A stretch of 42,161 bases of DNA from an uncultured Hyphomicrobiaceae bacterium (GTDB lineage Bacteria; Pseudomonadota; Alphaproteobacteria; Rhizobiales; CAMYJA01): NCBI GenBank assembly GCA_947258705.1, contig CAMYJA010000032.1, forward strand, positions 1-42,161. Direction: 5' to 3'. The translations under genes were made by a program, and so were the position numbers. Below are positions 1 to 42,161 of this stretch, piece by piece (the stretch's first letter is position 1; each line of letters starts with the position of its first letter). Under the pieces are notes generated by a model. That model had not been told where the DNA came from and did not search any database. It saw only the letters and a program-made list of their open reading frames with translations.

Positions 1-1135
1 AACCCGGACGATGGATGCGGATGCGCATGCCCCGGCGTTTCAGAAGGCGGGCCGGGCGCGCACCGGAGCGGACAAACCGCCGACGTGGATCGAGGCGTCC
101 GGTGAAGATCATGCGCTGACGGACCCCTGCCGCGCCGCGCCGCGCCAGGGGATAGCGGCCGAGGACGTATCCCCCGCGGGCGCCGCGCCTGACATAGCCC
201 TCAATAGAGAGGCGGCGGACGCGCCTGGAGAAGGGGTGCCCGGCGCGCAGGCGGGCGGTTCGGGCGCGGAAACGGCCGGCGCGGAAATCGCCGACAATGC
301 GGACTTGCGCGCCGATAGCGAAATCCGTGGTGTTGATATTACCGCCGGAATAGACGGGCACGCCACTGACGCTGAGACCTTTCGCACCAAGTTTGTCGAC
401 CTGACCGATGAGATGATCGGGTTCGCCCTCAAGCAGGGGATCGAGACGGGTCGCCTCGACGGTGCCGTCGGCGCGGCGGAAGCCGCTGACATCGAGACGG
501 TCGCCAACACGGATTTGCGCCAGGGCGAGGCCGCCCGTTCCATTATTGCCGTCCGCGTTTTCCGCGAGCTGGATATTCTGCCCGAGGATCCTGATGCTGC
601 GTTTCGATGGATCGATGCTTTCGACAGTGCCGCCAAGTTCGTGACGAATCCGCACGCTGGCGGCATTGAGGCGGGTGCCTTCGCCAGTGGCTTCGATGGC
701 GACGACCTGGCCGATGGCGAGATCCGCGACGGTGGCTTGTCCGTCCTTGAGCCGGACCGGCATGTCGTCCGGGATTTCGACCTCATAGCCATTGACGAAT
801 ATGCTGCCAAAGCCGGTGATTGCACCGATGATGCCGGTGCCGCCAATGCCATTCGTATCCGTGTATTGCCCGGTGCCGCCGATGCCGTTGCCGTCGCCGG
901 TTTCGGGACGATGGCCGGTGCCGCCGATGCCGTTACCATCGCCGGTCCCGCCGGTGGGCGTATCGCTATCGCCGTCACCGGGGAAGACGTTGAGTTCCTC
1001 GATCCAGTTGTCCTGCTTGTCGGCGGCGAGGCCCACAGCGGTTATGGTGCAGAGAAACAGAATTACCCAGAGAGGTTTGAAGGCGGCCGGAGGCGGCATG
1101 GAACGAAGATGTGTGCGAATGCGGGCCAGGGTCAT
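1..1135 (-). CDS. DUF5666 domain secreted protein (3' end cut by window edge)
   Basis: The frame stays open to the left edge, giving about 378 residues with no stop, so the C-terminus is missing. It starts at the ATG that overlaps the stop of the upstream DUF6502 gene (ATGA, 1132-1135), so the two are probably translationally coupled. Residues 20-38 form a hydrophobic signal segment ending in GLAA. Three NGIGGTG repeats follow (about residues 68-101), then GFGSIFVNG (108-116), the usual opening of a DUF5666 domain, and further beta-rich repeats rich in Gly, Asp and Val. The last ~100 residues are very basic (Arg-rich). DUF5666 proteins next to DUF6502 proteins are a recurring pair in proteobacteria; I know of no established function. 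Export is inferred from the N-terminus. The long opposite-strand frame over the same bases is a high-GC shadow. Confidence 0.82.
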   Translation of the reverse strand, partial: MTLARIRTHLRSMPPPAAFKPLWVILFLCTITAVGLAADKQDNWIEELNVFPGDGDSDTPTGGTGDGNGIGGTGHRPETGDGNGIGGTGQYTDTNGIGGTGIIGAITGFGSIFVNGYEVEIPDDMPVRLKDGQATVADLAIGQVVAIEATGEGTRLNAASVRIRHELGGTVESIDPSKRSIRILGQNIQLAENADGNNGTGGLALAQIRVGDRLDVSGFRRADGTVEATRLDPLLEGEPDHLIGQVDKLGAKGLSVSGVPVYSGGNINTTDFAIGAQVRIVGDFRAGRFRARTARLRAGHPFSRRVRRLSIEGYVRRGARGGYVLGRYPLARRGAAGVRQRMIFTGRLDPRRRFVRSGARPARLLKRRGMRIRIHRPG

Positions 1136-2028
1136 GTGTCCCCGTCCTTCCCGCCACTGCCGGAACGGTCAGTACCCGACCGGTCAGGTGCCGGTTCGGC
1201 ACCCTCTTCGTAATAATAAACGCCGAAGCTTATGCGGGCGGTTGCGTCCCGGGCTCCCTTGTCCGCTTCGGCGAGTTCAAAGGCGCGCTTGTTGACCCTG
1301 ATCAATGCCTCGGAACCCGTCTCGCGCGCGAGCGCGCTCAACTCTTCGGCAGATGCGACGGTCAGTCCCTGGTAATAAACGGCGCGTTCGAGCATGGGGG
1401 GCTGGTTGCCCGAGAGGTTGTGGGCGGATGCCGCCAGATGATCGTGCAGATTGCGGCCAAAATAAAAGGCAAGATCCTCGAAATCATTGCTCGGCACGAA
1501 AGCTTCCGTGTTGAGGTGGACCATCTGATCGTCGTCCAGGGTTACGAGTTCGAGCCTCTGCCATTCATCGAGGACCGCGCGGGCGCGAATGTCCTTCGAG
1601 ATCGTTGCGACAAGTTTTTCAAACGATGGCCCATCATCGTTCGAATTGTGTCGCGGCAAAGGCCGCGGCTTGCCACGTTCGTCGAGATAGCCGGGCGCGG
1701 CGGTCCAGATGGCGATCATCTGGGCATTGCGCGTGAGCACGGGGGAAGGGGGCATGCCGCGACGGTCTTCCGCACGCATGGCGCGGATGTCCTTGCGGTG
1801 GACGCCGGTCAGAAGGTTGATGCGGCTGTCGGTCTGGGGCTTGCCGGGCAGGGGAAACTCGGCCTCGGCGGTTTCGACGTAGATCTCCTTGAGCAATCTG
1901 GAGAAGACCGGGAAGGTCAGGCCGTGGGCAATCAGCAGTTTGACGAGCGGGCGCATCACGCGGGTGATGGCGCGGGTCAAGGCGGCGGGCGGCTCTCCTG
2001 TGCCGGATGTCAGGCCTTTTTCGATCAT
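1132..2028 (-). CDS. DUF6502 family protein
   Basis: 298 residues, ATG start, first gene of a two-gene minus-strand operon with the DUF5666 gene (4-nt overlap). The N-terminal part (about 15-55, ALTRAITRVMRPLVKLLIAHG then FPVFSRLLKEIYVETA) is the DUF6502 signature. The region after it (LTGVHRKDIRAMR) resembles a winged-helix-like regulatory domain, consistent with a DNA-binding role, but no biochemical function is established. The C-terminus is low-complexity, Gly/Asp/Ser-rich. The divergent spacer upstream (2029-2310) carries near-identical direct repeats and a short palindrome that could be its own operator; that link is inference. Confidence 0.8.
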   Translation of the reverse strand: MIEKGLTSGTGEPPAALTRAITRVMRPLVKLLIAHGLTFPVFSRLLKEIYVETAEAEFPLPGKPQTDSRINLLTGVHRKDIRAMRAEDRRGMPPSPVLTRNAQMIAIWTAAPGYLDERGKPRPLPRHNSNDDGPSFEKLVATISKDIRARAVLDEWQRLELVTLDDDQMVHLNTEAFVPSNDFEDLAFYFGRNLHDHLAASAHNLSGNQPPMLERAVYYQGLTVASAEELSALARETGSEALIRVNKRAFELAEADKGARDATARISFGVYYYEEGAEPAPDRSGTDRSGSGGKDGDT

Positions 2029-2111
2029 TCTCGTTTTGCCATCGCCTTATGTGCCGTGGGCGCGACAGAGCGGGCTATTGGACCGCTCCCGTGCGCGTGT
2101 TCCCGAATCCG

Positions 2112-2219
2112 GGGAAATATTCCCACAAATGCATAACACAGAAAAAGTTGGAGAAAAAGCTTGACGTGGGAAAAAATTACACATAATCTCCAAAATCAAG
2201 GTGTGGGAAAAAATCACAC
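2112..2219. promoter_or_regulatory. Candidate operator region with direct repeats
   Basis: The divergent spacer holds a palindrome GGGAAATATTCCC (2112-2124) and two direct repeats 37 bp apart, GTGGGAAAAAATTACAC (2166-2182) and GTGGGAAAAAATCACAC (2203-2219), differing at one base. TTCCCACA at 2120-2127 is the inverted form of the TGTGGGAA core at 2202-2209. The region is AT-rich compared with its surroundings. It may bind a regulator of the DUF6502 operon, the PPGP-repeat gene, or both; the binder is unknown. Confidence 0.4.
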
Positions 2220-2310
2220 GTTAATGAAGCCCGCATCAGACGCTTTTGAGATTAGGGTCACGCCGACCAGCAAATGGGAAATGAATTCCCGGATAATAGT
2301 GGAGAATATC

Positions 2311-2799
2311 ATGTCATTGATTTCACAGATGAGCGGAAATGATCAGAGCACCGCCAGATCCGCCCGCATATTGCAGATCGCGGCACTGACGGCCGGCTTT
2401 TTGATCGCAACAGCGACGGTTGCACCGGCAAAAGATTATGACGGCAATCCTCCTGGACCGCGCGGCGGACCGGGCACGAATTGGGAGAATCCTCCCGGAC
2501 CTGTTGGCGGGCCGGGCGCCTCTCCCGACAGCCGCTGGACGAGGGCGCAATGGCGCCGAAATTGTGCGAAGCATCCGCGCGCCTGCCGCCGGGCCCTGCG
2601 TCATCATGATTTCGACAATAATCCTCCGGGACCGGTTGGAGGCCCGGGCACGAATTGGGAGAACCCTCCCGGACCGGTTGGCGGACCTGGCGCTTCACCC
2701 GATCGCCGCGGCTGGCGCAGACCGGTGGTCAGACACCTGCACCGTAAAGCGCATCGCATACACCGGCGCATGCATCGCCACATTCGCCGCCATCACTAA
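2311..2799 (+). CDS. Secreted PPGPxGGPG-repeat basic protein, function unknown
   Basis: 162 residues from the ATG at 2311, chosen because GTGGAG lies just upstream and because the protein then begins with a signal peptide (about residues 18-40, hydrophobic, ending APA-KD). A longer in-frame extension to a TTG at 2161 would read through the regulatory repeats and is less likely. The mature part has four PPGP(V/R)GGPG units (47-55, 61-69, 105-113, 119-127) arranged as two copies of a block containing NPPGP, GGPGTNWENPPGPVGGPG and ASPD. The blocks are separated by a Trp/Arg/Cys stretch with two cysteines (85, 92). The last 30 residues are almost all His and Arg. I do not recognise a named family. 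Metal or polyanion binding is possible from composition only. Divergent from the DUF6502/DUF5666 operon. Confidence 0.6.
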   Translation: MSLISQMSGNDQSTARSARILQIAALTAGFLIATATVAPAKDYDGNPPGPRGGPGTNWENPPGPVGGPGASPDSRWTRAQWRRNCAKHPRACRRALRHHDFDNNPPGPVGGPGTNWENPPGPVGGPGASPDRRGWRRPVVRHLHRKAHRIHRRMHRHIRRHH

Positions 2800-2950
2800 C
2801 GCTGTAAAACGCCTCCAATGTGCGGCTCAGAGGCGGCGCCCACCCCCGGGTATCATCGAGCCCATCGTCACAGGATTTCTCGATCCCCGCTTAACTCTGT
2901 GACGGATGATGAACCCGCCTCCGGCCATGCACATGCACGGCGTTTCGACC

Positions 2951-2981
2951 TGGCGGCACGCAAGTGCCGTCAGGTTTTTTT
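2951..2981 (+). terminator. Rho-independent terminator
   Basis: A GC-rich stem with CGGCAC/GTGCCG core (2954-2959 with 2964-2969), extendable to nine pairs, loop GCAA, followed by a run of seven T at 2975-2981. It lies about 150 bases after the PPGP-repeat gene and is oriented to end its transcript. Confidence 0.75.
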
Positions 2982-2991
2982 GTCATGTTCT

Positions 2992-3100
2992 TTCGCTCAC
3001 GGCTATTCCGTGTCTTCGACACGGGCCTGCGCGGGCACGGCGCAACGCGCCGGGGACCCTTGGTCCCTTGTCGCAGAAAACCGCAATATTTTCTGCTCCT
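2992..3100. repeat. Type 1 modular hairpin repeat, copy 1
   Basis: Four consecutive inverted repeats in a fixed order. Slot 1 CCGTGTC-TTC-GACACGG at 3008-3024. Slot 2 CGGCGC-AAC-GCGCCG at 3038-3052. Slot 3 GGGACC-CTT-GGTCCC at 3053-3067. Slot 4 is a CAGAAAA/TTTTCTG stem at 3074-3095. The same framework (cgctcacggctattcc, gggcctgcgcgggcacgg, cttgtc, gctcctgt) returns near 8213, 8936, 9414, 9533 and 9645 with different stems. No coding potential was seen. Confidence 0.8.
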
Positions 3101-3103
3101 GTT

Positions 3104-3240
3104 GTCGCTCACGTGACGAGAATAACAATTCCGTTTTGCCCATGAAGATGGGCATCCAAGCACGTATTCGGGGGACGTGACATTTGCGGCGTCGCGTACG
3201 CTGATGGTCGCATGGGTTCCCGCCTTCGCGGGAAAGACGA
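3104..3240. repeat. Type 2 intergenic repeat, copy 1
   Basis: Begins CGCTCACGTGACGAG, then AGAATAACAATTCCGT and TTTGCCCATGAAGATGGGC (hairpin GCCCAT-GAAG-ATGGGC, 3138-3153), GGCATCCAAGCA, and ends in a hairpin TTCCCGC-CTTC-GCGGGAA at 3217-3234. The second copy at 9250-9398 shares the framework but has different stems at both hairpins. It directly follows the type 1 element. Confidence 0.75.
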
Positions 3241-3360
3241 GGAGTGTGTTAGTTTCTGCATACAACACAATCTCATGGCGAGGAGGCGAAGCCACCCCTG
3301 GCGGCGGGCGCTTCAAAACAGAGCGTAGGGCCTGGAGGATATTATCAGCCTTACGCAAAA

Positions 3361-3387
3361 CGTCATTCCTGCGCAGGCAGGAATCCA
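3361..3387. repeat. ATTCC-hairpin-GGAAT intergenic repeat
   Basis: Inverted repeat ATTCCTGC-GCAG-GCAGGAAT preceded by CGTC and followed by CCA. This is the general form of small dispersed repeats found across many proteobacteria, similar in outline to neisserial dRS3 elements (ATTCCC-N8-GGGAAT). The relationship is by shape and may not be by descent. The stretch from 3241 to 3683 otherwise shows only one more strong hairpin (CACTGCG-GTGC-CGCAGTG, 3557-3574) and no convincing gene. Confidence 0.6.
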
Positions 3388-3683
3388 TATCACTTCGCAA
3401 ATGGAGCGTCGTCGTTCAATTTTCGATCTCTCACCCGGACGATGGCCGGATGGGCACCGGGCATCCAGATGCACTTCGCCGGGCTGTTCAAGCGATTGTC
3501 ATCGAATGTGTGTTGGTTTCGGGCGCCGCGGAGCGTCGAATGGTTGCGCGCGCTTGCACTGCGGTGCCGCAGTGTGGCGCCGCGATGCGAATAGAGCAAT
3601 GCGAATGCCGGGGGGCGGCTTTTTGCTCACAAATCCGCAGATGCGTTCGACCGGCCCATTGGTGATCTGACAGGGGATCAAAC

Positions 3684-5495
3684 ATGACAAATAAAGCGAG
3701 ATATTTTTCCGGCGTCACAGCCGCACTTGCGCTCGTGACGTGCATCACATCCGCGTTCGCCGACGGGAATTTGAACTGGCGGGCATGGACGGGCGATCTC
3801 TTTGACATTGCGAAACAGGAAAAGAAGCTCGTCATTCTCGATCTCGAAGCGGTGTGGTGCCATTGGTGCCATGTCATGGAGGAGGAAACCTACGGCGATG
3901 CGAATGTGAAAGCCATTCTCGCCAAGCATTTTGTCACCGTGCGGGTCGATCAGGACGCCAATCCCGACATTTCAAACCGCTATGGCGACTGGGGCTGGCC
4001 GGCCACGATCATTTTCGCTTCCGATGGAACGGAGCTTGCGAAACTCAGAGGCTATATCCCGCCCCTGCGCATGGCGTCATTGCTCAACGCTTTCGTCAAG
4101 GATCCGACGCCCGGCCCGTCCGCACTCAGTGTACCGGACGTCAAGCCGGCCCCGTCCATTTATCTCTCCAAGGCGCAGAGGACGCTTTTGCAGGGCAATT
4201 ACGCGGCCGTCTATGACAAAACGAACGGCGGCTGGGGCAATGTGCAGAAGTTTATACATTCCGACAGCATGGACCATGCCCTGAAAATGGCGGCGGGCGG
4301 GGATGCGGGCGCGGCCGCCATGGCGCAGGAAACGCTCGATGCGGCGCTCAACCTGATCGACCGCGAATGGGGCGGCGTTTATCAATATTCTGATCAGGCC
4401 GACTGGAAATCCCCCCATTATGAAAAAATCATGTCGTTTCAGACGCAATATTTGCGGCAATACAGTTTTGCGTACAGTCTCTGGAAAAAGCCCGCCTACC
4501 GGACGGCGGCGGATGATATCTATCGCTATCTGACGGAGTTGCTGCTCAGCCCGGAGGGCGGTTTTTACACCAGCCAGGATGCCGATCTCAATCGCACGGT
4601 GGACGGCAAGGAATTTTACGCGCTCAAAGATGCGGCCCGGCGAAAGCTCAAAGCCATGCCGCGCATCGACAAGAACATCTATGCGCGGGAGAACGGCTGG
4701 GCGATCAGCGGTCTTGTCGCTTATTACAACGCCACCGGCCGCGACGACGCCCTGAAAAAGGCGCTCGATGCGGCCCGCTGGACCTTGAAACACCGAGGTC
4801 TCAAAGGCGGGGGGTTCAAACATGGCGCCCGCGACCGGGGCGGGCCCTATCTCGGCGACAATCTCGCCATGGCACAGGCGGCGCTGGATCTTTATTTCGC
4901 CACGGGCGGACGGAAATGGCTGCAACTGGCGGCCGGGACGGCGGATTTCATCATGTCGGCATTCAAGGACGAGGCCGCCGGGTTCCTGACCGCGAAAACC
5001 AGCGCCGCAAGCGCGCTGGGCAAGCCGGTGCGCCAGATCGAGGAAAATATTCAACTGGCCCGGTTCGCCAATATTCTGCAGCGCACGCATGGGGCCGAAA
5101 AATACCGGAAGATGGCGGCGCATGTGATGCGCTATCTGGCCTCGCCCGACCTGACGAAACAAAGGCGCTTTCTCATCGGCGTGGTGCTCGCGGATGACGA
5201 GCTGTCGGTCGAGCCCGCGCATATCACGATTGTCGGACACAAGGACGACCCGCGCGCCCAGGCGCTGCACGCGGCGGCGCGGGCCTATCCGGCCATGTAT
5301 AAACGCGTTGACTGGTGGGACAAGCGCGAAGGGCCTTTGACCAACCCGGACGTTCAATACCCCGAGATGGACCGGGCGGCGGCTTTCGCCTGCGCCAACC
5401 GGATCTGTTCTCCGCCGGTGTTCGAGCCCGGCGATCTGGCGGCCAAAGTAAAACGCATGCTGAAAATCCGGACCACGCGCATCGCGGGCGAGTAA
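3684..5495 (+). CDS. Secreted thioredoxin-fold DUF255 protein
   Basis: 603 residues starting at the ATG after TGACAGGGGATCAAAC. Residues 8-27 are a signal peptide ending SAFA-DG, so the protein is probably periplasmic. Residues 30-135 are a DUF255/thioredoxin-like domain with the active-site-like motif W58-C59-H-W-C62-H and the cis-Pro region GWPATIIF. The rest is an alpha/alpha-toroid-like region (repeated GG..GG.Y, W, and D..A motifs) as in YyaL/SPATA20-type proteins, which are normally ~650-700 residues and cytoplasmic; this one is slightly shorter and exported. The exact reaction is unknown; thiol redox chemistry or a sugar-epimerase-like fold are the usual suggestions. The next gene, chrA, is convergent. 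Confidence 0.85.
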   Translation: MTNKARYFSGVTAALALVTCITSAFADGNLNWRAWTGDLFDIAKQEKKLVILDLEAVWCHWCHVMEEETYGDANVKAILAKHFVTVRVDQDANPDISNRYGDWGWPATIIFASDGTELAKLRGYIPPLRMASLLNAFVKDPTPGPSALSVPDVKPAPSIYLSKAQRTLLQGNYAAVYDKTNGGWGNVQKFIHSDSMDHALKMAAGGDAGAAAMAQETLDAALNLIDREWGGVYQYSDQADWKSPHYEKIMSFQTQYLRQYSFAYSLWKKPAYRTAADDIYRYLTELLLSPEGGFYTSQDADLNRTVDGKEFYALKDAARRKLKAMPRIDKNIYARENGWAISGLVAYYNATGRDDALKKALDAARWTLKHRGLKGGGFKHGARDRGGPYLGDNLAMAQAALDLYFATGGRKWLQLAAGTADFIMSAFKDEAAGFLTAKTSAASALGKPVRQIEENIQLARFANILQRTHGAEKYRKMAAHVMRYLASPDLTKQRRFLIGVVLADDELSVEPAHITIVGHKDDPRAQALHAAARAYPAMYKRVDWWDKREGPLTNPDVQYPEMDRAAAFACANRICSPPVFEPGDLAAKVKRMLKIRTTRIAGE

Positions 5496-5631
5496 GTATT
5501 TTCCGAACAGGGCGCGGAAATGGCTGGCGGCTCTAAGCAAGCGGACGCGCCGGGGGGCACATTCTGGAAGGGCGGTGCTGACCAGACGCGGGCAGTCTTT
5601 TTGGCTTTTGAATAACGCGACTGGGCTTCTC

Positions 5632-5661
5632 TCTTCTTCGCGTCATTCTTCTTCGCGACAT
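5632..5661. repeat. 15-bp tandem repeat after chrA
   Basis: Two adjacent 15-bp units, TCTTCTTCGCGTCAT and TCTTCTTCGCGACAT, differ at one base. They lie in the space between the convergent DUF255 and chrA genes, and on the minus strand they would encode repeated AKKND-like residues in a doubtful small frame. Confidence 0.55.
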
Positions 5662-5674
5662 TCAAATTCATGTA

Positions 5675-6994
5675 TCAAATACCGGCGCTTTTGATCGCCA
5701 GTGCAAGAAGCGCCGCAACACCGAGCACTTTTGCAATATCCCAGTGCCTGAACAACAGCAGATAACCGCTGATCGCTGCGAGTAGCACGACGCGCCAGTC
5801 GAGGGTAGCTATTTCAGGCAACCAAAGCTTGAAGACCCCCGCTTCGACAAGGGTGACTTTGACGAAGAAGACATGCAGCGCGAACCAGACGGCAAGGTTC
5901 ATGATAACGCCAACAACCGCGGCCGTAATGGCGGCGAGCGCCCCCTTCAAGCGCGGCTGGGCGATGATCCATTCGATATAGGGAGCGCCCGTGAAAATCC
6001 ATAAAAAACACGGCGCAAAAGTTGCCCACAGCGCTACCAAAGTGCCAAGCAGCCCCATCATCAGAGGAACACCGCCGCCGTGCTGATAGGCGGCGAGATA
6101 GCCGACGAACTGGGTGACGAGGATGAGTGGCCCCGGTGTCGTTTCGGCAAGTCCCAATCCGTCCATCATTTGCCCGGCATCCAACCAGCCCCGATGCACC
6201 ACCACATCCTGTCCCATATAAGCGAGGACGGCATAGGCACCGCCGAAGGTGACAACCGCGAGCTTGGAGAAAAACCAACCGAGCTGGGTCAGAAGATGGT
6301 CTTGACCGAATATGGCGAGAATGGCGAGAAGCGGCAGCAGCCATATAGCGAGCCATGTCGACACCGTTGTCGCCATCTGCCGCAGGCCGGTTACGGGCAA
6401 AGCCACATGGTCTCGCCCGATGTTGCGGTCGGTCATCAGGAAACCGAACAGCGCCGCCGTGAAGACAATGAGCGGAAAAGGCAGGCCAAGAAAAAATATG
6501 GCAATGAACGACACCGCCGCGATGATCCAGTGCAGTCGCAACTTCAAGGCTCGCTTAGAAATGCGAAGCAGCGCTTCGATGACTATCACCAGAACAGCCG
6601 CCTTGACGCCGAAAAACAGTCCTTCAATCAGAGGCACACTGCCGTAGGCGGCATAGATCATCGAAAGTGCAAGGACAATAAACGCGCCCGGCAGGACGAA
6701 CAGGAGCCCCGCCGCGATGCCTCCCGCGAGGCCATGGAGCCGCCATCCGGCATAGGTTGCCAGTTGCATGGCTTCCGGCCCTGGCAACAACATGCAGAAG
6801 CTGAGGGCATTGAGATATTGCTGCTCGGTGAGCCAGTTCTTTTCTTCGACGATGATCTGATGCATCAGAGCGATTTGCGCGGTCGGTCCGCCGAACGATA
6901 GAACGCCGATGTGCATCCAAGCGTCAATTGCTTCCCTGAAGCTCACGCCAGAAGTCGCACTGTCCTCCGCCACTCTATCAAGCAGTTTGTTCAT
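5675..6994 (-). CDS. chrA: Chromate transporter ChrA
   Basis: 439 residues, the length of a two-domain (long-chain) CHR protein. ATG start with a strong GAGGGAGAGGGA upstream. The N-terminal half has GVLSFGGPTAQIALMH and LPGPEAMQLATYAGW. The C-terminal half repeats the pattern (KLAVVTFGGAYAVLAYMGQ, ETTPGPLILVTQFVGY). Each half carries about five to six membrane segments. The family exports chromate from the cytoplasm by proton-driven antiport; some members have other substrates. Isolated gene: divergent spacer of 280 bp to TauE/SafE, which lies upstream on the same strand. No ChrB-like regulator is beside it. Confidence 0.93.
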   Translation of the reverse strand: MNKLLDRVAEDSATSGVSFREAIDAWMHIGVLSFGGPTAQIALMHQIIVEEKNWLTEQQYLNALSFCMLLPGPEAMQLATYAGWRLHGLAGGIAAGLLFVLPGAFIVLALSMIYAAYGSVPLIEGLFFGVKAAVLVIVIEALLRISKRALKLRLHWIIAAVSFIAIFFLGLPFPLIVFTAALFGFLMTDRNIGRDHVALPVTGLRQMATTVSTWLAIWLLPLLAILAIFGQDHLLTQLGWFFSKLAVVTFGGAYAVLAYMGQDVVVHRGWLDAGQMMDGLGLAETTPGPLILVTQFVGYLAAYQHGGGVPLMMGLLGTLVALWATFAPCFLWIFTGAPYIEWIIAQPRLKGALAAITAAVVGVIMNLAVWFALHVFFVKVTLVEAGVFKLWLPEIATLDWRVVLLAAISGYLLLFRHWDIAKVLGVAALLALAIKSAGI

Positions 6995-7275
6995 TCCCTC
7001 TCCCTCTGCGAAAGCTGCGTTTTACAGCTCGCGCGGAACGGTATCGGAAAAGTCCGGTAAAATACACCTCATGCATCGCAATGCGATATGCCCGGTGAGG
7101 GCAGCTCTCAAATGCATATATTCAAACGAGCTGACGGAAGGCACAATACGTTGCCTCAGTCGCTGTTCAATCGCAATGTCACCAAGTGGCGCTTTGCTTC
7201 CATTCCGGTGTACATGCCGACAGGTTCGCTATTGAAGGCTAAGCTGAAAGCCGGGGCTGGGCTGTGAGCCACCGG

Positions 7276-8028
7276 CTAGCCGAGGCCGATGGCCGCCTTG
7301 GCAATAATGTAGACGCCCAGCACGAGCAGGCCCACGAAGAAGATGCGGCGGAACAGGGGCTCGGGCAGGTGGCGCCTGAATTTTTGACCGATGACCATGC
7401 CGATGGCCGCCGGCACCAGGGCGCCCATGGACAGGATGGCGAGCTCTTCGGTGAGAAAATCGTTGCCCTGCAGCGCGGCGCCAAGGGCCAGGGTACAGGC
7501 CAGAAAGTGCAATCCCATGGCCTGAATGAGCTGGTCGCGGGTGAGGCCGATGGCCTGAAGATACATCACCCCCGGCACGACGAACGATCCCGTCATGCCG
7601 GTCAGCAGGCCGTTGACCGTACCGATCACAGCCCCGGTCCATCTTTCATGGCGGGGGTCGATCGCCAGCCGGAAACCGTTGAGACTTGTCACCGCATATA
7701 CAACCAGGAGCATACCCAGAAACGCCGACAGTATGGCATGGTTGATGCGGGTGAGCGCCATGGCGCCGATGCCGATTGTGGCCATCACCATCAGGAGGAA
7801 CGGCCAGATGCGGCGCACCATTTCCAGCGTTTTACCGCCGGCGAGCGATTGCCAGATATTCGTTGTCAGGGAGGGCACCAGTAGAAGGGCCATGGCCGTC
7901 GGCAGGTCGGTGACCGCCGTCATGAGCCCGATGCTCAGGGCGACCATGCCAAGGCCGATCACTCCCTTGACCAGGCCGGAGAGAAGGAAGGTTATGAAGA
8001 TCGTGGCCAGGATGAAGGGCTCATACAT
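7276..8028 (-). CDS. TauE/SafE family membrane permease
   Basis: 250 residues with about seven to eight hydrophobic segments. The family pattern is visible in the first half (SGLVKGVIGLGMVALSIGLM) and repeated in the second (NGLLTGMTGSFVVPGVMYLQAIGL). TauE/SafE proteins move small organic or sulfur-containing anions across the inner membrane; the substrate cannot be read from sequence. No clear ribosome site precedes the ATG at 8028. No enzyme gene next to it suggests a pathway. Its upstream side borders the repeat field that starts at 8041. Confidence 0.88.
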   Translation of the reverse strand: MYEPFILATIFITFLLSGLVKGVIGLGMVALSIGLMTAVTDLPTAMALLLVPSLTTNIWQSLAGGKTLEMVRRIWPFLLMVMATIGIGAMALTRINHAILSAFLGMLLVVYAVTSLNGFRLAIDPRHERWTGAVIGTVNGLLTGMTGSFVVPGVMYLQAIGLTRDQLIQAMGLHFLACTLALGAALQGNDFLTEELAILSMGALVPAAIGMVIGQKFRRHLPEPLFRRIFFVGLLVLGVYIIAKAAIGLG

Positions 8029-8040
8029 GCGCGCATGCTA

Positions 8041-8096
8041 ATCTTTTTTTGCCTCACGGCCAATTCCGCATTTATTGAGTGACGCCGACTAGGACG
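8041..8096. repeat. Fragment of intergenic repeat (T-run, GCCTCACGG, GTGACGCCGAC)
   Basis: Opens with a run of seven T and GCCTCACGGCCAATTCCGC, and ends GTGACGCCGACTAGGA at 8080-8095. The last part recurs at 33565-33580 with one change. The T-run plus GCCTC opening recurs at 8190, 9085, 9413, 33532 and 42130. Between 8097 and 8184 nothing else was recognised. Confidence 0.55.
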
Positions 8097-8184
8097 CGTT
8101 CGACCCATATGACTATGCCTCTGCCATAGTCATGGTCTCCCGCTACCCCAGCGGCGGGCGGTGTCCTTGCTGGTGTTGAGTTGA

Positions 8185-8345
8185 TCTCTTTTTGCCTCAC
8201 GCTTTGTTTTCGCTCGCGGCTATTCCATGTCTTCGACACGGGCCTGCGCGGGCACGGGCCTAAGGCCCGAGGCGCGCCACTAAGTGGCAGCGCCATTGTT
8301 GACTACTGAGGTTTTGCCCGGCTAATCCGAACTGTTTATGCGGCA
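8185..8345. repeat. Type 1 modular hairpin repeat, copy 2, with nested hairpin
   Basis: Slot 1 CCATGTCTTCGACACGG at 8225-8241 (one stem mismatch relative to other copies). Slot 2 CGGGCC-TAA-GGCCCG at 8255-8269. The next hairpin GGCGC/GCGCC (8271-8275 with 8290-8294) holds an entire second hairpin GCCAC-TAA-GTGGC in its loop (8276-8288). A tail follows, GACTACTGAGGTTTTGCCCGG and onward, shared with copies 3 and 4. Confidence 0.8.
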
Positions 8346-8503
8346 GCGCTGGAGCTGGTTGATGGGCGCGTCATCCTTGGTGCATTCACCGTTTAACGGG
8401 GGCACTTTATTTGACCGCAAACGCATCGGCATGGGTTGCAAAATCACGCGAATATAGATACATACAGGAGCAACAATCCCGAATTTCCGAAAAGGCTGTT
8501 TCA

Positions 8504-8914
8504 ATGGCACGTGTTACCGTCGAAGATTGCGTCGACAAGGTCGCAAACAGGTTCGATCTCGTTTTGCTTGCTGCCCATCGGGCACGCACGATATCGACTG
8601 GATCGCAGATCACCGTCGATCGCGACAATGACAAGAATCCCGTCGTTTCCCTGCGCGAGATTGCAGAGGAAACCATCGCACCCGACGACATCAAGGAAGA
8701 CTTCATTCACTCCATGCAGAAATATGTGGAAGTGGACGAGCCCGAGCCCGAAGCCGCGCCGCAAGTCGTGGCGGATACCGGCGCGGTGCCGGTGATCGGA
8801 CAGGACGATCCTTCAACGGATACAGTCGTCGATCAGATGAGCGAAGAGGAATTGATCCGCGGCATGGAGAACCTCTCCATGTCTGAATCGGGCTCCGCTT
8901 CCCGCCGCCGGTAG
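8504..8914 (+). CDS. rpoZ: RNA polymerase omega subunit
   Basis: 136 residues from the ATG at 8504. An in-frame extension upstream does not match the family, whose members start MARVTVEDC. The conserved core is [20 protein letters not shown], then AAHRARTIS, and [12 protein letters not shown] (residues 1-65). Omega helps assemble RNA polymerase and forms part of one ppGpp-binding site in proteobacteria. The acidic Pro/Glu-rich C-terminal tail (about 75-136) is usual for alphaproteobacteria. The ppGpp enzyme gene rsh is next, but almost 1 kb of repeats separates them. Confidence 0.95.
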
Positions 8915-9060
8915 TTTTTTCACTCAGGTTTTTTTCGCTTACGGCTATTCCGTGTCTTCGACACGGGCCTGCGCGGGCACGGCGCAACGCGCCGGTATTT
9001 ACTACTGAGGTTTGGTTCGGCTCAACCGATATGCTTATGCGGTGATGTCGGTGATGGCTG
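8915..9060. repeat. Type 1 modular hairpin repeat, copy 3
   Basis: Starts directly after the rpoZ stop codon with TTTTTT and a second T-run. Slot 1 CCGTGTC-TTC-GACACGG at 8950-8966 and slot 2 GGCGC-AAC-GCGCC at 8981-8993 match copy 1. It then jumps to the ACTACTGAGGTTT tail found in copies 2 and 4 instead of slots 3 and 4, so head and tail modules are combined independently. Confidence 0.8.
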
Positions 9061-9081
9061 AGGGGCGAGAGTGCCGAGGGA

Positions 9082-9245
9082 TTTGTTTTGCCTCACGTGC
9101 TGCTCGCCGTTTCACGGCGGCACTCCGGCGGGGCGGGCCTAAGGCCCGAGGCGCTAGCGCCATTGTTGACTACTGAGGTTTTTGCCCGGCTGAACCGTTT
9201 TATTACTGCGGCACGGTTGGTGCCGGTTGCGAGGCGAGATGGCTG
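9082..9245. repeat. Type 1 modular hairpin repeat, copy 4, without nested hairpin
   Basis: GTTTTGCCTCACG opening, a reduced slot 1 (CCGT-TTC-ACGG, 9107-9117), slot 2 CGGGCC-TAA-GGCCCG at 9134-9148, then GGCGC-TA-GCGCC at 9150-9161. Copy 2 is the same here on both flanks but has a 14-nt hairpin segment in place of TA. The GACTACTGAGGTTTTTGCCCG tail follows. Confidence 0.8.
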
Positions 9246-9249
9246 AGGG

Positions 9250-9405
9250 GTTTTTTCTCGCCACGTGGCGAGAATAACAATTCCGTCTTGCCCATGTAGG
9301 GAACTCGTTCCTGGGCATCCAAGCAAGTTTTTTGGGCACTCCAGATTTGCAGCGTCACGCAAACCGAGGGTTGTCTGGGTCCCGGCCTTCGCCGGGTGTG
9401 TGTCG
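9250..9405. repeat. Type 2 intergenic repeat, copy 2
   Basis: Same framework as 3104-3240 (CACGTGGCGAGAATAACAAT, TTGCCCATG, TGGGCATCCAAGCA, CCTTCGC). The first hairpin loop here contains an additional palindrome GGAAC-TCG-TTCC between GCCCA and TGGGC (9290-9316). The final hairpin is CCCGGC-CTTC-GCCGGG instead of TTCCCGC-CTTC-GCGGGAA. Confidence 0.75.
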
Positions 9406-9408
9406 GGT

Positions 9409-9700
9409 TCTGTTTTGCCTCACGGCCATATCCGCGCCCAAGGCGCGGGGCCTCCTCGGGGGCGGCCCAACGCGCCGGGAACCCTTAGTCCCTTGTCACA
9501 GAAAATACAGCTATTTTCTGTTCCTGTATTCGCTCACGGCCATATCCGCGCCCAAGGCGCGGGGCCTCCGCGGGGGCGGCACTAAGTGCCGGGACCCTTG
9601 GTCCCTTGTCACAGAAAATAGCTATATTTTCTGTTCCTGTATTCGCTCGCGGCCATTCCGTGTCTTCGACACGGGCCTGCGCGGGGGCGGCGCATTTTCT
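9409..9700. repeat. Three tandem type 1 modular hairpin units
   Basis: Unit a (9414-9525): slot 1 CCGCGCC-CAA-GGCGCGG at 9432-9448, imperfect slots 2 and 3, slot 4 CAGAAAATA/TATTTTCTG at 9499-9520. Unit b (9526-9638): the same slot 1 at 9546-9562, slot 2 CGGCAC-TAA-GTGCCG at 9577-9591, slot 3 GGGACC-CTT-GGTCCC at 9591-9605, slot 4 at 9612-9633 with a different 4-nt loop. Unit c (9639-9700): slot 1 CCGTGTC-TTC-GACACGG at 9658-9674, then truncated. The framework around the slots is nearly the same in all three. Confidence 0.8.
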
Positions 9701-9702
9701 GC

Positions 9703-9781
9703 GATCAGCTTATCCGTGCTCGCCAGACACTAGGTGTCGGACACTCGGTGTCGGCTCCCACACTAAGTGTGCGGGCTGATC
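9703..9781. repeat. Cloverleaf-like nest of three mini-hairpins before rsh
   Basis: An outer 7-bp inverted repeat GATCAGC (9703-9709) and GCTGATC (9775-9781) encloses three perfect hairpins with 5-bp stems and 3-nt loops: GACAC-TAG-GTGTC (9726-9738), GACAC-TCG-GTGTC (9740-9752) and CACAC-TAA-GTGTG (9759-9771). It resembles a tRNA outline in size but has no anticodon or T loop, so it is not a tRNA. It would lie in the rsh leader if transcription starts upstream. Confidence 0.7.
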
Positions 9782-9890
9782 TTGAGTGCCGAAAATGACA
9801 GCTGAGGTTGGCGTACGAGGTTTACCTCAATATGGTTATCATGATTATTTGAACTTCTCTTTACTGCCGCGCATGGCGTATAAACAGGCA

Positions 9891-12152
9891 ATGACGGATA
9901 TCCTTGAACATAATCTGGTCGAGAAAGTCCTGGGCTATGATCCCAAGGCGGACGGGACGCTGCTGGAGCGGGCCTTTGACTACGCCTCCGACGCGCATCG
10001 CCATCAAACACGCAAATCGGGCGATCCCTACATATCCCATCCGCTGGCAGTGGCGGAAATCCTTATCGATCTCAAGCTCGACGACGCGACGATCGCGGCG
10101 GCGCTTCTGCACGACACCATCGAGGATACCGATGCCACGGTCGATGACATCAGAGAGCTTTTCGGCGAGGAAATCTGCGTTCTCGTCGAAGGGCTGACGA
10201 AAATCGACAAGCTCGATCTGGTCACCAAAAAGGCCGAGCAGGCCGAAAATTTCCGCAAGCTCCTATTGGCGATTTCATCGGACATCAGGGTGTTGCTGGT
10301 GAAATTCGCCGACCGGCTGCACAATATGCGCACCCTCGAGCATATGAAACCGGGAAGCCGCGAGCGGATCGCCCGCGAAACCCTCGACATTTACGGGCCG
10401 CTGGCGGGGCGCATGGGTATTCAATGGATGCGCGAGGAACTCGAGGAACTCGCCTTCAAATGGCTTTATCCGGAACAGCACGCGGCCGTTCTCGCAAAAC
10501 TCGAGGAAATGAAGGACGAAAATCAAAGCCTGATCGAGGAGATCAAGTCGGCCATTCAGGCGCGGCTGGACGATTCCTCCTTCGATGGCGTGGTTAGCGG
10601 GCGGGAAAAGAAACCCTATTCGATCTGGCGCAAGATGGAACACCATCAGATTTCGCTGGAAAAACTGTCGGATATTTTTGGATTTCGCGTGATCACCCAG
10701 AGCGTGGAAGATTGCTACAGGGCGCTGGGGATTGCGCACACAAGCTGGCGCGCGGTGCCGGGGCGGATGAAAGATTACATTTCGACGCCGAAGCAGAATG
10801 GCTATCAGTCGATCCATACGACCGTTGTCGGACCGGGCAATCACCGGGTGGAAATGCAGATCCGCACCGATAAAATGCACCAGATCGCCGAGCACGGGGT
10901 TGCGGCTCATGCGCTTTACAAGGACAGCGTGGAGATCGAGGCGGGCGGGGAGAACGAAGGCGGACCGAGCAATCCATATCTCTGGCTGCGCCATCTGGTG
11001 GATACGTTGCTCGAGGGCGATAATCCGGAAGAGTTTCTCGAGAATACGAAACTCGAACTCTTTCACGACCAGGTTTTCTGCTTTACGCCCAAGGGGCTGC
11101 TGATCGCATTGCCGCAGGGCGCGACGCCCATCGATTTCGCCTATGCGGTGCATACGGATATCGGCAATTCATGCGTCGGCGCCAAGATCAATGGACGGCA
11201 TGTGCCGCTTGTCACGAAGCTCGCCAATGGCGACGAGGTTCAGATTATCAGGTCGGACGCGCAAAAGCCGCCGGCGGTGTGGGAGAAGCTGGTGATTACG
11301 GGCAAGGCGCGGTCGGCCATACGCCGGGCGACGCGGAAGGCGGTGAGAACGCAGTTCAGCGAGCTCGGGCGGCAGCTCGTGGAGACCGCCGCGAAAGCCG
11401 CCAAGAAGGAGTATGACGACCGATTGCTGGAAAAATCTCTGCACCGCCTGTCGCAGGCGACGGTGATCGATGCCCTGGCCGCCGTCGGGCGGCGGGAGCT
11501 GCGCGCGTCGGACATTCTCCGCGCCATATTTCCAAAAGACGCATTGCCGGAGCAGAAACAGGCGGCGCGCACACAACGCAACCGGCTTGAGATTGCGGGC
11601 GCTGCCGGGCAATCGGAGGAAGGCTGGTTCAATCTCTCGAAGGTGATCGGTTTCAAGTTTCGCATACCGCGCGGGCAGAACGCAGACCCAGGAGGGGCTC
11701 TGGCAGGCATACCGGTGCGCGGTCTCAAGGGCGACATTCCGGTTGAGTTCGCCGAGGGCGGGGCGATACCGGGCGACCGCATTGTCGGTATCCTGACGGA
11801 CGGCAAAGGCGTGCGGATCTATCCCATCCATTCCCCAAAACTGGCGGAATTCGACGAGCAGCTCGACAGGTGGGTCGATGTGACCTGGGATATCGACGAG
11901 CGCATTCCCGAACGCTATCCGGTCGAGATTGCGGTTACGGCTCTCAACGAGCCGGGAAGCCTCGCGGGGATCGCCCAGCTGATTGGCGACGAGGAAGGAA
12001 ATATCGACAATATTTCGATGGTCGATCGGGCCGCGGATTTCACCATCATGCATATCATGCTCGAGGTCTGGGACACGGACCATCTCAACCGCATCATCAC
12101 CGGCCTGAAAGGGCAGAAAAGCGTCAATCTGGTCGAGCGAATTTACAGCTGA
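9891..12152 (+). CDS. rsh: Bifunctional (p)ppGpp synthetase/hydrolase
   Basis: 753 residues from the ATG at 9891, which aligns with the usual N-terminus (a short lead into LVEKVLGYDPKAD). In-frame starts at 9786 (GTG), 9795 and 9873 would add 6-35 residues with no family match. Order: HD hydrolase domain (about 20-180, with HQTRKSGDPYISHP, LLHDTIEDT and FADRLHNMRTL), RelA/SpoT synthetase domain (about 230-350, with KQNGYQSIHTTV), TGS domain (about 393-450, FTPKGLLIALPQGATPIDFA), and a C-terminal ACT domain (about 677-753, LNEPGSLAGIAQLI). Intact HD motifs indicate both making and degrading ppGpp, the usual single-enzyme arrangement in alphaproteobacteria. Cytoplasmic. The leader is repeat-rich. 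Confidence 0.96.
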   Translation: MTDILEHNLVEKVLGYDPKADGTLLERAFDYASDAHRHQTRKSGDPYISHPLAVAEILIDLKLDDATIAAALLHDTIEDTDATVDDIRELFGEEICVLVEGLTKIDKLDLVTKKAEQAENFRKLLLAISSDIRVLLVKFADRLHNMRTLEHMKPGSRERIARETLDIYGPLAGRMGIQWMREELEELAFKWLYPEQHAAVLAKLEEMKDENQSLIEEIKSAIQARLDDSSFDGVVSGREKKPYSIWRKMEHHQISLEKLSDIFGFRVITQSVEDCYRALGIAHTSWRAVPGRMKDYISTPKQNGYQSIHTTVVGPGNHRVEMQIRTDKMHQIAEHGVAAHALYKDSVEIEAGGENEGGPSNPYLWLRHLVDTLLEGDNPEEFLENTKLELFHDQVFCFTPKGLLIALPQGATPIDFAYAVHTDIGNSCVGAKINGRHVPLVTKLANGDEVQIIRSDAQKPPAVWEKLVITGKARSAIRRATRKAVRTQFSELGRQLVETAAKAAKKEYDDRLLEKSLHRLSQATVIDALAAVGRRELRASDILRAIFPKDALPEQKQAARTQRNRLEIAGAAGQSEEGWFNLSKVIGFKFRIPRGQNADPGGALAGIPVRGLKGDIPVEFAEGGAIPGDRIVGILTDGKGVRIYPIHSPKLAEFDEQLDRWVDVTWDIDERIPERYPVEIAVTALNEPGSLAGIAQLIGDEEGNIDNISMVDRAADFTIMHIMLEVWDTDHLNRIITGLKGQKSVNLVERIYS

Positions 12153-12496
12153 TTTTCGGCGTTTTCAGCGGATTTTCGCCGATTCCTGCGGATTTGCCGA
12201 GGAAAGAGGGGCGCGGCTGTGTCCATGCTGCAACGCGGCCGGGGAGAATTGCCGAAAAAGTCTTGAACTGGAGCGGATTTATTGGCACTTCAGCGCATCG
12301 AATTGATTTCGGTGGTAGCGGTGGTCTCGCAGAAAGCCACATTTCGCACTATATTGTGAGACAGGTGCAGATTAAGCGGCAATATCGCGAATTCGGTGCC
12401 GTTTGGTATTTTTTGCCAGAACCGCGAATCTCAATTATATGGCCGGTCCACTTTCATGAAGGGCCAGCCGAAAGCACTTAAGGTTTAACCAGTCAA
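12153..12496. other. Spacer of 344 bp between rsh and DUF2062
   Basis: Contains repeated GCGGATTT words just after rsh (12160-12200) and a weak CGGCG/CGCCG pairing (12159-12183), but no convincing terminator, RNA gene or coding frame. The base composition falls toward AT near 12400-12490, as expected for a promoter of the following genes. No promoter could be assigned with confidence. Confidence 0.4.
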
Positions 12497-13123
12497 ATGC
12501 TGTTCAGACGCCGTCAAGAACCAAGCCTCATCGAACGATTGCGCATTGCGATCTGGCCACGGCGGAGCTGGGCGCGATCATCGCAATATGTCAAGCACCG
12601 GGTGCGGCGGCTTCATGCGTCGCCACATGCGATCGCGATCGGATTTGCGGCGGGCGCCATGGTGTCGTTTACGCCGCTTGTCGGGTTTCACTTTATTGCC
12701 GCGGGACTTCTCGCGCTGATGCTCGGCGGCAGCGTTATCGCCTCTGCCTTTGGAACATTCGTCGGCAATCCCGTCACCTTCCCGTTCATCTGGGTCGGCG
12801 GTTACAAGCTCGGCAATCTCCTATTGGGCAGGGAAGGAGAGTTCAGCGCCAATATTCTGGTGACGGGATTTGAAACATTGTGGTCTGGCGTCCGCGATTT
12901 TTCAGCCGATGTGCTTTGGGTGGCGTTTGAAATCCTCTGGCCCCTGCTCAAACCGATGACGGTGGGCGGGATTCTCATGGGACTCATCGCAGCGCCGATA
13001 TTTTACACCGTGGTTCTCATCGCCGTGCAGGCTTATCAGACACGCCGCCTCTCATATGCCATGGCGGGCATGGAAGAGCGGATCTCCGGCCTGAAACGAA
13101 ATCCGGTGCAGGGAAATGACTGA
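12497..13123 (+). CDS. DUF2062 inner-membrane protein
   Basis: 208 residues, starting ATG at 12497. The DUF2062 pattern is clear at about residues 38-115: [20 protein letters not shown], then [25 protein letters not shown]. Three or four membrane segments are visible, including one near the C-terminus (about 155-185). The function of the family is not established. Its stop overlaps the start of pdxJ by 8 bases, so it is the first gene of the pdxJ-acpS-lepB-rnc-era run; this position is common in alphaproteobacteria. Confidence 0.88.
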
Positions 13124-13898
13124 CGCGGGCGCGATCCTTCCGCTGAGACTTGGCGTCAATATCGATCATGTGGCGACCATAAGAAATGCCAGGGGCGGGG
13201 ATCATCCCGATCCTCTGCGAGCGGCGAAACTGGCGGTTGAAGCCGGTGCCGACGGCATTACGGCGCATCTGCGCGAAGACCGCCGGCATATTGGCGACAA
13301 GGATATTTCAGCGCTGAAATCGGAACTCGACTGTCCGCTCAATCTTGAAATGGCCGCGACGGCGGAAATGCTCGACATTGCGCTCGACCACCGGCCGCAT
13401 GCGTGCTGCATCGTGCCGGAAAAGCGCAGCGAACTGACAACCGAGGGCGGGCTCGATGTCGCCGGCCAGGTTTCGGATATCAAGCCTTATATCGATCAGC
13501 TTCGCGCAGCCGGCATCAGGGTGTCGCTCTTTATCGACCCCGACGCGCATCAGATCGAGGCGGCAAAGGCGTGCGATGCGGATGTCATCGAGATCCATAC
13601 CGGCACCTATTGCGAGGCTGCCTTCACCAGGGATGAGGCGGGGCTTGAGCGCGAACTCGGCCGTATCGAGCAGGGCGCGGCCCTGGCGGCCCAGGCGGGG
13701 CTCGAAGTCCATGCCGGTCACGGGCTGACTTACGACACGACCGGCCCGGTCGCCTCCATACCTGAAATCGTCGAATTGAATATCGGACATTTTCTTGTCG
13801 GCGAGGCCATTTTTTCCGGTCTCGATTCGAGCGTCAGGCGCATGCGCGGTCTGATGGACAAGGCGCGGGCCAATGTGTCCGGCGCGCGATCGGCGTGA
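13116..13898 (+). CDS. pdxJ: Pyridoxine 5'-phosphate synthase
   Basis: 260 residues. PdxJ condenses 1-deoxyxylulose 5-phosphate with 3-amino-2-oxopropyl phosphate to give pyridoxine 5'-phosphate, the last ring-forming step of the DXP-dependent vitamin B6 pathway. Family motifs: [18 protein letters not shown] (8-26), [31 protein letters not shown] (about 89-96), [18 protein letters not shown] and HAGHGLTYD. Length is slightly above the common ~240 because of the tail. It overlaps the DUF2062 stop by 8 bases (ATGACTGA), which suggests translational coupling. Confidence 0.96.
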
Positions 13899-13910
13899 GG
13901 CGTGTTTCAG

Positions 13911-14318
13911 ATGATCATCGGGCTTGGCAATGATTTGATCGATATCCGGCGCATTGAAAAAGCGATCGAGCGTTATGGCGACCGCTTCCTATTGCGCATT
14001 TTTACGGATACCGAGCGCGGCAAGTCAGACCGGCGGCGCATGCGGGCCGCGTCCTATGCGAAACGGTTTGCGGCCAAGGAGGCCTGCGCCAAGGCGTTGG
14101 GAACGGGATTGAGCAGGGGCGTCTTCTGGAAGGACATGGGGGTCATCAACCTGCCGTCCGGCAGGCCGACGCTGACCCTTACGGGAGGGGCCGCGCATCA
14201 CCTCCAGGGATTGACACCGGAGGGTCACGATGCGCGCATAGACCTGACCATTACGGATGATTTTCCATTGGCGCAGGCAATCGTTATAATCACCGCAGTG
14301 CCTTGCGCGATGGATTGA
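13911..14318 (+). CDS. acpS: Holo-[acyl-carrier-protein] synthase
   Basis: 135 residues from the ATG at 13911. A GTG nine bases earlier is in frame, but GTGAGG is well placed for the ATG and the family begins [12 protein letters not shown]. AcpS moves the 4'-phosphopantetheine arm of CoA to acyl carrier protein. Motifs: [20 protein letters not shown] with the Mg-binding Asp, and [17 protein letters not shown] with the catalytic Glu. Lies 12 bases after pdxJ in the same run, a standard alphaproteobacterial neighbour. Confidence 0.95.
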
Positions 14319-14367
14319 GATGCCTATCTAGTTAGGTGAACCAGCCTGAAACACGGAGACGAGCGAA

Positions 14368-15126
14368 ATGAGCGTTGAAGACGCAGCCAAGGAAGAGCGC
14401 ATTGGAGGGGCGATGGAGACCGCCAAGGTCATCGTCCATGCGCTTATTCTCGCTTTGATCGTGCGTGTTTTTTTCTATCAGCCGTTTAATATTCCATCGG
14501 GCTCGATGAAGGACACGCTGCTTATCGGCGATTATCTGTTCGTGTCGAAAACGAGTTACGGCTACAGCAAGCATTCGTTTCCCTTCAGTCCCGACCTCTT
14601 CGAGGGGCGCGTGCTCGGGGATGAGCCGGAGCGGGGGGACGTGGCGGTCTTCAAGCTGCCGAGGGATAATGAAACCGACTATATCAAGCGGGTGATCGGC
14701 CTGCCCGGAGACCGTGTGCAGATGCGCGACGGCGTTCTCTATATCAATGACAAAATGGTGCCGAAGGTGCGGGACGGAAATTATCAGGGCCTGGATTATT
14801 ACGGCCGCAAGGTCAGTATTCCCAGATACCGCGAAACCCTGCCCAATGGCGTCGCTTATCATGTGCTCGACGAGGAACCCGCTGGCGCTTATGACAATAC
14901 AAGCGTTTACCGGGTGCCCGAGGGGCACTATTTCATGATGGGCGACAATCGCGACAATTCATCGGATTCGCGCGTCCTCAACAATGTCGGCTATGTGCCT
15001 TACGAGAATCTGATCGGGCGGGCGGATATTCTGTTTTTCTCGGCCACTGAGAATTACAGCATATTCACGCCATGGACATGGCCGGGGAGTATCCGCTGGT
15101 CGCGTTTTTTCAACCTCGTCCGCTGA
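14368..15126 (+). CDS. lepB: Signal peptidase I
   Basis: 252 residues, ATG at 14368 with GGAGACGAG upstream. One N-terminal membrane anchor (about 18-38) followed by a periplasmic catalytic domain. The nucleophile is Ser46 in FNIPSGSMKDTL and the general base is Lys107 in DYIKRVIGLPGDRV. Further boxes are GDVAVFKLP, and MMGDNRDNSSDSR near the C-terminus. It cleaves signal peptides from exported proteins. The AcpS-LepB-Rnc-Era order is conserved in alphaproteobacteria. Confidence 0.96.
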   Translation: MSVEDAAKEERIGGAMETAKVIVHALILALIVRVFFYQPFNIPSGSMKDTLLIGDYLFVSKTSYGYSKHSFPFSPDLFEGRVLGDEPERGDVAVFKLPRDNETDYIKRVIGLPGDRVQMRDGVLYINDKMVPKVRDGNYQGLDYYGRKVSIPRYRETLPNGVAYHVLDEEPAGAYDNTSVYRVPEGHYFMMGDNRDNSSDSRVLNNVGYVPYENLIGRADILFFSATENYSIFTPWTWPGSIRWSRFFNLVR

Positions 15127-15137
15127 GGCGGCCCGGC

Positions 15138-15833
15138 TTGTCGACGAAATCCAGATCAACCGCGCTTGAAGAGCGGCTCGACGTCCGGTTCCAAGACAGC
15201 GGCATCCTGCAACAGGCTCTGACACATTCAAGCGCGAAACGAGCACCCGACAACAATGAACGGCTTGAGTTTCTCGGCGACCGCGTGCTCGGTCTCGTTA
15301 TCGCAGAATTGCTGAGCGAGGCGTTTCCGGATGCGGAAGAGGGGGAGCTTGCCAAGCGTTACAATGCGCTGGTGCGGCGGGAGACATGCGCGGAGGTGGC
15401 GCGGGCCATCGACCTCGGGCGATATATCCATCTCGGCTCCGGTCAGGAAGGTCAGGACGGACGCGACAATATCTCCATTCTCGGCAATGCGTGCGAAGCG
15501 CTGCTGGGAGCGGTATTTCTCGATCAGGGATATGACGCGGTACGGGCGGTCATAAGGCGAGAATGGTCGCCCTTGCTCGATGTCGGGGAGGCGGCGGTTC
15601 GCGATCCAAAATCGGCCTTGCAGGAATGGGCGCAATCGCGGGGTTTGGCATTGCCGCGATATGAGGTTGTGTCGGCCACCGGTCCCGATCATGCGCCGGA
15701 GTTTACTATCGAAGTCGTTATCGACGGAATGGAGCCGGCGCGGGCCCTGGGCCGGAGCAAGCGCAGTGCCGAACAGGCGGCGGCGCAGCTCATGCTCGAC
15801 CGGGAAGAAATTGCAAATAGTGTGAAACCGTGA
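15138..15833 (+). CDS. rnc: Ribonuclease III
   Basis: 231 residues from the TTG at 15138, preferred because GAGGCGG sits seven bases upstream and because an earlier ATG at 15072 would add residues that are only the overlapping lepB sequence in another frame. The alternative gives 253 residues. Catalytic domain motifs: LTHSSAKR, and the signature NERLEFLGDRVLGLVIAELL (about 40-59), with NACEALLGAVFLDQG carrying the second acidic cluster. A double-stranded RNA-binding domain follows (about 150-225, DPKSALQEWAQSRG through RSKRSAEQAAAQLML). It processes rRNA precursors and cuts double-stranded RNA. The stop overlaps the era GTG (GTGA). Confidence 0.93.
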   Translation: MSTKSRSTALEERLDVRFQDSGILQQALTHSSAKRAPDNNERLEFLGDRVLGLVIAELLSEAFPDAEEGELAKRYNALVRRETCAEVARAIDLGRYIHLGSGQEGQDGRDNISILGNACEALLGAVFLDQGYDAVRAVIRREWSPLLDVGEAAVRDPKSALQEWAQSRGLALPRYEVVSATGPDHAPEFTIEVVIDGMEPARALGRSKRSAEQAAAQLMLDREEIANSVKP

Positions 15834-16795
15834 CCATGGATCAGGGGACCGAAAATAAGCAGGACCGGGAGGGCGGGCGCGACGGCGCTGCGCACAGATG
15901 CGGTTTTGTCGCGCTGATCGGCGCGCCCAATGCGGGCAAATCGACGCTTCTCAACAGTTTTGTCGGATCGAAGGTCGCCATTGTCACGCACAAGGTCCAG
16001 ACGACGCGCGTGCCTTTGCGCGGCATCGCGATCGAAGGACCGGCCCAGCTCATATTCGTCGATACGCCGGGCATATTCGAACCGAAGCGCCGGCTCGACC
16101 GGGCGATGGTGGGGGCGGCATGGGAGGGTGCGCAGGATGCGGATATTCTGGTGCTTCTCGTCGATGCGCTGACGGGGATCAGCGAGGAGGTCGGACTGAT
16201 CCTGAAGGGGCTCAACAAGCATGCATCGAACCGGCGGCAGGTGATCCTCGCCCTCAACAAGGTCGATGCGGTCGAGAAAGAGAAGCTGCTCGATCTCGCC
16301 CAGTCGCTCAATAAAGAATTCAGCTTCGCCGAAACATTCATGATCTCGGCGCTGAAGGGGGACGGGCTCACGGAATTGCGAACCTATCTCGGCGCGCATG
16401 TGCCGGAGGGGCCGTGGCTCTATCCGGAGGATCAGATCACGGACGCGCCGCTCAGGCTGGCGGCGAGCGAGCTGACGCGCGAAAAGCTTTATCTCAGGCT
16501 GCATCAGGAGCTGCCCTATGCATCGACGGTCGAGACGGTGGACTGGCGCGAGCAAAAGGATGGCAGCGTGCGCATCGAGCAGGTGATTTATGTCGAGCGG
16601 CAGAGCCAGCGCAAGATCGTGCTGGGCAAGGGCGGCAAGGCGATCAAGCAGATCTCGATGGAGGCGCGCAAGGAACTCGCCGATATTCTGGAGCGGCCGG
16701 TGCATCTCTTTCTGTTCGTGAAGGTACGCGAGAAATGGGGCGAGGACCCGGAGCGCTATTCGATGATCGGCCTCGATTATCCGAAGGGGGATTGA
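15830..16795 (+). CDS. era: GTPase Era
   Basis: 321 residues from a GTG that overlaps the rnc stop; an ATG at 15836 is an equally possible start. Era is a GTPase that binds 16S rRNA and helps 30S assembly. The GTPase domain has G1 GAPNAGKSTLLN, G2 TTRVPLRGI, G3 DTPGIF and G4 NKVD. The KH domain follows (about 210-300, with IYVERQSQRKIVLGKGGKAI). A short acidic N-terminal lead (about 20 residues, ENKQDREGGRDG) precedes G1. In related genomes recO follows directly; here about 1.5 kb of other genes intervene. Confidence 0.96.
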   Translation: MTMDQGTENKQDREGGRDGAAHRCGFVALIGAPNAGKSTLLNSFVGSKVAIVTHKVQTTRVPLRGIAIEGPAQLIFVDTPGIFEPKRRLDRAMVGAAWEGAQDADILVLLVDALTGISEEVGLILKGLNKHASNRRQVILALNKVDAVEKEKLLDLAQSLNKEFSFAETFMISALKGDGLTELRTYLGAHVPEGPWLYPEDQITDAPLRLAASELTREKLYLRLHQELPYASTVETVDWREQKDGSVRIEQVIYVERQSQRKIVLGKGGKAIKQISMEARKELADILERPVHLFLFVKVREKWGEDPERYSMIGLDYPKGD

Positions 16796-16911
16796 GGGGG
16801 AGGTACTCCAACTCCATAAAAGTTGTTTGGGCTGGCCTAAAACGAACGATTAGCGGAACCCATGTTTGGGTTTCGAAGAAATGGTGCAGAACACCCTTTG
16901 GGAGCACGAGT

Positions 16912-17046
16912 TCAGGCATAATTTGAGGGCTTTGCCGGGGCGGATGCTGACCTGCTTTCCTCCAGTTCACCACGCGCCATCGCCGTCAGGAAACGGCTGA
17001 AGTCGCCGGGGCGGGGGGTGTAATTGAGTTTCTTGGATTTAGGCAT
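16912..17046 (-). CDS. Small basic protein (44 residues), function unknown
   Basis: Begins MPKSKKLNYTPRPGDFSRFL and ends in an Ala/Pro/Ser-rich tail. ATG at 17046 with AGGG nine bases upstream, only 12 bases after the stop of the 345-residue gene on the same strand, so the two look like an operon. A longer in-frame start at 17097 lies inside the upstream gene. Not recognised. Called a gene because spacing, ribosome site and codon use look coherent, but it is short. The bases between it and era (16796-16911) include a 6-bp inverted repeat AACCCA/TGGGTT (16858-16873) without a T-run. Confidence 0.42.
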   Translation of the reverse strand: MPKSKKLNYTPRPGDFSRFLTAMARGELEESRSASAPAKPSNYA

Positions 17047-17057
17047 GTCTTTAAACC

Positions 17058-18095
17058 CTATGCTGATAGTGGGCTTCCTAGTCGTGTTTCTGGCCAAAGT
17101 GTCAGCACCTGCGACGCATTCACGCGCAATCCTTTATAGACTGAGAGTTCCGAACCATTTAGAACCATCGAGCACTGCGTTGTATCATTTTCATGTTCGT
17201 ACTCATCCGGGCTGTTTCTAGGCGCTGCATAAAGGATAAACGTGGTCAAATCCAATTCCGCATAGTCCCAATATCTGGCCTCCAGCTCATCACATGAGAG
17301 GGAAACACCAACGTCTTTCCAGACTTCTTGGCCCCATACCCTCAACTTCCCTTCGCGCGCCGCTTTTTCGAAAGCCATCTTTGCGCCCATACGGTCACCA
17401 ACGACGGAATGATGGGCTATATGAATGAGGGCTTTTTCAGCCTCCGCGTTACCAACCATCTCTTGAAGGGATGAGCTGAATTCCCCAAGCCATTTGCGGG
17501 CGTCGGCTTCATTCGTGAAATGCAGGTCGCAATAGCCGCCCTCGGTCGAGTTCGACTGGCCGGACATGTACGTGCTCACTTTAAAGTTATTGGTGCCTGC
17601 GGGTATATCAATCAGCCAATCAATGAAGTGATCTTTCTGGATGGGCTGGAGCGGGTAGAGGACCTTGCCCTTCTCCGACATACTGCCCCAATTGGCACGG
17701 CCCTCAAGTTTAAGCTGGCCCCTGACTGCTGCCTGCCTCACACCATTAGCTAAATCCCACTGTTGGCCGCTATAAGAACCGAAATCCCACTCGAAATTGG
17801 TCTCGGAAATTTTAAGGAACTCTCGGAAACTGATTGGTCTGTCTGCCTGTGTAGAGGCTGATAGGGATGCTGTACTTGCGGAAATCGCGGGTGCTGCCTC
17901 TCCCGCTTGCTCGGGAAACTTTATCCGCAAGGCCTTCACCGCTGGAATCATAGAAGCCAGCAGCAACATCATGCCGACAAACAGCCATGTGCCGCCTGCC
18001 GTCATAGTGGCGATCCCGGAGCCCGCACTTGCAAGAAACAAAGCAAGCCAAGTATTGAACGAATGCCTTTCGTCCTCAGACATATCACCCCCCAC
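17058..18095 (-). CDS. Two-helix membrane protein with cytoplasmic domain, unknown
   Basis: 345 residues (341 if the second ATG at 18083 is used). The N-terminus has two closely spaced membrane segments (about 14-30 and 33-50) separated by TAGGT. A Ser/Ala linker follows, then a soluble domain with many aromatic and acidic residues. It ends EHENDTTQCSMVLNGSEL, then SVYKGLRVNASQVLTLWP, which looks like a C-terminal peptide-like module but matches nothing I can name. Base composition is visibly lower in GC than the housekeeping genes on both sides, and it runs against them, splitting era from recO. This suggests acquisition by transfer. No function is proposed. Confidence 0.65.
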   Translation of the reverse strand: MGGDMSEDERHSFNTWLALFLASAGSGIATMTAGGTWLFVGMMLLLASMIPAVKALRIKFPEQAGEAAPAISASTASLSASTQADRPISFREFLKISETNFEWDFGSYSGQQWDLANGVRQAAVRGQLKLEGRANWGSMSEKGKVLYPLQPIQKDHFIDWLIDIPAGTNNFKVSTYMSGQSNSTEGGYCDLHFTNEADARKWLGEFSSSLQEMVGNAEAEKALIHIAHHSVVGDRMGAKMAFEKAAREGKLRVWGQEVWKDVGVSLSCDELEARYWDYAELDLTTFILYAAPRNSPDEYEHENDTTQCSMVLNGSELSVYKGLRVNASQVLTLWPETRLGSPLSA

Positions 18096-18107
18096 TTCCG
18101 CGCAAAA

Positions 18108-18296
18108 ATGCCACGGAAAGAATCACTGAAAGGTGTAAATCTATCAGGATTCATCGCGCTTGTGCGGCTGAGCGATCTCTTTACCGAGGCCGAGAAAAAG
18201 GAATATTTACTTACCAAGCGCCTCTGCCAGCTCGGCCCCTCATGCGAGACCTATGCGGGACGCGCGAGGGCGCTTAGGCTTGCGCTTTCATCATAA
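18108..18296 (+). CDS. Possible small protein (62 residues)
   Basis: Reads MPRKESLKGVNLSGFIALVR, then LSDLFTEAEKKEYLLTKRL, and ends GRARALRLALSS, a mostly helical, basic composition. The ATG is 12 bases from the divergent start of the membrane protein and has no clear ribosome site. It may be a remnant of a larger gene disturbed when the block between era and recO was inserted. Not recognised; weakly supported. Confidence 0.25.
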   Translation: MPRKESLKGVNLSGFIALVRLSDLFTEAEKKEYLLTKRLCQLGPSCETYAGRARALRLALSS

Positions 18297-18380
18297 AAGC
18301 GCGAATCCTGTTAGAGCTCGGGGCCGGGGCGCGAAATGTGTGCATGATTGCGCGCGGAAAGACGAGAAGCAGGGACAATC

Positions 18381-19121
18381 ATGGACTGGTCGGATGAAGG
18401 TATTGTGCTGTCGGTGCGGCCGCATGGCGAAACGAGCGCCATCGCCGAAATATTCACCCGCGGCCGGGGGCGCCATATGGGGCTCGTGAAGGGCGGGCGG
18501 TCGCGCTTGAAACGGCCTGTATTACAGCCCGGAAATCATGTGGATGTGGTGTGGCGGGCGCGGCTCGAAGATCATCTCGGACAATTTACGGTCGAGCTCA
18601 GGCACGGCTATGCGGCGGAAGTGCTGATGCAACCCATGGCGCTGGCCGGGCTGTCCTCCATGACGGCCATGGCGCGGCTTCTGCCCGAGCGCGATCCGCA
18701 CCGCAACCTTTATGAGATCACGCTTTTTGTCCTGAGTTTTCTTGGCGACGATCATGTCTGGCCGGCGCTGATGGCGCGCTGGGAGCTGACGCTGCTCGAC
18801 GAGCTCGGTTTCGGGCTCGATCTCGCGCAATGCGCGGCGACGGGGGAGACGGAAAACCTGATTTACGTTTCGCCCAAATCGGGCCGCTCGGTCTCGCGAG
18901 CGGCGGGCGCGCCTTACAAGGACAAGCTCATGGCGCTGCCGGATTTCCTGAAGGGCGGGCGCCAGGGGGAAACCTCGCCTCGGGACGTGCTGCAGGCGAT
19001 GGAGCTTTTGGGCTATTTTTTCGACAAATACATATTTCAGCCGCGCGAGCTGAAGGCGCCGGATGCGCGGGCGCGGCTGTTGAAATATTTCAAGCGGAAA
19101 GCGGCGGCCGAGACGGCCTGA
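18381..19121 (+). CDS. recO: DNA repair protein RecO
   Basis: 246 residues from the ATG at 18381, which has AGGGA upstream and matches the family opening (MDWSDEGIVLSVRPHGETSA). An in-frame start at 18348 would add 11 residues. RecO loads RecA with RecR and anneals single strands in the RecFOR pathway. The N-terminal OB fold (about 1-80) includes GLVKGGRSR. A helical C-terminal domain has the alphaproteobacterial pattern FGLDLAQCAATGETENLIYV followed by SPKSGRSVSRAAG. Normally next to era; here separated by the block at 16796-18296. Confidence 0.93.
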   Translation: MDWSDEGIVLSVRPHGETSAIAEIFTRGRGRHMGLVKGGRSRLKRPVLQPGNHVDVVWRARLEDHLGQFTVELRHGYAAEVLMQPMALAGLSSMTAMARLLPERDPHRNLYEITLFVLSFLGDDHVWPALMARWELTLLDELGFGLDLAQCAATGETENLIYVSPKSGRSVSRAAGAPYKDKLMALPDFLKGGRQGETSPRDVLQAMELLGYFFDKYIFQPRELKAPDARARLLKYFKRKAAAETA

Positions 19122-19124
19122 CGG

Positions 19125-20264
19125 TCAGGCGACTTCGTGGATCTCGGGCTTGCCGAGCGCCTTGGCCGGCGTCCGGTATTTCTTGCCGAGCGCTTTTGCA
19201 ACGGCGGGATGGGTGACGGAGCCGCGGTAAATATTCAGTCCCGCCCGTAAACCGGCCTCGGCTCTAAGCGCGTTGTCGATGCCCAGATCGGCGAGCGTGC
19301 GGAGATGAGGGAAAATGGCGTTGTTGAGGGCCAGGCTGGCGGTGCGCGCGACGGCACCGGGCATGTTGGTGACGCAGTAATGGACGACGCCCTCGTCGAT
19401 ATAGGTGGGGACGTCATGGGTTGTCGGACGCGAGGTTTCGGCAATACCGCCCTGGTCGATGGCGATATCGACAATCACGGCGCCCGGTTTCATGCGGCTG
19501 ACGAGTTCGCGGGAAACAAGTTTTGGCGCCCTGGCGCCTGTGACCAGGACGGCACCGACAACCAGGTCGGCGCCGGTCACCGATCGTTCGATGTTTTCGG
19601 CGGTCGAATAGAGCGTCTTGAGCCGGGCGCCATATTGAGTGCCGAGCTGACGGAGGCGGTCGGGATCGATGTCGATTATGGTCACGTCGGCACCGAAGCC
19701 GAGGGCAATACGCGCCGCATTCTCGCCGGCAACGCCGCCGCCGATGACGATGACTTTTCCGGGCAGCACGCCGGTCGCGCCGGCCAAAAGGGTGCCGCGT
19801 CCGCCAGACTCCATCTGGAGACTGTGGGCCCCGGCCTGAATGGACATGCGGCCGGCGATTTCGCTCATCGGCGCCAGCAGCGGCAATTTGCGGTTTTGAT
19901 CCTCAACGGTCTCGAAGGCAATGGCCGTGGCGCCGCTTTTTAATAGGAGCTCGGCAATTTCCGGCTCGGCGGCAAGGTGGAGATAGGAGAAAACGGTCTG
20001 GCCGGGCGAAAGCCATGCGATCTGGGTCTTTGATGGTTCTTTCACCTTCAATATCAGGTCTGAATCATCAAAAATCTTCCGCGCGCTTTTTTCGATAATG
20101 GCGCCGGATTTTTTGTAATCGGCGTTGGTGAAGCCGATATCGCGGCCTGCATTGTGCTCAATATGGACCTGATGGCCGTTTTGAGTGAGCTCAGAAACGC
20201 TGCCCGGTGTCAGGGGGACACGGTGTTCCTGTATTTTGCTAGCCTTGGGAATGCCGATACGCAT
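19125..20264 (-). CDS. ald: Alanine dehydrogenase
   Basis: 379 residues, ATG at 20264 with GGAGAGAGTGTAA upstream. It interconverts L-alanine and pyruvate plus ammonia with NAD(H). Substrate-binding elements: RVPLTPGSVSEL, LILKVKEPS (Lys), FSYLHLAAEPE (catalytic His). The Rossmann motif is VIVIGGGVAGENAARIALGF (about 168-187), followed by DVTIIDID. MPGAVARTASLALNNA is the C-terminal family signature. It converges on recO with a 3-base gap. The spacer to parC (20265-20469) is AT-rich on the ald side, where its promoter probably lies. Confidence 0.95.
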   Translation of the reverse strand: MRIGIPKASKIQEHRVPLTPGSVSELTQNGHQVHIEHNAGRDIGFTNADYKKSGAIIEKSARKIFDDSDLILKVKEPSKTQIAWLSPGQTVFSYLHLAAEPEIAELLLKSGATAIAFETVEDQNRKLPLLAPMSEIAGRMSIQAGAHSLQMESGGRGTLLAGATGVLPGKVIVIGGGVAGENAARIALGFGADVTIIDIDPDRLRQLGTQYGARLKTLYSTAENIERSVTGADLVVGAVLVTGARAPKLVSRELVSRMKPGAVIVDIAIDQGGIAETSRPTTHDVPTYIDEGVVHYCVTNMPGAVARTASLALNNAIFPHLRTLADLGIDNALRAEAGLRAGLNIYRGSVTHPAVAKALGKKYRTPAKALGKPEIHEVA

Positions 20265-20469
20265 TTACACTCTCTCCGTAGATGAATAATTTTACATAAT
20301 TATTCTTTCAAAAAGGTTTCTCGTCGAAGGGAAAACCGCTCTTTCCTTGATATGGGTATTAAAGGCGCGTTCGACTATGGCCGGGCCTGAAAGATGCCGG
20401 GATTACAACAGTTTCGGGGTGGTTTGAATGCCTCTTGAGCGCGGGGCTCAGGCACGTTAACCATAGGGC

Positions 20470-22719
20470 ATGGCTGACGAATCGATTCTTGAACCGGAGG
20501 GCGGCGCGATCGCGCCCGTCAATCTGCGCGAGGCGCTGGAAGAGCGTTATCTCGCCTATGCGCTGTCCACGATCATGCACCGGGCGCTGCCGGATGTGCG
20601 CGACGGGCTGAAGCCCGTGCACCGGCGGCTGGTCTATGCCATGAACGGTTTGAAGCTCGATCCCGAGGGCGGTTTCAAGAAATGCGCGAAGATTGTCGGC
20701 GAGGTGATGGGTCAATATCATCCGCATGGCGATCAGGCGATTTACGATGCGCTGGCGCGGCTCGCCCAGAGTTTCGCCGTGCGCTACCCCCTGATCGACG
20801 GTCAGGGCAATTTCGGAAATATCGACGGCGATAATCCCGCGGCCATGCGTTATACGGAAGCGCGGATGACGGATGTTGCGGCGGCCCTGCTCGACGGCAT
20901 CAACGAGGACACGGTCGATTTCCGCGATACCTATGACGGGGAGGACAGCGAGCCGGTGGTTCTGCCGGCTAATTTTCCGAACCTTCTCGCCAATGGATCG
21001 AGCGGCATTGCCGTGGGCATGGCGACATCGATCCCGCCGCACAATGCCGATGAGCTTTGCTCGGCGCTTCTGCACCTGATCAAATATCCCAAGGCGAGGA
21101 CGCAGAAACTGGTCGAATTCATACCCGGCCCCGATCTGCCGACGGGGGGGGTCATCGTGGAAAACCGCGATGCCATCATCGATGCCTACAAGACGGGCAA
21201 GGGAAGTTTCCGGCTGCGGGCGCGCTGGGAGGTCGAGGATACCGGCCGGGGCGGTTATCAGATCGTCATTCTGGAAATTCCCTATCAGGTTCAGAAGGCG
21301 CGGCTGATCGAGAAAATCGCGGAGCTGATGCTGGCAAAGCGCCTGCCGCTTCTCGGCGATATTCTCGATGAATCGGCGGAAGACGTGCGGCTCGTTCTCG
21401 AGCCCAAATCGCGCAGCGTCGATCCCACGGTCCTGATGGAGTCGCTATTCCGGCTGACCGATCTCGAAACCCGGCTGGCGCTCAACATGAACGTGCTTTC
21501 GGCCGGACAGGTGCCCAAGGTTCTCGGCCTGCGGGACGTTCTGTCGGAATGGCTCGCGCACCGGAAAGAGGTGCTGATCAGACGGAGCGAATTCCGGCGC
21601 GGGAAAATCGAGCGACGGCTCGAGGTTCTTGAAGGCTATCTCGTCGCGTTTCTCAACCTCGACGAGGTGATCCGGATTATCCGCGAGGAGGACGACGCCA
21701 AGGCGGTGCTGATGAAACGCTTCGAGCTGAGCGACAATCAGGCCGAGGCCATACTCAACATGCGCCTGCGGGCATTGCGCAAGCTCGAGGAAATCGCCAT
21801 TCGCGGCGAGCACGAAAAGCTCACCTTTGAGCTTGGCGAATTGAAAGCGCTGCTCAAATCGGAGGGCGGCCAGTGGAAAGTCATTGCCGGGCAGATACGG
21901 GAGACCCGCGAGAAATTCGGCGCAAAAACCGATTTGGGACGCCGCCGGACACAGTTCAGCGACGCGCCCCAGATCGAAGTCGATCTTGATCATGTGATGA
22001 TCGAGAAGGAGCCGGTTACGATTATTCTGTCCGAAAAAGGCTGGATCCGGGCGATGCGCGGGCATCAGGATGATCTGGGCAAGGTGCAGTTCAAACAGGG
22101 CGACCGGCTGAAATGCGCGATCAAGGCGCAGACGACCGACAAGCTCGTGCTGTTCGCGACGAATGGCAAGTTTTTCACCATAGCTGCCGACAAGCTGCCC
22201 GGCGGGCGCGGACATGGCGAGCCGGTGCGGCTGATGATCGAGCTTGAGGAAAGCGCCGATATCGTCACGCTGTTCGTGCATCAACCGGAGCGCAAGCTGC
22301 TTGTCGCCTCAATGAGCGCCAACGGTTTTATCGTGGCCGAAAAGGACGTGGTCGCGATGACGCGCAAGGGCAAGCAGGTCCTCAACGTCTCGGGCGCCGA
22401 TGAGGCGGCGGTGGTGACGCCGGCGGATGGCGACATGATCGCGGTCATCGGGGAGAACAGAAAAATGCTGGTGTTCCCGTTGAACGAGGTCAATGAGATG
22501 ACGCGCGGACGAGGGGTCCGCCTTCAGCGCTACAAGGATGGCGGCATTTCGGACGTGAAGGTCTTTTCGAAGGCGGAGGGCCTGAGCTGGCTCGATGGGG
22601 CGGGGCGCGAATTCCGCGCCGACGATCTGATGCCATGGCTCGGCGGACGGGCCCAGGCCGGGCGGATGGCGCCCAAGGGTTTCCCGCGGAACAACAAGTT
22701 CGGCAACGGGATTTTATAG
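20470..22719 (+). CDS. parC: DNA topoisomerase IV subunit A
   Basis: 749 residues. ParC carries the DNA cutting and joining activity of topoisomerase IV, which decatenates daughter chromosomes. The N-terminal breakage domain has [20 protein letters not shown] and the active-site Tyr128 in [28 protein letters not shown] and the [18 protein letters not shown] coiled-coil region follow. The C-terminal beta-pinwheel begins around 490 ([19 protein letters not shown]) and ends with NKFGNGIL. Length and C-terminal type fit ParC better than GyrA. No parE nearby. Its stop abuts the bpt stop (TAGCTA). Confidence 0.93.
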
Positions 22720-23466
22720 CTAATCGCGGCGGATCCAGCCATCCGCGGTCAAATGTTCCTGCGGGATGAACTGGGTCTTGTATTTCATCTTGTCCGAGTC
22801 CGCGATCCAGTATCCGAGATAGATATAAGGCAGGCTCATTCTGCGGGCATAATCGATCTGCTCCAGGATCATATAGGTGCCGAGGCTGCGTTCGGGCTCG
22901 TTGATGTCATAAAAACTGTAGACCATGGATATGCCGTCGCCGAGATGATCCGAGAGGGCCACGGCCAGGAGCGGCCATTCCTCGAAGCCGCTCTCCGGGG
23001 TGTCTTCGGGGCGGAGGCGGTATTCGGTCATGACGGTATCGACGATGCTGTCCTCAACCATCATGGAATAATCGAGAACGGACATGTCTGCCATGCCGCC
23101 ACCGGCGTGACGGTTGTCGATGTAATCGCGGAAGAGGGCATATTGCTCGGCGGTCGTACCGGGCTCGCGGCGGTGCGCGACGATGTCGCGGTTTTTGCTC
23201 CAGACGCGTTTCTGCGACCGGCTCATGGCGAATTCATCCGAAAGAACGCGCACTGAGACGCAGGCAGAGCAATCATCGCAATAGGGCATATAGGCGATGT
23301 TCTGGCTGCGCCGGAAGCCGTCGCGCAGGAGGTTGTCGATTATGACATCGGGCTTGTCATGGGTCAGGTGGGTGAACAGTTTTCGTTCGGACCTGTTGTC
23401 GAGATAAGGGCAGGGCTGAGGCGCCGTAATGTAAAAATCAGGAAAATTTTTTCGCTGCTCGGTCAA
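22720..23466 (-). CDS. bpt: Bacterial leucyl/arginyl-tRNA-protein transferase (ATE/Bpt)
   Basis: 248 residues with a TTG start (GGAG nine bases before). Family members begin TEQRKNFPDFYITAPQPCPY. The enzyme transfers an amino acid from charged tRNA to N-terminal acidic residues, feeding the N-degron pathway to ClpS/ClpAP; this is family knowledge. A cysteine cluster YMPYCDDCSACVSVRV (Cys63, 66, 69, plus Cys19) is present as in family members. YSFYDINEPERSLGTYMILE and YIYLGYWI match the C-terminal acetyltransferase-like domain. Convergent with parC with no gap between stop codons. Confidence 0.92.
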   Translation of the reverse strand: MTEQRKNFPDFYITAPQPCPYLDNRSERKLFTHLTHDKPDVIIDNLLRDGFRRSQNIAYMPYCDDCSACVSVRVLSDEFAMSRSQKRVWSKNRDIVAHRREPGTTAEQYALFRDYIDNRHAGGGMADMSVLDYSMMVEDSIVDTVMTEYRLRPEDTPESGFEEWPLLAVALSDHLGDGISMVYSFYDINEPERSLGTYMILEQIDYARRMSLPYIYLGYWIADSDKMKYKTQFIPQEHLTADGWIRRD

Positions 23467-23638
23467 GGGCCATCGCTCCGCTCATTCACACACAGGTCTG
23501 ATGATATCGGCCCGGTGAGGCGGGAATTCAAGATTGCCTTGTCCGATACCTGCTGGTCTGCAAGGATAGTTGAGCAGCCCAACCATTTTCAAGTGATAAG
23601 TTGACGGCGGGGACATATTGCAGTCGCAGGAGGATAGA

Positions 23639-24079
23639 ATGTCGGATCATATTGAAGGAAAAGGTTCGTGTCTTTGCGGTGAAACTTGTTTCACCGCTCC
23701 GAAAATCAGCACGAAAGCTGGCGCATGCCATTGCGGGATGTGCCGCAAATGGGCCGGCGGACCGCTGATGGCGGTCGATTGCGGCACGGATGTTTCATTC
23801 GACGACGCGGCAAACATTTCGGTTTACAATTCATCGGATTGGGCCGAGCGCGGCTTTTGCAAAAAATGCGGCTCGCATTTGTTTTACAGGCTGAAAGAAA
23901 GCGGACAATACATCATGCCGATCGGCCTTTTTGACGAGGACGAAAAATTCAGCTTCGATCATCAGGTGTTTATCGACGAAAAACCGTCCTATTATTCTTT
24001 CGCCAATGAAACGAGCAACATGACGGGTGCGGAGGTGTTCGCCCATTACGGCGCGGGCTCCGACGAGACGGCCGGCTAG
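23639..24079 (+). CDS. GFA family zinc-binding protein
   Basis: 146 residues from the ATG at 23639, which has an excellent AGGAGG site; an upstream in-frame TTG at 23618 is less likely. Conserved metal ligands are visible: Cys11 and Cys13 (GSCLCGET), Cys30, Cys32 and Cys35 (CHCGMCRKW), Cys74 and Cys77 (FCKKCGSHLFYR). This is the pattern of glutathione-dependent formaldehyde-activating enzyme (GFA) folds. Most proteins of this family are not proven to act on formaldehyde, so no substrate is assigned. Convergent with the SLC13 fragment; the two stops share CTAG. Confidence 0.88.
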   Translation: MSDHIEGKGSCLCGETCFTAPKISTKAGACHCGMCRKWAGGPLMAVDCGTDVSFDDAANISVYNSSDWAERGFCKKCGSHLFYRLKESGQYIMPIGLFDEDEKFSFDHQVFIDEKPSYYSFANETSNMTGAEVFAHYGAGSDETAG

Positions 24080-25146
24080 AGACCGAAATACCAGGGGGCG
24101 AACAAGGAATATGTGAGCCAGAGCAGGACAACCAAAGGCAGCCCCCCTTTGAGGAAATCGGAAAATATGTAATTGCCCGGTCCCATGACGATGAGATTCG
24201 TCTGGTAGGCGATGGGTGTCGCGAAGCTGCAGTTGAGCGCAAAAATAAGGCCGTAGACGAAAGGCGTGGGATCGGCGCCGATCTGAAGGGCGGCGCTCAT
24301 GGTGATCGGCGTCATGAGGGCTGCGGTGGCGTGGTTCGAGAGCAGGTTTGTCAGAAGGGCCGTGATCAAAAAGAGCGCGGACAAAAGCACGGCAGGCGCG
24401 TTGCCGGCGACAAGCCCGACGACGCCATTGGCGATGAATTCTGCGCCGCCCGTCACGCGGAGGGCCTCTGCAAGCGCAAAGGCGGTGCCGATCAGAACAT
24501 AGATCCGTCGGTCGATGGCGCGCGTGACCTGACGCAGGTTGAGGCAACCGAAAAGAATGAGCGCGAGAACACCGGTTATGGTTGCGACCACGATCGGCAC
24601 AATGCCGGCGGCTGCGGCCAGAACGGTCGCCATGAAAATCGCAATGGCACGCTTTGCGTGATGGATGGTGGGCAGTTCCTCCAGGCTCCAGTCGGAAAAA
24701 TAGAGATCGCTGCGCTGACGGACGGAGCTCACAGCCTTGCGCTCGCCGAGGAGGAGGAGCACGTCGCCCGCTTCAAGAAGGATTTTCCGCCTCGGTTTGC
24801 GCTGCATTCTCCTGCGCCGCTCAATGCCGACAAGGGTGACGCCTTCGCCGAGACGCCTGGCGGCCTGGTCGGGTTTCAGCCCCAGGAGTGCTGAACTCGA
24901 CGCGATCACAGCCTCGACCAATGCGACATGCTCGCGTCCGGGAACAGGCCCTGTTGCCGCGTCGGCGGAAGGATCTTCCGACACTGCCGTCCGGTTGGGA
25001 TGATAGATGCCTGCGGGATCGGTCAGGGCGGCGGACAGCGCGCGCCGGGTCAGGGCGACGCTCAATACATCGCCCTCGCGCAGGGTCAGATCCTCAAAAG
25101 GGTGGAAAAACACGTCCCGGCCGCGATGGACCATGCGCACCGTCAT
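24076..25146 (-). pseudogene. C-terminal part of frameshifted SLC13-type permease
   Basis: 356 codons from ATG at 25146, but the family match continues upstream of this ATG in the same frame (FPAIKDMTVRMVHRGR), showing that it is the rest of a longer protein. Order: two RCK_C/TrkA-C-like regions (about 15-45 and 65-125, GDVLSVALTRR, GDVLLLLGERK), then about six membrane segments with the second family signature TALLTNLLSNHATAALMTPI. The upstream half at 25152-25964 ends in another frame a few bases away. Together they would make one transporter of about 600 residues for an anion such as sulfate or a dicarboxylate. The substrate is not known. Confidence 0.75.
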
Positions 25147-25151
25147 GTCCT

Positions 25152-25964
25152 TTATGGCCGGAAAAGAAAGATATCGGTCAGGAACTGCCTGCCCCTGATG
25201 CGGTTTTTATTTTTGGATTCGCGCGCGGGCGTGTGGACGATCCTCGGCAAAACGAAAATGACATAGAGGGCGCCAACGCCTGCGAGTACAAGCCCGGGCC
25301 TGGTGAAGTCGAAGAATTCAATCGGGGCCAAGCCGCCCTCTTCGGCAACGGCCGCGACGATGAGATTGGCAGACGACCCAATGAGCGTCGTCATGCCGCC
25401 GAGTATGGTGATGAAACTGAGCGGCATCAGCGCGCGGCCGAGATTGAGGCCGATCGAGAGGGCCATGGCGCTTATGATCGGGATAAAGATCACCAGGACG
25501 GGGGTGTTGTTGAGGAAAGCGCTGGTTAGCCCGGCGACGAGAAGTGCGGCCACGAAGGCGAGCGCCGGCTTGTGGCGGCCAAGGCGCGTGACGATTTTTG
25601 TCGGATATTCGATGGCGCCCGTCTGGAACAGGCCCTGGCCCATGACCAGGAGGGAGAGGATCGTGAACAGGATCGGATTGGCGAAGCCGGCCAGAATTGT
25701 TTTGGGGCCGAGCAGGTTTTCGCCATTCGCGCCTGTAACGGGAAGGAATGTGAAGAACAGCAGCAATGCGGTAATGATTGCGATCGATCCGATCTCGTCG
25801 GGCAGGCGGTCCCAGGCGAGAACGACCATGGCGCCGATGATGATGATAAAGGCGCCCCACATCTGCAACGACGTCGATTGAATGGCGAGCTCAGATGCGG
25901 TCATGGATTTGTTTTTGTTCTTGTTCAGGGCGACGGCCGCTGTGGGGCGGGCCGGTGCAAGCAT
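25152..25964 (-). pseudogene. N-terminal part of frameshifted SLC13-type permease
   Basis: 270 codons from ATG 25964; the ATG at 25904 (MTASELAIQ) fits the family start better. Six or so membrane segments with the first signature TSAFLNNTPVLVIFIPI, and TTLIGSSANLIV. It ends GRQFLTDIFLFRP and a stop, exactly where the family continues into the first TrkA-C domain. The neighbouring frame resumes with FPAIKDMTVRMV within about five codons, so a deletion that is not a multiple of three, or a sequencing error, is likely near 25155-25170. Alternatively the two parts may be made separately; nothing supports that. Downstream of hemB on the same strand. Confidence 0.75.
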
Positions 25965-25994
25965 AGCAGATCCGGCACGGTTGCCGGAGCTTCA

Positions 25995-27044
<1,050 letters not shown>

Positions 27045-27077
27045 TCAGCCCTCATATACTCACACTCAATTATTCAC

Positions 27078-28121
27078 CTACTCGCAATACGCAGACCTGC
27101 GGCGCGGCGCAAGATCGAAATGAAAATGATCGGCGTGGGCTTGATTGGCTTCGGGGCCCAGAACGGTGCCGAATATGGCGCATGCACCCTGGTGAAGTTT
27201 TCTCAGGAATGTTGCACGGCCGTCAAGTGGCGGACGCGGCGGGAGCTCGAACGCGAGGGCGGTTTTGACATCGTCCTTTTTGGCCTCGACCGTGGCGATG
27301 GGCGGCGTGGCATCGGCTTTTACGCTGCCTGCCGGAGGCATGAATGCGCCCGACGCTTGCGCGGGATGCGGCTTGGTCGCGGCTTTTGCCTTTGCAAGCG
27401 TCATTTTTTGTTCAAGCGCCCGGTCCCTGGCGGCGGCGATGATTTTTTGCCGCTCACGCATGGTCTCGCCCCAATGGGACGAGAGGTCTATTTTTCTACC
27501 GTCCGCCAGTTCAAGCCCGGCAATATCGATGGCGTTCATGAGGGCGTGTTCGCTCAGCCGCTTTCGCGCATCGCCGTAGCGGTTGCGGCAGGCATAGGAG
27601 GCGACATTTCTGATCCCGGCCACGGGGGAGGAAAACCGCTGCCGGGCGAGGGGCTGGACCGTCTCGTCCAGCCATTGGCCGAGGGCGCGGACCAGCCGGC
27701 AATTGAGCGTCGCGGGGGGGGAGATTCTGACGCGGGCCTTGTTGCCGAGCGCGGTCAGCCGGACGGGCGCGGGGGCGCCGCAGGCACCGTTGCGCAGGGG
27801 CGGTAAGAATTCAAACTCCGCGCCGGCGGCCTTTAACAGGGCGGTGCATTGACTGCGCGCCGCGGCAATCTCGTCAGCGCTCCAGCGCTCGGGCACGGAT
27901 GCCTTGGGGATTGCTGCTTCGGGCTTTGCATCTTCCGGGGATGTCGCGGTCGGGCGTTTTTCCGGCACCGGCAGGGACGGGCGGGGCTGCGCAAGCAGGT
28001 CAGCAGGGACGACCGGCAGGAGCATGAACGCGATCAGAAACCGCGCCCAGACCTGTTGCCACAGCGCCCGCTTCGGCGCCATTCCCGACCGGCCGCAAAT
28101 TATGCAAACTATGTTGTGCAT
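27078..28121 (-). CDS. Extensin-like C-terminal domain protein
   Basis: 347 residues from the ATG at 28121 (GGAA six bases before); a second ATG at 28082 is possible. Residues 20-45 form a signal or anchor segment (ARFLIAFMLLPVVPADLLAQ). A Pro/Ala/Lys-rich linker follows, then an extensin-like C domain (PF06904 type): CGAPAPVRL, LNCRLVRALGQWLDETVQPL, NVASYACRNRYG, LSEHALMNAIDIAGL, and at the end FLRKLHQGACAIFGTVLGP with HADHFHFDLA and Cys-Glu. A variable Ala/Lys-rich insert (about 240-300) sits between the halves of the domain. The His/Asp pattern resembles zinc peptidases acting on cell-wall peptides, a family-level inference. Upstream of hemB on the same strand. Confidence 0.82.
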   Translation of the reverse strand: MHNIVCIICGRSGMAPKRALWQQVWARFLIAFMLLPVVPADLLAQPRPSLPVPEKRPTATSPEDAKPEAAIPKASVPERWSADEIAAARSQCTALLKAAGAEFEFLPPLRNGACGAPAPVRLTALGNKARVRISPPATLNCRLVRALGQWLDETVQPLARQRFSSPVAGIRNVASYACRNRYGDARKRLSEHALMNAIDIAGLELADGRKIDLSSHWGETMRERQKIIAAARDRALEQKMTLAKAKAATKPHPAQASGAFMPPAGSVKADATPPIATVEAKKDDVKTALAFELPPRPPLDGRATFLRKLHQGACAIFGTVLGPEANQAHADHFHFDLAPRRRSAYCE

Positions 28122-28368
28122 GGCTTGTTCCGCGGGTCTTTGCTTGTGCCCGCGCCCTCTTGTTCTCGTTCGCCGCTCATGTATAGCTTTGCCATCTATT
28201 CCAGCTTTTTCCGGCTGGTGCCTGCGAGATCGGCGGTCCGGCCGAACTTGTGATAATTCAGTTCGGGTTACGGACACAAGCCATGTTCCGTGATGAAAGC
28301 GGGTTTCCCGGCAAATCTGCGGGGTAGTATGCCTGATAAAGCCGCCAAAAGGGAGGCAGACAGCATTT

Positions 28369-29499
28369 ATGGACAATGAAGCATCCGATAAGAGCGCGGT
28401 AGGGAACGAGGCCGCGTCAGGCCCGGAACGTGCCGCTGGGACCGGCTCGGCAGAGGCGGACATCATTTTCGAGAAAAAGGGCAGTGCCGGCGTTATTACG
28501 CTCGACCGGCCGAAAGCGCTCAATGCGCTCAATGACGCCATGCGCCGGTCATTCGCGCCCTATATGGACCGCTGGGCGGCGGACCCCGAGATTTACGGGG
28601 TGATTATCCGGTCGGCCGTTGAGGATGCTTTTTGCGTGGGTGGCGACGTGCGTGAACTCTGCGCCGGGGGACGGGACGGCAGAGGGGCTGCGTCGCTGGC
28701 GCAAGAATACGCGCTCAACTGGCGCCTCGACCGCTTTACCAAGCCGACCATATCGCTGATCAACGGCATGGTCATGGGGTCCGGCGTCGGCATTACGCGC
28801 TTTGGCACCCACCGGGTGGCCGGCGAAAACTATTCCTTCGCCATGCCGGAAGCCGCGATCGGCTTTTTTCCCGATGTCGGCGCGACGTGGTTTCTCGCGC
28901 ATATGGAAGATGAAATCGGCACATATCTCGGGCTGACGGGACAGAGGATCGAAAGGGCGGACGCCTTTGCGCTCGGGTTGGTCAGCCATTCGATCGCAAG
29001 CGACAGGTTTGCGGAGATCGAAAATGCGGTTTCGGAGGCGGACCCGATCGATCCGGTTCTCGACGACATGCATGAGGACCCGGGGCCCGGCGTGCTGGCC
29101 GGGTTGAGGGAGACCATCCGGGCCTCTTTTTCGGCCCCCACGGTTGAGGAGATCATCCGCCGGGTCGAAGCGGTCGCGGGGACGCATGCGGCCTGGCGCG
29201 ACGAGACGCTGAGCGCGCTCGGGAAAAATTCGCCGATGAGCCTGAAAGTGACCCTGCGTCAGATGCGGGAGGGCCGCCGGCTCGATCTTCGTCAGGCGCT
29301 GCAGCTCGAATACCGGCTGGCGTGCCGTTTTCTCGAAGGTCATGATTTTTATGAAGGCGTCCGCGCCCATCTCATCGACAAGGATCGCGCGCCGGCATGG
29401 CAACCGCAAATGTTGAGCGATGTCGATGACGTAATGGTGGCCGGCTATTTCGCGCCTCTTGAGGAGGGGGAGCTGGAGCTCGCGGCGGAACGTCATTAA
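28369..29499 (+). CDS. 3-hydroxyisobutyryl-CoA hydrolase-like enoyl-CoA hydratase family protein
   Basis: 376 residues; the length and motifs fit the HIBCH branch of the crotonase superfamily, which hydrolyses 3-hydroxyisobutyryl-CoA in valine breakdown. GVITLDRPKALNALN (about 40-54), AFCVGGDVREL, INGMVMGSGVGI (oxyanion-hole Gly), and PEAAIGFFPDVGATWFLAH with the catalytic Glu and Asp. The C-terminal part (KVTLRQMREG, LEYRLACRFLEGHDFYEGVRA) is also HIBCH-like. The N-terminal ~30 residues are Ala/Gly/Glu-rich and not part of the fold. No valine-pathway genes lie nearby, so the substrate is inferred from family. Confidence 0.85.
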   Translation: MDNEASDKSAVGNEAASGPERAAGTGSAEADIIFEKKGSAGVITLDRPKALNALNDAMRRSFAPYMDRWAADPEIYGVIIRSAVEDAFCVGGDVRELCAGGRDGRGAASLAQEYALNWRLDRFTKPTISLINGMVMGSGVGITRFGTHRVAGENYSFAMPEAAIGFFPDVGATWFLAHMEDEIGTYLGLTGQRIERADAFALGLVSHSIASDRFAEIENAVSEADPIDPVLDDMHEDPGPGVLAGLRETIRASFSAPTVEEIIRRVEAVAGTHAAWRDETLSALGKNSPMSLKVTLRQMREGRRLDLRQALQLEYRLACRFLEGHDFYEGVRAHLIDKDRAPAWQPQMLSDVDDVMVAGYFAPLEEGELELAAERH

Positions 29500-29646
29500 A
29501 AGCCATGTCTGTTGCGTTTAAACGAGGCGCAAATTTACCGATAATTCATCACTTCTATTAAACACATCTTAGGTGGATCGGATGTAGTCTCTGTGAATAA
29601 CAATAAAAGTTCCAAGCAGGTGGAAAACAGAGGCAGGAAAACGATC

Positions 29647-30156
29647 ATGAGTATTGCGTATGATGTTGCGCGCCCAGGTGGCGAGTGCGATGATGAACCG
29701 CTCAAGAAAGACTATCTTCACACATTGCGTCTTATAGAGCGGTTGCACAGGCTCCTTCTCGATGTCATCAAGGATGAATTCGAGCGGACCGGCGAGACGG
29801 ATGTGAACAGCGTTCAGGCGCTTCTTCTTTATAATATCGGAGATTCGGAATTGACGGCCGGTGAGCTGAGAAGCCGCGGTTACTATCTCGGGTCGAACGT
29901 TTCTTATAATCTGAAGAAGCTTGTCGAAGCGGGCTTTATCGAGCAGAAACGCTCCGAGTCGGATGCGCGTTCGGTCCGGATCAATCTGTCGGAGCGCGGA
30001 CAGCAAATCCGGACGATTATCGACGGGCTTTACTGCCGTCAGCTCAAAACCATCGAAAAAGTCGGTGAATTGTCGTCGGAGGAATTCGTCAAGCTCGGCC
30101 AGAACCTGATCCGCCTGGAGCGGTTCTGGACCGATCAGATCAGATACCGGCTGTAA
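29647..30156 (+). CDS. ldtR: MarR-type regulator, LdtR-like
   Basis: 169 residues from the ATG at 29647 (AGGAAA upstream); an in-frame GTG at 29593 would add 18 residues. A winged helix is visible at about 55-120 (VQALLLYNIGDSELTAGEL, SRGYYLGSNVSYNLKKLVEAG, then the wing KRSESDARSVRINLSERG). This pattern and the position beside an L,D-transpeptidase match LdtR of Rhizobiales and Liberibacter, known to activate ldtP. Binding sites in the spacers are not proven; an inverted TTAAC/GTTAA pair lies at 30431-30458. A terminator follows at once. Confidence 0.8.
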   Translation: MSIAYDVARPGGECDDEPLKKDYLHTLRLIERLHRLLLDVIKDEFERTGETDVNSVQALLLYNIGDSELTAGELRSRGYYLGSNVSYNLKKLVEAGFIEQKRSESDARSVRINLSERGQQIRTIIDGLYCRQLKTIEKVGELSSEEFVKLGQNLIRLERFWTDQIRYRL

Positions 30157-30184
30157 GTTCGTCTGTCACAGTTTGCGTATTCGT

Positions 30185-30217
30185 AAAAAGGGTTCACCTG
30201 ACGGTGGGCCCTTTTTT
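30185..30217 (+). terminator. Rho-independent terminator after the ldtR-like gene
   Basis: AAAAAGGG pairs with CCCTTTTTT around an inner CACC-TGAC-GGTG stem, followed by T residues. It lies 28 bases after the stop codon and separates the regulator transcript from the ldt gene. Confidence 0.85.
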
Positions 30218-30520
30218 CGTTCTTTTAAGCGAGCGCGTACGCGTTTCCGGGCCCATGAGAGGTGCGAAAATGCTCTATTCGGGCAAATAGCCGCCTTCAA
30301 TCAAACTTTAGCCATTGTTAAGCTGAGACTGGCTGACAGACTGATTCTGTTCCCGCAAATCAGATGGGGGATGACCGGGAAATTGGGCATGGAACGAAAT
30401 TTTGACTTTGGAACAGGCGCTTCCTCTTTGTTAACTATCTGCGCCTATGCTACGTTAAGTGGCCAAACCAGTAAGTTTGCCCGTCGTTTATTGTTTATCG
30501 TATTGAACGGGAGTTGTTTT
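30218..30520 (+). promoter_or_regulatory. Leader and likely promoter region of the L,D-transpeptidase
   Basis: About 300 bases without a convincing gene. It has an open frame into ldt, but no family match and no ribosome site upstream. It contains TTGACT at 30402, an inverted pair TTAAC (30431-30435) and GTTAA (30454-30458), and an AT-rich run up to the GTG. The inverted pair is a candidate regulator site; unproven. Confidence 0.35.
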
Positions 30521-31822
30521 GTGAATTGTGTGCGTAATCCGGCGGTTCTGGCCGGTTGTAAATCCATCGTATTTCTGCTTGTTGCAGGACTGCTCATCGT
30601 TCAGCCGGGTCAGGGACAGGCGCTTGCCTATGACGGCGAAGAGTGGATGAATTTCGACTCGTCGTCTTCCAGCGCCGACTGGGAGCAACCATTCGACCGG
30701 AGCTTTGCGAAGCAATGGGAAAACAATCCGCGGCGCGGATATCCGACCCTGTCGAAGAAAAACATCATTCCCCTGAAAGCAGCGATCAGGCGCTATGCCT
30801 CCATTGTCGCGCGCGGCGGATGGAAGCCCGTTCCGAAATACAAGCTGCGCATCGGCAACAATCATATTTCAGTGGCCTATCTGAGAAGGCGCCTGGAGAT
30901 TACCGGCGATCTTCGCCAGGGACGCGGTCACCGAAAGATTTTCGATTCTTATGTCGACCAGGCGGTTAAGCGGTTTCAGATACGTCATGGCCTGACGCCT
31001 TCGGGCATCGTCGACAAGCGCACGCTCGCGGCGCTCAATGTTCCGGCAAGCGCAAGATTGCGCCAGTTGCGCACCAACCTCGTCCGCCTTCAGGCGCTGG
31101 CCAATGCAACGGCCGACCGCTATGTCACCGTGAACATCCCGGCGGCCCAGATCGAAGCGGTTGAGAACGACGTGGTGGTTTCTCGCCATTCGGGCGTCGT
31201 CGGCAAGCTCGACAGGAAGACGCCGGTGCTGCGCAGCAAGATCTTCCAGATCAAATTCAACCCGATCTGGACCTTGCCCCCGACGGTGATCGAAAAAGAC
31301 ATCATTCCCAAAGGCCGGGAGATGCGGCGCAATGGCCGCAATGTGCTGAATCGCTACGGCATCGACGCGTATAAGACATATGGCGGCCGGAAACTCGATC
31401 CGAACAGCATCGACTGGAATTCCCAGGCCGTGAAGAAATATGTCTACCGGCAGCCGCCCGGAAAGGATAATCCGCTCGGTTTCGTCAAGATCGATTTTCA
31501 CAACAAATATGCCGTCTATCTGCACGATACGCCGTCAAAGACGCTGTTTGGCAGAAACTTCCGCGCGGCGAGTTCCGGCTGCGTCCGGGTGCAGAATATT
31601 CAGCAGTTGATCGCGTGGCTGATGATCGGCACGGACGGATGGGACAGGGGCCGGATCGACATGATGAAGCAGACCGGCGAATCGCTCAATGTGAAGCTGA
31701 AAAAGAAGACGCCGATCTATATGGTGTATGTAACCGGCTGGGCAAGCGTCGACGGCATGGTTCATTTCAGACGCGACCTTTACCGCCGCGATGGGGTGGA
31801 GCTGACGGCCTCGGCCTATTGA
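30521..31822 (+). CDS. ldtP: L,D-transpeptidase (YkuD domain) with peptidoglycan-binding domain
   Basis: 433 residues from the GTG at 30521, with GGGAG eight bases upstream and a signal peptide (about 14-33) just after. A longer frame upstream lacks a ribosome site. Order: a Ser/Trp-rich lead, a short peptidoglycan-binding repeat (about 110-170, ISVAYLRRRLEITGDL and DQAVKRFQIRHGLTPSGIVD), and the YkuD catalytic domain (about 200-380) with YLHDTPSKTLFGRNFRAASS and catalytic Cys354 in SSGCVRVQN. It makes 3-3 crosslinks or attaches outer-membrane proteins to peptidoglycan in the periplasm. The upstream LdtR-like gene is its probable regulator; the name follows that pairing. Confidence 0.88.
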   Translation: MNCVRNPAVLAGCKSIVFLLVAGLLIVQPGQGQALAYDGEEWMNFDSSSSSADWEQPFDRSFAKQWENNPRRGYPTLSKKNIIPLKAAIRRYASIVARGGWKPVPKYKLRIGNNHISVAYLRRRLEITGDLRQGRGHRKIFDSYVDQAVKRFQIRHGLTPSGIVDKRTLAALNVPASARLRQLRTNLVRLQALANATADRYVTVNIPAAQIEAVENDVVVSRHSGVVGKLDRKTPVLRSKIFQIKFNPIWTLPPTVIEKDIIPKGREMRRNGRNVLNRYGIDAYKTYGGRKLDPNSIDWNSQAVKKYVYRQPPGKDNPLGFVKIDFHNKYAVYLHDTPSKTLFGRNFRAASSGCVRVQNIQQLIAWLMIGTDGWDRGRIDMMKQTGESLNVKLKKKTPIYMVYVTGWASVDGMVHFRRDLYRRDGVELTASAY

Positions 31823-31824
31823 GG

Positions 31825-31905
31825 GCAGCTAGCTGCGGCAACTCGTTGCGGGCAACTCGTTGCAAGCAACCAGTTACGGGCAACGCGACGCGAGCAACCA
31901 GTTGT
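31825..31905. repeat. Six-unit array of 13-14-bp mini-palindromes after ldt
   Basis: Units in order: GCAGCTAGCTGC (perfect palindrome), GGCAACTCGTTGC, GGGCAACTCGTTGC, AAGCAACCAGTTAC, GGGCAACGCGACGC, GAGCAACCAGTTGT. Units repeat every 13-14 bases; the first three pair perfectly (GCAAC/GTTGC), later ones imperfectly. It begins two bases after the ldt stop codon. Confidence 0.7.
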
Positions 31906-32318
31906 GGTGAAAGACGCGGAAAATCCCTTCAGCCGGAAATGTTTTCAGACAATCGATGCCGCTCCCGGAAACCGAGGGCGGCATTGTCGCATCAACCGGT
32001 CCTGTTTCGTGTGAAACCGCAATGGCCGCACCTGCCCATTGGCCGTGTCAGTCCGGTATATTTTCCAGGTATTTGTCTATTTGTCATTTTTGACATTTGT
32101 CACATCCAGGCCGACATGGATTATGATATCGTACCGCAATTCCGACACTTGCGGCCGGGGCCCGCGGATGCGGCGCCATTAAGCTTCAAGCCAAGGTGGG
32201 ATTGGACATTTCGCCGCAGTGGGTGATATGTTCGCGTTGGATGAGCGGATATCCGGGGATGCACCGATGCTCGATCGGGTATCCGTATATATGGTTGCGT
32301 TAGATTCGAGGATGCAAA
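31906..32318 (+). promoter_or_regulatory. Long upstream region of hemA with candidate operator
   Basis: No gene seen. Contains a 14-bp palindrome TGTCA-TTTT-TGACA at 32082-32095, flanked by three direct ATTTGTC words (32071, 32079, 32095), in an AT-rich segment typical of a promoter. The FNR consensus spacing does not fit exactly. GAGGATGCAAA just before the ATG at 32319 is the ribosome site. Oxygen or heme control of hemA is common in alphaproteobacteria, but the binding protein here is unknown. Confidence 0.4.
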
Positions 32319-33530
32319 ATGGAGTATGAGAAGCAGTTTCGAGGTGCGCTCGAAGCCCTTAAAAAAGAAGGAAACTATAGGGTATTTGCCGACATAAAGC
32401 GGGAGCGGGGCAACTTTCCAAACGCCAAGCGAATTTCAGAAGACGGGGCGAAGGACATCAAGGTCTGGTGCTCGAACGATTATCTCGGAATGGGTCAGAA
32501 CCCGGCCGTGATCAAGGCGATGCATGACGCCATCGACGCGGTGGGCGCCGGATCGGGCGGCACGCGCAACATTGCCGGCACAACCCATTATCATGTCGAG
32601 CTCGAGGCCGAGCTGGCGGATCTCCATAACAAGGGCGCGGCCCTGCTCTTTACATCCGGCTACGTGGCCAATGAAGCGGCTCTTTCGACGCTGGTCCAGC
32701 TACTGCCCGGCTGCGTTATTTTTTCGGACGAGAAGAACCATGCCTCGATGATTCAGGGCATTCGCCAGGGCGGCGGACCGAAGCGGATCTGGCGGCATAA
32801 CGATCTCGGGCATCTTGAGGAATTGCTTAGCGAATATCCCGAGGACACGCCGAAGATCATCGCGTTTGAATCGGTCTATTCCATGGACGGGGATATCGCC
32901 CCGATCGGCGCGATTTGCGATCTTGCCGAAAAATACAATGCGCTGACCTATCTCGACGAGGTGCATGCGGTGGGCCTCTATGGCGCACGCGGGGGCGGCG
33001 TGGCGGAACGCGACGGAGTCATGGACCGGGTGGATATCATCGAAGGCACGCTGGCGAAGGGGTACGGCCTGATGGGTGGTTATATCGCGGCAACGGCCGA
33101 TATTTGCGATTCCGTGCGGTCTTATGCATCGGGATTCATATTCACAACCTCGATTGCGCCGGCCATTGCTGCGGGCGCTCTGGCCAGCGTCCGCTATCTC
33201 AAGGAGAGCAATACAGAGCGGCAACAGCATCAGGAACGGGCCAGGACGCTGAAAAAACGGCTGACGAGTTCGGGCCTGCCGGTGCTCGAAAACCCCAGCC
33301 ATATCGTGCCTGTCATGGTCGGCGATCCGGTGCGCTGCAAAGGGCTCACGGATGCATTGATGGACCGGTTCGGCATCTATGTCCAACCGATCAACTATCC
33401 GACGGTGCCGCGCGGTGAAGAACGTATCCGCCTGACCCCAGGTCCGACACATAATGACGAGGAGATGGATTATCTGGTCGAGGCGCTGAATACATTGTGG
33501 GCGGATATGGCGCTTGAACGCGCGGCCTGA
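32319..33530 (+). CDS. hemA: 5-aminolevulinate synthase
   Basis: 403 residues; condenses glycine and succinyl-CoA using PLP, the first step of heme synthesis by the C4 route, a hallmark of alphaproteobacteria. Motifs: [77 protein letters not shown], and the PLP lysine Lys247 in [15 protein letters not shown]. The C-terminal [18 protein letters not shown] is typical. Single gene; T-run and repeat fragment directly after the stop. Confidence 0.97.
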
Positions 33531-33531
33531 G

Positions 33532-33590
33532 TTTTTTGCCTCGGGCTGATCTGTTTTTTATTTCGTGACGCCGACCAGGATGGCGGGGTG
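33532..33590. repeat. Repeat fragment after hemA
   Basis: TTTTTTGCCTCGGGCTG directly after the hemA stop, then a second T-run and CGTGACGCCGACCAGGA, which recurs at 8079-8095 with one change. The rest of the spacer to glyA (33591-33825) shows no gene; AT-rich stretches at 33700-33760 probably hold the glyA promoter. Confidence 0.55.
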
Positions 33591-33825
33591 GTGCATTTTT
33601 TCCCGTGCAATCCGCTTATGAGCCCGGCATAAAGGACTGAATCAAAGCAGTGGACGAGTGGGTATTGAAGCCGTGTGCCGCTGTTGACGCCGTGCGCGAT
33701 ATGATATCAAAAACATGTGATTCAATAGTTTTTGCAGAACTTATTGTTTATGCAACTCATTGAGGTCCGGCTATGCTTGAAATCCATGGCCAGACAGATT
33801 GTTCTTGATACAGGAGACAGACCGG

Positions 33826-35133
33826 ATGTCGACAGTCGATACCGGGCGCGATGACGCGCCGATCACGGCGTTTTTCGAAACGGAGCTCAGCGAGCGGGAC
33901 CCGGATATTGCGGATGCCATCAGCCGCGAGTTCAAGCGCCAGAGCGAAGAGATCGAACTGATCGCTTCGGAGAATATAGTGTCCCGCGCCGTTCTCGAGG
34001 CGGCGGGCAGCGTGCTAACGAACAAATATGCCGAAGGCTATCCGGGCCGACGCTATTATGGCGGTTGCCAATATGTGGACGAGGTTGAGGAACTTGCCAT
34101 TGAGCGGGCCAAAAGGCTGTTCAATTGCGAATACGCGAATGTGCAGCCGCATTCCGGCTCGCAGGCCAATCAGGGCGTGTATCTGGCGCTTCTGAAACCC
34201 GGTGACACCATTCTCGGCATGAGCCTGGACGCGGGCGGGCACCTCACCCATGGCGCGCGCCCGAACCTGTCCGGCAAATGGTTCAATGCGGTGCAATATG
34301 GCGTGCGCGAGGACAGCCATCTCATCGACTTCGATCAGTTGGCGCGGCTGGCGGAAGAACACAAGCCCCAGATGATTATCGCCGGCGGTTCGGCCTATCC
34401 GCGCAAGATCGATTTTGCCGCTTTCAGGGAAATCGCTGACAAGGTTGGCGCCATCCTGATGGTGGACATGGCGCATTTCGCAGGACTGGTCGCGGCCGGA
34501 CTTCATGCCAATCCGCTCGACTATGCCGATGTGGCGACCACCACGACGCATAAAACCCTGCGCGGCCCGCGCGGCGGCATGATCCTCACGAACGATGCGG
34601 CGATCGGCAAGAAACTCAATTCGTCAATTTTTCCCGGCCTTCAGGGCGGGCCGCTGATGCATATCATTGCCGCCAAGGCGGTTGCCTTCGGCGAAGCGCT
34701 CGAACCCGGGTTCAAGCTCTACAGCCAATCGGTGATGGAAAACGCGAAGGCGCTCGGGGACGTGATCATGGAAGGCGGCTACGATCTGGTCGCCGGGGGG
34801 ACGGACACCCATCTCATTCTGGTCGACCTCAGGCCGAAGGGTTTGAAAGGCAATGCCGCCGAAACGGCGCTGGGCCGGGCCAATATTACATGCAACAAGA
34901 ACGGCATACCGTTCGATAGCGAAAAGCCGATGGTCACCTCGGGGATCAGGCTGGGTTCGCCGGCGGGAACGACCCGGGGATTCGGGATTGCGGAATTTCG
35001 CGAGATCGGCGGCATGATCGTCGAGATACTCGACGGTCTCGTTGCCAATGGCGCCGACGGCAATGGCGAGGTCGAAAACGCGGTCAAGGGGAGAGTGCTC
35101 GATCTGTGCGGGCGTTTCCCTATTTATTCGTGA
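33826..35133 (+). CDS. glyA: Serine hydroxymethyltransferase
   Basis: 435 residues from the ATG at 33826 (AGGAG nine bases before); an in-frame start at 33799 adds nine residues. It swaps serine and glycine with tetrahydrofolate, supplying one-carbon units. Motifs: [64 protein letters not shown], and the PLP lysine Lys243 in [17 protein letters not shown]. The glycine it makes is also a substrate of the upstream hemA product. Next to nrdR, a conserved arrangement. Confidence 0.97.
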
Positions 35134-35171
35134 AATTTGTGTTCTCTCAACAGGGAGGCGGATAGCAAGTC

Positions 35172-35633
35172 ATGAGATGTCCCTTCTGTGCCAGCACGTC
35201 GACGCAGGTCAAGGATTCGCGCCCAAGCGAGGACGACGCGGCAATCAGGCGGCGCCGGTCCTGCAGCGACTGCGGCGGCCGGTTCACGACCTTCGAGCGG
35301 GTGCAGTTGCGGGAACTGATGGTCGTCAAGCGCTCGGGTGGGCGGGTTCCGTTCGACCGCGACAAGCTGATACGGTCGATCGAAACCGCTCTGCGCAAAA
35401 GACCCGTCGAGCAGGAACGCATCGAACGGACAGTCAACGGCATGGTGCGGCAGCTCGAAAGCAGCGGCGAGGCCGACATACCCTCCGCTCATCTCGGTGA
35501 AATCGTCATGGAGGCGCTGAAAGAGCTCGATGACGTGGCCTATGTGCGGTTTGCATCGGTGTACCGCGATTTCCGCGAAGCACGCGATTTCGAAGACGTT
35601 CTGGACGAGCTTTCCGAAGATCAGGTGGCTTGA
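35172..35633 (+). CDS. nrdR: Transcriptional repressor NrdR
   Basis: 153 residues. Zinc ribbon at the N-terminus with Cys3, Cys6, Cys31 and Cys34 (MRCPFCAS ... [10 protein letters not shown]). An ATP-cone domain follows (about 49-139, [20 protein letters not shown]). It represses ribonucleotide reductase genes, sensing ATP/dATP. GGAGGCGGATAGCAAGTC precedes the ATG. In the glyA-nrdR-rib-nusB order usual for alphaproteobacteria. Confidence 0.96.
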
Positions 35634-35762
35634 CGCGCCCGTCCGTCTCAACATTCGCCCTAACATTCCCTTTCTCCAGGCCCGGTTGATCTTGAGCGCA
35701 TGGCTGCGCTTGCAGCCTGTCGCGATTTCGCGCAGAGTGAAATCGCTCTAGGTAAGGAATTC

Positions 35763-36911
35763 ATGGCTGCAGGCAACGACAACAGGTGGATGGAACTGGC
35801 GGTGCATCTGGCGCGTCAGGGGCTTGGCCGCACAGGGAAAAATCCTTCCGTCGGTTGCGTCATCGTCCGCGAAACGGCGGATGGGGCGGAAGTCCTCGGC
35901 CGCGGGGTGACGGGTGACGGCGGTGCGCCGCACGGCGAACGCGCGGCGCTGGCGCGGGCCGGCGACAAGGCCCGGGGCGCGACACTCTATGTCACGCTCG
36001 AGCCCTGTTCGCATCATGGCGGCACGCCGCCCTGCACGGACGCCATAATCGAGGCGGGTATTGCGCGGGTGGCGGCCGCGGTGGACGATCCCAATCCGCT
36101 TGTCGGAGGGGACGGTTTCAGGAGGCTTGAAGAAGCGGGGATCGCCGTCGCACGCGGGATTTTACCGCAAGAAGCCGGCTGGATCACCGCCGGGCATCTA
36201 TTGCGGGTGAAGGAAAACCGCCCCTTCGTTCAACTCAAGCTTGCCGTCTCGAAGGACGGCCTGATCGCGCCGGGAGACGGGGCGCCGCAATGGGTGACGG
36301 GCGAGGCGGCGCGCAAAAGAGGGCATCTGATGCGGGCCCAGGCGGATGTGATAATGGTCGGCCGGGGCACGGTCGCGGCGGACGATCCGGCGCTTGACTG
36401 CAGGCTTCCCGGGCTTGGGAAATATTCGCCGCTGCCGGTGGTTCTGGACAGCGGATTGTCGATCGATCCCGGCGCGCGGCTCGTTGAAAACAGCTTTGCG
36501 CGTCCATTGCAGGTCTTTTATCATGGCGATGATGACGGCGATGCGCGGGCTGAACGGGCAGAGGTTCTGACCGGGAAAGGGGCGGTGTTGCATGCGGTTG
36601 GACGGGGCCATGAGGGTGGTCTCGATCTAAACGGCGTGCTTGGCCGCTTGGCGGCGCTCGGTACGACGCGCGTCCTGGTCGAGGGCGGGCCGTCCCTGGC
36701 GCGGTCTTTTTATGACGAGGGGCTGATCGACGAAGCGGTCGTTTTCAGAGGCACGGAGGCGCTCGCGGGCACAGGCCTCAAGCCCTTGAAATCCCAAGGG
36801 GTGGAGGTTTTCGACAATCGGGACGAATGGACCCCCGCGCCAGAATTTTCTTGCGGGGGCGACACAATGATGGTCTATCGAAGCCGGAAATCAATGGCGC
36901 GGCTAGCTTGA
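35763..36911 (+). CDS. ribD: Riboflavin biosynthesis deaminase/reductase RibD
   Basis: 382 residues from the ATG at 35763 with TAAGGA six bases before; a start at 35700 would add 21 residues. N-terminal deaminase domain: NPSVGCVIV, His57-Gly-Glu59 (HGE, where HAE is usual), Cys82 and Cys91 in LEPCSHHGGTPPCTDAII. C-terminal reductase domain: KENRPFVQLKLAVSKDGLIA, ADVIMVGRGTVAADDP, and RVLVEGGPSLARSF. Catalyses two consecutive steps of riboflavin synthesis. First riboflavin gene of the run; no FMN riboswitch was found before it. Confidence 0.95.
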   Translation: MAAGNDNRWMELAVHLARQGLGRTGKNPSVGCVIVRETADGAEVLGRGVTGDGGAPHGERAALARAGDKARGATLYVTLEPCSHHGGTPPCTDAIIEAGIARVAAAVDDPNPLVGGDGFRRLEEAGIAVARGILPQEAGWITAGHLLRVKENRPFVQLKLAVSKDGLIAPGDGAPQWVTGEAARKRGHLMRAQADVIMVGRGTVAADDPALDCRLPGLGKYSPLPVVLDSGLSIDPGARLVENSFARPLQVFYHGDDDGDARAERAEVLTGKGAVLHAVGRGHEGGLDLNGVLGRLAALGTTRVLVEGGPSLARSFYDEGLIDEAVVFRGTEALAGTGLKPLKSQGVEVFDNRDEWTPAPEFSCGGDTMMVYRSRKSMARLA

Positions 36912-36922
36912 ATTCGGGATCT

Positions 36923-37543
36923 ATGTTTACAGGGATAATCAGCGACGTGGGGCGGCTCAGCGCACGCGAGGGAGACAGGTTCATGTTCGATTGCGGGTAT
37001 GACGCGGCTTCGATCGCGACCGGTGCGTCGATCGCATGCGACGGCTGCTGCCTGACGGTCACTACCGTCGAGGCGCGCGACGGCGGCGGCAGCCGGTTTT
37101 CTGCCGATGTGTCCAACGAGACGCTGTCATGCACGACGCTCGGGCAATGGCAGGCCGGACAGGCCGTCAATTTAGAGCGCGCTTTAAAAATGGGCGACGA
37201 GTTCGGCGGGCATGTGGTGACGGGCCATGTGGATGCGGTCGTGGGCATTGTCGAGCGGCGCGAGGATGGAAGCTCGGTGCGTTTCGCTTTCGACATGGGA
37301 GAGGACATCGCGCCGTTTCTGGCGCCGAAAGGCTCGGTCACGCTGAATGGAACGTCGCTCACGGTCAACGGCGTGTCGGCACGCGGTTTTGACGTGAATT
37401 TGATCCCGCATACGCTCGAAGCGACAAGCTGGGGCGAGGCGCAGGCGGGCGACGGGGTCAATCTCGAGGTTGACCTGCTGGCGCGCTACGTGGCGCGGCA
37501 GATGGAAACGGGTCAAGGACATACGGGTTCGATCGATGGCTGA
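36923..37543 (+). CDS. ribE: Riboflavin synthase alpha chain
   Basis: 206 residues from the ATG at 36923, where the family begins MFTGIISDVG; longer frames upstream overlap ribD. Two lumazine-binding domains: ACDGCCLTVTT then VSNETLSCTTLG in the first, GGHVVTGHVDAVVGI and LNGTSLTVNGVS in the second. It makes riboflavin from two 6,7-dimethyl-8-ribityllumazines, the product of ribH. Its stop lies within the start of ribH (ATGGCTGA). Confidence 0.95.
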   Translation: MFTGIISDVGRLSAREGDRFMFDCGYDAASIATGASIACDGCCLTVTTVEARDGGGSRFSADVSNETLSCTTLGQWQAGQAVNLERALKMGDEFGGHVVTGHVDAVVGIVERREDGSSVRFAFDMGEDIAPFLAPKGSVTLNGTSLTVNGVSARGFDVNLIPHTLEATSWGEAQAGDGVNLEVDLLARYVARQMETGQGHTGSIDG

Positions 37544-38009
37544 TTTCGGTGACATTCGCATTTTGATCGTCGAGGCGCGTTTTTACGAAAAAATCGCGGA
37601 CGAGCTTCTTCAGGGCGCGATTGCGGAACTGGATGCCGCGGGGGCGGGGCATGAGGTGATTTCGGTGCCCGGCGCGCTTGAAATTCCGCCGGCACTGGCG
37701 CTTGCCAATGATGCGGGGCTGTTGCCGTTCGGCACGCCGCGTTTTCGTTTTCACGGGGCGGTCGCATTGGGATGCGTCATCCGGGGGGAGACGACGCATT
37801 ACGAAACCGTATCGGACCTGTCATGCCGGGGGTTGATGGATCTGGCGGTCGGGCGGCATATTCCGCTCGGCAACGGCATTCTGACTGTCGAGAACAAGGA
37901 TCAGGCACATGCGCGGTCGCGCGGCGGACGCGACAGCAAGGGGGCCGGCGCGGCGCGGGCCTGTCTTGATCTGATTGCCCATGCGCAGCACTTCCACGGG
38001 TCGGATTGA
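37536..38009 (+). CDS. ribH: 6,7-dimethyl-8-ribityllumazine synthase
   Basis: 157 residues from the ATG at 37536, overlapping the ribE stop by 8 bases. The family phosphate and substrate sites show as VPGALEIPPAL (46-56), ALGCVIRGETTHYETVSDLS with His88, and the conserved C-terminal half NGILTVENKDQAHARS. It forms the lumazine precursor of riboflavin and usually assembles into an icosahedral or decameric shell. Very close coupling of ribE, ribH and nusB. Confidence 0.95.
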   Translation: MADFGDIRILIVEARFYEKIADELLQGAIAELDAAGAGHEVISVPGALEIPPALALANDAGLLPFGTPRFRFHGAVALGCVIRGETTHYETVSDLSCRGLMDLAVGRHIPLGNGILTVENKDQAHARSRGGRDSKGAGAARACLDLIAHAQHFHGSD

Positions 38010-38012
38010 GCG

Positions 38013-38579
38013 ATGAATTCGGAGAAAAAGATATTCGAGAACAAGCCACGCGGGCAGCAATCAGACCGCAGCGCAGCGCGTCTGGCGGCCGTACAGGCGC
38101 TCTACCAGATGGATGTGGCGGGGACGGATTTGAATGACGTCCTGCGCGAATTCGAGAGCAATTACTTTAAGGGCGCTGCATCCGGGGAAGGGGCCGGGGG
38201 AACACCCGCCGAGAAAGCGCCGCCCGCAACGGAGCGGCCGGATGCCGCAAAGCCGGATCACAAATTTCTAACGGAAATTCTCAACGGGGTTCTGGCCCAG
38301 CAAGGTGAGATCGATCCGATTATCGACGAGCAATTGCGGGAGGGATGGCGGCTAAACCGGCTCGACAGCATATTGCGGGCGATATTGCGGTCGGGCACCT
38401 ATGAGCTCAAGGAATGCCGCCATGTGCCGGTTGCAGTGATTATCGACGAATATCTGAATATCGCCCATGCCTTTTTTGAACAGGACGAACCGAAAGTGGT
38501 CAATGGCGTGCTCGACAAGCTGGCGCGCCGTCTTCGCAATAATGATTGCGATGATGAGGACAAAAAAGCAAGCGTCTGA
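38013..38579 (+). CDS. nusB: Transcription antitermination protein NusB
   Basis: 188 residues, ATG three bases after the ribH stop. RSAARLAAVQALYQMDVAGT at the N-terminus and LDSILRAILRSGTYELKE then VPVAVIIDEYLNIAHAFF are the family core. NusB binds boxA RNA with NusE and supports rRNA antitermination. A Gly/Ala/Pro-rich insert of about 25 residues (55-80) lengthens it compared with the common 140-160. It partners ribH in many bacteria. Confidence 0.94.
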   Translation: MNSEKKIFENKPRGQQSDRSAARLAAVQALYQMDVAGTDLNDVLREFESNYFKGAASGEGAGGTPAEKAPPATERPDAAKPDHKFLTEILNGVLAQQGEIDPIIDEQLREGWRLNRLDSILRAILRSGTYELKECRHVPVAVIIDEYLNIAHAFFEQDEPKVVNGVLDKLARRLRNNDCDDEDKKASV

Positions 38580-38684
38580 TAACATTGAACATTCAGCGCT
38601 TTTGCGCCCCAAACGCGCGTTTTGAGAAAACTTGTTCGTCTAACTGATTTGCCCCTTTCAACAAACCTGCTCCTTGCGACAGAC

Positions 38685-39692
38685 ATGCCCCTTAGCGAAG
38701 ATTTTTTCATTCAGAAATATTTTGCGCCCTTGAGCGCCTCCGCGCCTGCCGCGCGCGGGCTCAGGGACGATGCCGCCCTGGTCGGGTATGACGGGTCCGC
38801 GCATTGCGTCGTTACCACCGACATGATTGTCGCGGGCGTACATTTTTTTGCCGATGACGAGCCGGAGAATATCGGCTGGAAAGCCCTGGCGGTGAATGTT
38901 TCGGATTTGATCGCGTCGGGTGGCCGGCCGCGGCATTATCTCCTTTCCATCGCCTTGAGCGGGTCCATCAATGAGGACTGGATTGCCCGTTTCGCTTCGG
39001 GCCTGGGGCAGGCGCAGGACAGGTTCGGGCTCAGCCTGATCGGGGGAGATACAACACGGGGCGAGGGGCGGCTGGCGATTTCGATCACGGCAATGGCGGA
39101 CATTCCGCCGGACGTATATACGGGACGGGACGGGGCGCGGCCCGGCGACCTGATTTACGTCTCGGGAACGATCGGAGACGGTTTTCTGGGATGCGCGCTA
39201 TGCCAGGACGTCACGCGTTCGGAGGCATGGAAGCTGTCGGCGGGGCAGCGGGACTTTCTCCTGGACCGATACCGCCGTCCACAGCCGCGGCTGGAAATGA
39301 CCGATGCCGTCCGCCGGTTTGCCACCGCCTCGATGGATATCTCGGACGGGCTGATACTCGATCTCGAACGTCTTTGCTCGGCGTCGGCATGCGGCGCGGC
39401 GATTACGGCCGAGGAAGTACCCTTGTCGGACGCGGCACGCAGCGCCGTGAGCGCCCGGCCGGATCTATTTGAGGGTCTTTTGACGGGCGGGGACGATTAT
39501 GAACTGCTGATGGCGGTGGCATCGGAAAACAGTGCGGCGTTCGAGGCGGACGCCCGGGCGCGCGGGGTGGCGGTTACCAGGATCGGTGTTTGCGGGGACG
39601 GGGTCGGGCAGGTCGAATGCCGCGCCGCCAATGGCGAGGCGATGATTTTCGAGCAGTCCGGTTACGATCATTTCGCCCGCAAGGGACAATAG
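38685..39692 (+). CDS. thiL: Thiamine-monophosphate kinase
   Basis: 335 residues from the ATG at 38685, which is close to the family start (LSEDFFIQKYFAPLS); an in-frame TTG at 38622 would add 21 residues. Phosphorylates thiamine monophosphate to thiamine diphosphate. Motifs: LRDDAALVGYDG (Asp-Asp Mg site), VTTDMIVAGVHF, WKALAVNVSDLIASGG, LIGGDTTRG, ASMDISDGLILDLERL and TGGDDYELLM. Follows nusB after ~100 bases, a conserved neighbour. Confidence 0.94.
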   Translation: MPLSEDFFIQKYFAPLSASAPAARGLRDDAALVGYDGSAHCVVTTDMIVAGVHFFADDEPENIGWKALAVNVSDLIASGGRPRHYLLSIALSGSINEDWIARFASGLGQAQDRFGLSLIGGDTTRGEGRLAISITAMADIPPDVYTGRDGARPGDLIYVSGTIGDGFLGCALCQDVTRSEAWKLSAGQRDFLLDRYRRPQPRLEMTDAVRRFATASMDISDGLILDLERLCSASACGAAITAEEVPLSDAARSAVSARPDLFEGLLTGGDDYELLMAVASENSAAFEADARARGVAVTRIGVCGDGVGQVECRAANGEAMIFEQSGYDHFARKGQ

Positions 39693-39926
39693 GCATGCCA
39701 TCCGGTTCGCCCGGAAACACTTTTTGCGCCGCCGGAACCGGATAAGCATTTCTCTATTATTATCCCCATTTTGCAGGACTTCTATTGCGCTCAAAGGCTA
39801 TATTTGTCATGGTCCGCGCGATTTCCATATTCATTCCTGTTTGACGGCAGGCAGTATCATTTCCGCCCGGACAGAGGTGCGCCGGTCCGGATCGGGGGGG
39901 CAATAATCCCGAAATATTCGAACTTT

Positions 39927-39964
39927 ATGATTTCACTCAATCAAAATGATTTCACTCAATCAAA
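39927..39964. repeat. Exact 19-bp tandem duplication before hppA
   Basis: ATGATTTCACTCAATCAAA occurs twice with no gap (39927-39945 and 39946-39964). It ends two bases before the AGGACTAATCCC ribosome-binding region of hppA. The rest of the thiL-hppA spacer (39693-39926) has no gene I can support; it is AT-rich at 39745-39830, where a promoter is probable. Confidence 0.85.
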
Positions 39965-39976
39965 AGGACTAATCCC

Positions 39977-42100
39977 ATGACAATGAACATGGTGCTTTGG
40001 GGGATCATCGCCTGTGGCGGGCTGTCGATCCTGTATGGAATGTGGGCCGTGCGTTCGGTTTTGAATGAAAACGCGGGAACGGAACGGATGCAGGAAATAG
40101 CGAGCGCCATCCAGGAGGGTGCGCAAGCCTATCTGACGCGCCAATATACGACGATTTCAGTCGCCGGGATCATCATATTTCTCATTGTCGCTTTTCTACT
40201 CGGCCTGAAGGTCGCGGCGGGTTTTGCGATCGGCGCCATATTGTCGGGCGCGGCCGGTTTTATAGGCATGCTCGTTTCGGTCCGGGCCAATGTCCGGACG
40301 ACACAGGCGGCCAGCGTCTCCCTGGCTGACGGCCTTTCGGTGGCGTTTCGCTCCGGTGCGGTGACGGGGCTTCTGGTGGCGGGACTGGCGCTCCTGGCGG
40401 TTGCGGGATATTACATATTTCTGACACGGGGTCTCGGCTTCGAACCAACCAGCCGGACCGTGATCGACGCCCTGGTGGCGCTCGGCTTCGGCGCGTCCCT
40501 GATATCCATTTTTGCCAGACTGGGCGGCGGCATTTTCACCAAGGGTGCGGATGTCGGCGGCGACCTGGTCGGCAAGATCGAGGCGGGCATTCCCGAGGAC
40601 GATCCGCGCAATCCGGCGACGATCGCCGATAATGTGGGGGACAATGTCGGCGACTGCGCCGGGATGGCGGCCGACCTTTTCGAGACCTATGCCGTGACCG
40701 TCGTTGCGACCATGGTGCTGGCGGCCATTTATTTCGGCGGCACGGGCCTTTCGGAACCGCTGATCGTCTATCCGATGGCGATTGGCGCGGTATGCGTGCT
40801 GACCTCCATCATCGGCACGTTTTTCGTTCGGCTCGGCTCCAATCAGTCGATCATGGGCGCACTCTACAAGGGCTTTATCGCGACGGGCATTCTGTCACTG
40901 ATCGCACTTTATCCGGTTACCGATTATATGATTGGAATGACGACGGAGATGACCGTGCGCGGCCAGACCTTCACGGGCATGGACTTGTTCTGGTGCGGAT
41001 TCGTCGGCCTGGCGGTGACGACGCTGATCATCGTCATCACCGAATATTATACGGGAACAAATTACCGGCCCGTGCAGAGCATTGCGGCGGCCTCCGAAAC
41101 AGGGCATGGCACCAATGTCATTCAGGGGCTTGCGGTGTCGCTGGAGGCGACGGCGCTGCCGGCGCTGGTCATCATCGCGGCAATTATCATAGCGCATAGT
41201 CTTGCGGGTCTTTTCGGCATTGCGATTGCGGTGACGACAATGCTGGCGCTGGCCGGCGTGGTCGTTGCGCTCGATGCGTTCGGCCCGGTTACGGACAATG
41301 CGGGCGGCATTGCGGAAATGGCCGATCTGCCGGAAGAAGTGCGCAATACGACCGATGCGCTGGATGCCGTTGGCAATACAACAAAGGCGGTGACCAAAGG
41401 TTACGCCATTTGCTCCGCCGGACTTGGCGCGCTGGTTCTGTTTGCCGCATATACGGAAGACCTCAATTTCTTCATCGCAAATACGGACAAGTTTCCCTAT
41501 TTCGAGGGCGTGACGCTGGACTTTTCGCTGTCCAATCCCTTTGTAGTGGTCGGTCTCCTCTTTGGCGGCCTCCTGCCCTATCTGTTCGGCGCGATGGGCA
41601 TGATGGCGGTCGGCCGCGCCGGTGGCGCTATCGTCGAGGAGGTGCGCCGCCAGTTCCGCGAGAAGCCGGGCATTATGGAAGGCACGGAGAAACCCGATTA
41701 CAAGGCGGCCGTCGATTTGCTGACAAAGGCCGCGATCAAGGAAATGATGGTTCCGTCGCTGCTGCCCGTGCTTTCGCCGGTGGTTCTGTTCTTCGTCATC
41801 AACAGCTTTGCGGGCAAGTCGGCGGCGTTCTCGGCCTTGGGCGCCATGCTTCTCGGCGTGATCGTGACGGGTCTCTTTGTCGCGATTTCCATGACCGCCG
41901 GTGGCGGCGCATGGGACAACGCCAAAAAATACATCGAAGACGGCAATTACGGCGGCAAGGGCTCGGAGGCCCATAAGGCGGCCATCACCGGGGACACGGT
42001 CGGCGATCCCTATAAGGATACGGCCGGACCGGCGGTCAATCCGATGATCAAGATATCGAATATCGTCGCATTGATATTACTGGCGGTGCTGGCGCATTAA
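39977..42100 (+). CDS. hppA: K+-independent type H+-translocating pyrophosphatase
   Basis: 707 residues, about 16 membrane segments. It pumps H+ across the membrane using pyrophosphate hydrolysis. The catalytic region is [20 protein letters not shown] then [21 protein letters not shown] second acidic site, [20 protein letters not shown], follows. In [10 protein letters not shown], Lys470 stands where K+-dependent pumps have Ala, so this is predicted to be K+-independent. The C-terminal [20 protein letters not shown] is intact. ATG at 39977, AGGA upstream. Isolated unit after thiL. Confidence 0.97.
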
Positions 42101-42161
42101 TCTGTTTTTTTTCGCTCACGGGTGTTTGTTTTGCCTCGGGCTCTGTTTACCGCTCACGGCT
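42101..42161. repeat. Start of another type 1 repeat at the right edge
   Basis: Four bases after the hppA stop there is a run of eight T, then CGCTCACGGGTG, TTTGTTTTGCCTCGGGCTC and CGCTCACGGCT, the same opening words as the copies near 2992, 8190 and 9413. The element continues beyond the window. Confidence 0.6.

Follow-up and report, generated by a model that had tools for sequence, protein, structure and literature searches.

REP, REPIN and BIME sequences are short, extragenic, high-copy repeats that bear hairpins and form mosaic clusters, as portrayed in passages of PMC2817692 and PMC8266576, and REPIN spacers carry compensatory changes (a passage of PMC3116915). In the IS200/IS605 family the transposed strand contains hairpins and the orientation of the elements follows the direction of replication (part of PMC5371812). 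The CcrM-associated CIR sequences of Caulobacter and Brucella are intergenic, ∼110 bp in length and equipped with two hairpin arms and a conserved GANTC in the portion of PMC2229807 cited here. Br-REP1 and Br-REP2 of Bradyrhizobium are described in part of PMC5082802 as located in 3′-UTRs and as turning over fast, with three adjacent palindromes in Br-REP1. RIMEs (Rhizobium-specific intergenic mosaic elements), named in a reference of PMC1273637, are intergenic mosaic elements of rhizobia. As an account of how small palindromic repeats spread, the RAYT model requires a Y1 enzyme, and a passage of PMC6006769 reports none or only a few of these enzymes in alphaproteobacteria.

Here, we describe a repeat family from a stretch of DNA of 42,161 nt (the window), which contains seven units, all on the + strand according to a covariance model. 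Like REP/REPIN, the repeat is an extragenic, high-copy palindromic unit. It differs from them in having several variable slots and a paired linker, in the direct arrangement, in this genome, of its units, which are uniform with the composition skew and not set in inverted pairs as in REPINs, and in lacking a GTAG head (GTAG or GTGG is present in the first 16 nt of 0 of 267 units). The Y1 transposase/RAYT profile (PF01797) had no match in this genome at E up to 0.001, in a search whose control was positive in five of 14 named genomes; together with the missing head, this weakens a RAYT-driven REP. The orientation of the units follows replication, as deduced from skew, in four genomes, which resembles IS200/IS605, although one genome (G255) is mixed and 29 short loci give no signal, and the covarying triplet described below may recall the guide-to-site pairing of those elements. 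In contrast to IS608, there is no tnpA match in this genome, each unit has several hairpins and the stem sequence is not fixed. The repeat shares its approximate size, intergenic location, hairpins and alphaproteobacterial hosts with CIR as described in the cited portion, but GANTC is scarce (found within the first 120 nt of eight of the 267 units, compared with 93 of 267 after a simple shuffle), and CIR membership was rejected on this ground. Br-REP1 and Br-REP2, from related alphaproteobacteria, resemble it in their adjacent palindromes (Br-REP1), 3′-UTR location and fast turnover; their consensus sequences are different, and the cited passages on them (PMC5082802) are silent on covariation in a framework and on polarity relative to replication.

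No Rfam family matched the window at the gathering threshold, and the four sub-gathering matches between 8180 and 9790 (E 1.3–3.6) belong to unrelated families. A plasmid- or phage-borne repeat was rejected because positions 8920–9785 gave no blastn match at E 1e-5. Searches of the open-licence PMC literature gave no account of this repeat family. The original prediction, made from the letters of the window, knew of no named family with this design; none indeed matched, but REP/REPIN, CIR and Br-REP are of similar design, so that the kind is familiar although no report of the family was found in that literature. We file the repeat as a new family of the REP-like kind, outside REP/RAYT and set apart from Rfam families, CIR and Br-REP; it resembles RIME as an intergenic mosaic element.

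Units in the window and across genomes

A unit consists, in order, of a T-run, NNC, TCACGGC, four nucleotides, slot 1, GGCC/GCAC, the linker T-N1-C-GNN-GG..N2 and slots 2, 3 and 4. The modelled core is ∼72 nt in length, or 110–120 nt including slots 3 and 4. The surroundings of an rpoZ-like gene (RNA polymerase omega-like; 8504–8914, PF01192) and a RelA/SpoT gene (9786–12152) contain six of the seven window units. The best relatives of the RelA protein are from Hyphomicrobiales MAGs, at no more than 64% identity, which makes this order the probable one of the host.

The first unit (2986..3105, modelled 2986–3056; E 2.6e-16) carries GTGTC-TTC-GACAC in slot 1, GGGACC-CTT-GGTCCC in slot 3 and GCAGAAAA..TTTTCTGC in slot 4. 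A degenerate unit, the weak eighth match of the model (8043..8095, + strand; E 0.012), precedes the unit at 8203..8310 (modelled 8203–8273; E 2.7e-16), which lies 5′ of the rpoZ-like gene and has a hairpin module, GGCGCGCCACTAAGTGGCAGCGCC, after slot 2. The unit at 8928..8998 (E 1.1e-15) is near the rpoZ-like stop codon, and that at 9082..9180 (modelled 9082–9152; E 9.1e-20) combines the outer stem GTGC/GCAC with CGCCGT-TTC-ACGGCG in slot 1. Three tandem units follow. The first (9409..9522, modelled 9409–9481; E 2.7e-19) and the second (9523..9635, modelled 9523–9595; E 1e-20) both have GCGCC-CAA-GGCGC in slot 1, and slots 3 and 4 of the second are GGACC-CTT-GGTCC and ACAGAAAATA..TATTTTCTGT. 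The third (9636..9705; E 2.4e-9) is truncated, with GTGTC-TTC-GACAC in slot 1 and GGCGCATTTTCTGCG where the slot-2 hairpin is missing. On its 3′ side, a run of small hairpins on the + strand (GACACTAGGTGTC, GGACACTCGGTGTC and CACACTAAGTGTG; 9706..9781) was read from the sequence. Element-like framework repeats are also found on the + strand at the window end (42111..42161), 3′ of an H+-pyrophosphatase gene and without a match to the covariance model.

Slot 1 thus varies among GTGTC, GCGCC and CGCCGT stems within the window. The three slot-2 hairpins that the original prediction quoted are all present: CGGCGC-AAC-GCGCCG in the units at 2986 and 8928, CGGCAC-TAA-GTGCCG in that at 9523 and CGGGCC-TAA-GGCCCG in those at 8203 and 9082. 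Perfect hairpins in every copy, as it had implied, are not, since the unit at 9409 has one broken pair (CGGCCC-AAC-GCGCCG) and that at 9636 has no slot 2. Five of the seven units were folded as single-stranded DNA, with z-scores of −5.0 (the second tandem unit), −5.0, −1.5, −3.1 and −3.2; the value of −1.5 belongs to the 9082 unit, for which 11 of 200 shuffles fold equally well.

The covariance model (R1) was trained on 18 units from this genome, and its only pairs are those of slot 2 and of the outer stem of slot 1. Scoring of 150 of 1923 candidates gave at least 60 matches in this genome at E up to 1 and at least 57 at E up to 0.01. The modular repeat with hairpin slots of the original prediction is thus confirmed. 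The comparison set was drawn from outside the genus and family of the host. In the order sample, 99 of 297 genomes match at E up to 0.01, the own genome included (98 of the 296 others); 47 of the 99 have five or more matches and many have one. Six genomes of one other genus (g33) have from at least 26 to at least 142 matches each, with scoring limited to 150 candidates in every genome. In the class sample, 22 of 385 genomes match at E up to 0.001 (own included; 21 of the 384 others), and a simple pattern found a recognisable unit at eight of 19 class-level loci, nothing at ten and something else at one; class-wide spread rests mainly on the E-values of the model. Twelve of 299 genomes match in the phylum sample, with a single one outside the class (E 7e-4).

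The arrays are almost exclusively intergenic by a simple gene caller. They overlap called genes in one of 36 cases in this genome, 0 of 58 in G074 and one of 34 in G191, the latter two being g33 genomes, and both overlapping arrays are weak matches (E 0.052 and 0.016). For units with an upstream gene on their own strand, the distance from the stop codon to the start of the modelled unit is at most 25 nt in 10 of the 18 cases in this genome, in 16 of 25 for G074 and in 11 of 15 for G191. When the upstream gene points away, the unit lies within 25 nt of the called start in one of 11, eight of 27 and six of 17 cases, respectively, so that closeness to genes is not confined to stops. Arrays at stretch ends (six, six and one) were dropped from these counts.

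Paired framework and exchange of hairpins

The repeat keeps its fold while the letters of the stems change. Slot 1 forms a perfect stem of at least 6 bp in 145 of 206 parsable units (61 of 267 were dropped because the slot-1 region was not parsable), compared with seven of 206 shuffled regions. These perfect stems have 39 different loop-proximal arms, and not the single stem per slot that the original prediction had named as its refutation. In the alignment of 18 units from the own genome, 98.9% of cells pair, compared with 79.6% after shuffling (a level reached by 0 of 500 shuffles) and 29–49% when the arms are slid; measures of pair count and pair type are not above shuffles in this alignment (487/500 and 385/500), and in larger sets they mostly exceed them, with one exception (31/500). 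For slot 2 and the outer stem, 97.0–98.4% of cells pair in three larger alignments, which were fitted to the pairs of R1, compared with 77–87% shuffled and 28–56% slid.

Additional pairing is present in the framework. Of 205 units, 197 have complementary linker bases N1 and N2 (C-G in 142, G-C in 40 and A-T in 15; 62 of 267 units not parsable); the number falls to 144 of 207 if N2 is shifted one base on. The triplet NNC before TCACG is complementary to the linker GNN in 166 of 211 units (56 of 267 not parsable in triplet or linker), with 11 different triplet pairs; shuffles reached a maximum of 64 overall and 111 within genome groups. Because R1 has no pairs at the linker, the triplet or the inner part of slot 1, its matches were not selected for these pairings. 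The shuffle controls ignore phylogeny, and the slide controls, the 11 triplet pairs across many genomes and the ortholog comparison below point in the same direction. In the second tandem unit of the window, the 5′ triplet CGC (9531..9533, + strand) is complementary to GCG at 9570–9572, which sits in the loop of the linker mini-hairpin (9568..9575; N1 is C9568 and N2 is G9575). The triplet helix and the N1/N2 helix cross, which implies either a small pseudoknot or two alternative states, and the pairing of framework triplet and linker is a possible pseudoknot.

Hairpins also move between copies. Four slot-1 alleles and three slot-2 alleles predominate in this genome, and 31 of its units cover 11 of the 12 ways of combining them. 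G074 and G191 have ∼80% DNA identity, and at their orthologous sites whole hairpins have been exchanged. Of ten such sites with a unit in both genomes, the slot-1 stem is the same at four and different at four, as judged by eye, and at the remaining two one of the genomes has the slot-1 stem split by a second small repeat. At L248:6347/L276:2750 the two genomes agree fully in slots 2 and 3 and the adjoining framework, while slots 1 and 4 hold unrelated stems. Every slot differs at L246:10594/L265:9542; the stems of slots 1–3 are kept and slot 4 differs at L245:8730/L266:11689; slots 1 and 2 are unchanged at L249:9816/L280:5008; and at L248:9874/L276:7262 the genomes differ in slot 1, and the second repeat sits inserted within the loop of a hairpin. 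Three sites (L249:16052, L278:9952 and L280:3673) have a unit in only one of the two genomes. Here, no clean target-site signature was seen, the flanks of the empty sites having diverged, and neither terminal inverted repeats nor a target-site duplication, as in MITEs, was found by eye.

The original prediction had offered two readings, that structure and not sequence is kept or that palindromic cassettes are exchanged. Each holds in part: the former in the compensatory changes of slots 1 and 2, the linker and the possible pseudoknot, and the latter in the near-complete set of allele combinations and the whole-hairpin differences between orthologous copies. The paired framework and the polarity of orientation did not appear in it.

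Orientation and composition skew

The orientation of the units is almost uniform per contig; the 59 units examined in this genome have one orientation within each contig. In four genomes, which belong to two genera, orientation follows composition skew and not gene direction. When contigs are taken as units and the elements are masked, agreement with the summed GC and TA skews extends to 59 of 59 units and 16 of 16 contigs in this genome, 63 of 64 units and 10 of 10 contigs in G074 and 38 of 39 units and 19 of 19 contigs in G191, the TA and summed skews having been picked post hoc, after the result for GC skew alone. The latter, the first measure tried, agrees with 58/59, 41/64 and 26/39 units, respectively; TA skew carries the signal in g33 and agrees with only 36/59 here. 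In G109, another g33 genome, skew was sampled in 20 stretches, and 38 of the 39 units on three contigs agree with it; four of the 43 units of this genome, on contigs C4–C6, are without a skew sample. Agreement with gene direction is restricted to 28/59 units here, 7/64 in G074 and 12/39 in G191, and an orientation driven by gene direction was rejected on these counts.

A second hairpin repeat of g33 is polar too (111 of 114). The control words ATGGCGAA and GCTCACGA have polarities of 17/32 and 2/4, and the median polarity of common 8-mers is 0.59 in G000 and 0.65 in G074; a polarity of 0.95 is reached by one of 2223 and nine of 2160 8-mers, respectively, several of which are words of the repeats. 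In 29 genomes with one locus each there is no signal at the 3-kb scale (agreement with GC skew in 15, TA skew in 14 and their sum in 17), and multi-unit loci in this set are uniform in orientation in 14 of 15 cases. In G255, orientation is mixed within one contig.

A strand with leading-strand composition serves as the template of the lagging strand. The top strand of the repeat has this composition and hence lies in the lagging-strand template, replication direction being read from skew. The near-uniform orientation relative to replication suggests spread as single-stranded DNA during replication.

Possible modes of spread

Polarity, conservation of shape without sequence, intergenic spread and exchange of whole hairpins together fit a non-autonomous element moving at the fork in the form of folded single-stranded DNA. 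Our preferred reading, held tentatively and as something close to an even call, is a REP-like non-autonomous family that spreads in this form at the replication fork with the help of a putative mobiliser. The units would be short non-coding mobile repeats, and it is the folded, single-stranded form of their top strand, in the lagging-strand template, that would be recognised. Sequence information, and possibly a small pseudoknot, would reside in the framework (T-run, TCACGGC and TCC-GG linker), while the hairpin stems would be maintained as pairs only. Copies would enter intergenic DNA in a single orientation relative to the fork, often near stop codons, and would probably be moved in trans, through a single-strand process coupled to replication as in IS200/IS605, without a Y1 transposase detectable here. 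Hairpins may pass between copies as cassettes by template switching or gene conversion at the conserved linkers. Against this reading stand the search for a mobiliser and a clean target-site signature, which found neither, the weakness of GC skew alone in g33, the one-locus genomes without signal and the mixed orientation in G255; in addition, template switching at quasipalindromes could keep stems paired without any recognition of shape. A more specific form, in which selfish elements are read by their shape, as a chain of single-stranded hairpins plus pseudoknot that non-Y1 machinery copies into the lagging-strand template and that exchanges hairpin cassettes during replication, is possible but doubtful. 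Matched in about a third of the sampled genomes of the order, conserved in shape but not in sequence and, in four genomes, almost always aligned with composition skew, the repeat lends itself to testing whether single-strand mobility is coupled to replication and whether template switching exchanges hairpins.

The main rival, which we regard as unlikely, dispenses with a transposase. Template switching at the fork alone would make and diversify the copies: hairpins would stall the polymerase and the nascent strand would shift to another copy via the conserved linkers, polarity being kept because donor and target strands share the direction of the fork. Template switching makes the arms of inverted repeats alike, according to the abstracts of PMC8604942 and PMC7202029. 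Whole-hairpin exchange bounded by conserved linkers, the free assortment of slot alleles, the shared polarity of the second repeat, of different sequence, in hairpin loops and the lack of a Y1_Tnp match in this genome all agree with this mechanism. By itself, however, it does not account for the spread of copies to many new locations, for their frequent occurrence just past stop codons or for the covarying triplet and linker pair kept across genomes.

Less probable still is a structured RNA (a 3′-UTR stabiliser, terminator or small RNA), the fold of which would be selected after transcription. The compensatory changes, the possible pseudoknot and the many copies near stop codons would suit it, but orientation ignores gene direction and no Rfam family reached its gathering threshold in the window. 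In RNA helices, A-C is much less well tolerated than G-U. Internal mismatches in the element stems comprise 18 G-T and 18 A-C and those in the triplet helix 12 and 20, giving a combined 30 G-T to 38 A-C, compared with 17 G-T and no A-C in the acceptor and T stems of 23 tRNAs from the fetched loci (Fisher p 1e-5). Slot 2 taken separately has 26 A-C and eight G-T (40 of 267 units, in which slot 2 was not parsable, were dropped), which overlap with these counts and were kept out of the 30:38. The comparison of element stems with tRNAs omits one pair of the modelled outer stem, the fourth, which has T-G in 73 cells and A-C in two and which, if real, would favour RNA; the remaining modelled cells contain 21 G-T and 18 A-C. 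In the six T-G rows that were inspected the G already pairs in the inner stem, for which reason the T-G was taken as an artefact of model register. The stems thus suggest no excess of G-U, which weakens selection on RNA only and, subject to the reservation about the fourth pair, favours pairing that is maintained in DNA or on both strands. If strong covariation is kept at the DNA level, it may call for caution in the discovery of structured RNAs.

KOPS, AIMS and Chi are polar DNA marks. The units could be marks of this sort for chromosome segregation or repair, with their orientation under selection, and both the near-complete polarity with composition skew and the G-rich conserved linker are in keeping with such a role. 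We nevertheless consider it improbable, as the second repeat is equally polar with a different sequence, some sites are occupied in one sister genome and empty in the other and 198 of the 297 genomes of the order have no match at E up to 0.01. An ordinary REP/REPIN mobilised by a RAYT (TnpAREP), the link to which had been raised in the original prediction, is the least credible account in spite of the high copy number, extragenic location and hairpins and of the compensatory changes in REPIN spacers (a passage of PMC3116915), given the direct arrangement in this genome, the missing GTAG/GTGG head and the lack of PF01797 matches here and in 78 of the 99 element-bearing genomes, the other 21 having one, compared with 25 of the 198 other genomes of the order (Fisher p 0.06, with the overlap counted by hand).

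Repeats within and beside the element

A run of mini-palindromes within slot 1 of the element, at L139:4164-4289 on contig C5 of G000 (the genome containing the window), is made of CACTCAGTG, two copies of CACTCGGTG and CGGCTTAGCGG, as if hairpins were inserting into hairpins. Genomes of g33, another genus of the same order, carry a second small repeat, CTTCAGTTGCCCACTAGCAACCG / CTTCAGATGCCCACTACGCATCCG, located within the hairpin loops of the element (for example L276:7119-7331 and L266:5528-5631), and its stem varies too, the changes occurring in pairs. A further module of the form CACGTGGCGAGAATAACAATTCCG...CCCATG...GGGCATCCAAGCA...CCCGCCTTCGCGGG is placed after element units in the window (3102-3232 and 9252-9395).

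Orientation along the strand composition skew

Of 114 cases of the second small repeat of g33, 111 are oriented along the skew, and the skew orientation is common to all six motif copies found of the module that is placed after element units. Across the G000 stretches (the window and L119-L147), the 8-mer GCGCTGGG lies on the skew strand in 32/32 occurrences, the top polarity among 2223 common 8-mers; it could act as a motif for segregation or for repair. Element units are found in both orientations on contig C2 of genome G255 (502190-506643); this genome has five matches to the transposase domain Y1_Tnp, and its units are possibly a REPIN-like variant.

Stop codons and methylation sites

Directly before the element, G000 shows no excess of TAG among stop codons (2/10 versus 69/264 elsewhere); in g33 (L245-L284) TAG is in excess there, with 15/27 directly upstream against 116/516 elsewhere. 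GANTC, the cell-cycle methylation site, is depleted in the first 120 nt of the collected units: 8 of 267 contain it, and a simple shuffle raises this to 93 of 267. The depletion would fit avoidance of the site.
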